From assembly GCA_030655015.1 (NCBI GenBank), contig JAURWJ010000151.1:1-60964 (forward strand): a stretch of 60,964 nucleotides of DNA. Reading direction: 5' to 3'. Origin of the DNA: Methylotenera sp. (GTDB lineage: Bacteria; Pseudomonadota; Gammaproteobacteria; Burkholderiales; Methylophilaceae). The notes under the pieces are model-generated. The model had not been told where the DNA came from and ran no database searches. It saw only the letters and a list, made by a program, of their open reading frames with translations. The position numbers and the translations under genes are program-made. Positions 1 to 60,964 of this stretch are shown here, one piece after another. Each line of letters opens with the position of its first letter. Within the stretch, counting starts at the first letter, position 1.

Positions 1-117
1 GCCACCCATACTATTAATTGCAATAATTTCAATATCTTTGCGTTGTTGTTCATACAATGCACGCAACACCATGCGCCCAATGCGACCATAACCGTTAATT
101 GCCACTCGAATTGCCAT
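1..117 (-). CDS. gap: Glyceraldehyde-3-phosphate dehydrogenase, N-terminal part (cut by window edge)
   Basis: The first 39 codons of a GAPDH gene run off the left edge. The reading starts [16 protein letters not shown], the NAD-binding Rossmann start (GxGRIGR) of the GapA family, and continues in frame to base 1. GAPDH interconverts glyceraldehyde 3-phosphate and 1,3-bisphosphoglycerate in glycolysis and, with CO2 fixation, in the Calvin cycle. It lies downstream of tkt on the same strand but behind a terminator, so it may have its own promoter. The tkt-gap order is common in Betaproteobacteria. Catalytic Cys is outside the window. Confidence 0.93.
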
Positions 118-173
118 GATAATTCCTAAATTTTCAATTAAATCGAAACCAGTTAAATTAACGCCAGCTCCTT

Positions 174-210
174 AAAAAAATAAGGCACCTCAATACTGAG
201 GTGCCTTATT
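174..210 (-). terminator. Rho-independent terminator after tkt
   Basis: A perfect stem (AATAAGGCACCTCA at 179-192, TGAGGTGCCTTATT at 197-210) encloses a 4-nt loop. On the minus strand it is followed by a run of seven T (174-180 as A on the plus strand). It lies about 80 bp past the tkt stop and before the gap start, so it should end most tkt transcripts. Confidence 0.88.
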
Positions 211-290
211 AAACTAGCTAACTCAAGCTTGTTAAGCTTGTTAAAAACAGCGCAAGTTGAATTGCAGCGCCTTAAATTAAGCCAACAAAA

Positions 291-2276
291 TTAAAGCACC
301 GATTTAACAGTAGCGACTACATTTTCAACTGTAAAACCAAAGTGTTTCAACAATACATTACCAGGTGCTGATTCACCGAATGTATCGATACCAACAACAG
401 CGCCTTCCAAGCCTACATATTTACGCCAGAAGTCAGTCACACCAGCCTCAACCGCCACGCGCACTACGCCTGGCGTTAACACGCTGTCTTTGTAAGCTTT
501 ATCTTGACGATCAAATACGTTGGTTGATGGCATTGAAACTACGCGCACTTTAGTACCCGCCGCATTCAACTCAGCTGCCGCTTTAACCGCTAATTCAAGT
601 TCTGAACCATTGGCAATAATAATCGCATCCGCTTTACCAGCTACGTCAGATAACACATAACCACCTTGGCGCATTAAATCAAATTGTGCAGCATCATGCT
701 TCATGCCTGGCACGTTTTGACGGCTTAATACCAAGCTAGATGGACCATTTTTACGCTCAACGGCTGCCACCCAAGCTACTGCAGTTTCAGTTGAGTTACC
801 TGGACGCCATACATCCATATTAGGAATCAAGCGTAAACCAGCTGTATTTTCAATTGGTTGATGTGTAGGACCATCTTCACCTTGGCCGATAGAGTCATGC
901 GTTAACACTGCAATAGAGCGTTGTTTCATCAATGCTGCCATACGCAATGCGCTCTTAGCGTAGTCAGAGAACATGTGGAATGTGCCACCGAATGGTACTA
1001 AACCACCGTGCAATGCCATACCGTTCATAATCGCAAACATACCGAACTCACGCACGCCGTATGAAATGTAGTTACCTGGTTTTTTACCATCTACATGCGT
1101 AAAGCTACTGCATGAAGTTAAGTTAGAACCGGTTAAGTCCGCTGAACCACCTAAGAACTCAGGTAATAATGGAGCCAAAGCACCAATGACGTTTTGTGAA
1201 GCTTTACGTGTTGCAACAGTTTCTGCTTTTTCGTTAGTTGCAGAGATGATTGCATCAGTCGCCTGTTTCCAGTTAGCTGGCAACGACCCTGACGTGCGAC
1301 GTGTAAACTCAGCCGCTTCAGCTGGGAAAGCTTTAGCGTAAGCTGCGAATTTATCATTCCATGCCGCTTCAGCAGCTGCGCCTTTAGCGGTTGCATCCCA
1401 ACCAGCGTAAACGTCTGCCGGAATCACGAATGGCTCATGTGGCCAGCCAATGTTTGCACGCGTTGCTGCAACTTCTTCTAAACCTAATGCAGAACCGTGG
1501 CAATCATGTGAGCCAGATTTGTTTGGTGAACCCATACCGATCACTGTTTTACAGCAGATCAACGATGGTTTATCCGTTACTTTTTTAGCGGCTGCAATTG
1601 CAGCACCGATTGCAGCAACGTCATGACCGTCAACAGATTGAACGTGCCAGCCATAAGATTCAAAACGCTTAGCAGTATCGTCTGTGTACCAGCCTTCAAT
1701 ATGGCCATCGATAGAAATACCGTTGTCATCCCAGAATGCTGTCAACTTGCCCAAACCCCAAGTACCGGCAAGTGCACAAGCTTCGTGAGAAACGCCTTCC
1801 ATCATACAGCCGTCGCCTAAGAACACATAAGTGTTATGGTCAACAACATCATGGCCTGGCTTGTTGAATTGGCTAGCTAATAACTTTTCAGCCATCGCAA
1901 AACCAACACCGTTGGCAATCCCTTGGCCTAATGGGCCAGTCGTTGTTTCTACGCCTGGTGCGTAACCATATTCTGGGTGACCAGCACATTTAGAATGTAA
2001 TTGACGGAATGTTTTCAATTCGTCCATTGGCAATGCATAGCCTGTCAGGTGTAACAATGAGTAAATCAACATTGAACCGTGACCATTAGAAAGAACAAAG
2101 CGATCACGATTTGCCCACTCAGGATTTTTTGGGTTATGGCTTAAATGATGATTCCAAAGCTCTTCAGCGATTTCCGCCATTCCCATAGGCGCACCTGGGT
2201 GGCCAGAGTTAGCTTTTTGTACCGCATCCATAGATAACGCACGGATAGCGTTGGCTAGGTCTTTACGTGTTGCCAT
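291..2276 (-). CDS. tkt: Transketolase
   Basis: ThDP-dependent transfer of two-carbon ketol units between sugar phosphates, in the cytosol; serves the pentose phosphate and Calvin cycles. The 661-residue length is normal for the family. Visible motifs: the N-terminal transketolase signature with SNGHGS near residue 63-68, the ThDP motif starting GDG at 154-156 and ending at the NG pair near 185, and the pyrimidine-domain stretch with [14 protein letters not shown]. The start ATG has GGGAGA eight or so bases upstream. It is transcribed away from the small gene at 2719 and ends in a strong terminator. In this genome it is the only transketolase in view and would have to serve the cbb operon, which lacks one. 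Confidence 0.96.
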
Positions 2277-2718
2277 AGTTTTCTCCCTAATGATTAACTT
2301 GATGTTTTACGAGTTATATCTGGTTTAATTTAAGTAAATTTGATAATTTGATAAAAATAAGTGACTTTGACAAAATTTTAAGTCTTATAGAAAATCAGCT
2401 AAAACCTTGCCTGAATTCTTCAAAAAGTTAGCCTCTTCAACTACTTTTTTGCAAAGACTAAATTATTGCTTAAATAGCCTTTTTCGGCAAGGGCTTGCAA
2501 CATTTGATCATTAGAAAATAATTCCCTCAAATCAGCCTGGCGCAACTGCACAACTTCCACACGGTTTTGTTGGTTGTTTTAAACTGGCATAATGACACTC
2601 AATCGCCGCTTACTTTTAACCACTATTAGCCGCATGTTTCTTTCTGTACTATTCGCCACAAGCAACTGAGGTTCAGCAATATGCAACAAATCTCAAACTA
2701 ACATGTAAAGATCAGCCC
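2277..2718. other. 442-bp intergenic region between tkt and a small secreted-protein gene
   Basis: Divergent spacer that must hold the tkt promoter (minus) and the promoter of the 2719 gene (plus). It is AT-rich near tkt. On the minus strand bases 2578-2441 hold 45 open codons ending in TAG (end reads LSNNLVFAKK). They are preceded in frame by ATG CCA GTT TAA, as if a short gene had been interrupted at codon 4. I cannot assign it and see no ribosome-binding site, so I do not call a gene. Confidence 0.5.
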
Positions 2719-3102
2719 GTGAAAAAACTTTTAACCATTTTAATTTTAGCGCTCACATCAAGCCGCGCACTCGCAGAATGGACGATGATCCAGACCAATG
2801 ACAATGGCAATATGTATATCGACTTTGACACGCTGCAAAAGTCTGGAGATTTAGTGAGGATATCCACACTGAATGACTATTACAGCTCACAACAAAAAGG
2901 CGAATTATCATCGCAATGGAAAGAGTTGCACGATTGCAAACATAAGAAGTTTAAAGCACTGGCTATTAATGACTACACTGAAAATATGGGTAACGGCAAG
3001 TTGATTCTAACCACTCTTTTTAATGAAGCTGAAACCGCTTGGTCAGATGTGGTGCTTTATAGCGTAGGTGAACTCAAGGCTAATATTATTTGTAGTCGAT
3101 AG
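2719..3102 (+). CDS. Small secreted protein, surface-adhesin E-like
   Basis: 127 residues starting at GTG. Residues 1-19 form a signal peptide (KK, a hydrophobic run, then SRALA before EW), so the product is probably periplasmic or outer-membrane associated. The mature part begins EWTMIQTNDNGNMYIDFDTL and contains two Cys (in HDCKH and IICSR), which could form a disulfide. The pattern of W near the start, YID-D, and a final Cys resembles the surface-adhesin protein E (PE)-like family of short proteins common in Betaproteobacteria, whose cellular role is mostly unknown. Single-gene unit with no operon partner. The ribosome-binding site is weak (AAAG). Confidence 0.7.
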   Translation: MKKLLTILILALTSSRALAEWTMIQTNDNGNMYIDFDTLQKSGDLVRISTLNDYYSSQQKGELSSQWKELHDCKHKKFKALAINDYTENMGNGKLILTTLFNEAETAWSDVVLYSVGELKANIICSR

Positions 3103-3156
3103 CCATCAATGAAACCTTGAAAAGTCAGCCATACGGCTGATACACCCTAGCAAGCG

Positions 3157-3235
3157 TAGCCTTGATGAAACTAAAGTGAAATCAAAGGTTTACCACGCAC
3201 CCCCTCGATTCCATTGCACTCCATCGAGAGCTACA
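3157..3235. repeat. REP-like double-hairpin repeat, copy A
   Basis: Two adjacent imperfect hairpins: CCTTGAT (3161-3167) facing ATCAAAGG, then CCTCGAT (3204-3210) facing ATCGAGAG, with GTAGC and GCTAC at the outer ends. The same arrangement recurs at 24105-24207. It lies in the gap between two convergent genes, a usual place for REP/BIME-type elements. Confidence 0.6.
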
Positions 3236-3261
3236 TTAGCTACTACGGCCTCGACAGCCAA

Positions 3262-4305
3262 TCAAACATCAACTTTAACGCCAGTGGAAGCAGCCTTAAT
3301 ACTGGCTTGCATGGCAATGCAATTGCCCCTCGCATCATCAAAGTTTAAATAAGTCGGCTTGTCATTTAACACGCAATCACTGAAATGTTCAATTTCCAAA
3401 TTAAAATGATTGCTTGGCGCAAAGCGCTCTTCAGCATATCTGCCATCTTCAAGCGCCCAGCTGATCACGGGCACGTCATTTTGAAACACCCAAGCCGCGT
3501 GACATTTCACCCAGCCTTTAGTGCCAATGATTTCGTATTCAGATTTACGGCTACGCTCAAAGCTGATATCAAAATGACCAAACCGTGCGCGACCGTGTGC
3601 ATCTAGCCCAAAATCCAGCACACCGCTGGTGACCATATCAGCGCCATGTTCATTTAGTTTGGCATGGGCAATCACTGCAAGCGGTTCTGCAGGCACGCCT
3701 TCTTTGGCAAAGCACCAACGTAGCGCATGAATCGCATAAGGACCAATATCCCACATTGCGCCACCGCCATTGGCCATGCTGCGGTTGATGCGATACATGC
3801 GCGCAGGTTTCATCAGAAATGAAAAAGAAGCTCGGGCAGATAGCACGTCGCCAATCAATCCAGAAGCTACGATCTCTTGCACACGCTCATGCTGCGGATG
3901 AAAGCGGTACATAAAGCCTTCCATCACCTTCACCTTATTTTTGTTTGCTGCTGCCTCAATGGTCTCAATATCAGCCACCTTAAGCGCCATTGGTTTTTCA
4001 ATCAGCACATGCTTACCTGCATTAATGGCTTTTAACGCCCACTCGGCATGCTCTTCGTTGGCCATTGGGCAGTAAATCGCCTCTACATTTTCATCAGAGA
4101 TCAAGGCATCCAAATTGTCATGACACTGCACGCCACTTGCGCGGCATGGTGCATATTTTTCAAGCGTAGCTTTGGCGGCACCTGCACGACGACTGGCAAT
4201 TGCAACCAGCTCAGCGTTAGGTGCTTCGATGATTGCGGGAAGCAGGCGTTCATTAACACGCGCTGCACCTAGAATTCCCCAACGTAACTTTCTAGCTTCA
4301 ATCAT
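3262..4305 (-). CDS. Gfo/Idh/MocA-family NAD(P)-dependent oxidoreductase
   Basis: 347 residues. The N-terminal Rossmann fold starts WGILGAARV and the family signature EKPMAL follows near residue 100. The C-terminal half matches the GFO_IDH_MocA C domain (GGAMWDIGPYAIHALRW). Members oxidise or reduce sugars, inositols or related polyols, or act on dihydrodiols or biliverdin; the substrate cannot be read from sequence. ATG at 4305 is preferred over the TTG one codon upstream because GGAG sits six bases before it. The gene abuts the fadL-like gene (15 bp gap, same strand), suggesting co-transcription. Confidence 0.88.
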   Translation of the reverse strand: MIEARKLRWGILGAARVNERLLPAIIEAPNAELVAIASRRAGAAKATLEKYAPCRASGVQCHDNLDALISDENVEAIYCPMANEEHAEWALKAINAGKHVLIEKPMALKVADIETIEAAANKNKVKVMEGFMYRFHPQHERVQEIVASGLIGDVLSARASFSFLMKPARMYRINRSMANGGGAMWDIGPYAIHALRWCFAKEGVPAEPLAVIAHAKLNEHGADMVTSGVLDFGLDAHGRARFGHFDISFERSRKSEYEIIGTKGWVKCHAAWVFQNDVPVISWALEDGRYAEERFAPSNHFNLEIEHFSDCVLNDKPTYLNFDDARGNCIAMQASIKAASTGVKVDV

Positions 4306-4320
4306 CAATTACTCCATTCA

Positions 4321-5613
4321 TTAAAAATTATGCGTTAGCTGTAAACTTAGAATATCTACACGGCCTTTAAAATCACCACGCAAGCGACCATTATTAAACG
4401 GAGCGGTTGCACTTACCGCAGTTTGGTCATCATCAATTTTTGCATCGCGAATAAACAGATGCGAGTAGCCAATATCCAATTTAGAGGCTGACGTCACTTG
4501 ATAACTTGCGCCTAGCGACAGCCATTTTCTATCATTCCCTGGAGTACGTGCAGTACGGAACTCATTGCTAATTGCCTCTTGGTCATAAGCTAGTCCGGCA
4601 CGTAACTTGAGGGGGTCATTATAGCGATAGCTCACCCCTAAAGAGTAACGCAATGTGTTATCCCAGTTTTCTGGCGTGTTGCTTAATAACGCGCCACTAT
4701 CCCGATAAACTGCCAACGCTTTGAATTGACTCCAGCGCGTCCAAGTAACGTCAGCCATCACGTCCCATTGATTATCCAGGCGACTAAACGCACTTACTGA
4801 AAAACTTTCCGGTAAGGTTAAGTCCGCTGTTCCACCGCCACTAGGAGTTGCAGCCACTAAAGGTGCTGACAAGCCGGCCGGATGCTGAAACTTGACGCCA
4901 CCATCTAAATGCTGGCTAAGCTTGGAGCGGTAAGCGATGCCAATACGCGAATCTACAGTTGCCTGATAAATCGCACCTAAATTATAGCCAAAGCCCCAAT
5001 CATCCCCTTTAACTTCCACAGTACCTTCACCAAACGGGCCAAAATTCACAGCACGTGTCAGCGTTGCCTCTGCTCGCATCGCAGAAACACCAAACCCGAG
5101 CGAAAGCTGATCGTTGACTTTAAAAGCTAAGGAGGGATTGATATTGATGGTTTTTACTTCTGACTTATCTGCCTGAAAACGCCCTACCCACTTAGCATCA
5201 TATTCAGTTTTAAGGCCGAAGGGTGCCGTTAAACCCAAGCCAAATTTAACGTTATCCGTTAAATCTCTTTTGTAGTAAAAATTAGGCACGAAGGCTAACC
5301 CCCCTAGGTCAGGCCCCTCATCCCCTAGCGGCCTACCAGCATTCGCCGCTTCTGAGCCTTGATTATTAAATTCCGCGCTCGGTTTAATCAGATGCAAGAC
5401 CCCTACTACTTGCGTACCCAAAATGTAAGTCATGCCGGCGGGGTTGAAAAATATTGTACTCGCGTCTTCTGCTATCGCGGCGGCGCCGGCGTAGGCATTT
5501 CCCATGCTACTGCCACTTTGCTCTATCAAAGCAAAACCCGCAGCCTGTGCGCCAGTTGCAACCCCTAAAACTGAAATAACCATCAGGCTTTTTATCATCT
5601 CTTTTGCACTCAT
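4321..5613 (-). CDS. FadL/TodX-family outer-membrane transport protein
   Basis: 430 residues. A signal peptide ends at about residue 24 (GAQA before AGF). The mature N-terminus carries the FadL hatch signature (GFALIEQSGSSMGNAYAG, then EDASTIFFNPAGM with NPA). The rest is alternating beta-strand sequence ending in Phe, as expected of an outer-membrane barrel. FadL proteins pass long-chain fatty acids or other hydrophobic molecules across the outer membrane. An acyl-CoA synthetase lies just upstream on the same strand, a sensible partner that would trap imported fatty acids. The leader between the two genes holds two copies of a TGTAAAAAAAAC-like string on the minus strand. Confidence 0.92.
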   Translation of the reverse strand: MSAKEMIKSLMVISVLGVATGAQAAGFALIEQSGSSMGNAYAGAAAIAEDASTIFFNPAGMTYILGTQVVGVLHLIKPSAEFNNQGSEAANAGRPLGDEGPDLGGLAFVPNFYYKRDLTDNVKFGLGLTAPFGLKTEYDAKWVGRFQADKSEVKTININPSLAFKVNDQLSLGFGVSAMRAEATLTRAVNFGPFGEGTVEVKGDDWGFGYNLGAIYQATVDSRIGIAYRSKLSQHLDGGVKFQHPAGLSAPLVAATPSGGGTADLTLPESFSVSAFSRLDNQWDVMADVTWTRWSQFKALAVYRDSGALLSNTPENWDNTLRYSLGVSYRYNDPLKLRAGLAYDQEAISNEFRTARTPGNDRKWLSLGASYQVTSASKLDIGYSHLFIRDAKIDDDQTAVSATAPFNNGRLRGDFKGRVDILSLQLTHNF

Positions 5614-5700
5614 GGCTTAACGTCCTCTCGATTTTTATTCGCTATTTTTAATGTTTTTTTTACAGCAAAGTTTTTTTTACAATAAAGCAACTGACCTCCG

Positions 5701-7521
5701 CTAGCGATTAAACCCTTCGTAAAGCTTTTCATACGCCGCAATATTATGCTGCAAAACGACATGACGTTTAATTTTGAGGGTAGGCGTTAACAGCCCATTT
5801 TCTATGGTCCAAGGTTCATGCAGCAGCGCAATTTTTCTGACTTTTGCATATCCCGGAAAAGCCTTCATTTGTTGCGCCACGCGGTTAAGTGCAAAAGCAC
5901 ACGCTTGCGGATGCACTAAGTCTGACGGCCAATTATTAGGCAAATCACGCGTTTTTACAGCATCTGCCCAACACTCACGATTTACTACCGCCAACACACT
6001 CAAATAGGCTTTACCTTCGCCCACCACCATCACCTGTTCAAAAAGCGGGTCACGCTGTATCGCAGATTCTATATCCCCCGGCGGCACTTTTTCACCGTTA
6101 GAAAGCACAATAATTTCTTTAATGCGCCCAGTGATTGTAATGCGGTCAAACGCATCGATCTTGACAACGTCTCCCGTTTTAAGCCAGCCGTCGGCGGTAA
6201 AAATGGCTTTGGTCGCTTCATTGTTATTCCAGTAGCCTTGCATCACATTAGCGCCACGTACTTCTAAACCATCGGCCTCACCTATCCGTACCTCCACCCC
6301 TTGAATCGTTTGCCCTACACTACTCGGTACATTATTTTCTACCCGATTTACGCTTACAATAGGGCTGGTTTCGGTTAAGCCATACCCTTGAATGATTGGT
6401 ACGCCCAGCGCAATAAAAGTACGTGCATTATCTGTGGCCAACGCGGCACCTCCCGCAACAGCCAAACGCAGCCTGCCACCCAAACGCGCTTGTAACTTAT
6501 CTGCCACCAGTTTTTTCAATAACGGCCATAGCAGATGTTGCAAATGCCACTTGCCACGCCCTTGTGCATACTCAAAACGGCTATCACCGACTTTGACTGC
6601 CAGTTCAAATAAATAGCGCGCATAAGCCGGGCCTTGTTCTAACTTATTACGCAGCCCTGATTGAATGCGCTCAAAAATACGTGGCACTGTGACCATAATC
6701 GTGGGTTGCACTTTGGCTAAATCTTCTTGCAACTGTTGTATAGAGCGAGAAAAGGCAACACTGGCGCCCGACATAATGGGAATGCAACAACCAGCCATGC
6801 GCTCTAATGCATGCGATAACGGCAAAAACGACAGGAATATATCGTTGGGATAAATAGAAAATACCTGCAAAGCACCCCAGGCATTACTCATTAAGTTGCG
6901 ATGCGTGAGCATCACACCTTTAGATTTACCTGTAGTACCAGAGGTGTAAATGATGGTCGCTAGCGCATCCGCATCAGATACGCGATGCTGGAACTCACCT
7001 GAGTCACTTAAACTTGGTAGCCATTCATCAACACCACGAATACGTCCATCATCATCACCTTCGGGGGGCGTTTTGAATACCACAACCCGTTGCAACTCAA
7101 CCAAACCTGCGCTAACCTCATGAATGGGATGCCAATTCTCTGCACTATCGATTAGCAGTAATTTTGCGCCTGAATCTTGCAACACATGTGCGACATTTTC
7201 AGGACGGTCTGACACGTATAACGGCACGGTCACCAAGCCCAACCCAAGTGCAGCTTGATCAAACAATACCCAGCTTGGGCTGTTTTTGAGCATAACAGCT
7301 ACACGGTCGCCTTGTTGCAATTGCTCATGCAACAAGGCCACTTGCCAGCTTATAATTTCATGCAGTGCGACCTGCCATGTCATCTCGCGCCATTCACCGG
7401 CTTGATCATCAAAATAGCGATAAGCAACGCCGTCCGGCGTGCGCTTTACTCGCTCATGAAACATACTGTCTAAAGTGGTTGCCAGCTCAGGGCTAATAAA
7501 ATCCGTTTGCTGCGCTCTCAC
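5701..7521 (-). CDS. Long-chain acyl-CoA synthetase (AMP-forming)
   Basis: 606 residues of the ANL adenylating superfamily. The P-loop-like A3 motif YTSGTTGKSKG lies at 192-202, followed by YGLTETSP, the A8-type GWLKTGD and the C-terminal lysine region (NGLLTPTLKIKR). It resembles the FadD15/FAA1-type enzymes that activate long-chain fatty acids to acyl-CoA with ATP. The start is GTG at 7521, with AAGG seven bases upstream overlapping the stop of the thioredoxin-like gene. The two are therefore translationally linked and probably feed the FadL pathway downstream. Confidence 0.93.
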   Translation of the reverse strand: MRAQQTDFISPELATTLDSMFHERVKRTPDGVAYRYFDDQAGEWREMTWQVALHEIISWQVALLHEQLQQGDRVAVMLKNSPSWVLFDQAALGLGLVTVPLYVSDRPENVAHVLQDSGAKLLLIDSAENWHPIHEVSAGLVELQRVVVFKTPPEGDDDGRIRGVDEWLPSLSDSGEFQHRVSDADALATIIYTSGTTGKSKGVMLTHRNLMSNAWGALQVFSIYPNDIFLSFLPLSHALERMAGCCIPIMSGASVAFSRSIQQLQEDLAKVQPTIMVTVPRIFERIQSGLRNKLEQGPAYARYLFELAVKVGDSRFEYAQGRGKWHLQHLLWPLLKKLVADKLQARLGGRLRLAVAGGAALATDNARTFIALGVPIIQGYGLTETSPIVSVNRVENNVPSSVGQTIQGVEVRIGEADGLEVRGANVMQGYWNNNEATKAIFTADGWLKTGDVVKIDAFDRITITGRIKEIIVLSNGEKVPPGDIESAIQRDPLFEQVMVVGEGKAYLSVLAVVNRECWADAVKTRDLPNNWPSDLVHPQACAFALNRVAQQMKAFPGYAKVRKIALLHEPWTIENGLLTPTLKIKRHVVLQHNIAAYEKLYEGFNR

Positions 7522-7530
7522 GGCGCAACC

Positions 7531-8097
7531 TTAAATGGATTCTTGCGCAAACCATTTAATGCTACAGCCAATGCTTGGCGTCTGCTCTCTAGGTCCTTCC
7601 CCAGTTTCGGCAATCTGCTTCATCGCGTTAAACAAATCTCGCGGGTTGTTTTGGTCAGACACACGACGTCCTGCCGCATCAAATCGACCACGATATTGCA
7701 GCTCTAAATTAGCGTTAAAGCCAAAAAAATCAGGGGTGCAAACTGCACCATAAGCTTTCGCCACTTCTTGCGTATCATCCAATACATAAGGGAACGAAAA
7801 ATCAAATAGTTTTGATTCTTCCATCATGCGCTCGTAAGAGTCTTCAGGGTAATTTTCAGTATCGTTACTTTGAATAGCAATGGTGTTGATGCCATATTGC
7901 AACAACTCGCGACAATCAGCCACCAAGCGCGTTTTAATGGCTTTAACATAAGGGCAGTGGTTGCAAATAAACATAACCAACAAGCCATTTTTACCGGCAC
8001 TATTTGCCAAGGTATAACGCTTACCATCAACACCTAACAAATCAAAATCAGCGGCGCGCTGACCAAAATTACATACGGGGGGATTTAAGCTAACCAT
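7531..8097 (-). CDS. Thioredoxin-like/peroxiredoxin-fold protein with CNHCPY motif
   Basis: 188 residues, thioredoxin fold of the AhpC/TSA-redoxin group. The motif FICNHCPYVKA puts a CxxC pair at 45 and 48. No signal peptide is visible, so it is likely cytosolic. These CNHCPY proteins are widespread and annotated as thioredoxin-family proteins; the physiological substrate is not established. It is followed after 9 bp by the acyl-CoA synthetase on the same strand. It is divergent from rsmE. Confidence 0.85.
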   Translation of the reverse strand: MVSLNPPVCNFGQRAADFDLLGVDGKRYTLANSAGKNGLLVMFICNHCPYVKAIKTRLVADCRELLQYGINTIAIQSNDTENYPEDSYERMMEESKLFDFSFPYVLDDTQEVAKAYGAVCTPDFFGFNANLELQYRGRFDAAGRRVSDQNNPRDLFNAMKQIAETGEGPREQTPSIGCSIKWFAQESI

Positions 8098-8225
8098 TTT
8101 TCTCTCCTTATTTCGTTATACTTATTGATGTGACAACGTTAACGTTTATATTATCACTATTGTTTTCAACTTTGCTTTCTTTTAGCGCCCGCTATTTAAC
8201 AACTCGATCTTAATGGTTTAATCTT

Positions 8226-8960
8226 ATGTCTAATCTTCGATTTTTTACAAATTTACCCTTGGCATTAAATGCAAGTGTGCAACTCTCAGAGAGCGCCGCG
8301 GCACACGCCACGCGTGCGCTACGTTTAAATGTTGGCGACAATGCCGTGGTATTTAATGGTGATGGCTTTGATTATGACTGCGAATTAACTTCAATCAAGA
8401 AAAATACAGTGATTGCCAACATTACTGGTGTAACAAAAGTAAGTAATGAGTCGCCACTGAACATTACCTTACTGCAAGCTGTTTCCAGCGGTGACCGCAT
8501 GGACTTCACCATTCAAAAATCGGTTGAGTTAGGCGTAAAAAACATACAACCCATCATCAGCCAACGTAGCGTAGTGAAGTTATCGGCTGAACGTGCAGAG
8601 AAACGTACTGAGCATTGGCAAAACGTGGCGATTTCAGCTTGCGAGCAATCCGGTCGCGCAGTTGTGCCAAAGATATTCCCGCCAATGTCACTTGAGTACT
8701 GGCTAAGCCACAATCCTATTGCAAATGCTACGCGCATTCAGCTCAACCCCGTCGGCGCAAAACGCTTAACTGAGATGCAAAAACCAACCTCAGAGATCCA
8801 ACTGTTGATTGGGGCAGAAGGTGGCCTAAGTCAAAGTGAAATAGACCTTGCCGCCGCGCAAGGCTTTCAATCTATCGTGTTAGGCCCACGAATTTTACGT
8901 ACAGAAACTGCAGCATTGACCGCAATTTCAGTCATGCAATCGGTGTGGGGAGATTTTTAG
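8226..8960 (+). CDS. rsmE: 16S rRNA (uracil-1498-N3)-methyltransferase
   Basis: 244 residues, SPOUT-class methyltransferase. The C-terminal trefoil-knot region reads IGAEGGLSQSEIDLA then GPRILRTETAA, the RsmE SAM-binding signature. It methylates N3 of U1498 in 16S rRNA. Length matches the family. Its last 45 codons plus roughly 27 bp of downstream sequence recur as a diverged fragment at 24209-24373. Confidence 0.95.
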   Translation: MSNLRFFTNLPLALNASVQLSESAAAHATRALRLNVGDNAVVFNGDGFDYDCELTSIKKNTVIANITGVTKVSNESPLNITLLQAVSSGDRMDFTIQKSVELGVKNIQPIISQRSVVKLSAERAEKRTEHWQNVAISACEQSGRAVVPKIFPPMSLEYWLSHNPIANATRIQLNPVGAKRLTEMQKPTSEIQLLIGAEGGLSQSEIDLAAAQGFQSIVLGPRILRTETAALTAISVMQSVWGDF

Positions 8961-9019
8961 TGGGGTCACAACGTAAGCCTCAACTCGGCCTAAGGTTTGA
9001 CCTGAACTATACCTACAAT

Positions 9020-9289
9020 TTAGGCGTACGGAACTTCTCTATAAGTTGGCAAGACAACTGACTTAAAGTAGGTCTCGAAGCCATGAAAATTACTGTCTGC
9101 CTGTGTATGAAACTCTGTGTATGGAACCCCAATGTAGGCAACTAACTTGCCACCAATTGGTTTGAATAGCAATCTGTTTTCAGTGGCATTTTTATGGTCG
9201 TGAATAAAGCCGATTGCTTCAAAAGCGTTGCCTACTAAGCCTTCTTGGTAATAGGCAGATTTTGAGCCTGCTTGATATGCGGATTTCAT
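9020..9289 (-). CDS. Hypothetical protein, 89 residues
   Basis: Not recognised. The start is supported by AAAGGAA eight or so bases upstream of the ATG. The protein is soluble-looking and rich in Gly, Ala and aromatics, with no signal peptide, membrane span or Cys. It begins MKSAYQAGSKSAYYQEGL. It is convergent with rsmE and separated by a terminator from the aldehyde dehydrogenase behind it, so it is probably monocistronic. Confidence 0.6.
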   Translation of the reverse strand: MKSAYQAGSKSAYYQEGLVGNAFEAIGFIHDHKNATENRLLFKPIGGKLVAYIGVPYTEFHTQADSNFHGFETYFKSVVLPTYREVPYA

Positions 9290-9469
9290 TTCTTATTCCT
9301 TTTTTTAAAAGTAATCCTGCGCTGTGCGCAAACGCGTGAACTTTCTTGTGCCAGAAAATGAATTTGTTTCGATGTCCGTATTAAGTGATGTGACAGGCAC
9401 AAATATAACGGCGGTTTATGACGGTGTGATTAAGCTTTGTAAGCTATTTGTAAGTAGGTTTAACCCATG

Positions 9470-9501
9470 AAAAAAGCCCCTCACATTGCTGTGAGAGGCT
9501 T
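9470..9501 (-). terminator. Rho-independent terminator after the aldehyde dehydrogenase gene
   Basis: Stem AGCCCCTCACA (9475-9485) with TGTGAGAGGCT (9490-9500), one mismatch, loop TTGC. On the minus strand it is followed by six T (9470-9475 as A on the plus strand). It would end the long minus-strand rnf/por/aldehyde dehydrogenase transcript. Confidence 0.8.
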
Positions 9502-9546
9502 CTATTGGCTTTATCTCTGATGATTTAACTGGAGAATTAAATCAGA

Positions 9547-11067
9547 TTAAAAGAAGCCTAGTTTTTTAGGTGAGTAGCTCACTAACAAGTTTTTGGTTTG
9601 TTGGTAGTGGTCTAACATCATCTTGTGGGTTTCGCGGCCTAGGCCAGATTCCTTATAGCCACCGAACGCTGAGTGCGCTGGATAGGCGTGATAGCAGTTT
9701 GTCCACACGCGGCCGGCTTTGATGCCACGACCCATGCGATAAGCGCGGCTACCATCGCGTGTCCATACGCCAGAACCAAGGCCATACGGTGTATCGTTGG
9801 CAATGGCTAATGCTTCCGCTTCATCTTTAAACGTGGTGACTGCAAGCACTGGCCCAAAAATTTCTTCCTGGAAAATGCGCATTTTGTTATGGCCTTTGAA
9901 CAGCGTTGGCTGGATGTAATAGCCACCTTCTAAATCTCCAGCGAGAATTGAGCGTGAGCCGCCTGCAAGCAGTTGTGCGCCTTCTTGTTTACCGATGTCC
10001 AGATATGACTCAATTGTCGCCATTTGTACTTCAGAGGCTTGGGCGCCGATCATGGTTTCAGTGTCCAGCGGGTTGCCTTGCTTGATTGCCGCAACGCGCG
10101 GTAATACGCGCTCCATGAATTTATCATAGACTGATTCCTGAATCACAGCACGTGATGGGCATGAGCATACTTCACCTTGGTTAAAGGCAAACATCACCAG
10201 ACCTTCGACCGCTTTGTCAAAGAAGTCATCATCAGCATCGGCAATGTCTTCAAAGAAGATGTTAGGGGATTTTCCGCCTAATTCCAGTGTGGCTGGGATA
10301 AGGCTATTGGCTGCGGTTTGCGCAATAATGCGGCCTACAGCGGTAGAGCCGGTAAATGCGATTTTTGCAATACGTTTGCTGCTGGCTAGTGGCATGCCGA
10401 CTTCACGGCCTTGACCATTCACAATGTTCAGAACGCCAGCTGGCAAGATGTCGGCAATGAGTTCTGCCATAATCATAATGCTGATGGGTGTGGCTTCAGC
10501 CGGTTTCATCACCACGCAATTACCAGCACCAATCGCTGGAGCCAGTTTCCATGCAGCCATCAGCAATGGGAAGTTCCAAGGGATGATTTGACCAACAACG
10601 CCTAGTGGTTCATGAAAATGGTACGCAACGGTGGTTTCGTCTAATTCGCTCAGTGTGCCTTCTTGTGCGCGCAAGCAGCCAGCAAAATAACGGAAGTGGT
10701 CGATACATAATGGCACGTCCGCGTTCAATGTTTCACGGATAGGTTTGCCGTTATCTACGGTTTCTGCATAAGCCAATAACTCCAGATTCGCTTCTAATCT
10801 ATCGGCAATTTTAAGCAGCATGTTGGCGCGTTCTGCAACGGCAGTGCGGCCCCATTTGTCGGCAATCGCATGTGCCGCATCAAGCGCTAGTTCAATATCC
10901 TCCGCGCTGGAGCGGGCGGCTTTGGTGTAAACCTTACCTGTAATCGGTGTGATGACATCGAGGTAAACGCCTTTTACTGGCGGAACCCATTTGCCGCCGA
11001 TAAAGTTGTCGTAATGTGTTTTGTATTGAATTTTGGCGCCGGATTGGCCTGGAAAAGCATAGATCAT
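9547..11067 (-). CDS. NAD-dependent aldehyde dehydrogenase, ExaC/AldB type
   Basis: 506 residues. Catalytic Cys301 lies in FNQGEVCSC and the general base Glu262 in LELGGKSP. The substrate-binding IPWNFPLLM and the C-terminal [16 protein letters not shown] are also present. The EVCSCPSR variant around the nucleophile is typical of the ExaC/AldB branch, which oxidises acetaldehyde and other short aldehydes to acids. It is the last gene on the rnf/por strand, about 165 bp beyond the small Cys-rich gene, with AGGAAATAATT before the ATG. Co-regulation with PFOR/Rnf is plausible but not proven. Confidence 0.92.
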
Positions 11068-11076
11068 AATTATTTC

Positions 11077-11238
11077 CTATTCATTAATAATGGTGATGTA
11101 AGGTAAAAAATTTAACGGTAAATATTGCGTGGTGTTAGATACCACTGATGTTGCTTGGCTGTTGCATTCATTGGCTCTGATAAATAGTGATTTAAGCTCC
11201 TTAAAAACGTAGATGGATTTTTTAGCGTTGTTATTCAT
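11077..11238 (-). CDS. Possible 53-residue protein between the Cys-rich gene and aldehyde dehydrogenase
   Basis: A 53-codon frame starts at an ATG that overlaps the end of the Cys-rich small gene by 8 bp and stops 9 bp before the aldehyde dehydrogenase ATG. It reads MNNNAKKSIYVFKELK at its start and ends FLPYITIINE. The fit between neighbours is suggestive, but there is no recognisable domain. A chance frame in AT-rich spacer is equally possible. Confidence 0.3.
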   Translation of the reverse strand: MNNNAKKSIYVFKELKSLFIRANECNSQATSVVSNTTQYLPLNFLPYITIINE

Positions 11239-11410
11239 GATGATCTGTCTCACAGTGACCAGAGCAATGGTTACCGCAGCCACCACAACCCATTTTGCGC
11301 GGTGGGCCAAATTCAGGGTGGCGACGCGCGAACAGATTGGCGATGGCTTCGACGAGAATCCAGCCCAGCATGAGTAGCAGTATTAAGCCGATGGCGATGA
11401 GGTAATTCAT
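11231..11410 (-). CDS. 59-residue Cys-rich single-span membrane protein at the end of the rnf genes (NqrM-like?)
   Basis: The ATG overlaps the rnfA stop (ATGA). Residues 3-24 are one membrane span (LIAIGLILLLMLGWILV). A short basic linker (ARRHPEFGPPRKM) leads to a Cys/His tail, GCGGCGNHCSGHCETDHH, with Cys at 42, 45, 49 and 53. The layout is that of NqrM (DUF539): a small protein with one N-terminal span and four C-terminal Cys, needed to mature the Fe site of Na+-NQR. RnfA and RnfE are homologues of the NQR subunits that hold that iron. By analogy this could deliver Fe to RnfA/RnfE, which is an inference from layout and position. FeoB-associated Cys-rich proteins are an alternative. Confidence 0.8.
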   Translation of the reverse strand: MNYLIAIGLILLLMLGWILVEAIANLFARRHPEFGPPRKMGCGGCGNHCSGHCETDHHE

Positions 11411-11994
11411 TCTCCAGCGCCTATGCCAGCAAAGCCCATGAATGCCAGCGATAGCAGGCCACCGACAATCAAGCTGATGGCGGTGCCTTGTACTAAGGTT
11501 GGCACGTTGGCAAGTTGCAGGCGTTCGCGTAAACCAGCCATCAGTACCAGCGCCAGTGTGAAGCCTATGCCGCCGCCAATGCTGTATGCCAGCGATTGCG
11601 TAAAGTTGTATTGCCGCGCGGTTTGAAACAGCGCCACGCCTAATACCGCGCAGTTGGTAGCGATTAAAGGTAGATAAATCCCTAACTGGCGAAATAGCAC
11701 GGGGAAATATTTTTTAACAAACATTTCAACCAGTTGCACCGTGCAGGCAATCACCGTGATAAAGGTAATCACGCTCAGAAACTCCAGATGAAAATGCACC
11801 AGCAGCAGGTTCATGAAGTAGGCCGAAATAGAAGCCACCATAATGACAAATGAGGTCGCGAGCCCCATTGGCAGTGCAGTTTCCAGCTTCTGCGACACGC
11901 CCAAGAACGGGCACATGCCGAGAAACATGGCGAGCACGAAGTTACCGGGAAGTATGGTCGTGAGCAGGATATTGGCGATGGTTTCGTTATTCAT
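11407..11994 (-). CDS. rnfA: Rnf electron transport complex subunit A
   Basis: 195 residues with about six membrane spans. The RnfA/NqrE signatures are visible: NFVLAMFLGMCPFLGVSQKLETA near residues 18-40 and LPLIATNCAVLGVALF near 108-123. The Cys in these two half-repeats hold the membrane iron centre between RnfA and RnfE. It overlaps rnfE (ATGA at 11991-11994) and the downstream Cys-rich gene (ATGA at 11407-11410), so the three are translationally coupled. Confidence 0.95.
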   Translation of the reverse strand: MNNETIANILLTTILPGNFVLAMFLGMCPFLGVSQKLETALPMGLATSFVIMVASISAYFMNLLLVHFHLEFLSVITFITVIACTVQLVEMFVKKYFPVLFRQLGIYLPLIATNCAVLGVALFQTARQYNFTQSLAYSIGGGIGFTLALVLMAGLRERLQLANVPTLVQGTAISLIVGGLLSLAFMGFAGIGAGE

Positions 11995-12638
11995 GCCTGC
12001 GCTCCTTTCAATGCTTGCTCGGCGTCGATTTTGCGTTGTTTATTGGCCTTGATGCCTGCGAACAGAATCAACCAACCAGCCAGTACAAAAAAACCACCGG
12101 GTGGCAGCGCCATGACCACCCAAGGTTGAAAGTGTGGCCCAAACAAGGCAACACCAAATAACTTACCCGCACCGAGAATCTCACGCACACCGCCGATTGC
12201 CAGTAAGCCCAGCGTGAAGCCCAAGCCCATGCCAATAGCATTGAGCGTAGCTGGCACAGGCGGGTTTCTGGCAGCATGTGCTTCGGCACGCCCGAGCAGA
12301 ATGCAGTTAGCGACAATGAGTTTGATGTAGGCGCCCAGCGCTTCATAAAGATCGAGACTAATGGCCTGAATGGCATAGTCCACCACCGTTACAAAGGTGG
12401 CGATAATGACAATGTAGCTGGCGATGCGCACTTCTTTGGGAATGGCGTGGCGCAGTATGGAGATCAGCATGCATGAAGCCACCAGTACGAAAGTCGTTGC
12501 CAGCCCCATCGAGATGGAGTTGACTGCAGAAACCGTGACCGCTAGCGTCGGGCACATGCCCAGTACCATCACAAAAATCGGGTTCTGTTTCCACAGGCCA
12601 TCCATGAATTCATCAAAATTAGAAATAGTGCTGTTCAT
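11991..12638 (-). CDS. rnfE: Rnf electron transport complex subunit E
   Basis: 215 residues, paralogue of RnfA with inverted topology. Motifs: NPIFVMVLGMCPTLAVT near 18-34 and IKLIVANCILLGRAEAHA near 105-122, each with the iron-binding Cys. RnfE forms the membrane core with RnfA and RnfD. The ribosome-binding site and start region (AGGGAGTAAATCATGA) are identical over 16 bases to those of rnfG, 0.7 kb upstream. Confidence 0.95.
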   Translation of the reverse strand: MNSTISNFDEFMDGLWKQNPIFVMVLGMCPTLAVTVSAVNSISMGLATTFVLVASCMLISILRHAIPKEVRIASYIVIIATFVTVVDYAIQAISLDLYEALGAYIKLIVANCILLGRAEAHAARNPPVPATLNAIGMGLGFTLGLLAIGGVREILGAGKLFGVALFGPHFQPWVVMALPPGGFFVLAGWLILFAGIKANKQRKIDAEQALKGAQA

Positions 12639-12648
12639 GATTTACTCC

Positions 12649-13317
12649 CTAATCGCTAGATGTGAGTTGCGAGATATGTGGCACTAATCTTGGCAGCAAG
12701 GTTTGGGCGGATTGGTTGATGCCGCGCCCGACTGCCTTGGACGTGACCGTTGCGCCAGTAATGGCATCGACTTCCCAAGCGTTAGCCTTGGTACCATGCT
12801 TTACGGTCTTGACTGCATTGGCCAAGGTTTTCATGTCTGAGGTCAGCGCAACATCCAATGCCACAAAGTTACGTAGAAAGTCTTGATCGACCAGAATTTT
12901 GTCGCCAATGCCCGGTGTTTCACGCATGGAAACCACACCCAAGCCTGTAATCACTTGCTTCTCGGGGTCATAGGCATAGAGCACGCGCACTTGGTCGGCA
13001 TAGCCGGCAGATGAGCCTTCGGCCGCGATACCTGTTAACTTGCCTGCCGCGTCATAGGCGGCGTAAAAGCGTATAGCTCCGGGTGGCGCGTCACGGTCAC
13101 CCGCTGGCGTGATGCCGTTAGGCAAGGCATCGTAGGCTTGCACACGCTTGGCGCCCGGCAGTACCTTGAATACTTGGCGTTCGAGTGCGATTTTCTTGTT
13201 GGCGTTGACGGCGTCCAATGTGCCTTCGTAAACGCCGACGATGATAATGCCGCAGATGCCAGCAACAAGCCCCAGTGCGCGAATGAGCGTGGTGCTGGAA
13301 ACGAATTGTGTCGTCAT
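12649..13317 (-). CDS. rnfG: Rnf electron transport complex subunit G
   Basis: 222 residues. One N-terminal membrane anchor (about 10-30) is followed by a periplasmic FMN-binding domain. The covalent flavin motif TGATVT is at 187-192, where the last Thr would carry FMN by phosphoester linkage. The flavin must be attached by an ApbE-type transferase, not present in the window. It overlaps the rnfD stop by ATGA. Confidence 0.95.
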   Translation of the reverse strand: MTTQFVSSTTLIRALGLVAGICGIIIVGVYEGTLDAVNANKKIALERQVFKVLPGAKRVQAYDALPNGITPAGDRDAPPGAIRFYAAYDAAGKLTGIAAEGSSAGYADQVRVLYAYDPEKQVITGLGVVSMRETPGIGDKILVDQDFLRNFVALDVALTSDMKTLANAVKTVKHGTKANAWEVDAITGATVTSKAVGRGINQSAQTLLPRLVPHISQLTSSD

Positions 13318-14363
13318 GATTTACTCCCTGCGCCATAACTGCGTGGCTGAGTAAATTTTTCTATGAGCGGACTGACGGCATTGCCAATCAGAATGGCATA
13401 CATCACGCCTTCTGTCAGGCCGCCAAAGTAGCGAATCATAATGGTCAGTACGCCGATCAATGCGCCGTAAATCCATATTCCTAGCGGTGTGACGGGCGAT
13501 GTCGCCATATCGGTTGCCATAAATACCGCGCCTAGCATCAGGCCGCCTGACAATAAAACTAACAGCGGTGATGGAAAGTGTGCCGGGTTGTATAGCTGAA
13601 ACGCCCAAGCCACCAGCGCGGCACTGCCTAATACTGCCACTGGAATTCTCCAGTCCATAAAGCGCCGCACCGCCAGATATGCGCCACATAATAAAATCAG
13701 GATGGCGGAGGTTTCCCCTGCCGAGGCGGTGACCGCGCCACTCAAAAAGTCATGTGCCGTGTAGGTAAAGTTTTCAAATTTCCAGCGCGCTAGTGGCGTG
13801 GCGCCGGTAAAGGCATCAATGCCAGCCGCCTTAATCCACGCGCTGTTGTCTGCTGGAATCATTAACGGCATGGTAAAGGTGGAAGGTGCAAACTCAGCGA
13901 ATCGTTGCGGCGCAAAGGCTGGAATGAACGAGGCAATGGTGGAAGGGAACGCCGCCTGTACAAAAGCGCGCCCGACCAATGCTGGGTTGAATGGGTTGTA
14001 GCCCAAGCCGCCAAACATAATCTTGCCTAATACCATGGCGGCAAAACCTGCCACTACCCCCATCCATAATGGGAAGTTTGGCGGCAAGGTCAATGCCAGC
14101 AAAATGCCGGTAATGGTGGCGCTCCAATCGCCAAGGGTATTGCCGTTGCCGGACTGTGAAGAAAAAACCCGCTCCACGGCTAGGCATGTAGCGGTTACGG
14201 CCAAGATCAGCACAGCGGAGGACAACCCATACTGCCAAACCGAAAAAAAACAAAGTGGTAGCAAAGCGAGCACCACGTTAAACATAATGGTTTCAACGGA
14301 ACGCGGCGCGTGGACGTGCGGTGCCGTACTAAGCTTTATTTGGTTAAGTTTTATCTGGCTCAT
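13314..14363 (-). CDS. rnfD: Rnf electron transport complex subunit D
   Basis: 349 residues, about ten membrane spans. The FMN-attachment motif FTGAT is at about 185-189, and the RnfD/NqrB core signature GGLGYNPFNPALVGRAF lies near residue 118-134. ATG at 14363 is chosen because it overlaps the rnfC stop as ATGA; the frame stays open further upstream inside rnfC, but that part does not look like RnfD. RnfD is the main ion-conducting subunit. Confidence 0.95.
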   Translation of the reverse strand: MSQIKLNQIKLSTAPHVHAPRSVETIMFNVVLALLPLCFFSVWQYGLSSAVLILAVTATCLAVERVFSSQSGNGNTLGDWSATITGILLALTLPPNFPLWMGVVAGFAAMVLGKIMFGGLGYNPFNPALVGRAFVQAAFPSTIASFIPAFAPQRFAEFAPSTFTMPLMIPADNSAWIKAAGIDAFTGATPLARWKFENFTYTAHDFLSGAVTASAGETSAILILLCGAYLAVRRFMDWRIPVAVLGSAALVAWAFQLYNPAHFPSPLLVLLSGGLMLGAVFMATDMATSPVTPLGIWIYGALIGVLTIMIRYFGGLTEGVMYAILIGNAVSPLIEKFTQPRSYGAGSKS

Positions 14364-15703
14364 GCGGCCTGCCTTTCGCGCACAACCTGCTTGGCGACAC
14401 GGAAATGTTGTACTAAGGGAATGTGTGACGGGCAGACGTAACTGCAACAGCCGCACTCAAAGCAACCCTCCAGATAATAGCTTTCTGCCATCACATCATA
14501 TTCGCGGCGCGCAGCCAGCATGCCCAGCATGGAGGGGTTTAGGCCTTTTGGACAAACATTGACGCACTCGCCGCACTTAATGCATGGATGCACATTCCCT
14601 TGTCTTGCCTCCATCGCGCTGCGGTTGAATACCAGTATGCCGGATACTGCCTTGGTGACAGGCACGTCTAGCGAGGCGATGGCATTGCCCATCATCGGCC
14701 CGCCGAGAATTACTTCTACCGATTCACGGGTGACACCAGCCTGTTGCAGTACAAAGCGTAATGGGGTGCCGATGGGAATTAGATAATTGCCAGGTTTGCT
14801 GATGGCTGGGCCGCTTACGGTGACCACGCGTTCAATCAAACCACGATGGTGTGGAATCAAACGCCCAAGCTCAGTTAGCGTGCCGACATTCTGCACGACA
14901 ACCCCCATTTGATATGGCCGCATACCAGCTGGTAGCTCACGACCCAGTAGCGCAGAAATAAGCATCGGCTCTGCGCCTTGTGGGTACTTGGTGCGAACTG
15001 CATGCACGCTGATTGTGCTGTCTTTCGGCAACGTTTTTTCGATGGCGGCGATAGCATCAGGCTTGTTGTCTTCTATCCCGATCATTGCGCGTGGTGCCCC
15101 GCAGGCTTTCATGGCTAGGCGAACTCCGGCAATCAAGTGTTGCGGCCATTCCAGCATCATGCGATGGTCTGCGGTTAGAAAAGGCTCGCACTCACAGCCA
15201 TTGACCAGCAAGTGCGTAATCGGATAATCCTTAGGTGCAGCCAGCTTGGCGTGGGTAGGGAATGCCGCACCCCCCAGCCCAACCATGCCAGAATCCTGCA
15301 CCATTTGGATGACCTGCTCTGAGGTTAACTGGTCTAAATCCGCTACGGGTTCGCTAAACAGAACTTCCTGCGTGGCCGATTCAAAGGCGCGGATAACAAT
15401 GGACTCCTGCCATGCACCGTTCATCGTCGGCCGCAGTTCAATGGCTTCCACGATGCCGCTGACAGGCGCATGATGCGGCACTGAAACATAACCGTCAGAC
15501 TCGGCGATAGGTTCACCGCGCAGCACCTCTTGCCCCACATGCACAATGGCTCTGGCAGATTTGCCAAGATGCTGTGCCAGCGGCACCACCAGACGCGGCG
15601 CAAATGGCATGCGCCGTATCGCCATTTGCGCGGTTTCCTTGTGCTGGAGCGGATGAACGCCGCGCGCGAAGCTAGGCTTGCGAAAAAAATCGAGTATTTT
15701 CAT
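14360..15703 (-). CDS. rnfC: Rnf electron transport complex subunit C
   Basis: 447 residues, the short RnfC form without the Ala/Lys-rich C-terminal extension of enterics. It is the cytosolic NADH/FMN subunit: a Complex1_51K-like core (VGLGGAAFPTHAKL near 148-161), then two 4Fe-4S motifs, CIKCGECVNVCP from residue 374 and CFECGCCSYVCP from 414. The start has a strong AGGAGG, and the gene begins 9 bp after the PFOR stop. Confidence 0.95.
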   Translation of the reverse strand: MKILDFFRKPSFARGVHPLQHKETAQMAIRRMPFAPRLVVPLAQHLGKSARAIVHVGQEVLRGEPIAESDGYVSVPHHAPVSGIVEAIELRPTMNGAWQESIVIRAFESATQEVLFSEPVADLDQLTSEQVIQMVQDSGMVGLGGAAFPTHAKLAAPKDYPITHLLVNGCECEPFLTADHRMMLEWPQHLIAGVRLAMKACGAPRAMIGIEDNKPDAIAAIEKTLPKDSTISVHAVRTKYPQGAEPMLISALLGRELPAGMRPYQMGVVVQNVGTLTELGRLIPHHRGLIERVVTVSGPAISKPGNYLIPIGTPLRFVLQQAGVTRESVEVILGGPMMGNAIASLDVPVTKAVSGILVFNRSAMEARQGNVHPCIKCGECVNVCPKGLNPSMLGMLAARREYDVMAESYYLEGCFECGCCSYVCPSHIPLVQHFRVAKQVVRERQAA

Positions 15704-15712
15704 CGCGCCCTC

Positions 15713-18700
15713 CTAGTGAAATTTCGCTGCTCTTGCGACTAACTTATCTAGTCCGGCCTCGCTCTGGTTCCAAGGTGTGCCCGGGTGTATGCAGCTCGCC
15801 GTACATTTCTCTGCCGCTTTGACGACATCGGAAAACTTGCCACCTTGAGGGTTAATAATGATGACTTTTTTCTGGTCGTTATAAGCGAATATTTTTGGAT
15901 TGATATTGATGCACTCATCGCAAGCCGTACACTCTGGGGTGTCTATCCATGCTGTCTCGTAACCATCAACTGACATCGCTGCCGCCGCCGCTAGAGGCAC
16001 GGCATTATTTGCAACGCTGTCACTTGCAGCACTGTCATTGATGGCTCCGCCACCAAAACTTGCCAAGCTGGCACTGAGTTTTTGGATAAGCTCATTACGC
16101 GCTTGATTGGCAATTTCTTCAGCGTTCACCGCAGGTCTATCCAGACCGCACAAACTCTTCAACTGATGCCAGAAGCTCAAGCGCTCTTCACATGAGTGCA
16201 CTACATCTTGCGTAACCAGTAGGCGAATCAAACGTTGCTTGGCATCCACGCCCCAAATAAATGGGAACTTGCCTTCACGTTCGTCTGCTGACAAAGGAAT
16301 AAAGTCGGCCAATTGCACCATGTCTTCATTCCATGTTTCTGGCGGCGCTTTCTTGAAGTGCTTGGCAAAGCGGCCTTCAGTCACGGCAAAGTCGGCAAAG
16401 GTCATTGGCAGTGTGAGTTTGGCTTCAGCGCCATTCTCATTCTTGTAGCTCAGGGTGTAAGTCGGCCAATCCTGATCCAGCGCTGGGTTGCCTTCCATGC
16501 TGGCACTTTCTGCATACGATGCGCCCAAGTCAGGGTCGTAGCGGAACAGCGGATAAGCGCGTGACTCTACTGCCAGCTTGGATTGTGCCACCGCCAAGTC
16601 ATCCGCCACACCATGTTCTGGTGGACATACCGCATACACATTGAATACGGCTGGGCGGCGGCTGTTGAGGCCGTCGATATAACCTTCCAGCAGATGTGTC
16701 ACGTTGGAAATCGCGCTTTGCAATACAAACGTAGAGCGATGTGCGAGGCCGATTAAGGCCATTTCCTTGCGGATTTCCTGCTTGCCTTGCGTGGTTTTGC
16801 CGAATGGCGACATGTCTGCCACCTGACCAATAAAGCCCGAGGTACAAGCTTGGCCGCCAGTGTTGGAATACACTTGCGTATCCACTACCAGCACCTTGAT
16901 GGGCGTGCCTGACATCATCATTCTGGATAGATTCTGGAAGCCAATGTCGTACATTGCGCCATCACCGCCAATCGCCACAATCGGTGGGCATAGCAGCCAT
17001 TCTTCTTCATTAAACTGACGCCAGTCGAAATGGGTGAGGAATCGGTCATGTACAACTGCATCATATAGTCCTGCAAGCTCCAGCTCTGCGGCACGCACCG
17101 CCTTGAAGCCATCCGCCATTTTTACCATGTGCCCCTCGAATACGCCCATGGCGACTGATGGCGAATCCTGGAATAAATTCGTTGTCCAAGGGAATGGATA
17201 CGGGTTGAATGGGAAGGTCGATGCCCATACTGAAGTGCAGCCGGTGGAGTTGACCACCGCCATGTCAGACCTAGGCTTGCCTTGTGCGCCAGCGGTATAA
17301 CATTGGCGTAAGTGGCGTAACTGCTCCAGCAATTGCGATACGCGGCGTAGCCAATCTGGGTCTAACGGCTGTGTAGCCTTGCCTTCGGTTAAATTCGCTG
17401 ACAATGACGCCAGCGTGATGTCGCCAGATGAAGCTTGCATGGCGCGCATTAAGCCTTCGGTATCAGCAAAATCCACTGACTCCGTTACTTTCATACGGAT
17501 GTGTTTTTCTAGCTGAACAATCAGCTCGTTTACTTTTTCCAGATGCGTTTTGACGCGTGGTTGCATCAAGGCCGATACGGTAGCGGTAAACAAGTGAATC
17601 GCTGTTTTTTCGCCACAGCCCAAACAGGCGCCATCGCCGCCCACCATAGAGCCATAGTTGTGCTTGTCCAGTAGCAAGGTTTCCAACGCGCCGATTTTTT
17701 CGTTCAAATCATCAATACGTGAAAATTCAGGCGCGGTGCTTGGTAATGCCGTCCAGAAATCCCACTCGTTACGCAGTTTTTCGGTTGATTCTTCGGTCTG
17801 TGTCACCATGTGCAATGCATCATCTTCACACACCGCCACGCAGATTTCGCAGCTCTTACAGGCATAAGGATTGATGGTGATAGAGAATAGACCGCCAGTG
17901 CCTTTGGCTTTCTTTTCCTTGTTGGAATAGTAAGGCTTGGTGATGGAGAATTGGAAATCGCCAATCACTGCACGGAATGCAGAAAACTCTGCCGTGAGCT
18001 TTTCGCGTTCATCTTCAGCGGCTTCAGCAAGTGTGGCGTTAATGGCTGAATCCAGCTGTTTTTGCACATTAGTTGCTTCACCATCTTGCTCAATCAGTGC
18101 GCGCAATTTCTTCTCAACTGTACGGCTGGCTTTACGCAAATAGCGTGTCGGGCGGGTGCGCTCGAGGTTGCTAATCGCCGTATTAAATACTTCTTGCACG
18201 GTGCTGACCAAGCCTGGAATTGCCATATCTGGGCATTCTGTGTAGCAATTGCCGCAAGCGGTACAGTTTTCAGCCACCCATGCTGGATGCTCAAAACGAA
18301 TTTGCGTCATGTCACGGTACACGCCAGTTGCCGCTGGAATGACGGATAAACCGATGAATGGGTCAGCCAGATTATCATTGCCTTGGCCGCTGATATAGAA
18401 ATTGCCGGTGCTTTCCCAAAACCGATGCACGTCAGCAATGCCGCCGTCACCTTCTGGCATGTGTTTCAGCATGATAGGCAGGCCAGCATCTTTAACCGCT
18501 AACGTGCGGCGGGTAGCGCCAACTTCTTGACCCGTGATTTCGATAATGCCGCTAAAGCCGCGACGCACAATGCGCAGGTTGTCATCCACCACGCGTTTGC
18601 CTTTAGAGCCGAACTTGGTTTGTAGCTGGTTTTCAATGGCGGCAAATAATTGCTCTTCAGTCAGCTTGGCGTTTTGCATCACTGGGCTGGCGGCAAAGAA

Positions 18701-20671
18701 TGCGCCTTGGAAAACGTTGCCCTGCATACGCAGTTGCAGTTCAGGGTTACTAGCCTCTTCACGTGCGACCTTGAACGCATCCAGATAGAACACGCGAATC
18801 TGGTTGTCAGAAATGTATTTTTGCGCACTTAGCGGAAAGCTCGCCCAAACTTCTTCAGGCGTTGCCAGATTGCTCTGGATGATGAATGTGCCGCCTTTTT
18901 TCATGCCAGCCAGCGCGTTGGTGTGGTTAAACACATTCGGGTCTGGCGATAGCACTACGTCTACTTGCGTATATTCGCAGTTGATGCGGATGGGTTCTGG
19001 TGCGGCAGATAAGTAGTAAGTCGTCGGCTGGCCTTTTTTCTCAGAGCCGTATTTTGGGTTGGCTTTAATGTCCCAGCCCAATAGGTCGAATAAGGTGATT
19101 GCCAGATTCTTACCAGTTGTTACTGCACCCCAGCCGCCAATGGAGTGCATACGCACGGCAATCGCTCCAGCAGGCAGCAGGTTAGGGTTTTCAGAGCCGC
19201 GTATTGCCATTTCGCCAATGCGAGGGTAGGCGTCCAGCAAGTTCTGTTGTGATATTTCTTGTTTAGGATTGGCTGACTGTTCACGCAGGAAGTCGATGCC
19301 TAAGTAGAAGAATTTGCGATGCGGGCCATTTGGCAGCATGTTTTCAATGGCCGCGATGAGCGCTTCTGGTTGCAAATCGCGTGAACCTAAGCCGTAGCAG
19401 CCTGAGTATAGGCGCGGCATTTCTGCACCTTTGTAGCTGGCATAAGTTGGATATGGCAGGTCGCCATCTTTGTACGAACCATTCTCCATACACTTGCTTA
19501 AAGTGGCGCGGGTTTCGCGCATCAGTGGCAAGTCTTCTGCTAGTGGTTGGTCGGTGCGTTCCAGCACAGCCACGCCCTTACAGCCCTTGAGTAGTGCGCC
19601 TAATAAGTCGCCGGGGAATGGTCTGAACATGACGATAGATACCACGCCCACTTTTATTTTACGCGTTTCACGCAAGTAATCTGCCACGGCTTGTGCCTGT
19701 ATGCACATACTGCCTTGTCCGACGATGGCATATTCGGCATCTTTCATCTTATAACCCATCACGCGGGCATAACGGCGGCCTGTCAGGTCATAAAATTCTT
19801 GTGCGTTGCGGTCAAAAATATCTTCGATGTGGTCGAAGAAATAGGGTCGCTGTGCGGCAACTGCCTGCATGTAGGCATCCTGATTCTGCACACCACCGGT
19901 AGACATTGGGTTATCTACGTCAAAGCTTGCTGGAATACGACGGCGTTTTTCACCGTAAAGCAGGCGTTGCGCAGGCGTTGGCGTGTCGATGATGTCGTCT
20001 GGGCGACCCAAGTATTCAGCGATCAAACCTTTTTCTGGTACTAACACAGGTTCAATCAGGTGCGTGGTCAAAAAGCCGTCCATCGCGTTAATGGCTGGCG
20101 TCAGCGATAACTCGGCAGTTTTTCGTGCAATCATATTCAAATCGCAAGCTTCCTGCGCACTGCGGCCTAACACTTGTATAAAGCCGGTGTCGTCCATGCA
20201 GTGGTAGTCATCGTGAGAGCAGTGTACGTTGAGCGTGGCTTTGGTAATGGCGCGGCAGCCTACGTTAAGCACGTACGGTAAACGCTTGCCTACTGCGGCA
20301 TAGAGCGATTCGTGCATAAATGCAGCGCCCTGCGATGAAGTGAAGTTCACCGCACGCAAGCCTGTCATTGCCATGCCTGCGGTTACACCAGCCGCAGCAT
20401 GCTCTGATTCTGGTTCTACAAAAATCAGTGGGCGACCGGAAAGATTCACATGCCCGTTGGATACCGCTTCTGACCAGTATTCGCCCATTTGTGTAGAGGG
20501 CGTAATCGGGTATGCACCGGCTGCATCTGAAGCTTCACGCTCCACCATAATTACGGCGGTATTACCGTCTATGGCGTCACGTACGCCTAGGTATTTGAAA
20601 GTTTTATTTTCTGCGCGTACGCCAGCTCCGAGTTCCATCAAGTGGAACTCTTTCAACAACTTGTTAAACAT
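15713..20671 (-). CDS. nifJ: Single-chain pyruvate:ferredoxin (flavodoxin) oxidoreductase with fused C-terminal ferredoxin domain
   Basis: 1652 residues, against about 1170-1200 for ordinary NifJ. It catalyses CoA-dependent oxidative decarboxylation of pyruvate, or the reverse. In order: POR N domain (REASDAAGAYPITPSTQMGE near 45-65), domain II to about 490, the gamma-type domain (about 500-720), a split diferredoxin (CTACGNCYTECP at 803, CKSCEICVAVCE at 938, with a roughly 120-residue helical insert between them), the proximal-cluster CLGCGEK at 1016, and ThDP motif GGDGAMYDIG at 1235 with VYSNTGGQ. A Ser/Ala-rich linker leads to an extra ferredoxin-like domain (CTACDEC at 1581, CTASCIHPG at 1623). 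Start 20671 has AGGAGAT four bases upstream and avoids overlapping rnfB. It sits inside the rnf gene set, between rnfB and rnfC. Confidence 0.95.
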   Translation of the reverse strand: MFNKLLKEFHLMELGAGVRAENKTFKYLGVRDAIDGNTAVIMVEREASDAAGAYPITPSTQMGEYWSEAVSNGHVNLSGRPLIFVEPESEHAAAGVTAGMAMTGLRAVNFTSSQGAAFMHESLYAAVGKRLPYVLNVGCRAITKATLNVHCSHDDYHCMDDTGFIQVLGRSAQEACDLNMIARKTAELSLTPAINAMDGFLTTHLIEPVLVPEKGLIAEYLGRPDDIIDTPTPAQRLLYGEKRRRIPASFDVDNPMSTGGVQNQDAYMQAVAAQRPYFFDHIEDIFDRNAQEFYDLTGRRYARVMGYKMKDAEYAIVGQGSMCIQAQAVADYLRETRKIKVGVVSIVMFRPFPGDLLGALLKGCKGVAVLERTDQPLAEDLPLMRETRATLSKCMENGSYKDGDLPYPTYASYKGAEMPRLYSGCYGLGSRDLQPEALIAAIENMLPNGPHRKFFYLGIDFLREQSANPKQEISQQNLLDAYPRIGEMAIRGSENPNLLPAGAIAVRMHSIGGWGAVTTGKNLAITLFDLLGWDIKANPKYGSEKKGQPTTYYLSAAPEPIRINCEYTQVDVVLSPDPNVFNHTNALAGMKKGGTFIIQSNLATPEEVWASFPLSAQKYISDNQIRVFYLDAFKVAREEASNPELQLRMQGNVFQGAFFAASPVMQNAKLTEEQLFAAIENQLQTKFGSKGKRVVDDNLRIVRRGFSGIIEITGQEVGATRRTLAVKDAGLPIMLKHMPEGDGGIADVHRFWESTGNFYISGQGNDNLADPFIGLSVIPAATGVYRDMTQIRFEHPAWVAENCTACGNCYTECPDMAIPGLVSTVQEVFNTAISNLERTRPTRYLRKASRTVEKKLRALIEQDGEATNVQKQLDSAINATLAEAAEDEREKLTAEFSAFRAVIGDFQFSITKPYYSNKEKKAKGTGGLFSITINPYACKSCEICVAVCEDDALHMVTQTEESTEKLRNEWDFWTALPSTAPEFSRIDDLNEKIGALETLLLDKHNYGSMVGGDGACLGCGEKTAIHLFTATVSALMQPRVKTHLEKVNELIVQLEKHIRMKVTESVDFADTEGLMRAMQASSGDITLASLSANLTEGKATQPLDPDWLRRVSQLLEQLRHLRQCYTAGAQGKPRSDMAVVNSTGCTSVWASTFPFNPYPFPWTTNLFQDSPSVAMGVFEGHMVKMADGFKAVRAAELELAGLYDAVVHDRFLTHFDWRQFNEEEWLLCPPIVAIGGDGAMYDIGFQNLSRMMMSGTPIKVLVVDTQVYSNTGGQACTSGFIGQVADMSPFGKTTQGKQEIRKEMALIGLAHRSTFVLQSAISNVTHLLEGYIDGLNSRRPAVFNVYAVCPPEHGVADDLAVAQSKLAVESRAYPLFRYDPDLGASYAESASMEGNPALDQDWPTYTLSYKNENGAEAKLTLPMTFADFAVTEGRFAKHFKKAPPETWNEDMVQLADFIPLSADEREGKFPFIWGVDAKQRLIRLLVTQDVVHSCEERLSFWHQLKSLCGLDRPAVNAEEIANQARNELIQKLSASLASFGGGAINDSAASDSVANNAVPLAAAAAMSVDGYETAWIDTPECTACDECININPKIFAYNDQKKVIIINPQGGKFSDVVKAAEKCTASCIHPGTPWNQSEAGLDKLVARAAKFH

Positions 20672-20681
20672 TACGATCTCC

Positions 20682-21557
20682 TTACGCTTCTGAGAGGATG
20701 GGCAGTGTTTGCTGCCTAACGATTTTTCGGGCTGATTTGCCACGTATGGCGCCCTTCATATCATCCAGCCAGACGATGGCCCCAGTCGGGCAGCGTTCGG
20801 TAGGGATTTGTGATGACAGCGCATTTTGGGCGTAGTCAATCACGGCGAGATTACTTTGAATTCTAATTAAGCCTGCTGGCGCATCTGTCGAGCAACGCGC
20901 GCAGCCAGTACAGGCCACTTCGCAAGCGGCTTCGGCGTCATCGCCGTTAGCCAGGCTTTTGCAAGCCACCCATAATTTATGGCTCACAGGGTGCAGCGAA
21001 AATAAATCTTTAGGGCAGATGTCCACACAGTCATTACAAGCCGTACATTTGTTGGCATCCACCACCGGTAAACCAAATTGATTCATGCTGATGGCGCCAA
21101 AGTCGCACACGTCAGCGCAGTCGCCCAGCCCTAAACAGCCCCAAGTGCAAGCTTTGCCGCCACCACCGACCACTGCGGCTGAACGGCAACTTGAAATACC
21201 TTCGTAACTGGCGCGTATGCTGGCAACATGGCGCCCGCCAGCGCATGCCAGACGCGCAACCTGCTTTTCTTCCTGCCCGGCAGACACGCCCATAAATTTG
21301 GCGATGCTGATGTTTTGTTGCGGTGTATTCACCGTACATTTACCTGGTGCAATGTTGCCAGCCACTACCGATTCAGCAAAGTTGCGGCAGCCTGCGGTTC
21401 CGCACGCACCACAATTGGAATGCGGCAGCATGTCTTCAACCTGATCGATGCGTGGATCTGCATAAACGTAAAGACGACGATTGGCCATAGCGATTACCAA
21501 CGCCAAGGCTGAACCTAGCGTTCCCATAAAAATCGCAACAACAAGCATGTTATTCAT
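20682..21557 (-). CDS. rnfB: Rnf electron transport complex subunit B
   Basis: 291 residues. An N-terminal membrane anchor (about 4-25) is followed by the four-Cys cluster domain (NCGACGTAGC from residue 48, last Cys at 74) and ferredoxin-type motifs (CTWGCLGLGDCADVC from 137, CTACNDCVDICP from 171). A further Cys-rich C-terminal part (CEVACTGCARCSTDAP) follows. RnfB is the entry point for electrons from ferredoxin. ATG 21557 has GGAG ten bases upstream. It is the first gene of the minus-strand operon and lies 10 bp before the PFOR start, matching a direct electron hand-over from PFOR. Confidence 0.94.
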   Translation of the reverse strand: MNNMLVVAIFMGTLGSALALVIAMANRRLYVYADPRIDQVEDMLPHSNCGACGTAGCRNFAESVVAGNIAPGKCTVNTPQQNISIAKFMGVSAGQEEKQVARLACAGGRHVASIRASYEGISSCRSAAVVGGGGKACTWGCLGLGDCADVCDFGAISMNQFGLPVVDANKCTACNDCVDICPKDLFSLHPVSHKLWVACKSLANGDDAEAACEVACTGCARCSTDAPAGLIRIQSNLAVIDYAQNALSSQIPTERCPTGAIVWLDDMKGAIRGKSARKIVRQQTLPILSEA

Positions 21558-21636
21558 GCGGCCAGTTCTCCACCTAAGCTCTCTAATTCTAAATTTGGCT
21601 AACTCTAAATTGAGCAACCTAAAGTCCAACCAATTT

Positions 21637-21673
21637 CTAATTTAGTTAGCACGTAAGTACTTGACTAAATTAG
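21637..21673. promoter_or_regulatory. 10-bp inverted repeat in the rnf/LysR divergent promoter region
   Basis: CTAATTTAGT (21637-21646) and ACTAAATTAG (21664-21673) are perfect inverted copies, centre to centre 27 bp. They lie about 80 bp upstream of rnfB and 120 bp upstream of the LysR gene. This is the usual position for a LysR-type recognition site on a divergent regulator/target pair. A TTGACA at 21730-21735 is a possible -35 for the LysR gene; no good -10 at ideal spacing is seen. Confidence 0.5.
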
Positions 21674-21793
21674 TATGTTTTAGTGTTTTGTATTTTTGTT
21701 TTAACGGAGTTTATGAATGTTTTAAGTATTTGACAAACTAATAATTTGAATGTTTACTATATAAAATTTGAATAATCAACGGGAGGCAAGTAT

Positions 21794-22780
21794 ATGGCTG
21801 AACCTAAGAATTTTTACTACAAGCAGAATCGACTCAAACAATTACGCGCATTTTGCCAAGTGGTTAAAAGTGGTGGCATTTCACTTGCTGCGGAAAAATT
21901 GTTTCAGAGCCAGCCGTCTGTTTCGTTGCAGATTCAAGCACTGGAAAGGGAATTATCGGTTGTGCTGTTCGAGCGCCGCGGCCCTAGCCTTAACCTGACG
22001 CCAAAGGGTGAAACCCTGTATCAGATTGCCCAGCCGCTGGTGGAAGGCATGGATAAGCTGGAGGAAACTTTTGCGGCGGCATTCGGGCATATCGAGTCCG
22101 GTGAAGTAAATATCGGGGCGGGGGAGTCGACCATTCTCTACATCATGCCGGAACCTGTGAAACGCTTTGCGGTAGCTTACCCCAACGTGCGCATCAAGCT
22201 ACATAATGTGACAGGACGAGATGGCCTGCGCATGCTACGTGCAGACGAAGTGGACTTCGCCATCGGCTCCATGCTGGAAGGTCAGGAAGATATTATTTAT
22301 GAGCCGGTGGTGAGTTATGACCCTATGCTCATCACGCCGTTAGACCATCCCTTAGCCAACAAGAAGAACATTACGTTGGCCGATATCAGCCCGTATGGCT
22401 TGATTTTGCCGCCGCGTCACCTCTCTACCTGGCGTATCGTAGACTATACTTTTCAGCAGGCAGGCCTGACTTACAATGTGGCACTGGAGGCTGGTGGTTG
22501 GGAAATCATCAAGAAATATGTCGAGCTCGGTATGGGCATTTCTATCGTGACCGACATCTGTATGACCGGGCAGGAAAATATCGCCAAAATGTCGCTGGCG
22601 CATCTCTTTCCATGCCGCAGCTATGGCGTAGTGCTAAGAAAAGGACGTTATCTTTCCCCGCAAGGGCAACGTTTTATTGATATTGTGCGTGAGGTTTATC
22701 TGGAGCGAGGTGGCGAAAAAGCCGGTTCAGTTCCTGAGGAAGATCCATTAAATGCAGGGATTATGGCAGAGGGGTTTTAG
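21794..22780 (+). CDS. LysR-family transcriptional regulator divergent from the rnf/por operon (CysB-like)
   Basis: 328 residues. The N-terminal winged helix-turn-helix spans about 14-75 (LRAFCQVVKSGGISLAAEKL, QSQPSVSLQIQALE), and the co-inducer domain about 103-305 (INIGAG-like ESTILYIMPEPVKRF). The reading resembles the CysB/Cbl-like subgroup. GGGAGG precedes the ATG. Its divergent position makes rnfB-nifJ-rnfCDGEA the likely target. The effector cannot be read from sequence. Confidence 0.9.
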   Translation: MAEPKNFYYKQNRLKQLRAFCQVVKSGGISLAAEKLFQSQPSVSLQIQALERELSVVLFERRGPSLNLTPKGETLYQIAQPLVEGMDKLEETFAAAFGHIESGEVNIGAGESTILYIMPEPVKRFAVAYPNVRIKLHNVTGRDGLRMLRADEVDFAIGSMLEGQEDIIYEPVVSYDPMLITPLDHPLANKKNITLADISPYGLILPPRHLSTWRIVDYTFQQAGLTYNVALEAGGWEIIKKYVELGMGISIVTDICMTGQENIAKMSLAHLFPCRSYGVVLRKGRYLSPQGQRFIDIVREVYLERGGEKAGSVPEEDPLNAGIMAEGF

Positions 22781-22862
22781 TGGGGTTTTTGCTATAACTT
22801 GGTTAGATAGACGTTTTTTAAGCGCATAATCGCTACAAATTTTAAATTTTTAGGAGCTATTC

Positions 22863-23552
22863 ATGACCGCAATTTATCAAGTGTTAATCACTGGTGCTAA
22901 CCGAGGCATTGGTTTGGAGTTGACTAAACAGTACGCCCAGGATGGCTGGCGTATACTTGCCTGCTGCCGAAATCCGCAACAGGCAACGGCATTGCAATCA
23001 CTTGCAAAATTGCATGCCAATATTCAGCTATGCAGTCTGGATGTAGCCGATTTTGCGCAAATTAATGCGCTGGCACTCCAGTTAAAAGATCAAAAAATTG
23101 ATGTGCTCATCAACAATGCCGGGGTTTACCCTGATAGCAGTTCTGGTGATGCCGACGCATGGCTGGATGCTTTTAAAATCAACAGCATCGCACCATTTAA
23201 AATAGCAGCCGCTTTTACGCCGCATATCGCGAATAGTCAGTTAAAAAAACTGGCAACCCTCTCCAGTAAAATGGGTAGCATGGACGACAATACCAGTGGC
23301 GGCAGTTATATTTATCGCAGCAGCAAAGCCGCAGTCAATATGGTGATGAAAAGCCTGTCGATTGATTTAAAACCGCTAGGCATCGCGGTGGTGACTTTGC
23401 ATCCGGGTTGGGTATTAACCGACATGGGTGGCCCTAATGCTTTGATTGATAAGCAAACCAGCGTATCGGGTTTGCGTCAGGTGATTCAGGATTTAAGTTT
23501 GAGTAATAGCGGTCAATTTATTGGCTATGATGGCAAAGCGGTTAATTGGTAA
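22863..23552 (+). CDS. Short-chain dehydrogenase/reductase (C-factor-like)
   Basis: 229 residues, classical SDR. NAD(P)-binding TGANRGIG at 10-17, the NNAG motif (VLINNAGVYP, about 82-91), and the active-site Tyr/Lys pair in YRSSKAA with the upstream SSKMGS serine. The proportions match CsgA/C-factor-like SDRs; the substrate is unknown. Start backed by AGGAGC. Probably a single-gene unit downstream of the LysR gene. Confidence 0.88.
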   Translation: MTAIYQVLITGANRGIGLELTKQYAQDGWRILACCRNPQQATALQSLAKLHANIQLCSLDVADFAQINALALQLKDQKIDVLINNAGVYPDSSSGDADAWLDAFKINSIAPFKIAAAFTPHIANSQLKKLATLSSKMGSMDDNTSGGSYIYRSSKAAVNMVMKSLSIDLKPLGIAVVTLHPGWVLTDMGGPNALIDKQTSVSGLRQVIQDLSLSNSGQFIGYDGKAVNW

Positions 23553-23719
23553 CAACTGAAGCCACGCGTTACGTTTGCTGTAATTTAATAAGGCAAACCC
23601 CCGGCTTTGCCAAGGAACTCGGTATGGTTTGACCTATACGTCGGTCATATAATGAAGAAATGGTTTAAGCCGGCAATTTGACCAAAGTGCGGATTTTTAG
23701 CGGGTTCGTGCACAGGTCT

Positions 23720-23983
23720 CTAAATACGAAATTTAAACTTGATGCGCATATCGACAATCGGCACGATTTTTCCGCGTAAATTCACCACGCCTTTAATAAA
23801 GCTTGGCGTATTTGCGATTTGCGTCACGGCGTCATACCCACGAATTTCCTGTACTTTTAGAATTTCCAATCCGTATTCTTCACTGCCGAGTAAAAAGGTG
23901 AGGTACTCTCCTGCGGCACTTGCATTTTTTAATGCCGCGCTATTGGTTGGGGCGCTGTTTACAACATCTACATTCAAGTTCAT
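23720..23983 (-). pseudogene. Truncated CheW-like fragment
   Basis: 87 codons that match the first half of Che[25 protein letters not shown] followed by [26 protein letters not shown] CheW protein has about 150-170 residues; here the frame ends at FKFRI, just after the DMRIKF position, so the second half of the fold is missing. No strong ribosome-binding site and no chemotaxis neighbours. I read it as a gene remnant. Confidence 0.75.
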
Positions 23984-24104
23984 TTTTTTGGCACTTTCAT
24001 CTAGCTAATTTAAGTTTTTCTGTTAAATGACCTCCAGCAAAACTAGAGGCTTATTGGGTGAATCCCTCAAGGCAGCGGGACATACTCCTTCCCCAATCAG
24101 CCAT

Positions 24105-24207
24105 GTAGCATTGATGCAGCCACTTCGGCAGGCTCAGGACAGACATAGCGAAATCAAGGGCGATGTAACATATCCCCTCGATTCCATGTGCATTACATCG
24201 AGGCTAC
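24105..24207. repeat. REP-like double-hairpin repeat, copy B
   Basis: The same layout as copy A at 3157-3235: GTAGC with TTGATG facing AAATCAAGG, then CCCCTCGATTCCAT facing CATCGAGGCTAC. This copy has a longer first loop containing CACTTCGGCAGGCTCAGGAC. Its right end (GGCTAC, 24202-24207) directly touches the rsmE fragment. Confidence 0.6.
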
Positions 24208-24208
24208 T

Positions 24209-24373
24209 TGGCTAAGTCAAAGCGAAATTGACCTTGCAAGCGGGCATGGGTTTCAGCCAATGGTGTTGGGTCTGCGCATTTTACGTACTAAAACTGCGGC
24301 TTTAACTGCCATTTCAGTGATGCAATCTGCGTGGGGAGATTTTTAGTGAAGTCACAACATAAGCCTCAACTCG
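24209..24373 (+). pseudogene. Fragment of the 3' end of an rsmE gene plus flanking sequence
   Basis: Forty-five codons in frame, ending WGDF-stop at 24344-24346, align with the last 45 codons of the intact rsmE (8226-8960). By my hand count 36 of 45 residues agree, and about 79% of bases. Most base differences are in third positions. Similarity continues for about 27 bp past the stop (GTCACAAC, AAGCCTCAACTCG). There is no start or catalytic domain, so it cannot be functional. Confidence 0.85.
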
Positions 24374-24500
24374 ACCGACTCTGTTGAAAAACTTTTTTTG
24401 AGGAGTTCTAAAGTTTAGTTAACCAAGATGGCGGATTAAATATTGGAAATGGCTTTAAATTTAATCTGCTTAGTCACTGTTTGACACGTCTGATTGAGCG

Positions 24501-25112
24501 CTAATGGTTCAGCTCAGAAAGTGCACCTCTTATAACTTTTGAAGAAGATTTTAGAAACAGCAGTGCAAGCACCGACCCAACAATAATATCTGGCCAACCA
24601 GAATGCATTAACCAAACACCACCAGCCGCTACAAAAACTGAAATATTGGAAGCAACGTCATTGCGTGAACATTCCCAGACAGAACTCATATTGATGTCTT
24701 CTTGGCGATGTTTCCAGAGTAGCATCAGGCATGTGCCGTTTGCCAGCAGTGCCAATAAGCTAATTAGCCCCATGGTTTCATAGGTCGGAATGATCGGAAA
24801 CATGATTCGATATACCACCTGAGATAAAACGAATATTCCTGCAATTAATATCAAAATGCCTTTAAACAAAGCAATCTTGGCCTTTGAACGTGGGGAGCTA
24901 GCAATCACATAGAGACTAAGTCCATAAGTAATGGCGTCCCCTAGATTGTCAAGTGAGTCTGATAATAGTGCGGTTGAACCAGACATGATTCCCGTGACAA
25001 CTTCAATCACAAACATCACAGCATTAATGCACAGTACGACCTTTAAAGTCGAGCTTTGCCGAATTCTCAGTGCATCAATCGCACAGGATTTATTTTCGCA
25101 ACAATCAGCCAT
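24501..25112 (-). CDS. Cation diffusion facilitator-type transporter, short form
   Basis: 203 residues from ATG 25112. The longer frame would begin at a TTG and is not preferred. The N-terminus MADCCENKSC is Cys-rich and could bind metal. The CDF signature follows: EVVTGIMSGSTALLSDSLDNLGDA with SDSLD and, later, the second metal motif ECSRNDVASN. There are about six membrane spans, and the usual CDF cytosolic C-terminal domain is absent, as in the short cation-transporter branch. Predicted export of Zn, Co, Cd or similar ions; the metal is not determinable here. The ribosome-binding site is weak. Confidence 0.85.
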   Translation of the reverse strand: MADCCENKSCAIDALRIRQSSTLKVVLCINAVMFVIEVVTGIMSGSTALLSDSLDNLGDAITYGLSLYVIASSPRSKAKIALFKGILILIAGIFVLSQVVYRIMFPIIPTYETMGLISLLALLANGTCLMLLWKHRQEDINMSSVWECSRNDVASNISVFVAAGGVWLMHSGWPDIIVGSVLALLFLKSSSKVIRGALSELNH

Positions 25113-25237
25113 GTCGGAATCATCGTAAATATAGTTGATGAACAATCATGGCAGAAAATAGTTGATTTGACTATGATGATGATAAGCATTTCTGCTATAA
25201 AACTGCTAACAGAGAAAGTTACGAAGGAGCGGATGTT

Positions 25238-25457
25238 ATGAAACTTGGAATAGTCATATATTCAAATGAGTCTGATCAGTGATAAGTTTAATGTCGTTGG
25301 ACAAATGCACAGCTTCTTGGAGGCTGGTGGTTCGATTCTAGCTTGTGGCACCTGCCTTAAAATTCGTCAGTCTGAAGGATCTGATATTTGCCCAATATCG
25401 ACAATGCAAGATTTGCACGCGCTAATTCTTGATTCAGACAAAGTATTGAGCTTTTAG
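25238..25457 (+). pseudogene. DsrE/DsrF-like protein gene, disrupted by an internal deletion
   Basis: A good ribosome-binding site (AAGGAGC) precedes ATG 25238, which opens MKLGIVIYSNESDQ and then stops at TGA 25280. In another frame, from 25266, the sequence continues DKFNVVGQMHSFLEAGGSILACGTCLKIRQSEGSDI to a stop at 25457. That matches the C-terminal half of DsrE-family proteins, with the conserved ACGTCLKIR. Roughly 35 codons of the middle are missing, and the frames no longer join. The reading as a pseudogene is firm; the family is moderately firm. Confidence 0.8.
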
Positions 25458-25502
25458 TACCCAAGCCGCGGGTCGTAAATAATATATTTAAACGCGCTGA
25501 CA

Positions 25503-26423
25503 CTAATGATCAGAAAACATGTTGGCCAGCATCTCCCCACCTTTTTCTAATATAAAATATCTGAAAGCCTCTGCCGCCTGGGAGGCATTGCGCTTAGTCA
25601 AGGCAACTACGTGCCAGGTGCGAATAATGGGCGTATTTTGAATATCTAAAATAACGATTTGTTTGTTGGCGATTTCGTTGCCGATGGTGTGCAAAGATAC
25701 AAATGAGATACCTAAATCTGCAATGACAGCTTGCTTGATGGTTTCATTACTTGACATTTCCATGCTTACAATCGGTGACAGGTTATGTTCAGCGAAATAT
25801 CTTTCCATAATAAATCGCGTCCCTGAGCCGGCTTCTCTGGAAATAATTTCAAATTTATTTAAGGCCTCTGGAGGTATATTGGATTTTCCTGCCAGCGGAT
25901 TCAACGGGCTGGCAATAAACAAATGTGGGTGACTGGCAAACGGTTCTACACGGGTATCAATTTCTTTAGGTGGCCGCCCCATAATCGCAATGTCAATTTC
26001 GCCATCACGCAGCAACTCAACCAGCTGCTGTCTATTTCTAACTTCAATCCTGATTTGCAGATTGGGATTATCTTTTTTGAATTCTACCAATACTTGAGGG
26101 ATGAAGTATTTAGCTGTACTAACCAGACCAATTTTCAAGATACTTATTGGTGTGCCACGCAGGCGCTCCATCATGGTGTTGGCTTCATTTAATGTGCTGG
26201 AAATGCGCCGCGCATAAAGTAAAAAGTACTCGCCAGCAGCAGTGAGCTCTACCTTTCTGTTCTCCCGACGAAACAGATTAACACCCATATCTTCTTCCAT
26301 CTCTTTAATTTGCTGAGAAACAGCAGGCGCAGAAATGTGCAGTTCTTCTGCCGCACGTAAAAAGCTCGCATGCTTTGATGCGCTCAAAAAAGTTCTTATT
26401 TGCCTTAGTGTTATATTTCGCAT
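25503..26423 (-). CDS. cbbR: LysR-family regulator of the Calvin-cycle operon
   Basis: 306 residues. The winged helix-turn-helix runs over about 4-62 (LRQIRTFLSASKHASFLRAAEELHISAPAVSQQIKEME), then the substrate-binding domain from about 90 (LKIGLVSTAKYFIPQVL). It is divergent from cbbL across a 118-bp spacer, the standard cbbR arrangement. CbbR proteins activate cbb genes in response to metabolites such as RuBP, phosphoglycolate, NADPH or ATP, depending on species. Confidence 0.93.
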   Translation of the reverse strand: MRNITLRQIRTFLSASKHASFLRAAEELHISAPAVSQQIKEMEEDMGVNLFRRENRKVELTAAGEYFLLYARRISSTLNEANTMMERLRGTPISILKIGLVSTAKYFIPQVLVEFKKDNPNLQIRIEVRNRQQLVELLRDGEIDIAIMGRPPKEIDTRVEPFASHPHLFIASPLNPLAGKSNIPPEALNKFEIISREAGSGTRFIMERYFAEHNLSPIVSMEMSSNETIKQAVIADLGISFVSLHTIGNEIANKQIVILDIQNTPIIRTWHVVALTKRNASQAAEAFRYFILEKGGEMLANMFSDH

Positions 26424-28067
<1,644 letters not shown>

Positions 28068-28080
28068 AAAGGAAACCAAT

Positions 28081-28494
28081 ATGCACATCACACAAGGACA
28101 ATTCTCTTTTTTACCTCCGCTTAACAATGAGGAAATCAGAGCGCAGGTGGACTACGCCATCAGTAATGGATGGGCAGTTTCAATTGAGTGGACAGATGAC
28201 CCGCATCCACGTAATGTTTACTGGAATATGTGGGAGCAGCCAATGTTTGAAATTAAAGACGGCGCAGCGGTCATTTATGATTTGGAGGCGTGTCGCAAAG
28301 CCTGCCCGAATGCCTACATCAAAATCAATGCGTTTAATAGCACGCGTGGGGTTGAATCAATGGTGATGAGCTTTATTGTCAATCGCCCTGCGATGGAACC
28401 CGGCTTCGGCCTTATCAGGCAAGAAGGTGAAGGCAGAATGGTGCGTTACACCACGCGCGCCTACAGTACCGAAATGCCGCCAGACAGCGTATGA
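28081..28494 (+). CDS. cbbS: RuBisCO small subunit, form I red-type
   Basis: 137 residues, starting [19 protein letters not shown]. It carries the red-type C-terminal extension ([21 protein letters not shown]) that forms the central beta-barrel of the L8S8 enzyme. Core motif [26 protein letters not shown]. The stop overlaps the cbbX start by ATGA, which links their translation. Confidence 0.96.
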
Positions 28495-29396
28495 CCAGCA
28501 TAGATTTACAGCAGATTCTGGCGGATGCCAATATCGCAGAGGTATTGGCAAAACTGGATTATGACCTCGTCGGTCTTGCTCCAGTCAAACAAAGAATCAG
28601 GGAGATCGCCGCATTTCTAGTAGTATCACGTGCGCGTCTCCAGCTGGGAATTGAAAGTGCGCAGCCTAATTTGCATATGTGTTTTACCGGCAATCCTGGT
28701 ACAGGTAAAACTACAGTGGCTTTGCGTATGGCCGAAATGCTGCATCGATTAGGCTATGTGCGAAAAGGTCATGTGGTGAGCGTGACACGGGATGATTTAG
28801 TAGGGCAATACATTGGTCACACTGCGCCAAAAACTAAAGAAGTGCTGAAAAAAGCGATGGGCGGCGTGTTGTTTATTGATGAAGCCTACTACTTGTATCG
28901 CCCTGAAAATGAAAGAGATTACGGGCAAGAAGCTATCGAAATACTGTTACAAGTGATGGAAAACAACCGTGATGATTTGGTGGTGATTTTAGCCGGGTAT
29001 AAGGATAGGATGGATACGTTTTTTCAATCCAACCCGGGCATGTCATCGCGGATTGCGCACCACATTGATTTTCCAGATTACAGTCAGCATGAACTGCTGG
29101 AAATTGCGCAAAAAATGGTAGCTGCAATGCATTATCAGTTTGATGAAAAAGCACTGGCGGCGATGAGTGAATATATCGAACAGCGCAAAACACAACCGCA
29201 TTTCGCGAACGCACGCTCCATTAGAAATGCACTGGACAGAATACGCTTGCGTCACGCTAACCGTATTTTTGAAATAGCGTCAGGCGCCAGAAAAAACGCC
29301 ACAATTGAGGATTTATCCACGATTACCGAGGCTGATATCCGTGCCTCTCGCGTATTTACTGGAAGTTTAGAAAGCAAATCGGCATCGGGCCAATGA
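28491..29396 (+). CDS. cbbX: CbbX, red-type RuBisCO activase (AAA+)
   Basis: 301 residues, AAA+ ATPase. Walker A GNPGTGKT at 67-74, Walker [10 protein letters not shown] at about 126-134, and sensor/arginine-finger region SRIAHHIDF. CbbX hexamers pull the C-terminal tail of the red-type large subunit to free inhibited active sites. This fits the unusually long CbbL tail here and the red-type classification. It overlaps cbbS by 4 bp. Confidence 0.96.
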
Positions 29397-29418
29397 GATT
29401 AGGAAAAGCGCATTGTAT

Positions 29419-30477
29419 ATGAATACACATCACACCACGTTAGCCAGCTTTCTGGTTGAGGCATCACAAGGTCTGCTCCCAGAGAGCCAACTGGCCGCCT
29501 TGATTTTGAATATTGCAGAGTCGGTAAAGACCATCTCCAGATTAACCGAACAAGGCGCTTTAGCTGACATGTATGGCAAGCTGGAAAGCCAGAACATTCA
29601 GGGAGAGACGCAAATGAAACTGGATGTGGTGAGTAATCAGGTTTTCATCGACCACCTGACGCAGAGCGGCTTGGTGGCAGGTTTAGCCTCTGAAGAGATG
29701 GATATGCCGATACTGATTGCCGATGATCCAGGTACAGGTGCTTTTTTGGTAATTTTTGACCCGCTGGACGGTTCATCGAACGTGGCGGTCAATGTATCGG
29801 TGGGCTCAATATTTTCGGTGCTGCATGCGCCTGCACAAGCGCTACCGCAGGGTGGTGACTACCTGCAGGCAGGCAACCAGCAAGTTGCTGCGGGTTATGC
29901 ACTTTATGGTCCTTGCACCATGCTGGTGCTGACAATCGGTAAAGGGACACATGGGTTTACACTGGATCGTGATGCGGGTGAGTTTGTACTAACGCATGCG
30001 AACATCAAGATTGCTGAAGACACGGCTGAGTACGCCATTAATGCCAGCAACGAGCGTTTCTGGGAGCCTCCTGTCAAACGCTATATCAATGAATGCAAGG
30101 CGGGCACAACAAACCGGAGAGAGAAGGACTTCAACATGCGCTGGGTAGCAAGCATGGTGGCAGATATTCACCGCATCCTGATGCGCGGCGGGATTTACCT
30201 CTATCCCAAAGACAACAAGGACGTAACGAAGCCAGGCCGTTTGCGGCTAATGTACGAGGCAAATCCGATGGCGATGCTGGTTGAGCAGGCGGGGGGATTG
30301 GCTTCAACCGGCAGGATCCGCATTTTAGAAGTTCAGCCTGAAAATATTCATCAGCGTGTGCCTGTCATCATGGGCTCAAGTAATGAAGTGTTGCGGGTGG
30401 AGCGCTATCACCATGCGCACGACATGGGGACAGATGATGCATTGCCCCTGTTTAATGACCGCTCCTTTTATAGATAA
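29419..30477 (+). CDS. cbbF: Fructose-1,6-bisphosphatase class I
   Basis: 352 residues from ATG 29419. A TTG six bases upstream has better spacing to AGGA and would add two residues, so the start is uncertain. Metal and substrate motifs: the metal-site acidic LASEEMD, the FBPase signature IFDPLDGSSNVAVN, and KPGRLRLMYEANPMAMLVEQAGG. Hydrolyses FBP, and possibly sedoheptulose bisphosphate, to regenerate RuBP. Lies 22 bp after cbbX. Confidence 0.94.
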   Translation: MNTHHTTLASFLVEASQGLLPESQLAALILNIAESVKTISRLTEQGALADMYGKLESQNIQGETQMKLDVVSNQVFIDHLTQSGLVAGLASEEMDMPILIADDPGTGAFLVIFDPLDGSSNVAVNVSVGSIFSVLHAPAQALPQGGDYLQAGNQQVAAGYALYGPCTMLVLTIGKGTHGFTLDRDAGEFVLTHANIKIAEDTAEYAINASNERFWEPPVKRYINECKAGTTNRREKDFNMRWVASMVADIHRILMRGGIYLYPKDNKDVTKPGRLRLMYEANPMAMLVEQAGGLASTGRIRILEVQPENIHQRVPVIMGSSNEVLRVERYHHAHDMGTDDALPLFNDRSFYR

Positions 30478-30497
30478 ACCATTGGGAAGAAAAATCT

Positions 30498-31364
30498 ATG
30501 TCCAGAAAAAATCCAGTGATTGCGATAACCGGTTCATCAGGTGCCGGAACCACTTCCGTGATGAATAGTTTCGAATATATCTTCAGGCGCGAAGGCATCA
30601 AGGCCCAAGCGATAGAAGGTGATTCCATGCACCGCTTTGAGCGTAAGGAGATGGATGCTGAGCTGAAAAAATACAACAAGATTCCGGGAAGTCATTTTAG
30701 TCACTTTAGTCCGGAAGCCAATCTTTTGCCTGAACTTGCTGACACCTTCAAAAAATTTGGTGAAACGGGACGATGCAAAGTCCGCAAATATATCCACACC
30801 GATGTTGAGGGGGCTCCCTATCACCAGTCTGCCGGCACACTGACGCCTTGGCGGGATAGCGCTGAGGATGCTGATGTGCTGTTCTACGAAGGGTTGCATG
30901 GCGGGTATGTCGGCCCGGATGCCGATGTGGCACAACATGTCGACTTGCTGGTAGGCGTTGTGCCTATTATCAATCTCGAATGGATACAGAAAATGCACCG
31001 GGATCAAAAGGTGCGCGGATATTCTCAAGAGGCTGTAGTCGATACCATTTTGCGCCGCATGCCTGACTATGTTCATCATATTTGCCCGCAGTTTTCACGG
31101 ACACATGTGAATTTTCAGCGGGTACCCACGGTAGACACTTCCAATCCTTTTATTGCCAAGGATATTCCGAGTGCTGATGAGAGTATGGTGGTTATTCGTT
31201 TTGCCCAGCCCAAGGGCATTGATTTCCCGTATTTACTCAACATGTTGCATGGCTCCATGATGACCAGACCTAATACCTTGGTTGTCCCTGGAGGCAAAAT
31301 GGGGCTGGCGATGCAACTTATTTTTACGCCGATGATTCTACGTTTAATGAGTATGAGAGATTGA
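30498..31364 (+). CDS. cbbP: Phosphoribulokinase class I
   Basis: 288 residues, bacterial octameric type. P-loop ITGSSGAGTTS at 10-20 (Thr in place of the more common Lys, as is normal for this family), acidic EGDSMHRFER and YEGLHGGYV. Converts ribulose 5-phosphate to RuBP with ATP; diagnostic for the Calvin cycle together with RuBisCO. Confidence 0.96.
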   Translation: MSRKNPVIAITGSSGAGTTSVMNSFEYIFRREGIKAQAIEGDSMHRFERKEMDAELKKYNKIPGSHFSHFSPEANLLPELADTFKKFGETGRCKVRKYIHTDVEGAPYHQSAGTLTPWRDSAEDADVLFYEGLHGGYVGPDADVAQHVDLLVGVVPIINLEWIQKMHRDQKVRGYSQEAVVDTILRRMPDYVHHICPQFSRTHVNFQRVPTVDTSNPFIAKDIPSADESMVVIRFAQPKGIDFPYLLNMLHGSMMTRPNTLVVPGGKMGLAMQLIFTPMILRLMSMRD

Positions 31365-31412
31365 TGGCACACTAATTGTTAATCAGTTTCTCATCTTGAC
31401 GTTGAAGCTATT

Positions 31413-31475
31413 ATGGTTTTAGTGATGTATGACCTTGATGGCACTTTGTCGGATACAGCAGGTGTATATGAATGA
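31413..31475 (+). pseudogene. Remnant of a phosphoglycolate phosphatase gene (cbbZ)
   Basis: Twenty codons, MVLVMYDLDGTLSDTAGVYE then TGA, lie between cbbP and fba. DLDGTLSDT is HAD motif I, the N-terminal active-site loop of phosphoglycolate phosphatase (normally about 220 residues). In many cbb operons cbbZ sits exactly among P, T, A and G genes. Nothing of the rest of the gene is visible. The fba ribosome-binding site (AGGA) follows at once, as if the body had been deleted. Confidence 0.7.
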
Positions 31476-31488
31476 TAGGATATAAAAA

Positions 31489-32553
31489 ATGGCTTTAATT
31501 TCGCTTAGGCAGCTATTAGATCATGCTGCTGAACATCAGTACGGCTTACCCGCATTTAACGTCAACAACATGGAGCAGATTCATGCAATCTTGCAGGCGG
31601 CTAATGAGGTAGATAGCCCAGTTATTTTACAGGCTTCAGCTGGCGCAAGAGGTTATGCCGGAGAACCTTTTATGCGCAAGCTGGTTGAAGCGGCCATTGA
31701 GCAGTATCCACACATACCTCTGTGTATGCATCAGGATCATGGTGCATCACCAGCCGTATGTCAGGTAGCAATTCGCAGCGGGTTTTCCAGCGTAATGATG
31801 GATGGCTCGCTGGAGAGCGATGCCAAAACACCCGCCTCTTATGATTACAACGTGGACGTGACGCGTCGCGTGGTTGAGGTTGCACATGCAGTAGGTGTCT
31901 CCGTAGAAGGCGAACTCGGCTGTTTGGGTTCTCTGGAAACCGGCCAGGCCGGAGAAGAGGACGGCAGCGGAGCAGAAGGCGTTTTAAATGAATCGCAATT
32001 ACTCACCGACCCGGATGAAGCAGCCGCCTTTGTAAAGGCAACACAAGTAGATGCACTGGCAATTGCAATTGGCACCAGTCACGGCGCTTACAAGTTTAGC
32101 CGGCCCCCTACAGGCGATATTTTAGCCATTAACAGAATCAAGGCGATACACCAGCGAATTCCGAATACACATCTAGTCATGCACGGCTCTTCAAGCGTTT
32201 CTCAGGAGTGGCTGGAGATGATTCGCAAATATGGCGGACAGATTAAAGAGACTTATGGCGTGCCAGTATCAGAAATTATTGAAGGCATCAAAAACGGCGT
32301 GCGCAAGGTCAACATTGATACCGATATTCGATTGGCCATGACCGCTGCCATGCGTAAAAAAATGTACGAAAGCCCTGAAGAGTTTGACCCTCGCGCGATC
32401 TTAAAAGCCGCCACTGTTGCCGCAAGAGGTGTTTGTAAAGAACGCTTTGAAGCATTTGGCAGTGCAGGTCAAGCGTCAAAAATTAAAGTGATCTCCTTGG
32501 ATGCTATGGCGATCCGCTATACCAAAGGCGAATTGGCAGCAATCATTAGATGA
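31489..32553 (+). CDS. fba: Fructose-bisphosphate aldolase class II
   Basis: 354 residues, CbbA/Calvin subtype. Zn ligands in MHQDHGAS, the proton-donor acid region [41 protein letters not shown], the second Zn His in GTSHGAYK and third in VMHGSSSV. Condenses DHAP with GAP, or with erythrose 4-phosphate in the Calvin cycle. Spacing of 124 bp to cbbP holds the cbbZ remnant. Confidence 0.96.
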
Positions 32554-32587
32554 GCCGGCTTTTTAAACCTCCATATCAAGGAAAAAA

Positions 32588-33358
32588 ATGAGACGCAAGC
32601 TAGTAGTAGGCAATTGGAAAATGAACGGCAGCAAAATGAAGAATAAATCGTTGCTGGAGGGTGTGGTTGCTGGTGTGCGTGACTTGCATAATGCTGACTA
32701 CGTGGTATGTATTCCCTATCCTTATCTTGGACAAGCACAGTCTTTACTGCAGGGTACAAATGTCGCATGGGGAGCGCAGAATCTTTGCGCAACCGAAGAC
32801 GGTGCACTCACCGGTGCAGTCTCTCCGGACATGCTGGTGGATTATGGCTGTACTCACGTCATTATTGGGCACTCCGAGCGGCGCATCCAGTTTCATGAAA
32901 CCGACGACACGGCTGCCACCAGATTCAATGTAGCGCTCAAAGCTGGGTTAACCCCGATATTTTGCATGGGTGAGTCGAGAGAAGAACGTGAATCGGACTG
33001 GACAGAGTATGTAGTTGGGCGGCAACTAGACTCTATCATCAGGCGTTTCGGCGCGGATTTTCTAGCCAAGGCCGTACTCGCCTACGAGCCATTGTGGGCA
33101 GTTGGTACCGGCAAGCCAGCCACGCCTGAGCAGGCGCAAGAGGTGCATAGCTTCATCCGTGGACGTATCGCGAGGTGTAATGTAGAAGTTGCGGAAAATG
33201 TACGTATTCTCTATGGCGGTAGCGTACAACCGGCTAATGCATCTGCACTATTTGCAATGCCAGATATTGATGGCGGCTTAGTGGGCCGCTGCTCACTAGA
33301 CGCTAAAGCATTTGTGGATATTTGTAAGGCCGCTTGCCAGCATCCAATAACAACTTGA
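32588..33358 (+). CDS. tpiA: Triose-phosphate isomerase
   Basis: 256 residues. Active-site residues: Asn/Lys in NWKMNGS near 11-17, His in IIGHSERR, and catalytic Glu in AYEPLWAVGTGK; the phosphate loop ILYGGSVQPAN is present. Last gene of the cbb operon. Usually tpiA sits before secG and nuo, so its presence here suggests an operon-specific copy; whether a second copy exists elsewhere cannot be seen. Confidence 0.95.
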   Translation: MRRKLVVGNWKMNGSKMKNKSLLEGVVAGVRDLHNADYVVCIPYPYLGQAQSLLQGTNVAWGAQNLCATEDGALTGAVSPDMLVDYGCTHVIIGHSERRIQFHETDDTAATRFNVALKAGLTPIFCMGESREERESDWTEYVVGRQLDSIIRRFGADFLAKAVLAYEPLWAVGTGKPATPEQAQEVHSFIRGRIARCNVEVAENVRILYGGSVQPANASALFAMPDIDGGLVGRCSLDAKAFVDICKAACQHPITT

Positions 33359-33372
33359 CTCAAGTTAGGACA

Positions 33373-33420
33373 GATGATGGCTTTTGGCAGAAGCCGTACA
33401 AAAACACAAAAGTCATCATC
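33373..33420 (+). terminator. Long hairpin after tpiA, possible cbb operon end
   Basis: GATGATGGCTTTTG (33373-33386) pairs with CAAAAGTCATCATC (33407-33420): 14 pairs including one G-U, loop 20 nt. No T-run follows, so it is not a classical intrinsic terminator. It could protect the 3' end or work with Rho. It lies 15 bp after the tpiA stop. Confidence 0.45.
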
Positions 33421-33557
33421 TTGCATCTTAACGTTCGCTGCTAATCCCACCTATAAAATGTGAAAAGCATTTCAACATATTCTGGGCTGTTAGCGGCATC
33501 TTAGAGAATAAAAACCACCATAACCGCATGATTTAAAAACCACCATTTAAATAAAGT

Positions 33558-33597
33558 TTGTATTTTTTACACTATTGTTATATATTTATGTAAATAT
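33558..33597 (+). promoter_or_regulatory. Candidate argA promoter overlapped by a palindrome
   Basis: TATATT (33581-33586, five of six -10 bases) lies 17 bp after a weak -35 TTGTAT (33558-33563). Overlapping the -10, ATATTTA (33582-33588) and TAAATAT (33591-33597) form perfect 7-bp arms around TG. The site ends 21 bp before the argA start codon. It is a natural place for a repressor such as the XRE domain encoded by the gene itself; that link is inference. Confidence 0.4.
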
Positions 33598-33618
33598 TAC
33601 AAATTCACAGGTGATTAC

Positions 33619-35232
33619 ATGATGTCTCTTGGTAATTTCATTCGCACTAAGCGCAAATCACTCAACCTGACACTACAACAGCTTGCCTCTAAAATTGAGG
33701 CTGATGCGGGCAATCTATCCCGCATTGAGCGTGGCGAGTTAGGTGTTTCTGAAGTCTTGTTACGCAAAATTGCAGCTGCGCTAAATACAACGCCAGCCAA
33801 TCTTTACACTGAAAGTGATGCCACGGAAACACTATTTGGCGTAAATGAGCAGCAACCCACATATCTGACCGCACATACACCAGCTGCGTACAAAATCAAC
33901 CAGACCAACGCTAGAGATTTTGTACATTGGTTTCGCTCTGCCGCGCCTTATATTCACGCATTTGGTGGACGTACGTTTGTGATTGCCTTTGGCGGCGAGG
34001 TGGTTGACGAGCAGCAGTTTATCGCGCTATCGCACGACCTTAACCTACTTGCCAGCCTTGAGGTCAGACTGGTGTTGGTGCATGGCGCGCGACCGCAAAT
34101 TGAGCAGCGCTTAAAACGCGACAAAATCACCCCCATTTTTCATAACGGGTTACGCGCAACCGATGACAAGACCATGGAGGCGGTTAAAGAAGCCAACGGC
34201 GCAGTGAGAGTTGAAATTGAAGCCTTGCTTTCAATGGGGATTACCAATTCGCCGATGGCAGGCTCTGATATTCGTGTAGCGAGTGGCAACTTTGTGACTG
34301 CAAAACCTATGGGGGTGCGCGAGGGTGTTGATTTACAACATACAGGGGAAGTGCGCAGAGTGGATGCGGTTGGTATTCAAAAGCGCTTGGACGATGGTGA
34401 GCTGGTCATGCTGTCACCGCTTGGCTATTCGCCTACGGGCGAAGCATTCAATTTAAGTTTAGAGGATGTAGCCGTCAGCGCGGCGATTGCGCTGGATGCG
34501 GACAAGCTCATTTTTTTGATGGATTCTGAAGGTGTGCATAATTTACGTGGTGAATTACTACGTGAAATGACCGCCGAAAAAGCCAAGAACTTTCTGCGTA
34601 ACGTGCAAGAAAACGAGCAAGCCATTAACGTTTCAGAAGACGTTAATTACTACCTGCCAGCCGCTGTACGCGCTTGTGAGCATGGTGTGGCCCGCACACA
34701 CCTGATTAGCCGTCATATTGACGGTGCGATTATTCAAGAGTTATTCACGCTTGAGGGTATTGGCACCATGGTAACGGAGCTGAGCTTGGAAAGCATGCGC
34801 AAAGCCAACATTGAGGATGTTGGCGGCATCATAAAACTGTTTGAGCCGCTTGAAACTGAGGGTATTTTAGTGCGACGCGGACGTGAGCGCATTGAGATGG
34901 AAATTAACCATTTTTATGTGATGGAACACGATAACCGTATTATCGGTTGCGCGGCACTGTATCCGTTTATGGCTGAAAAAACCGCCGAGTTTGCATGTCT
35001 GGCGATAGACCCGGCCTACAGGGGCGGCGGGCGGGGCGATAAGTTATTCTATTTTTGTGCCAGCTTAGCCAAAGAGCAGGGACTTAAAAGCTTATTTTGC
35101 CTAACTACGCGCACTGAGCACTGGTTTTTAGAGCGCGGCTTTATTGAACAAAATATAGAAAAATTACCCTCTGAAAAACAGAAACTTTACAATTTTCAGC
35201 GTAAATCCAAAGTGTTTAGCAAAACACTGTGA
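33619..35232 (+). CDS. argA: N-acetylglutamate synthase with N-terminal XRE helix-turn-helix domain
   Basis: 537 residues, where a plain ArgA has about 430-450. Residues 5-62 are a Cro/cI-type HTH (IRTKRKSLNLTLQQLASKI, NLSRIERGELGVSE, ending AAALNTTPANLY). A linker to about 95 follows. Then comes the whole ArgA: amino-acid-kinase domain about 97-380 (FVHWFRSAAPYIHAFGGRTF, VIAFGGE, LVHGARPQIEQ) and GNAT acetyltransferase about 390-530 (CLAIDPAYRGGGRGDKLF). It makes N-acetylglutamate from acetyl-CoA and glutamate, the first step of arginine synthesis, normally feedback-inhibited by arginine. The fusion suggests that the enzyme could bind DNA and sense arginine itself. AGGTG lies five bases before the ATG. 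One continuous frame, no sign of frameshift. Confidence 0.95.
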   Translation: MMSLGNFIRTKRKSLNLTLQQLASKIEADAGNLSRIERGELGVSEVLLRKIAAALNTTPANLYTESDATETLFGVNEQQPTYLTAHTPAAYKINQTNARDFVHWFRSAAPYIHAFGGRTFVIAFGGEVVDEQQFIALSHDLNLLASLEVRLVLVHGARPQIEQRLKRDKITPIFHNGLRATDDKTMEAVKEANGAVRVEIEALLSMGITNSPMAGSDIRVASGNFVTAKPMGVREGVDLQHTGEVRRVDAVGIQKRLDDGELVMLSPLGYSPTGEAFNLSLEDVAVSAAIALDADKLIFLMDSEGVHNLRGELLREMTAEKAKNFLRNVQENEQAINVSEDVNYYLPAAVRACEHGVARTHLISRHIDGAIIQELFTLEGIGTMVTELSLESMRKANIEDVGGIIKLFEPLETEGILVRRGRERIEMEINHFYVMEHDNRIIGCAALYPFMAEKTAEFACLAIDPAYRGGGRGDKLFYFCASLAKEQGLKSLFCLTTRTEHWFLERGFIEQNIEKLPSEKQKLYNFQRKSKVFSKTL

Positions 35233-35278
35233 GCAAATTTTAGTTACAATGACGCAAACTAAACTTGCCAGAATTCAA

Positions 35279-35451
35279 CCCAGATTCTCCATTAGGACTT
35301 GAAGTGGCAGCGCCGCACAGTTTGATGGATTTTTTGTGCAAATTTTATGAGCAATAGTCACTCTATTGACAGAAAATTTGCACAAAAAAGACGCAAAATG
35401 GGCAAGTTGACATTCAAGTAGATGCATTCATCGCCTAATGGAAAATCTGGG
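35279..35451. repeat. 173-bp nested palindromic element between argA and argB
   Basis: Outer inverted repeats CCCAGATTCTCCATTAGG (35279-35296) and CCTAATGGAAAATCTGGG (35434-35451) differ at one of 18 positions, with AA/TT extending them. Inside are perfect 17-bp arms TTTTTTGTGCAAATTTT (35330-35346) and its complement (35373-35389). Inside those are CAATAG (35352-35357) and CTATTG (35363-35368). The layout is that of a MITE or another non-coding palindromic element; the inner stem could also terminate transcription in both directions. No clear target-site duplication is seen. Confidence 0.75.
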
Positions 35452-35456
35452 TTTAA

Positions 35457-36356
<900 letters not shown>

Positions 36357-36369
36357 TTTTAGGTTTTAC

Positions 36370-37002
36370 ATGACCGCTAAAATCTGGATTTTTGACCTGG
36401 ACGATACGCTCCACAACGCCTCCGCGCATATATTTCCAATCATGAATCGCGCCATGACGCGCTACATGATGGAAGCGTTAGATTTAGACGAGCCTGCCGC
36501 ACACAAGATGCGTCAACATTATTGGCGCATCTATGGTGCTACCCTCAAGGGGCTCATGCGCCACCATGATATTGACCCACATCATTTTTTAAATGAAACC
36601 CATCGATTCGAGAATTTACCTGAGCTGGTCATTCAAGCCAAACGTCTTCGGCACATGCTACAAGGCTTATCTGGACGTAAGTTAGTATTTACTAACGCCC
36701 CGCGCAACTACGCCATACGCGTGCTAGAGTTATTGGGCGTTGACGATATTTTTGAGTTGATATTTAGCGTCGAATCTACCCGGTTTCATGCAAAACCATC
36801 GACACGTGGTTTTCAAAAACTGCTTAAAGCGATTAAGGCTAAAGCGAGCGACTGCATCATGCTAGAAGATAGCTTGCCCGCACTCATGACAGCAAAACGG
36901 CTTGGCATGAAAACAATCTGGGTAAGCAAAAGATTAAAAAAACCTAATTTTGTTGATTATCGAATATCCACAGTGTTAGCACTCACTCACCTTAAGCTAT
37001 AA
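36370..37002 (+). CDS. HAD-family pyrimidine 5'-nucleotidase-like phosphatase
   Basis: 210 residues. HAD motif I DLDDTLHNAS at 9-18, motif II FTNAPRNYA (Thr near 109), motif III/IV LEDSLPALMTAK. The SDT1/pyrimidine 5'-nucleotidase-type HAD is regularly found between argB and slmA in Betaproteobacteria. Probably dephosphorylates small nucleotides or sugar phosphates; the in vivo substrate is not established. 13 bp after argB, likely same operon. Confidence 0.88.
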   Translation: MTAKIWIFDLDDTLHNASAHIFPIMNRAMTRYMMEALDLDEPAAHKMRQHYWRIYGATLKGLMRHHDIDPHHFLNETHRFENLPELVIQAKRLRHMLQGLSGRKLVFTNAPRNYAIRVLELLGVDDIFELIFSVESTRFHAKPSTRGFQKLLKAIKAKASDCIMLEDSLPALMTAKRLGMKTIWVSKRLKKPNFVDYRISTVLALTHLKL

Positions 37003-37031
37003 TTAAATAAAAAATCGTGGGAGAAATAAAA

Positions 37032-37604
37032 ATGGCAGGCGAACGCAAACAACAAATTTTAGAAACGCTAGCTAAAATGCTGGAGTCACCCAAACGGGAA
37101 AAAATCACCACCGCTTCATTAGCCGCAAAGCTGGAGGTCAGTGAAGCGGCACTTTACCGCCACTTTGCCAATAAAGCGCAAATGTTTGAAGGCCTGATTG
37201 TATTTATTGAGGAAACGGTTTTTGGCTTAATCAACAAAATTAGCGCCGAAGAAACTGATGGCTTAAGACAAGTGCAGCGTATTGTGACTATGCTGTTAGT
37301 ATTTGCAGAAAAAAACCCGGGCATGACACGTGTGCTCATTGGCGACGCGCTTGTGAATGAAGATGAAAAATTGCAACTACGCATCAACCAGCTGTACGAC
37401 CGCATAGAGGCAACGCTCAAACAAAGCCTGCGAATTGCTGATACGCAACATGCTAACTTGCCAACTGGAAGCAAAAGTGTTGCTGAAGCACGTGCCAATT
37501 TGATGGTATGCTTTGTGGTGGGTCGCTGGCAACAGTTCGCCAAGAGCGGGTTTAAACGCAAGCCGACAGAATTTGCTCAGGAACAGTTGGGTTTATTAAG
37601 CTAA
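37032..37604 (+). CDS. slmA: Nucleoid occlusion factor, TetR family
   Basis: 190 residues from ATG 37032; GGGAGA nine bases upstream fixes the start against an upstream GTG. N-terminal TetR HTH (ITTASLAAKLEVSEAALYRHFANKAQMFEGL, about 24-55) and the SlmA-type C-terminal region ending FAQEQLGLL. SlmA binds DNA over the nucleoid and blocks FtsZ ring formation there. The gene for its partner FtsZ lies 7 kb away in this window. Confidence 0.92.
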   Translation: MAGERKQQILETLAKMLESPKREKITTASLAAKLEVSEAALYRHFANKAQMFEGLIVFIEETVFGLINKISAEETDGLRQVQRIVTMLLVFAEKNPGMTRVLIGDALVNEDEKLQLRINQLYDRIEATLKQSLRIADTQHANLPTGSKSVAEARANLMVCFVVGRWQQFAKSGFKRKPTEFAQEQLGLLS

Positions 37605-37678
37605 TGGCGTAAAGCTCTGGGTCCAACCAGCGCTAAAATTTCGTACTTTGTTAAGTAATCGTTAAAAAAGGCAGCGAC

Positions 37679-38161
37679 ATGACCACGCATAATCAAGCAA
37701 TAAAAGCCCTATCTCCTGCTGATTACCTCATCATTGAAAAAGAGCATCTTCTATTTGATAAATTCTTAACCGACCTGCGTAATGCTTGTGCTTGCAGTAA
37801 CTTAAACCAGCACCCCGATTGCCCAAGTTGCGATCATGAAAAAATGACCTCCTGCCAAGGTCGCTTGCCTTCTTACTTGTTTTACATCTCTGACCTTGCG
37901 GCTAGGCATTTTGAACATGAAGAACAAATTATGTTGAGCAGGCCGCATGTGACAGAGCAATACGAATATTTTCGTACGCACAGCCAAGCACATCAGGAGA
38001 TTATGGAAAAATTGCAAGCACTGACAGATGAGTGTTTTTCACTGGATAGCAAAAACAGCCCCGCTGAAACATACCGTCAGTTTTACAAAGAACTCTCAGA
38101 TATGTTTGAAGAACATGATCGCGCTTTTGACGATCCTTTTATTCAATCAACCAAAACCTAA
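37679..38161 (+). CDS. Hemerythrin-like protein with a Cys cluster
   Basis: 160 residues. A four-helix HHE-type iron-site pattern is visible: His23, His77 and Glu81 in ARHFEHEEQIM, His101/His105 in THSQAHQEI, and His146/Asp150 in EEHDRAFDDP. Between the first and second helix is an unusual stretch with five Cys (CAC, CPSC, SC at 37-59). Hemerythrins bind O2, NO or handle iron and redox stress; the Cys cluster could bind a metal or act in redox. Function not assigned. Confidence 0.75.
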   Translation: MTTHNQAIKALSPADYLIIEKEHLLFDKFLTDLRNACACSNLNQHPDCPSCDHEKMTSCQGRLPSYLFYISDLAARHFEHEEQIMLSRPHVTEQYEYFRTHSQAHQEIMEKLQALTDECFSLDSKNSPAETYRQFYKELSDMFEEHDRAFDDPFIQSTKT

Positions 38162-38230
38162 AAAAACTGAACTTAAAACAGACAAAGATATATTTTTACA
38201 TTGACTCCACTTATTGCACAGGAGAACAAC

Positions 38231-38452
38231 TTGGGCGGCACAATTTTTGGCTTTACTGAAGCGCAAATTACTGACTTTGGCATGACTTATGGCGTTGGCG
38301 GCTTGATGCTGTTAATGATTTTTATTGTTGGGCATTTAGCCTGGGAAGCCAAAGTAGGAAAGTTTGGTACTTTTATTTTGTTTTTAGGGTTAACGTTTGG
38401 ATTGGTGGGTTTTGTAGCCAAATATTTTATTCAAAACTCACTGGGTATTTAA
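38231..38452 (+). CDS. DUF2788 family small membrane protein
   Basis: 73 residues from TTG 38231, chosen because AGGAG lies seven bases before it; the frame stays open to another TTG at 38201. Two membrane spans (about 18-38 and 48-68) with a short basic loop (AKVGKFGTF). Matches the DUF2788 pattern; function unknown. Its last 15 bases overlap the 3' end of cca, tail to tail. Confidence 0.75.
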   Translation: MGGTIFGFTEAQITDFGMTYGVGGLMLLMIFIVGHLAWEAKVGKFGTFILFLGLTFGLVGFVAKYFIQNSLGI

Positions 38453-39679
38453 CGCTTTTTTAATCGCAGATAATCGCGCTTCATGCACCGCTAATTTAAT
38501 TGCTTCAACATTACTTTGTGTTTTGGCTACAGCGCCTGCATCCACACTTGATGCCGCAGCCAATACTTTTAACATTAAATCTGCAATTGGTGTTGGGCAG
38601 CGTTCAAAGCCTGTTCTGCCTCGAGAATCTGCTTCGCAGGCTTTTAAGAAATCCTTAAATCGCTCAGGCTGACGAATCGCATCCAGTTGAATGAGAAACT
38701 CCAGCAGTGTGCTGGTACGCATTTGCGCTGCGGCATGTAATTTTCCATGAAACTTGGTCACCAAGACAGCAAGCGCTTTGCAATCGTTAGGCACACGTAA
38801 ACGTGTGCAAATTTCTTTGAGTAAATCAACGCCGCGCGCCTCGTGCCCAATATGGCGCGGCAGCATTTCTTGCGGAGTAATGCCTTTGCCCAGGTCATGC
38901 ATCAGGGCGGCAAAACGTATGGCTAAGCTAAAGTTTTGTTGTGCAGCATAATCAACTACCATCATCACATGCACACCGGTATCGACTTCTGGATGATGTT
39001 GCGCGGGCTGCGGCACTCCCCACAGTTTATCCAGTTCTGGCAACAACCTCTGCAAAGCACCACAAGCACGTAGCACCTCAAACATGCGTGAGGGCTTTTC
39101 TTCCATTAAACCTTTAGCAAGCTCCTGCCACACACGTTCTGCCACTAGCGCATCAACTTCGCCTTCATCCACCATTTGCCGCATTAAAATCATGGTTTCT
39201 GGCGCGATGTTAAAATCTGTTAGCCGCGCTAAAAAGCGAGCGGCGCGTAAAATACGCACTGGGTCTTCAGCAAAGGCGTCGCTCACATGGCGTAGCGTCT
39301 TAGCGTTGATATCAGCTAACCCGTTAAATGGATCAACTAATTTCCCATCATGACCTTTAGCGATTGCGTTGATGGTTAAATCACGGCGCGCTAAATCTTG
39401 CTCCAAGGTAACGTCAATCGAGGCATAAACACTAAAACCTTTATAACCCTTTGCCGTTTTTCTCTCAGTGCGTGCCAGTGCATATTCATCATGCGTTTGC
39501 GGATGTAAAAAAACAGGGAAGTCTTTGCCCACTGGTCTAAAGCCAGCCGCCACCATCGCCTCTGGTGTGCTACCAACCACTACATAGTCTTTGTCTTTTA
39601 CCACAAAGCCAAGTAACGCATCACGCACAGCACCACCAACAAGATAAGCCTGCTTAGCAATATCCGATACGGCGCTCAC
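38438..39679 (-). CDS. cca: Multifunctional CCA tRNA nucleotidyltransferase with HD domain
   Basis: 413 residues. Adds or repairs the CCA end of tRNAs. Nucleotidyltransferase head GGAVRDALLG near 16-25 with the catalytic DKDYVVVG, RRDLTINAIA, and DPVRILRAARFLARL. The HD domain (QHHPEVDTGVHVMMVVD, then MHDLGKG) gives phosphatase/phosphodiesterase activities in the bacterial class. Six bp downstream of the NDUFA9-like gene, same operon. Confidence 0.95.
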   Translation of the reverse strand: MSAVSDIAKQAYLVGGAVRDALLGFVVKDKDYVVVGSTPEAMVAAGFRPVGKDFPVFLHPQTHDEYALARTERKTAKGYKGFSVYASIDVTLEQDLARRDLTINAIAKGHDGKLVDPFNGLADINAKTLRHVSDAFAEDPVRILRAARFLARLTDFNIAPETMILMRQMVDEGEVDALVAERVWQELAKGLMEEKPSRMFEVLRACGALQRLLPELDKLWGVPQPAQHHPEVDTGVHVMMVVDYAAQQNFSLAIRFAALMHDLGKGITPQEMLPRHIGHEARGVDLLKEICTRLRVPNDCKALAVLVTKFHGKLHAAAQMRTSTLLEFLIQLDAIRQPERFKDFLKACEADSRGRTGFERCPTPIADLMLKVLAAASSVDAGAVAKTQSNVEAIKLAVHEARLSAIKKALNTQ

Positions 39680-39685
39680 TGAATA

Positions 39686-40633
39686 TTACCGAGCAGCAAT
39701 ACTGCGAAAACGGTCGTATGCGCCGCGTGAGGTTTTGTCAACCAAATATTCAGCAATCACCGCCTCTAACGCAGTGGGTTGTACACCCAATATCGCCGGG
39801 ATTGGGTGTTGGCTAACGCTGTCTATTTCCATTGAGCGGACATTGTCACGCGACATGAGTTTGATAGGAAGTAACTCCATCATGAAGGCTTGCGCATACG
39901 ATAGCGTATCGTTTAAACCGATAATCGGACGTTGCAAGCCTAAAGTATGCATCACTTTTTGCACCAGTTCTCGGAAGGTATAGTCCGTAGGTCCTGCCAG
40001 CTCGTAGCTTTGACCATAGGTAGCCGAGTTTTGCAGGCTGTTAACAAAACAACTAGCGACATCTTCTACCCAAATTGGTTGAAATCTTGCATTTGGTTTA
40101 GCGAGCAAAATGACGGGTAAAAACTTAATCAGCGTGGCAAAAAGATTGATGAAACGGTCACCGCGCCCAAAAATAATGGATGGTTTAAAAATGGTGATAT
40201 TAAGTTGACTTTTCAATGCCAATAGCGCCGACTCACCTGCCGCTTTAGAACGTAAATATTGGCTAGGTGCAGTACTTGAGGCCTGCAAGCTACTCATGTG
40301 TAATAGGCGTTTAATGCCTAAGTCTGCACAAACTTTTGCAAGCTGCGCGGGCAGTTGATGGTGCATGGTGTTAAAACTTGCACGCCGGCTTTGATGCAAA
40401 ATGCCAACCAAATTGATCACCGCGTCCATGCCTCTTAAAGCTGAATTTAAGGCGTGGTAGTCCAAAATGTTGCATTCAAGCAAACTTACATTAGGTAGTA
40501 AGATGAGGTGCTTTGCTGAGTCGTAACGACGTGTTAATACCGTAACCAAGTAGCCCGATGCCGCTAATTTAGCCACAACTGCACTACCAACAAACCCTGA
40601 ACCGCCTAATACTGCTACTTTTTTTATTTGCAT
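39686..40633 (-). CDS. Complex I NDUFA9-subunit-like NAD(P)-binding protein
   Basis: 315 residues, atypical short-chain dehydrogenase. N-terminal VAVLGGSGFVGSAVV (Rossmann, GxxGFxG), INLVGIL near 75-81, and Tyr/Lys positions replaced by YLRSKAAGE. Bacterial members of the NDUFA9 family are conserved beside slt and cca in Betaproteobacteria. In mitochondria NDUFA9 belongs to complex I, but the bacterial role is not known. Confidence 0.88.
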   Translation of the reverse strand: MQIKKVAVLGGSGFVGSAVVAKLAASGYLVTVLTRRYDSAKHLILLPNVSLLECNILDYHALNSALRGMDAVINLVGILHQSRRASFNTMHHQLPAQLAKVCADLGIKRLLHMSSLQASSTAPSQYLRSKAAGESALLALKSQLNITIFKPSIIFGRGDRFINLFATLIKFLPVILLAKPNARFQPIWVEDVASCFVNSLQNSATYGQSYELAGPTDYTFRELVQKVMHTLGLQRPIIGLNDTLSYAQAFMMELLPIKLMSRDNVRSMEIDSVSQHPIPAILGVQPTALEAVIAEYLVDKTSRGAYDRFRSIAAR

Positions 40634-40822
40634 ATTTAACCTTTATTTTTGTTTAACTCTAAAATGAGATCAATGCACCAAAGCCGTTATAGAACACTTT
40701 ACGCTTTACTATTAAAGCGCGGTGAAGTATCAATAATGGCCTTGTACGGAATCTCTTATTGCGTGCTCTTGAGGCTTTTCAGGACAATTCAAATTTTAAA
40801 TTAAGTTGACCTTCATCGTAAA

Positions 40823-42856
40823 TTATTCACTATCCGCCAATAGCGTTTCAGGCTGACCACTGCCAGGCACGATCCCCATACGGGATTTCAAACTTTGTAT
40901 GCTGGTGCCTAGGCGCGGGGCATACATCTGGGCATTAGCCATCACTTTTTGCACATAGCCTCTTGTTTCACTAAATGGAATTGATTCTATGTAAATGGCC
41001 GCCTCTAACGGCTTAGTTGCCACCCAGCGCCTTGCCCGACTTGGGCCTGCATTGTAAGCAGCGGTTGCCATTACGGCTTGACCATTCATTAACTCTAAGG
41101 TGTAGCGCATATAGTAAGTACCAATACCAATGTTAGTGGGTAAATCATGAATCATGTCATTGCTGTAGTCATCTAAACCCATCCGTTTAGCCGCCCATTT
41201 TGCCGTAGTTGGCATTATTTGCATGAGACCTGCCGCACCCACACCAGATTTTGCATAATGCATAAATCGACTTTCTTGACGAATCAGACCATATACCCAA
41301 GCTTCGTCTAGATTTTGCTGATTTGCCGAAAAGCGCATTAAATCATGATAAGGCGTTGGATAGCGCAAATTAAAATCATGTACTTGCCTAGTGTTATCCG
41401 CCGTACTAATGGCAACGTCATACCATTGTTGGCGTGCGGCATGTTCAGCGGCGGCCAGCAATTCTTTATCATTAAAACCGCGAGTGGCCCACACCCACTC
41501 AGCCTTAGCCTCCCAGCGCAGGTCCAAGCGCTGTAGCTCAAGTGCACGCTTAATGGCGGGTTGACTGGCTATTGCAGTCACCTCCAACTCAGTGCTGGTG
41601 TACTGTATTTGTGGATTACCCATCACGCTTTCTAACTCCTCCGCCGCCAGCCAGCCATAATAATGGCGCTCTTTAGAAAGTGGTCCCAATATTGCATTTG
41701 CTTCTGCCTGTGCGTTCACGGCCTTTAACGCGCGTGCTTTCCAGTAACGCCAGGCACCTTCTTCAGCCTGTTTAGGTTGCATTATTGATATTGCACCTTT
41801 AACCACTGCCCAATTTTCCGCACGTAAAGCTGCGCGTACCTGCCAAGCAAGCTGTTCACTATCTAAATCCACACCTTTGGCTAATTCATAGTAGCCAAGC
41901 GCGTCGGGATGGTGGCCACGTGCCGCGTGGTAAGCAATACGCCCCCAGCCAAAAGCGCGATTTTCTGCCGAAAAGTTAGTGTGCAGTCGATTAAATACTG
42001 TAATCGCATTCTCTATATTGTTGCGCGCTAAACGATCCAGCGCATAAAGATTGATCTCGATACCGGCACGCGTTTTAAATGAAACTGCCGTCGTCACCTT
42101 CATTTTTTTACTGCCAGACTTAACTGTACTTGGTTTATTTTCCAGCAAGGCTTGTGGCGTTAGGTTCGCAACATCTAACAGCTTAAGATTTTTTTCATCA
42201 AAATCAGGTAAGCGTTTAGCAATGCTTTTGGCAAGGCTCAACTTACCCCCTTGCAATGCCAATCTAAATCTTGCCCAAATATCCTCGGCACTTAACGCAC
42301 CCGTTTGTTGCATTAGATCAAATAGTTGATTGCAACTGCTGGGCAAATCCGTCGTTGTGAGCCATAAATTTCTGGCATCAGTGCCTACATCAACTTCTGC
42401 TATTTGCATTTTCCCAAATAAGGCATAACACTGCAGCGTAGTATCTTCGCGTTTAAAATAAGTATATTCATCAAAAAACGCAGCCCAATTCTGTTGCTTG
42501 GCTAATTTTTTCAACCATTCACCACGCAAACGGTCAGCAAATGGCATATCTGCATATTGAGCTAAAAAATTCTGCACCTCTTCATCACGTGCTTGCTCTA
42601 GCTTAAGTAGCATTAGCCAATAATCGGCATACGGCGCCAATATATATTGCTGAACCTTAAGCTGGGCCACATCTTCAGCTAACGCTATCTCATTTTTAGC
42701 GGCATAAGATTCACGCGCTTGTTGAAATAAGGCCTGATCAGACAATGCAAATGCCTGACCGGGTAAACACAGTGCACTTAAAAACGTAGTCAAGAAAATA
42801 CAGTGATTGGTAAAAGTCACGCAGTTCTTCTTTGATTTTTTTATTACATTAAACAT
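40823..42856 (-). CDS. slt: Soluble lytic murein transglycosylase (Slt70-like)
   Basis: 677 residues from ATG 42856. This start overlaps the stop of the small membrane gene by 8 bp; an upstream TTG is less likely. A hydrophobic N-terminal signal segment ends near SALCLPGQAFA. A long alpha-helical U domain (TPR-like) follows, then the C-terminal SLT domain with catalytic Glu in RQESRFMH, GAAGLMQIMP and AYNAGPSRARRW. Cleaves peptidoglycan with 1,6-anhydro product in the periplasm. Confidence 0.93.
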   Translation of the reverse strand: MFNVIKKSKKNCVTFTNHCIFLTTFLSALCLPGQAFALSDQALFQQARESYAAKNEIALAEDVAQLKVQQYILAPYADYWLMLLKLEQARDEEVQNFLAQYADMPFADRLRGEWLKKLAKQQNWAAFFDEYTYFKREDTTLQCYALFGKMQIAEVDVGTDARNLWLTTTDLPSSCNQLFDLMQQTGALSAEDIWARFRLALQGGKLSLAKSIAKRLPDFDEKNLKLLDVANLTPQALLENKPSTVKSGSKKMKVTTAVSFKTRAGIEINLYALDRLARNNIENAITVFNRLHTNFSAENRAFGWGRIAYHAARGHHPDALGYYELAKGVDLDSEQLAWQVRAALRAENWAVVKGAISIMQPKQAEEGAWRYWKARALKAVNAQAEANAILGPLSKERHYYGWLAAEELESVMGNPQIQYTSTELEVTAIASQPAIKRALELQRLDLRWEAKAEWVWATRGFNDKELLAAAEHAARQQWYDVAISTADNTRQVHDFNLRYPTPYHDLMRFSANQQNLDEAWVYGLIRQESRFMHYAKSGVGAAGLMQIMPTTAKWAAKRMGLDDYSNDMIHDLPTNIGIGTYYMRYTLELMNGQAVMATAAYNAGPSRARRWVATKPLEAAIYIESIPFSETRGYVQKVMANAQMYAPRLGTSIQSLKSRMGIVPGSGQPETLLADSE

Positions 42857-43031
42857 AGAGTATTCGGCGCAATACAAACAATACCGCCACCAAAACCATT
42901 AAAAATAGGGTGTATTTAAGTGTTTGTTTGAAATAGTGCAGGTATTTTTTATCATCTAACAACAAATATAAGCCAAACAGAACCATTGCGGTAATGCCTA
43001 ACAATAGTAACATCAGGCGGATCATTAACAC
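42849..43031 (-). CDS. Small conserved membrane protein upstream of slt
   Basis: 60 residues from GTG 43031 (GGGG six bases upstream) or 58 from the ATG two codons later. Two membrane spans (about 4-24 and 40-57) separated by a charged loop, LLDDKKYLHYFKQ. Small two-span proteins of this look are common next to slt in Betaproteobacteria. No function known. It overlaps slt by 8 bp, so the two are translationally coupled. Confidence 0.65.
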   Translation of the reverse strand: MLMIRLMLLLLGITAMVLFGLYLLLDDKKYLHYFKQTLKYTLFLMVLVAVLFVLRRILYV

Positions 43032-43074
43032 GGCACGCCCCTTTCTTGAACATTACGTTTAGCAAGCGATTAAG

Positions 43075-44004
43075 CTAGTAAATAGGTTCTGGCTTTAATT
43101 GCTTGGTCTGTGACAAAAAAGCAGCCGGTGCGTCATCTGCTTTTTCAAAGGTTGTGTATTCCCAAGCGCTTTCATCTTGCAACAGCGCACGTAATAATTG
43201 GTTATTAAGTGCATGCCCGGATTTATAGGCATAAAAGGCACCTAGTATCGGGTGACCCAACATATACAAATCACCAATCGCATCCAATACTTTATGCTTC
43301 ACAAACTCATCGTCGTAGCGCAAGCCATCAGTATTTAATACACGGTATTCGTCCAGCACAATTGCGTTATCTAAACTGCCGCCACGTGCCAAACCGTTAG
43401 AGCGTAAATACTCAACCTCATGCATAAACCCGAAAGTACGTGCACGACTAATTTCTTTAATGTAAGAATCGACAGCAAAATCAATTTTGACACGCTTGCC
43501 AGAATGCTCAAATACCGGGTGGTTGAAATCAATGGTAAAGTCTATTTTAAAACCATGATAAGGCTCAAAACGCACCCATTTATCAGCCTCTTTAACTTCT
43601 ACTACTTTTTTAACCCGTATAAATTTTTTAGGCGCAGTTTGCTCCACAATACCCGCTTGCTGCAATAAAAATACAAAAGGCCCTGAGCTTCCATCCATAA
43701 TCGGTATTTCAGAAGCATCAACCTCCACATATACGTTATCGATACCCAAGCCAGCCAATGCTGACATGATATGTTCAACGGTCGCAACGCGGGCGCCATT
43801 GGCCTCTAGCGCAGAACACATGCGTGTATCGTGCACGGCGCCAGGCGTAGCCAGGATTTCATTGGGTTGAGGCAGATCAACCCGTTTGAAAACAATGCCA
43901 GTGTCGGGTGCAGCCGGGCGCAGGGTAAGAGTAACCTTCTCGCCGTTGTGCAAACCAACGCCTGTGGCGCTAATCGCTTGTTTTAATGTGCGTTGCTTTA
44001 ACAT
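43075..44004 (-). CDS. lpxC: UDP-3-O-acyl-N-acetylglucosamine deacetylase
   Basis: 309 residues. First committed step of lipid A synthesis. Zn ligands: His in TVEHIMSAL near residue 77, and His/Asp in [15 protein letters not shown]. Start region [23 protein letters not shown] is typical. Located after ftsZ at the end of the dcw cluster, as in many Proteobacteria, with a 147-bp spacer that probably has its own promoter. Confidence 0.97.
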
Positions 44005-44151
44005 GTAACTCTCTATTTTCCTGTTCTAAACGTATTAGCCACTTGACAACAACCTCTATATTTGCCTTATGAATCAAGCAAATAATAACATAATCCATTG
44101 CAATAGCATCAAGCTGGCTTCATCGCCTTATCAACATTGAGGCTTAACTAT

Positions 44152-45342
44152 TTAGTCAGCTTGCTTACGTAAAAATGCAGGAAGATCGTACTCTTCCATC
44201 CCTGAATTTTTCATCGCATCCACCTGTGCACGACGGCTGTTTGAACCAAACACTGCTGGGGCGTCATCCTCGGCCATCATGCCATTACCAGCAATAGTAC
44301 CGCCAACGTACATTGGTTGACCCGTTGTACCATTACGTACTACCTCTTGTGTCATTACACGTAGTTCTGGTTTTTGCTGGCGGCGTTGTGCGCCGGTTAA
44401 ACCAGTAGCTACCATCGTCACACGCAAACTGTCACCCATAGACTCATCAAATACGTTACCTACAATCACGGTTGCATCTTCCGCAGTAAAGGCTTTAATG
44501 GTGTTCATCACATCATAATACTCTTTCATTTTGAAAGCGCTTGAAGTGGTAATATTCACTAATACGCCGCGTGCGTTCGCCAAGTTAACATCTTCCAGCA
44601 ATGGGCTTGCTACCGCTTGCTCAGCTGCAATACGAGCACGAACAGGTCCTGTCGCCATGGCAGAACCCATCATCGCCATGCCCATCTCGCTCATCACTGT
44701 ACGTACGTCTGCAAAGTCAACGTTGACCATCCCTGCGCAATTGATAATTTCAGCAATGCCTGAAACTGCATTGTGCAACACATCATTAGCCGCTCTAAAC
44801 GCTTCCAGAAACGGCACGTCTTCGCCTAACACTTCCATCAATTTTTCGTTAGGAATCACGATTAAAGAATCAACGTACTTTGATAATTCTTCTAGACCAT
44901 CGGATGCGACTTTAGTGCGCTTGCCTTCAAATGAAAACGGTTTTGTTACCACCGCGACCGTCAAAATACCCATCTCTTTTGCGATTTGCGCAATCACTGG
45001 CGCCGCACCAGTGCCCGTGCCGCCACCCATGCCTGCCGTGATAAACAGCATATCTGCACCATCAATCAACTCGGCAATCGCATCGCGGTCTTCCAGTGCG
45101 GCTTCGCGCCCCACTTCAGGTTTAGCACCAGCGCCCAAACCTCTAGTCATAGCCTCGCCCATTTGCAATACCGTTTTGGCCTGGCTTTTTTTCAAAGCCT
45201 GCATATCGGTATTGGCGCAAATAAATTCAACGCCACCCACGTTTTTTTCAATCATGTGTGCAACTGCGTTACCGCCGCAACCACCTACACCAATGACCTT
45301 AATCACGGCTTCTTGTGAATTTCTTTCCATTATCTCAAACAT
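44152..45342 (-). CDS. ftsZ: Cell division protein FtsZ
   Basis: 396 residues, tubulin-like GTPase that forms the Z-ring. GTP-binding GMGGGTGTGAAP near 105-116, T7 loop NVDFADVRTVM near 208-218, and C-terminal conserved peptide EEYDLPAFLRKQ that binds FtsA and ZipA. Start supported by GAGGAGG. A 154-bp spacer separates it from ftsA; it is unusually rich in ACTA/CCACTA runs on the plus strand and may contain an ftsZ promoter. Confidence 0.98.
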   Translation of the reverse strand: MFEIMERNSQEAVIKVIGVGGCGGNAVAHMIEKNVGGVEFICANTDMQALKKSQAKTVLQMGEAMTRGLGAGAKPEVGREAALEDRDAIAELIDGADMLFITAGMGGGTGTGAAPVIAQIAKEMGILTVAVVTKPFSFEGKRTKVASDGLEELSKYVDSLIVIPNEKLMEVLGEDVPFLEAFRAANDVLHNAVSGIAEIINCAGMVNVDFADVRTVMSEMGMAMMGSAMATGPVRARIAAEQAVASPLLEDVNLANARGVLVNITTSSAFKMKEYYDVMNTIKAFTAEDATVIVGNVFDESMGDSLRVTMVATGLTGAQRRQQKPELRVMTQEVVRNGTTGQPMYVGGTIAGNGMMAEDDAPAVFGSNSRRAQVDAMKNSGMEEYDLPAFLRKQAD

Positions 45343-45496
45343 TTTACTGCCTCCTCTTTTTTTAAAAACAGTGGATAGCTGTTAGTCCTCCGTCATTAAT
45401 TGATGCTCGCAACCAATAACCTATGAACCATGCCAACTACCGCCCACTAACTAACTACTACCCACTACCACTGCCTATTAACGACTAAACCACACC

Positions 45497-46735
45497 TTAA
45501 AAATTGCCCTGAAACCAACGCTTCATTCTTTCTAAAACTCTGCCAAATGAACTGGATTCCATTTCACCATTGATATGTCTTTCCAACTGCTGCTTACCCA
45601 TCAGCACCAAACCCACGCCGGTGGCGTATCTTGGATTGCCGACTACTTCTGACAAACCGCCCACATAGCGTGGCATGCCTAAACGCACTGGCATGTGAAA
45701 AATTTCTTCGCCCAACTCCACCATGCCGCGCATCATGGCTGAACCACCTGTAACCACAATGCCTGACGCGATCATTTCCTCCATTCCGCTACGGCGTAGC
45801 TCATTTAGTACCAGCTCATAAAGCTCAACCACACGTGGCTCTAACACCTCGGCCAAGGTTTGTACTGATAATTGACGCGGGTCACGGCCATCAACGCCAG
45901 GCACCTCAACCACTTCGCGCGGATCAGCTAATTGGCGCAATGCGCAACCGTGCTTGATTTTAATATCCTCTGCCGATTGCGTCGGGGTACGAAATGCAAC
46001 GGCAACATCGTTAGTCATTTGGTCACCGGCAATTGGCACGACAGCGGTATGGCGAATAGCCCCTTGTTTGAATACTGCAATATCAGTAGTTCCGCCACCA
46101 ATATCGACTAAGCAAACGCCTAATTCTTTTTCATCTTCTGTCAGCACAGCCAAGCTTGATGCCAGTGGTTGCAGAATTAAATCACTCACTTCAATGCCGC
46201 AACGTTTGATGCACTTCACTATATTTTGCGCGGCTGCCACAGCACCTGTCACGATATGCACTTTTACTTCCAGCTTCATCCCACTCATGCCTAATGGCTC
46301 ACGCACGTCTTCTTGGCCGTCAATAATGAATTCTTGCGTTAATATATGTAGAATTTGTTGATCCGCTGGCAATGCAATGGCGCGAGCGGTTTCAATCACG
46401 CGATCTACGTCCATTTGCGAAACTTCAGCGTCTTTAATTTTCACCATGCCGTGAGAGTTAATACTCTTAATATGGCTGCCAGCAATGCCGGTATAAACAT
46501 TATTGATTTTGCAATCAGCCATCAACTCAGCTTCTTCTAACGCACGCTGAATCGATTGCATGGTTGACTCTATATTCACCACCACGCCTTTTTTCAAGCC
46601 GCGCGAAATATGCTGCCCCAGCCCAATCACTTTGAGTGTGCCCTCGGGTTGCAACTCGGCGACAATGGCCACAATTTTTGATGTGCCTATATCCAAGCCT
46701 ACAATTAAATTTTTATCTTCTTTGGTTCTGCTCAT
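45497..46735 (-). CDS. ftsA: Cell division protein FtsA
   Basis: 412 residues, actin-like ATPase that tethers FtsZ to the membrane. Nucleotide-binding GLDIGTSKIVAIV at 14-26 and LVDIGGGTTDIAVF; C-terminal amphipathic helix (RVLERMKRWFQGNF) for membrane binding. Follows ftsQ after 19 bp. Confidence 0.97.
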   Translation of the reverse strand: MSRTKEDKNLIVGLDIGTSKIVAIVAELQPEGTLKVIGLGQHISRGLKKGVVVNIESTMQSIQRALEEAELMADCKINNVYTGIAGSHIKSINSHGMVKIKDAEVSQMDVDRVIETARAIALPADQQILHILTQEFIIDGQEDVREPLGMSGMKLEVKVHIVTGAVAAAQNIVKCIKRCGIEVSDLILQPLASSLAVLTEDEKELGVCLVDIGGGTTDIAVFKQGAIRHTAVVPIAGDQMTNDVAVAFRTPTQSAEDIKIKHGCALRQLADPREVVEVPGVDGRDPRQLSVQTLAEVLEPRVVELYELVLNELRRSGMEEMIASGIVVTGGSAMMRGMVELGEEIFHMPVRLGMPRYVGGLSEVVGNPRYATGVGLVLMGKQQLERHINGEMESSSFGRVLERMKRWFQGNF

Positions 46736-46754
46736 GATTTACCCCTTCCGTGAA

Positions 46755-47516
46755 CTAAGTCACGGCCCCTGTCTGTTTTTTAACGGTGTCTTTTGACTTA
46801 ATATCGTTAGATTTAATCGCTTCAATCGGTCGGCGCAAAGCAAAGCCATTGGGATAGCGCAAGTCTGCGTACGTAATTTTCTTATTCAATGCGGCAATCG
46901 TATTGCCATATACTTTGGTAAATTTTTCTAAACGTGGCTGCATATCTGTTCTACCTAACTCAATAACCATGCCATCTAATGTGTTAATTTGCCATGCACG
47001 TCTAGGGGTTAATGCCAATATCGCAATGTCTAACTTAGCCATTTTTAATACTTTATTAAATGCATCATATTGCGATGCAAGCTCTACCACACTGTCATCT
47101 GGGCCATAAAACACAGGTAAATCATTACTTGTAGCTGCGTGAAATAATTCACCATGCGTATTCACCAACGCCACATTACCCCAACGTGCAAAGGCTTGAT
47201 GCTCTTCAATCATGACTTCCAACTTATCTGGCCAGCGCCTACGCACGCTCACGTTGCGCGCCCAAGGCAGCTTTTCAAAAGCATCGCGGGCTGTAATTAA
47301 ATCTAATGTAAAAAAATTACCTTTCAAATGTTTTGCTGCAATCAACTTCACTTGCTCATGCGTCACATGGGTTAACTGACCGTTAATTTTTACCTCGCGT
47401 AGTGGAAAAATCGGTAAATGCACGACCACATACAACGCGGCGTATAGCATCACCACCACACTCATCGCAAACAAGAGGTTGGCTATCCAGTTAAGTAAGG
47501 CGGGTTTATCCCACAT
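46755..47516 (-). CDS. ftsQ: Cell division protein FtsQ
   Basis: 253 residues. One membrane span (about 10-33), POTRA domain from about 36 ([21 protein letters not shown]) and FtsQ beta domain. Part of the FtsQLB subcomplex that signals to FtsWI. Overlaps ddl by 11 bp. Confidence 0.95.
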
Positions 47517-48414
47517 GTGCCAACTCCAAAATGCGGATCACCAATGCCTCAAAACTAATGCCTGCCGCCTTCGCCGCCATCGGCACCAGACTATGATCTG
47601 TCATCCCTGGACTGGTATTCACTTCTAAAAAGTAATGATTGCCTTGAGCATCCATTAAGAAATCTACGCGCCCCCAGCCACTACAACCAATCGCGTTAAA
47701 CGCCTGCAAAGCTTGTTGCTGAATCTGTGCTTCCTTGTCGCTACTCAAACCACACGGGCATAAGTACTCGGTATCATCACGTAAGTATTTGGCCTCAAAA
47801 TCATAAAATTCATTTTTTGGCACAATACGCACAATCGGCAAGGCTTTGTCGCCCAAAATACCTACGGTGTATTCCCCACCGCCCACAAACTGTTCGGCTA
47901 TTACCAATGGGTCCGATTTAGCCGCTAATTCATAAGCGGCTTTCAAATCGCCAGCTTGTTTTACTTTACTAATACCGATGCTCGAGCCTTCATTAGCCGG
48001 TTTTACAAATAATGGCAGCCCTAGCTTTTGCTCTATTGCGGCAAAATCTGAGTCAGCTTGCACCAACTCAAAGGCTGGGGTACTAATCCCTGCGGCCGAC
48101 CAAATCATCTTGGTACGCCACTTATCCATACCAATCGCCGATGCCATCACACCGCTACCGGTATAAGGAATACCTAACAGCTCCAACGCACCTTGCATCG
48201 CACCATCTTCACCAAATCGTCCATGCAAAGAAATCATCGCAATATCAAAATTTTCTAAATCATGCAGTGGGCGCGTGGCCGGATCAAAAGCGTGTGCATC
48301 CACGCCTTGCCGTTGTAAGGCCGCAAGCACAGCCGCGCCGCTCTTAAGTGACACCTCACGCTCACCGGACTTGCCCCCTAATAGCACTGCTACTTTCCCA
48401 AAATCACGCGTCAT
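47506..48414 (-). CDS. ddl: D-alanine--D-alanine ligase
   Basis: 302 residues, DdlB type, ATP-grasp. Motifs: [16 protein letters not shown] near 11-26, [16 protein letters not shown], and the C-terminal [15 protein letters not shown]. Makes the D-Ala-D-Ala dipeptide used by MurF. The ATG overlaps the murB stop (ATGA). Confidence 0.96.
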
Positions 48415-49301
48415 TCTCTGATCTCCAGCTCACCCAATACTTTTACTTCCTGCTGTAACAAAACACCTTGCTGCTCAAGTACGGTATCGCGTATATGCTT
48501 AATTAACAGCTCGATATCCAGCGCAGTTGCACCACCTACATTCACAATAAAATTAGCATGTCTTTCTGACACTTGGGCGCCACCGATGATGTAGCCTTTC
48601 AATCCGCTCGCCTCAATCAACCTTGCGGCATAATCCCCTGCCGGGTTTCTAAAAGTAGAACCCGCACTTGGCAAATTCAGCGGTTGTGACGCTAAGCGCT
48701 TAGCTAATAGTTCTTTAATTTTTTTTGCAGATTCATCTGCATCACCTTTAGCCAAACCAAACCAAGCCGCAACAAACCACTCATCAGCTACCGGTTTTTC
48801 GATATGCCGATAGCTCGGAATAAACGCTGCCGCATCACGCGTATTGAGTTCACCCTTTCTGTTAATGGTCGTTACGCGCTTGACTACGTTCCAGGTTTCG
48901 CTACCGTAGCAACCTGCATTCATGGCAAGCGCACCGCCTACCGTGCCGGGAATCCCCGCAAAAAACTCTCCACCGCATAAAGCTTCTTTAGCGCAAAACT
49001 TTGCTAATTTCGCACAGGTCACGCCTGCCTCGGCATATACAAACTCACCCTCCATTTTTAATGCTGTGAGTACGTTATGCATCAACACCACCGTGCCACG
49101 TACGCCGCCATCACGCACCAACAAATTTGAACCTAAACCAATAAAATAAATGGGTTGTTCGGTATCCAAGTGACGTAAAAATGCACTCAAATCATCCAAC
49201 CCTGCGGGAATATACAGTTGATCCGCACGGCCACCCACACGCCAACTGGTGTAGCGTGCCAAAGGTTCGTTCAATAGCAATTTTGGCGTAACCAAGGTCA
49301 T
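48411..49301 (-). CDS. murB: UDP-N-acetylenolpyruvoylglucosamine reductase
   Basis: 296 residues, FAD-dependent type I MurB. FAD contacts [12 protein letters not shown] and [18 protein letters not shown]; catalytic Ser in SAGSTFRNP and Glu near the C-terminus. Completes UDP-MurNAc synthesis. ATGA overlap with murC. Confidence 0.95.
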
Positions 49302-50725
49302 GCTGTCGTCAACCCTCTCAGTTGCAATTCTTTAGTCTTTAACGCCACGTGCCCGATAGAACCAGCACCCATCACAATCACCACGTCATTAGCTTGTGCC
49401 ACATCTAAAATCGCCTGCGGCAGTTCATCCGTTGTTTCTACAAATAAAGGCTCAACTTTTCCTGCCACACGAATCGCACGAATTAACGAGCGTGTATCAG
49501 CGGCCACGATGGGCGCTTCACCTGCTGAATAGACTTCTGTCAGCAACACTACATCTGCGCTTGAAAGCACTTTTACAAAATCTTCAAAACAGTCACGCGT
49601 GCGGGTATAACGATGGGGCTGAAACGCCATCACTAAACGTCGATTTGGGAATGCGCCGCGTGCAGCTGCAATTACTGCCTGCATTTCTACTGGATGATGT
49701 CCATAGTCATCAATCAGCGTGAATGTGCCGCTCGTATCACCGTTACGTGACACTGCTGCAACTTCACCATAACGCTCAAAACGTCTGCCAACACCTTTAA
49801 ACTCTTTTAACGCTTTAATGATTGCCTCATCAGGCACGTTAAGCTCACTGGCAATGGCAATGGCCGCCAAGGCATTCAGCACATAGTGATTACCTGGCAA
49901 GTTTAAAGTCACATCAAATTCAGTCGTCACGCCGTTAATGCGTTGCACAGTGAAATGCATTTTGCCATCATCAGCACGTATATTTTTAGCACGCACACGC
50001 GCATCTTCACTCAAGCCGTAAGTCATTACCGGCTTGGTGACACGCGGCAAAATCTCGCGAATATTAGCGTCATCGATGCAGATCACTGCCATGCCCCAAA
50101 ACGGCAATTGTTGTAAAAATTCTACGAACGCACTTTTAAGCTTTTCAAAACTGTGTTCATAGGTATCCATGTGGTCATGATCAATGTTCGTCACCACCGC
50201 CATCACCGGAGTCAAATGTAAAAATGAAGCATCAGACTCGTCCGCCTCTGCCACAATATATTCACCTGAGCCAAGTTTGGCATTGGCATTGGCGGCCTCT
50301 AGCTTGCCACCGATCACAAACGTAGGATCCATACCCGCTTCAGCCAAAATACTGGCGATTAAGCTAGTAGTGGTGGTTTTACCATGTGTACCTGCAACAG
50401 CAATACCCTGTCTAAAACGCATCAACTCAGCCAGCATCAGCGCACGTGGCACCACTGGGATGTTTTTGGCACGTGCGGCTTTCACTTCCGGATTTTCTTC
50501 ATTCACCGCAGATGACACTACAACCACGTCGGCGTCTTTCACGTTTTCTGCCGCGTGGCCTTGATACACTGTTGCACCAAACGCAGTTAAGCGTTTTGTC
50601 GTTACATTGCTAGCCAAGTCTGAACCACTGACATTAAAGTCCAGATTTATTAACACTTCAGCAATGCCGCTCATGCCAGAGCCGCCAATACCTACAAAGT
50701 GTATATTTTTTACTTTATGTTTCAT
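49298..50725 (-). CDS. murC: UDP-N-acetylmuramate--L-alanine ligase
   Basis: 475 residues from ATG 50725, which has a strong GGAGGT and overlaps the murG stop (ATGA); an upstream extension of six codons is rejected. UDP-binding [17 protein letters not shown] at about 9-25, ATP loop [10 protein letters not shown], and [12 protein letters not shown]. Adds L-Ala to UDP-MurNAc. Confidence 0.96.
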
Positions 50726-51798
50726 CGCGCTACCTCCAGGCAAATAGCTACCACATCCGCTGTTGCTTCCGGCTTACCCAAAACACGTGCATATTTAGCC
50801 ATTTTCAGACACTGCTCACGGTTTAATTCACCTAAAATCTTTACCAATTTTTCTACACTCAATTCTTTTTGCTGCAGCACCATAGCGGCACCCGCTTCAA
50901 CCAGATAGGCAGCATTGGTCGTTTGGTGGTCATCTACTGCAAACGGAAACGGTACCATTAGCGAGCCTAAACCTACCGCTGACACTTCAGCCACAGTGAG
51001 CGCACCTGAACGACAAATCACAAAATCTGCCCATGCATACAATCCAGCCATATCATCAATAAAAGCGCGGGCATCAACCGTTACACCCACTTTTTCGTAA
51101 TTACTTTTTAATGCCTCAATATGTTTTACACCTGCCTGATGCACCACCTGCGGACGTTGATCCACGGGTAATTTTGCCAATGCTAGAGGAATCACCTCAT
51201 TCAAAGCCTGCGCACCCAAACTACCACCAACCACCAACAAACGTAACGCACCTTCGCGCCCGGCAAAACGCTGCTCAGGCGCTACTAAATTTGCAATATC
51301 AACCCGCACCGGGTTACCAACCAACGTCGCGCGGTTGCCAAATGCCGCAGGAAAAGCGGCTAATACACGCGTGGCAACTTTGGCTAACACCTTATTAGTT
51401 AAACCTGCCACTGAATTCTGCTCATGTACCACCAATGGTTTACCTAGTAGCCTTGCCATCAAGCCACCTGGAAATGCCGCAAAACCACCCATGCCCAACA
51501 CCACGTTTGGTTGATGCTGTCTGAGTGCTTTAATACTTTGGCTAAACGCTTTTACCAATTTCACTGGCAATAACAACCAACCTAACCAACCTTTGCCGCG
51601 CACACCTTGCATGTTGATGGTGGCTTTGTCGTAACCTTTACCCTCTATCAAGCGGTTTTCCATACCGCCTTGTGTGCATAACCAAACAATGTGCCATCCT
51701 TGCGCCAATAAGTGATCAGCCACAGCCATTGCAGGATAAACATGGCCGCCTGTGCCGCCCGCCATGATCATCAAAGTTTTTGTCAGCGCTTGGCTCAT
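50722..51798 (-). CDS. murG: Lipid II synthase (undecaprenyl-PP-MurNAc-pentapeptide GlcNAc transferase)
   Basis: 358 residues, GT-B fold. [10 protein letters not shown] at 14-23, GFAAFPGG near 105-112, HEQNSVAG, and the donor-site [11 protein letters not shown] and [14 protein letters not shown]. Adds GlcNAc to lipid I at the inner membrane face. The ATG overlaps the stop of the 42-codon frame upstream. Confidence 0.96.
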
Positions 51799-51923
51799 AC
51801 TGGCAAGCCTATTAAGTCATTTTGGCTACGGCCACTTCGCTTAACATCGCTACGCGAGTTAGCCTTCACCGAAACAGCCTCATAGCACCACACAGCGAAC
51901 ATCATTTTCGTGATTACACTCAT
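51795..51923 (-). CDS. 42-residue frame exactly filling the ftsW-murG gap
   Basis: The ATG (51923) overlaps the ftsW stop and the TGA (51795-51797) overlaps the murG ATG, both as ATGA, so the frame is coupled at both ends. It starts [20 protein letters not shown] and ends LIGLPV. FtsW itself ends KGLPV, and both stops share the context CC(T/A)GTATGAG, as if a 126-bp block had been inserted with duplication of the junction. No recognisable domain. It may be a real small protein or only a frame kept open to preserve coupling. Confidence 0.45.
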
Positions 51924-53083
51924 ACAGGTAACCCCTTCTGTAGTCGGCGGTTTTCAAAATCAATACGCAGCAAAATTGCCATTGCAACGCAGTTTGCCAA
52001 AATGCCACTACCACCAAACGAGAGTAAAGGTAGTGTCAAGCCCTTGGTCGGTAACAGCCCCATATTCACCCCCATATTAATAATGCCCTGCACGCCTATC
52101 CATACGCCTAGCCCTTGTGCCAACAACGCACCAAAATAGCGTTCATTGGCAATAGCTTCTTTGCCTATACCAAAGGCGCGAATCACAATCCATGTAAACA
52201 AGCCCACCACCGTAGCTACACCTACAAAGCCAAGCTCTTCTGCAATCACTGCCAATAAAAAGTCAGTATGTGCTTCAGGCAAATACAGCAGTTTTTCTAC
52301 ACTCGCGCCCAAGCCAACGCCAAACCATTCGCCACGTCCAAACGCTATCAGCGCATGTGATAACTGGTAGCCTTTACCATACGGGTCAGCCCACGGATCC
52401 ATAAAGCCAATGACACGCTCCAGACGGTAGGGTGAACTCCAGATCAAAAACACAAAACCCACTACGAGCAATATGATGAGTCCAACAAATATGCGTGCGT
52501 TGATGCCACCCAACCAAAGGATCGAAATCGAAATCGCGGCAATCACGGCAAATGCACCAAAATCCGGTTCACGTAGCAATAAGCCGCCTACCAGCAACAT
52601 CACCATCAGCATTGGCATAAAGCCCTTAGTAAAACTATCCATCACGGCGGCTTTACGCACGGTGTAATCAGCCACGTACATGGCGGCAAACAACTTCATC
52701 AGTTCAGATGGCTGTAAGTTAATCACAAACAAAGATAACCAACGGCGACTACCGCCGACCACTCGCCCGATACCTGGAATCAACACCAATACCAACAACG
52801 CCAACCCTAGTAGGAATAAATATGGGGCCATTTTTTGCCACCACGCCACAGGAATGTTAAATGCCACGAAAGCCGCACTTAAACTAATCACCAAAAATAT
52901 GGCTTGGCGCACTAAGTAATAACTACTGTTATGCCCAACCGCTCTATCTGCTTCAGCAATCGCAATTGAAGACGAATAGACCATCACCAAGCCTAAGCCC
53001 AATAAAATCAGGGTAACCCAAAGTAGGCCCTGATCATAGTTGGGGGAGTTGATGCGCTCGCGGTTGAGCATGGCGGCGATCAT
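51920..53083 (-). CDS. ftsW: Septal peptidoglycan glycosyltransferase FtsW
   Basis: 387 residues, SEDS family, about ten membrane spans. Conserved [13 protein letters not shown] near 56-68, [10 protein letters not shown] near 122-131, catalytic-loop Asp region [17 protein letters not shown], and [13 protein letters not shown] near 346-358. Polymerises lipid II together with FtsI. ATGA overlap with murD. Confidence 0.96.
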
Positions 53084-54438
53084 GCCGTCTCCTTCAAACG
53101 CTGCACCGCGCTAACAAACACCTCTGCCCGATGCACATAATTGTTGAACATATCAAAGCTGGCGCATGCGGGGGATAGCAAAACTGCATCGTCTTTTTGT
53201 GCGAGTTTTTTTGCAATATTGACCGCTTCCGGCAAATCTATTGCTTGATATAGAGGCACCCCTGTTTTTAGCAATTTGGCTTCAATCAATGAGGCATCAC
53301 GCCCAATCAACACCACCGCGCGCGCATTCGCAGCAACAACATCTGTTAGCGGGGAAAAATCCTGACCTTTGCCATCGCCGCCCGCAATCAGTACCACCTT
53401 TTGCGGCAACCCTGATAGCGCCGCGCAAGTGGCACCGACATTGGTGCCTTTTGAATCATCGTAATAATCCACATCATCAATGTTGGCAACCCACTCCACT
53501 CGGTGTGGCAAGCCTTTAAAGTTATAAAGTGTTTGAATAATGGGTGCGTAATCCAAGCCTATGCCACGGCAAAGTGCGATTGCCGCCAGCGCATTCGCGG
53601 CATTGTGTAAGCCCGCAATTTTCAAATCTTGTACATTCATCAAATCATGTTCGCCGCAACTCAGCCAAGATTCGCCTTGCACATCTCTTAAACCGTAACT
53701 ACGTTCATCTTCAGCCGCATCCAAACCAAATGTCACTTGAGCCAACTTCGAGCGCGCCATCATCATGCTCCAGGCATCATCACGGTTAAGCACTTGCAGC
53801 TTTGCGTTGTAGAAGATACGCGCTTTAGCAATCGCATAATCCTGCATGCTGGCATATCTATCCATGTGATCTTCAGACAGATTCAGCATGGTAGCTGCGT
53901 CAACTTGCAAGCTACTGGTCGTTTCCAATTGAAAGCTTGAAAGCTCTAATACATAAACGTCGGGGGCTTCCATACTTAGCGCATCAAGCACAGGTAAACC
54001 AATATTGCCTGCGACTATTGTTTTTAAGCCGGCTGCTTTGCACATTTCACCGACTAAAGTCGTCACTGTGGTTTTGCCGTTGACACCAGTAATCGCAATC
54101 ACTTTTGCACTAGTTGGGCGATATTGCGCAAATAGCTCAACATCACCTATCACTGCAACACCGCGCTTAATTGCCGCTTGAATGGTAGGCTCACTTAATG
54201 GCACACCCGGGCTTGCCACCACCAGGTCAACATGACTAAAAATTGCTGCGGTAAATGCGCCGGTAACAATGCTCACCTCTGGCAACTCGGCTTTAAGCGC
54301 GTCAAGCCCTGGAGGGTTATCGCGGGTATCTGCAACAGACAAACGTGCACCTTGGCGTTGCAACCAACGCAACGTTGACAGCCCTGTTTCGCCAAGGCCC
54401 AGCACTAATACTTTTTTGTCTTTTAACGCAATTTGCAT
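53080..54438 (-). CDS. murD: UDP-N-acetylmuramoylalanine--D-glutamate ligase
   Basis: 452 residues. N-terminal [20 protein letters not shown] loop [25 protein letters not shown] and the central [11 protein letters not shown]. Adds D-Glu to UDP-MurNAc-L-Ala. 14 bp downstream of mraY. Confidence 0.96.
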
Positions 54439-54452
54439 GTTAAGTTTACTTT

Positions 54453-55556
54453 TTACCTAATTTTCAAACTAGCCAAACCAATCAACACCAGCATCATGCT
54501 GATAATCCAGAAGCGCACCACTACCTGCGTTTCTTTCCAACCTTTTTGTTCATAGTGATGATGTAAAGGTGCCATTAAAAAAATACGTTGGCCTGTCCCC
54601 GTTTTATGTTTGGTGTATTTGAAATACAGCACCTGCATCGCCACGGAAATCGTCTCGATCACAAAAACACCTCCCATAATGAACAAGATGATTTCTTGTC
54701 GCACAATGACGGCCACAATACCTAGCGCTGCCCCTAGTGCCAATGCGCCTACATCACCCATAAATACTTCTGCCGGGTAGGCGTTAAACCATAAAAACCC
54801 TAAACCGGCGCCTACCATTGCCGCACAGAACACAGCCAACTCACCCGCCCCAGGTACATAAGGAATGCTTAAATACTTGGAAAAATAAAAGTGACCCGTG
54901 ACATAAGCAAATATGGCCAAAGCACCTGCCACCATCACGGTAGGCATAATCGCCAAGCCATCAAGACCATCGGTCAGATTCACTGCATTGCTACTGCCGA
55001 CCACCACCAAATAGGTCAGCACGATAAACGCTAACCCGCTCATTGGAATAACCAAACTTTTAAAGAATGGAATTAATAAAGTCGTTTCGGCAGGTACAAC
55101 GGCGGTTTGCTGTAAAACTATCGCCACGCTAAAACCCACCACCGACTGCCAAAAATATTTTTCTTTAGCAGATAACCCTTTAGGATTGCGATGGACCACT
55201 TTGCGCCAATCGTCCACCCAGCCAATAATGCCAAAACCCAAGGTGGTAAATAACACCACCCACACAAACCTGTTACTTAAATCTGCCCATAACAATGTCG
55301 ATATGGCAATGGCGACCAATATCAAAGCACCGCCCATGGTTGGCGTACCCGCTTTAATTAAATGCGTTTGCGGGCCATCGTCACGCACCGATTGCCCTAC
55401 TTTGTAGTAAGTAAGCTTACGAATTAAAGTCGGCCCCACTACAAATGAAATGGTTAATGCGGTGAGCGTAGCCAGCACAGCACGCAATGTGATGTAGTCA
55501 AACACATGAAAACCACGGATGTCTTTTGCCAGCCATTGCGCTAATTCGAGTAACAT
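54453..55556 (-). CDS. mraY: Phospho-MurNAc-pentapeptide transferase
   Basis: 367 residues, about ten membrane spans. Family motifs: [10 protein letters not shown] near 70-79, [13 protein letters not shown] with the Asp residues near 190-200, [15 protein letters not shown] near 267-281, and [11 protein letters not shown] near 325-335. Makes lipid I on the inner membrane. Confidence 0.97.
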
Positions 55557-55577
55557 TTTTAAATTCTCCCAATACGC

Positions 55578-56933
55578 TTATTGATTGTTTGCTACTAACA
55601 AATTCACCACACGCTCCATTTGCATAAAACGTGAACCTTTTACCAATACGGTCGCGCTAGTTGTGAGTTGCGGCAACACTGCCTCAGCGATCGCCTCTGG
55701 TGAACTAAAGTGCTGCGCACCAGCACCGAAACTCTTCACCATTTCAATACTTAATTCACCCAAGCAATAGAGTGCTGTTAACCCTGCCGCCTTGGCATAA
55801 GCGCCGATTTCAGCATGCATGCTTTTAGCTTCTGCACCCAATTCACCCATGTCACCCAATATCAGGATTTTCTCGCCAGCATATTTCGCTAGTACATCTA
55901 TCGCGGCGCGCATTGAGTCTGGATTTGCGTTATAGCTGTCATCAATCAATGTCGCATCATTAAATGCAGTCTTAAGCTCTAGGCGCCCATATACGCCGGC
56001 AAAACCTTCTAAACCCTTAGCAATGTCTGCGTTTGAAATACCCAATGCAAAAGCGGCAGCACTCGCAGCCAATGCGTTACTAATGTTATGTGCGCCTTGT
56101 ACTTTTAGCTTGAAATCCACACCCCCATTAGGCGTGCTTAAACTCACCAAACTAGCACCTGGTAATTCTTGATATTTAACAGTGACATCTGCCTGCTGAT
56201 TTAAGCCAAAAGTAACTACTTTTCTGTTCACATTGAGCGCGAGCCAATCGACCGCATACTCGCTATCGGCGTTAATTACCGCAATACCGTCAGCCTGCAA
56301 GCCTGAGAAAATCTCACCTTTGGCTTTGGCGATATTTGCACGTGAGCCCAATTCACCAATATGCGCCGACCCCGCATTGTTAATTACCGCCACATCGGGC
56401 TTGGCAATATGCGTTAAATAATCAATTTCACCTAAGTGATTCATGCCCATTTCAACCACGGCATACTCATGGCTTGAGTTCATTTTAAGCAGCGTCAGTG
56501 GCACACCAATATCGTTATTCAAGTTGCCATAAGTGGCATGCACCTTATTACGACCCTTGGCGGTCACACTCAAAATTGCAGTAAGCATTTCTTTAGTGGT
56601 GGTTTTACCGTTACTACCGGTGATGGCAACCACAGGTACATCAAATTTGCTACGCCAGTATTTTGCTAATCTCCCTAATGCCAAGCGCGTGTCTTGTACT
56701 AGCAATGCAGGCTGAACCTCAACCATGCTATCTGACAGCATCACCGCTACCGCACCTTTTTTAATGGCTTCAACCGCAAACGCATTGCCATCAAAATTTT
56801 CGCCTTTAAGTGCCACAAACAATTGACCCGTGTTGATATTGCGGCTATCACTACCCACACTATCAAACTGCACATCAGCACCTACGTGCTTTGCATTAAG
56901 CGCAATAGCAGCTTCTGACAAATGCATCATCAT
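55578..56933 (-). CDS. murF: UDP-N-acetylmuramoyl-tripeptide--D-alanyl-D-alanine ligase
   Basis: 451 residues. ATP loop ITGSNGKTTTKEML near 108-121, VEMGMNHLGEI near 160-170, and DDSYNANPDSMRAA near 325-338. Adds D-Ala-D-Ala. Overlaps murE by ATGA. Confidence 0.96.
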   Translation of the reverse strand: MMMHLSEAAIALNAKHVGADVQFDSVGSDSRNINTGQLFVALKGENFDGNAFAVEAIKKGAVAVMLSDSMVEVQPALLVQDTRLALGRLAKYWRSKFDVPVVAITGSNGKTTTKEMLTAILSVTAKGRNKVHATYGNLNNDIGVPLTLLKMNSSHEYAVVEMGMNHLGEIDYLTHIAKPDVAVINNAGSAHIGELGSRANIAKAKGEIFSGLQADGIAVINADSEYAVDWLALNVNRKVVTFGLNQQADVTVKYQELPGASLVSLSTPNGGVDFKLKVQGAHNISNALAASAAAFALGISNADIAKGLEGFAGVYGRLELKTAFNDATLIDDSYNANPDSMRAAIDVLAKYAGEKILILGDMGELGAEAKSMHAEIGAYAKAAGLTALYCLGELSIEMVKSFGAGAQHFSSPEAIAEAVLPQLTTSATVLVKGSRFMQMERVVNLLVANNQ

Positions 56934-58459
56934 GATTTCACCGTCACTTCACCCGAGGCTGCGGCTGGGTCAACTTTAGTTGCCAGGTTATCTGAAGCTT
57001 TTCCGTTGCATGGGCCTGCGTACACCACCCAATTAGCAAGCACCTCTTGTGCAACTGCGGCATCGCTAAATGGCGCTTTCACGCCCGATATTTCCTGATA
57101 ATTCTCATGCCCCTTACCTGCCACCAAAACAATGTCGCCTTTGCGTGCCAGCTGTATTGCCCGCCCAATCGCACTCGTGCGGTCTGGTTCTATCACAGGT
57201 AGAACAGTCATTCCGCGTACTATCTGCCCAATAATGTGATCAGGATTTTCACTGCGTGGGTTATCTGACGTCACAATCACGTTGTCAGCTAACCGAACAG
57301 CTACTGCACCCATCAACGGACGCTTACCTGTATCACGGTCACCACCGCAGCCAAACACGCAAATTAATTTGCCACTAACTTGCTCACGCAAAGTAGACAA
57401 TACGTTTTCTAAAGCATCGGGGGTATGCGCATAATCAACCACGACTAAAGGTTTTTCACCCCCGCCAAATTGCTGCATCCGCCCAAGTACCGGCTTGATT
57501 TTGGCAATTGCAGTAACCGCATCCGGCAAACTCACATCAAAAGCTAATAAAGTTGCCAATACTGCCAACACGTTATACGCATTAAAGCGTCCCAGTACCG
57601 GCGCATTAACAACGGCATCACCTTGCGGTGTAGCCACTTGCATGGTCAGACCCTGTTGATGCAATTGCAAAGCCGTGCCACGTACTTCGCCATGCGTCAG
57701 GCCATAAGTTATCAACGGCTTATTCTGCATTTTGAGTGATGCGGCAACGCCCTGCCCAAACTCATCGTCCGCGTTAAGTATCGCCATACCCAGACCCTGC
57801 CAGGCAAATAACTGCTGCTTGGCGGCCGCGTAATCTTGCATGGTTTCGTGATAGTCCAGATGGTCACGCGTTAAATTAGTCAGCACAGCTATATCAAATT
57901 CCACACCATTGACGCGTCCTTGATGCAAGCCATGTGATGAAACCTCCATGGCAACGGCATCTGCACCATGCTGTAGATAATCAGCCAGCATGGCTTGTAG
58001 CAAAATCGCATCGGGGGTAGTGTTGCTCGCCTCAGTCAAACCCATCTCATGAGCATCAACAAAACCATTGCCGATGGTGCCAATGACCGCCGTCTTTTGA
58101 CCCAACGTACTTAATGCCTGTGCAATCCACTGGCTGACCGAGGTCTTGCCATTGGTCCCGGTCACGCCGATCACGCCTAACTTACGTGAGGGGAATTGAT
58201 AGAACTCTGCGGCAATCTCACCCACTTTATTTTTCAAATCATCTACGGTCACATTACTGATTTTCCAACTCGGGTTCCAAACAAAATCCCTGCTATCCCA
58301 CGCCACCGCCGTTGCACCGGCTTGTATGGCCTGAGCAATATAATCACGTCCATCACTATGGCTACCTGGGTAGGCCAAAAACAGTGACCCGGCTTTCACT
58401 TGTCGGCTATCCGACGTTATTGAAGTGAATTGTTGATTGAATGATGAGAGTAAAGTCAT
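56930..58459 (-). CDS. murE: UDP-N-acetylmuramoyl-tripeptide synthetase, meso-DAP type
   Basis: 509 residues. ATP loop VTGTNGKTSVSQWI near 99-112, EVSSHGL near 172-178, and the substrate-specificity motif DNPRSE that marks meso-diaminopimelate addition, as expected for a Gram-negative. The C-terminus has an extra roughly 20-residue Ala/Val-rich tail. Overlaps ftsI by ATGA. Confidence 0.96.
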   Translation of the reverse strand: MTLLSSFNQQFTSITSDSRQVKAGSLFLAYPGSHSDGRDYIAQAIQAGATAVAWDSRDFVWNPSWKISNVTVDDLKNKVGEIAAEFYQFPSRKLGVIGVTGTNGKTSVSQWIAQALSTLGQKTAVIGTIGNGFVDAHEMGLTEASNTTPDAILLQAMLADYLQHGADAVAMEVSSHGLHQGRVNGVEFDIAVLTNLTRDHLDYHETMQDYAAAKQQLFAWQGLGMAILNADDEFGQGVAASLKMQNKPLITYGLTHGEVRGTALQLHQQGLTMQVATPQGDAVVNAPVLGRFNAYNVLAVLATLLAFDVSLPDAVTAIAKIKPVLGRMQQFGGGEKPLVVVDYAHTPDALENVLSTLREQVSGKLICVFGCGGDRDTGKRPLMGAVAVRLADNVIVTSDNPRSENPDHIIGQIVRGMTVLPVIEPDRTSAIGRAIQLARKGDIVLVAGKGHENYQEISGVKAPFSDAAVAQEVLANWVVYAGPCNGKASDNLATKVDPAAASGEVTVKS

Positions 58460-60180
58460 ATACTCTCCTTTACATCTTCAACATCACTAGAAATCACCAC
58501 ATTATTATTAGGCGCGTCTTGTGGGACCGCTAACATACGCAAAGCATCGGCCATCACCGCGCTAAAGACTGGCGCGGCAACCGTGCCACCATAATACTCA
58601 CCGCTACTAGGATCATCGATCATCACTGCCATAATCAAGCGCGGATTAGACGCGGGCGCCATGCCAACAAACGAACCTACATACTTATCTTTTTCATAAC
58701 CTCGATCGCCCAATTTATGAGTGGTGCCTGTTTTACCCGCCACACGGTATCCCAACACTTGCGCTTTGAGTGCAGTACCACCAGGTAGCACAACCAACTC
58801 CAGCATATCTTTGACTTCATGCGCAGTTTTTGCAGAAACCACTTGCGTGCCTACTGGTATCTCTTTTAACTTAAGCAGTGAGACTGACTTTAATTCACCA
58901 TCGTTAGCAAAGACGGTATAAGCCCGTGCTAGCTGTAATAATGTCACGCTAATACCATGGCCATAAGACATCGTTGCCTGCTCAATTGGACGCCACGTTT
59001 TGTAATCGCGCACCCGGCCCGTTGCTTCACCAGGAAAACCAATACGTGTCTTTGCGCCAAAACCTATTTGATTGTATATATTCCACAAATACTGAGGCTC
59101 CAGCGACAACGCCATTTTGACAGCACCCACGTTGGACGACTTTTGTATCACCTCAGACACCGTCAGTACACCATGCGGATGCGCATCATGAATCGTTGCA
59201 GATCCAATACTCATATAGCCAGGTGCTGTCTGAATTTGGGTGTCAGGCTGGTATTTACCTGATTCCAAAGCCGCCGCCGCTGTTACCGTTTTCATGGTTG
59301 AGCCTGGCTCAAACGTATCTGTAATAGCGCGGTTACGCGTTTTACCAGCAATATTCACAGGATTATTCGGGTTGTAGGTGGGCACGTTGACCATCGCCAG
59401 CACTTCACCCGTTTTGGCATCCAGCACAACTGCAGCGCCTGCCGTGGCTTTATACTTTGTCACCGCTTTCGATAATTCACGATGCGCTAAATACTGAATT
59501 CTTCTATCAATGGATAACGTGACATCGTGCCCATCTTGCGGCACTTTAACGGCTTCTAAATCCTCAATAATATGACCCGCACGGTCTTTAATGACGCGAC
59601 GACTGCCACTTTTACCTGAAAGCATTTCGTTCATCGTCAACTCGAAGCCTTCTTGACCTTTATCATCAATCCCCGTAAATCCGACTAAATGCGCAGTGAC
59701 ATCACCCGCTGGGTAATAACGCTTATATTCACGCTGCAAATAAACGCCAGGAATGGCAAGCCGCATCACTTCACCCGCTAACTCAGGCGGAACTCGGCGC
59801 TTTAAATACACAAATTCGCGCTCACTGTTCACAAGTTTTTTATTGACCGCGGCAGCTTTCAACCCTAATAAATCAGCAATTTTTTTGGTTTGGCTAGCGT
59901 TAATTTTCACATCAGATGGATTTGCCCATACGGATTCAACCGGTGAACTGATGGCCAACAACTCACCGTACCTATCGGTAATTTTTCCGCGCTGCGACGG
60001 CAAAGTCAGTGTACGGTTATAACGCGCATCACCTTTTTCCTGCAAAAAGCGTTTATGAAAACTTTGCAAATACACGCTGCGCCCCAACAAAGCAGCAAAA
60101 CCCAACAGCACCAACACCAATAAAAGGCGGCGGCGCCAAGCGGGCAATTTCACAATAACTGGTGGCGTAGGCATTGCCAT
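58456..60180 (-). CDS. ftsI: Septal transpeptidase FtsI (PBP3)
   Basis: 574 residues. Basic N-terminus and one membrane span (about 17-36), PBP dimer/pedestal domain from about 55, then the transpeptidase domain: nucleophile Ser294 in GSTMK, SSN at 348-350 and KTGTT from 483. Cross-links septal peptidoglycan with FtsW. The start shares one base with the ftsL stop (TAATG). Confidence 0.97.
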   Translation of the reverse strand: MAMPTPPVIVKLPAWRRRLLLVLVLLGFAALLGRSVYLQSFHKRFLQEKGDARYNRTLTLPSQRGKITDRYGELLAISSPVESVWANPSDVKINASQTKKIADLLGLKAAAVNKKLVNSEREFVYLKRRVPPELAGEVMRLAIPGVYLQREYKRYYPAGDVTAHLVGFTGIDDKGQEGFELTMNEMLSGKSGSRRVIKDRAGHIIEDLEAVKVPQDGHDVTLSIDRRIQYLAHRELSKAVTKYKATAGAAVVLDAKTGEVLAMVNVPTYNPNNPVNIAGKTRNRAITDTFEPGSTMKTVTAAAALESGKYQPDTQIQTAPGYMSIGSATIHDAHPHGVLTVSEVIQKSSNVGAVKMALSLEPQYLWNIYNQIGFGAKTRIGFPGEATGRVRDYKTWRPIEQATMSYGHGISVTLLQLARAYTVFANDGELKSVSLLKLKEIPVGTQVVSAKTAHEVKDMLELVVLPGGTALKAQVLGYRVAGKTGTTHKLGDRGYEKDKYVGSFVGMAPASNPRLIMAVMIDDPSSGEYYGGTVAAPVFSAVMADALRMLAVPQDAPNNNVVISSDVEDVKESI

Positions 60181-60497
60181 TATTCCACCACCTCATTTGA
60201 GGCTTTATTGGGTACGTTAAGCGGAGAAGCAGCCTCCGCAACAGTAACCACCTGAATACGCTTTGCGTCTGGCACCTGCATCAACAGTTGCTGTGTTGCT
60301 ACTTGCTCGATACGCGAATGCATCGCCCATGTACTTTGCTCAAGCTGCAATTGCCCGTACTCTTGCTTAAATTGTTTTTCCGCTTCGCTCAAATGCTCAA
60401 GTTCAATATAAAGCTTGCGTGTCTTATGTTGTGCATTCACCAAACCCAATGCAGAGAACATCAGTGCAAAAAACAAAATGAGGTTAAGACGCGTCAT
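60180..60497 (-). CDS. ftsL: Cell division protein FtsL
   Basis: 105 residues. One membrane span (about 4-22) followed by a coiled coil (about 26-70, [20 protein letters not shown]). Partner of FtsQ and FtsB in activating FtsWI. ATGA overlap with rsmH and TAATG overlap with ftsI; assignment rests on position, size and topology because the sequence is poorly conserved. Confidence 0.9.
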
Positions 60498-60964
60498 AAG
60501 ACTAACGTTCTTTCTGCCACGCGTAATACCGCGCTGCGTGAACGCGGATTAGCCTTCACCTCTTTTGCGCTGGGCTTAATCGCCTTACCTACACTTTTCA
60601 ATTTAGGTTGCGGCAAATCTGCGGCACGTACCGGAAAATTAGCAGGCAAATCATCACGATTTTCTTGATCGCGAATAAACTGCTTGACGATGCGATCTTC
60701 AAGCGAATGAAAGCTGATGACAGCCAATCGACCTTGAGGCGCCAACAAACTCAAACACTGCGGTAGCGTTAGCGATAACTCCTCAAGCTCCTGATTGACG
60801 AAAATCCGTAAAGCTTGAAATGTGCGCGTTGCGGGATTCTGCCCTGGCTCAAACCGCGTGACTGCGCCTGCCACGATCTGGGCAAGTTGCCCTGTAGTGG
60901 TGATGGCGCGCCCGTCATTGCGCTCCGCAATAATCGCCCTTGCAATCGACTTAGCAAACCGTTC
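60494..60964 (-). CDS. rsmH: 16S rRNA (cytosine-1402-N4)-methyltransferase, C-terminal part (cut by window edge)
   Basis: The 3' 156 codons of rsmH (mraW). The frame is open to the last base and begins [20 protein letters not shown]. It includes [33 protein letters not shown] and the C-terminal [13 protein letters not shown], all RsmH signatures. Methylates C1402 of 16S rRNA. The first gene of the dcw cluster in view; mraZ, if present, would be just outside. Confidence 0.95.

Follow-up and report, generated by a model that had tools for sequence, protein, structure and literature searches.

A helix-turn-helix domain in frame with ArgA

The window, by which we mean the whole stretch of 60,964 bases analysed here, carries on its + strand an open reading frame (33619..35232) of 537 aa, counted from the first ATG, in which a DNA-binding domain precedes N-acetylglutamate synthase (NAGS, ArgA). 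Since the second methionine (33622) is the start in most relatives, the protein here is probably 536 aa long. The next gene, argB (35472..36356, + strand, identified from the ORF list and NCBIfam), has no operator pair of the kind described below ahead of it. Domain search with Pfam and NCBIfam confirmed the initial annotation, which had proposed a Cro/cI-type helix-turn-helix (HTH) in one frame with a complete ArgA. The XRE/Cro-cI HTH occupies residues 4-62 (33628..33804, + strand) as judged by Pfam, an 81-sequence alignment and an AlphaFold model, with Pfam matches at residues ~4-60 to both HTH_31 (4e-7, 30.7 bits, cut-off 27) and HTH_3 (5.6e-7, 29.9 bits, cut-off 23). It is followed on the same strand by a variable linker (residues 63-95, 33805..33903), mostly predicted to be disordered (pLDDT below 50 from residue 69), by the amino-acid-kinase domain of ArgA, which opens with its N-terminal helix (residues 96-386, 33904..34776), and by the GNAT acetyltransferase domain (residues 392-537, 34792..35229). 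Both enzyme domains were placed by Pfam (AA_kinase at 119-364, GNAT at ~422-509) and by alignment to the Neisseria gonorrhoeae enzyme (2R8V; 289 bits across residues 96-527), and the kinase domain by NCBIfam as well, where the ArgA equivalog NF003641 spans residues 95-537 at 685 bits against a cut-off of 344. Homology to ArgA begins at about residue 95-101. Pfam did not match the fused protein to PF01316, the DNA-binding domain of ArgR, and neither Pfam nor NCBIfam found a shikimate-kinase-like domain as in BzdR, the C-terminal part being ArgA.

AlphaFold was run on 49 sequences and gave a monomer model that is weak overall (mean pLDDT 57.8). The HTH is its better part: pLDDT averages 76-88 per block across residues 1-60 and 60 across 61-70, and five helices are drawn (4-14, 19-25, 30-37, 45-54 and 59-68), the fifth being less confident. 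The remainder was too uncertain for use. A helix is also drawn at 96-115, but inside a stretch (69-117) where pLDDT is below 50.

A survey of ArgA homologues for the same N-terminal extension showed it to be present family-wide. An ArgA match was obtained in 143 of 150 genomes of Methylophilaceae, and in 129 of these 143 the alignment runs from residue 5 or earlier (hand count of rows). Ten of the 14 later-starting rows were inspected (all except G073, G084, G103 and G175), and the HTH was in frame in nine, a run of N interrupting the tenth (L082). A single ArgA match at 1e-60 was present in 141 of the 143 genomes; in the remaining two the gene is split. The fusion occurs in all 24 Methylophilaceae genera sampled, in one genome or more of each, and an assembly or frame artefact is thereby ruled out. 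Four genomes of genus g31 (G128, G152, G157 and G167) gave no ArgA match at 1e-60, G128 at a completeness of 99%; the gene may be gone there, or may have diverged too far to be matched. A scan of named genomes recovered loci from 80 of 543 relatives, under titles such as Methylotenera, Methylophilus, Methylobacillus, Methylovorus, Pseudomethylobacillus and Candidatus Methylopumilus, the other titles being Methylophilales taxa or vague names. One record titled Sulfuritalea (L154) bears the fusion, and its title is probably wrong.

At wider ranks, ArgA was matched in 283 of 300 genomes of the order and 181 of 276 of the class. No fusion outside the family occurred among the matches listed for order and class, which leave off the weakest ones; the criterion was the alignment start, which a fused HTH of unrelated type would escape. 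The lowest starts outside the family among those matches were residues 58 (G278), 62 (G614) and 66 (G478), with one internal stop in G278 and three in G614. An HTH search of eight unfused ArgA loci from sister families returned only one chance match of eight residues. A single fusion event in the ancestor of Methylophilaceae would be the simplest history.

Over 81 aligned fusions the recognition helix is near-fixed (N32 0.99, L33 1.00, S34 1.00, R35 0.98, E37 1.00), as is R12 (1.00), and the mean frequency of the major residue is 0.70 in the HTH, 0.24 in the linker, 0.81 in the kinase part and 0.75 in GNAT. The dN/dS values over 40 disjoint pairs, which are rough because synonymous sites are near saturation, were lowest in the kinase part (0.028) and GNAT (0.041), followed by the HTH (0.066), and highest in the linker (0.222). 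As estimated from these codons, the HTH is under purifying selection.

Paired palindromes over the argA promoter

Immediately upstream of the gene lie two predicted operators, both 13-bp palindromes on the + strand: operator 1, TGTATTTTTTACA, at 33559..33571, and operator 2, TGTAAATATTACA, at 33589..33601, 30 bp further on. They are the only two matches to the family-conserved pattern TGTAWWWWWTACA in the 60,964 bases, where 0.14 are expected. A column profile of 64 aligned promoters gave the consensus TTGYAW, 17 nt, TAWWWT, from which a -35 element TTGTAT (33558..33563, +) was inferred overlapping operator 1, and a -10 element TATATT (33581..33586, +; columns 22-27) between the operators. The TG and CA ends in this stack are set by the search pattern; the -10 columns (T 0.95, A 0.95, then A/T, final T 0.97) are independent of it. 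Operator 1 thus covers the -35 element and operator 2 the presumed transcription start, with the -10 element between them, which as predicted from sequence is the layout of a repressor. The argA promoter was missed by a generic promoter scan, and an Rfam search of 33000-36500 gave no match.

We scored a pair as two occurrences of TGY-N7-RCA, 30-31 bp apart, within the last 120 b before the gene. Such a pair precedes 52 of 81 fused genes, against a mean of 0.005 and a maximum of 1 in 200 dinucleotide shuffles, and 75 of the 81 have one site or more (the shuffles averaged 10.6 and never exceeded 19); since the motif was chosen by eye on the same sequences, this enrichment arises partly by construction. 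The spacing and the comparison with the rest of the same loci are less affected by that choice: in the 80 named loci the 9,600 b upstream of argA held 55 pairs and the other ~472,000 b held 3. Addition of the named loci gave a non-redundant set of 124 upstreams, in which L183, wrongly cut, was entered as a miss; 79 of them carried a pair (29-32 bp) and 109 a site. The pair was absent upstream of all eight unfused argA genes examined, and a palindrome search without a fixed motif returned noise only.

These observations bear on the possibility that the palindromes belong to a different regulator, the fused HTH serving for oligomerisation or being a mere passenger. Other XRE-like genes do exist, as weak HTH-only matches in G003, G020 and G024. 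However, the pair is missing where argA is unfused, it is rare elsewhere in the same loci, and the residues that would contact DNA are far more conserved than the linker; we regard such a regulator as improbable.

The stricter pattern TGTA-N5-TACA yielded 33 pairs among the 124 upstreams, spaced by 29-32 bp (27 pairs), 41-42 bp (2) or 50-52 bp (4), i.e. about 3, 4 and 5 helical turns, the two longer classes coming from streamlined relatives of genus g31 (L066, L067, L068, L078, L080 and L089). This strict set has the spacing expected of a single oligomer that grips the two sites on the same side of the helix. Of 86 pairs found by the looser pattern, 57 were spaced by 29-32 bp and 29 otherwise, the latter including spacings near whole turns (22, 42 and 52 bp) as well as off-turn ones (45, 48, 61 and 76 bp).

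The 30-31 bp pair is missing before 29 of the 81 fused genes, some of which have one clear site. In Methylophilus (loci including L083, L084, L168, L171, L173, L174, L176, L178, L190 and L203) the recognition helix carries S31 (mostly E-I-G), and the promoter has a conserved layout of its own, seen by eye as TTTGCA ... TTTTGC half-sites ~30 bp apart. Among members with L41, 224 of 268 half-sites were TGTA, as against 6 of 96 among those with Q41, several of which retain one clear TGC-type site. The L/Q state of residue 41 agreed with TGTA/other half-sites in 99 of 102 rows. Because the match traces to just 3 and 5 changes on the tree, and falls short of significance when kinship is allowed for, this covariation is suggestive, no more.

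Four loci (L077, L079, L088 and L091) have no site by the TGY-N7-RCA pattern, though a diverged HTH is retained. The lack of a site by this pattern in some streamlined relatives would fit an HTH that is a relic without DNA binding, but as an account of the window lineage this is very improbable, since the HTH is under apparent purifying selection and the window keeps intact paired sites.

The initial annotation had suggested that the first enzyme of the pathway could be its own transcription factor. The conserved recognition helix and the operator pair of the gene's own promoter, which lies inside 33540-33620, strongly support that suggestion in silico. Candidate binding sites at the target promoter, which are a criterion for a trigger enzyme, were found in silico as these palindromes. 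On the strength of these sequence comparisons, it is likely that a classical NAGS gained an XRE domain in the ancestor of Methylophilaceae and now also represses its own gene as a trigger enzyme.

Other arginine loci, further sites and ArgR

A role as a general arginine regulator was not borne out. The operator pair occurred at none of 14 argC and argG loci (seven genomes each, argF included upstream of argG), at none of 8 argJ loci and in none of the 81 intervals of 400 b after argA, between argA and argB. As none of the argC, argFG, argJ and argB loci checked has the pair, argA is probably the principal target, perhaps the sole one.

We also searched eight genomes for single strict sites and found 51, of which 14 are at argA; a reversed control pattern gave 26. 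The excess over the control would fit a fusion that regulates arginine or other genes more widely from sites elsewhere. Thirty-one of the 37 non-argA sites were inspected. Eight of them lie outside ORFs of more than 120 aa, so further targets are possible, and one of the eight recurs: in L093 and L113 a strict site lies between the same two short divergent ORFs. However, the other 23 are inside ORFs of more than 120 aa, and an arginine gene was recognised by reading at none of the 31. Taken with the missing pairs at the other arg loci, this leaves a wider regulatory role with little probability. The commonest non-argA site, in six genomes, falls within the opening codons of a reading frame taken by eye for metW, behind a metX-like gene, and two further sites recur inside ORFs in two genomes each. 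In the window genome (L127), a single strict site at base 1546 precedes by 75 b an ORF of 219 aa, carbonic anhydrase-like on reading; it may be a second target or chance.

In a check for a separate ArgR gene, ArgR was found over the cut-off in none of 60 family genomes, which gave two weak sub-cut-off matches. Nor was it found over the cut-off in any of 100 sampled genomes of the order, whereas it passed in 8 of 14 controls. Since ArgR was not detected in the sampled order genomes either, the fusion did not simply replace it. ArgR is described as conserved in gammaproteobacteria and absent from other classes (PMC5343134). The fusion is a candidate controller of argA in bacteria in which ArgR was not detected.

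ArgJ was found in eight of nine genomes tested, the exception being the incomplete window genome. With ArgJ present, ArgA presumably just tops up the acetyl cycle. Tight self-control makes sense at such a top-up step.

The arginine site and control of argA

Catalytic and arginine-site residues are retained throughout the enzyme part, which by alignment appears intact. The arginine-binding loop E374-T383 (ELFTLEGIGT; 34738..34767, + strand) fits the motif E-(L/I)-(F/M)-(T/S)-X-X-G-X-G-T given for NAGS, for which K201 and E270 are the key residues (PMC4490483). In the alignment to 2R8V, K296 and E374 correspond to this key Lys and Glu of the Neisseria enzyme (PMC4490483). Across 31 diverse family members no change was seen in six residues of the arginine site (E374, T377, G380, G382, T383 and K296) or in two catalytic/substrate residues (R420 and E457). 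Ser392 of the Neisseria enzyme is replaced by T496, and R528/S530 fit R425/S427 by eye, past the end of the printed alignment.

In Neisseria ArgA arginine shifts the N-terminal helix, and the hexamer with arginine is ~20 angstroms shorter along its axis and ~10 wider (PMC4490483). The HTH is tethered ahead of this same helix. With the site intact and, in the Neisseria structure, beside the helix that follows the linker, a response of the fusion to arginine is plausible, no more than that.

We propose the following mechanism. A single oligomer of ArgA, which in Neisseria is hexameric, would use its HTH pairs to hold both palindromes together, and once bound would shut RNA polymerase out at the -35 element and the start site, so that argA expression would drop as ArgA accumulates. 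Arginine would alter DNA binding via the linker, most simply as a co-repressor, and a single arginine-binding event would then set both enzyme activity and gene expression. We infer autorepression of argA by the fusion with good support, and we hypothesise that it is under arginine control. We give about an even chance to a ligand-gated DNA clamp model for the hexamer of this family's ArgA, in which arginine would reshape the hexamer via the N-terminal helix and so set the geometry of the tethered HTH pairs, jointly inhibiting the enzyme and repressing the gene.

The main rival is homeostatic autorepression, in which argA is repressed in proportion to the amount of the fusion, whose DNA binding would not respond to arginine. 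A linker that is variable and, in the model, mostly disordered need not pass on allostery, and the absence of the pair from the other arg loci checked would also suit a purely homeostatic circuit. However, the HTH is tied to the very element of ArgA that arginine moves in Neisseria, and the arginine-site residues do not vary in the 31 members compared; we consider arginine-independent repression a real possibility, though a somewhat unlikely one.

The fusion was also compared with known systems. The N. gonorrhoeae enzyme (2R8V and others) shares the kinase-like and GNAT domains, the arginine loop and the catalytic residues, but classical ArgA has no DNA-binding domain, unlike the Methylophilaceae fusion. 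In ArgR/AhrC, which are hexameric, control of arginine genes is linked to arginine; the fusion, in contrast, has no PF01316 and apparently acts on argA, not on a regulon. The E. coli trigger enzymes PutA, NadR, BirA, PepA and PyrH double as transcription factors, some via an acquired DNA-binding domain, and PutA is reported to bind the putA-putP spacer only (PMC8249747). The fusion differs from these in pathway and enzyme, and its presumed signal is the end product at an existing allosteric site. BzdR consists of an XRE HTH, a linker and a shikimate-kinase-like domain and binds the operator region of a promoter (PMC3602430). The HTH-ArgA protein is like BzdR in joining an XRE domain, a linker and an enzyme fold, but BzdR has no enzyme activity, whereas HTH-ArgA retains its catalytic residues. 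The acquisition of DNA-binding domains by enzymes is widely assumed to be an origin of transcription factors, and synthetic fusions to an active enzyme have modelled the missing link of BzdR (PMC3602430). HTH-ArgA resembles the active intermediate that those fusions modelled.

Enzymes that double as transcription factors are already known. Our literature search, in which subscription journals were thinly covered, returned no description of an HTH-fused ArgA, and protein databases may already annotate the fusion; the words DNA and fusion do not occur in the text of the 2015 NAGS family review (PMC4490483). The ligand-gated clamp, if true, would be a natural, still-active intermediate between enzyme and transcription factor, kept family-wide down to streamlined genomes of ~1.3 Mb. 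The fusion would form a one-gene feedback loop: its enzyme residues are kept, crystals of a relative show the allosteric site, the predicted operator is visible and the fusion maps to the base of one family.

The neighbourhood of the gene in the window differs from that in most family loci. In 132 of 162 family loci, many of them duplicates, rsmE adjoins argA, whereas in the window rsmE (8226-8960) is separated from argA by ~24.5 kb (8960-33540). The genes of this block, named by reading, include Rnf-like, pyruvate-oxidoreductase-like and Calvin-cycle genes (RuBisCO, cbbX, fbp, prk, fba and tpi), the last of which was seen beside argA in the window only. A Calvin-cycle/carbon-fixation block has apparently been inserted just upstream of the argA operators in a methylotroph.
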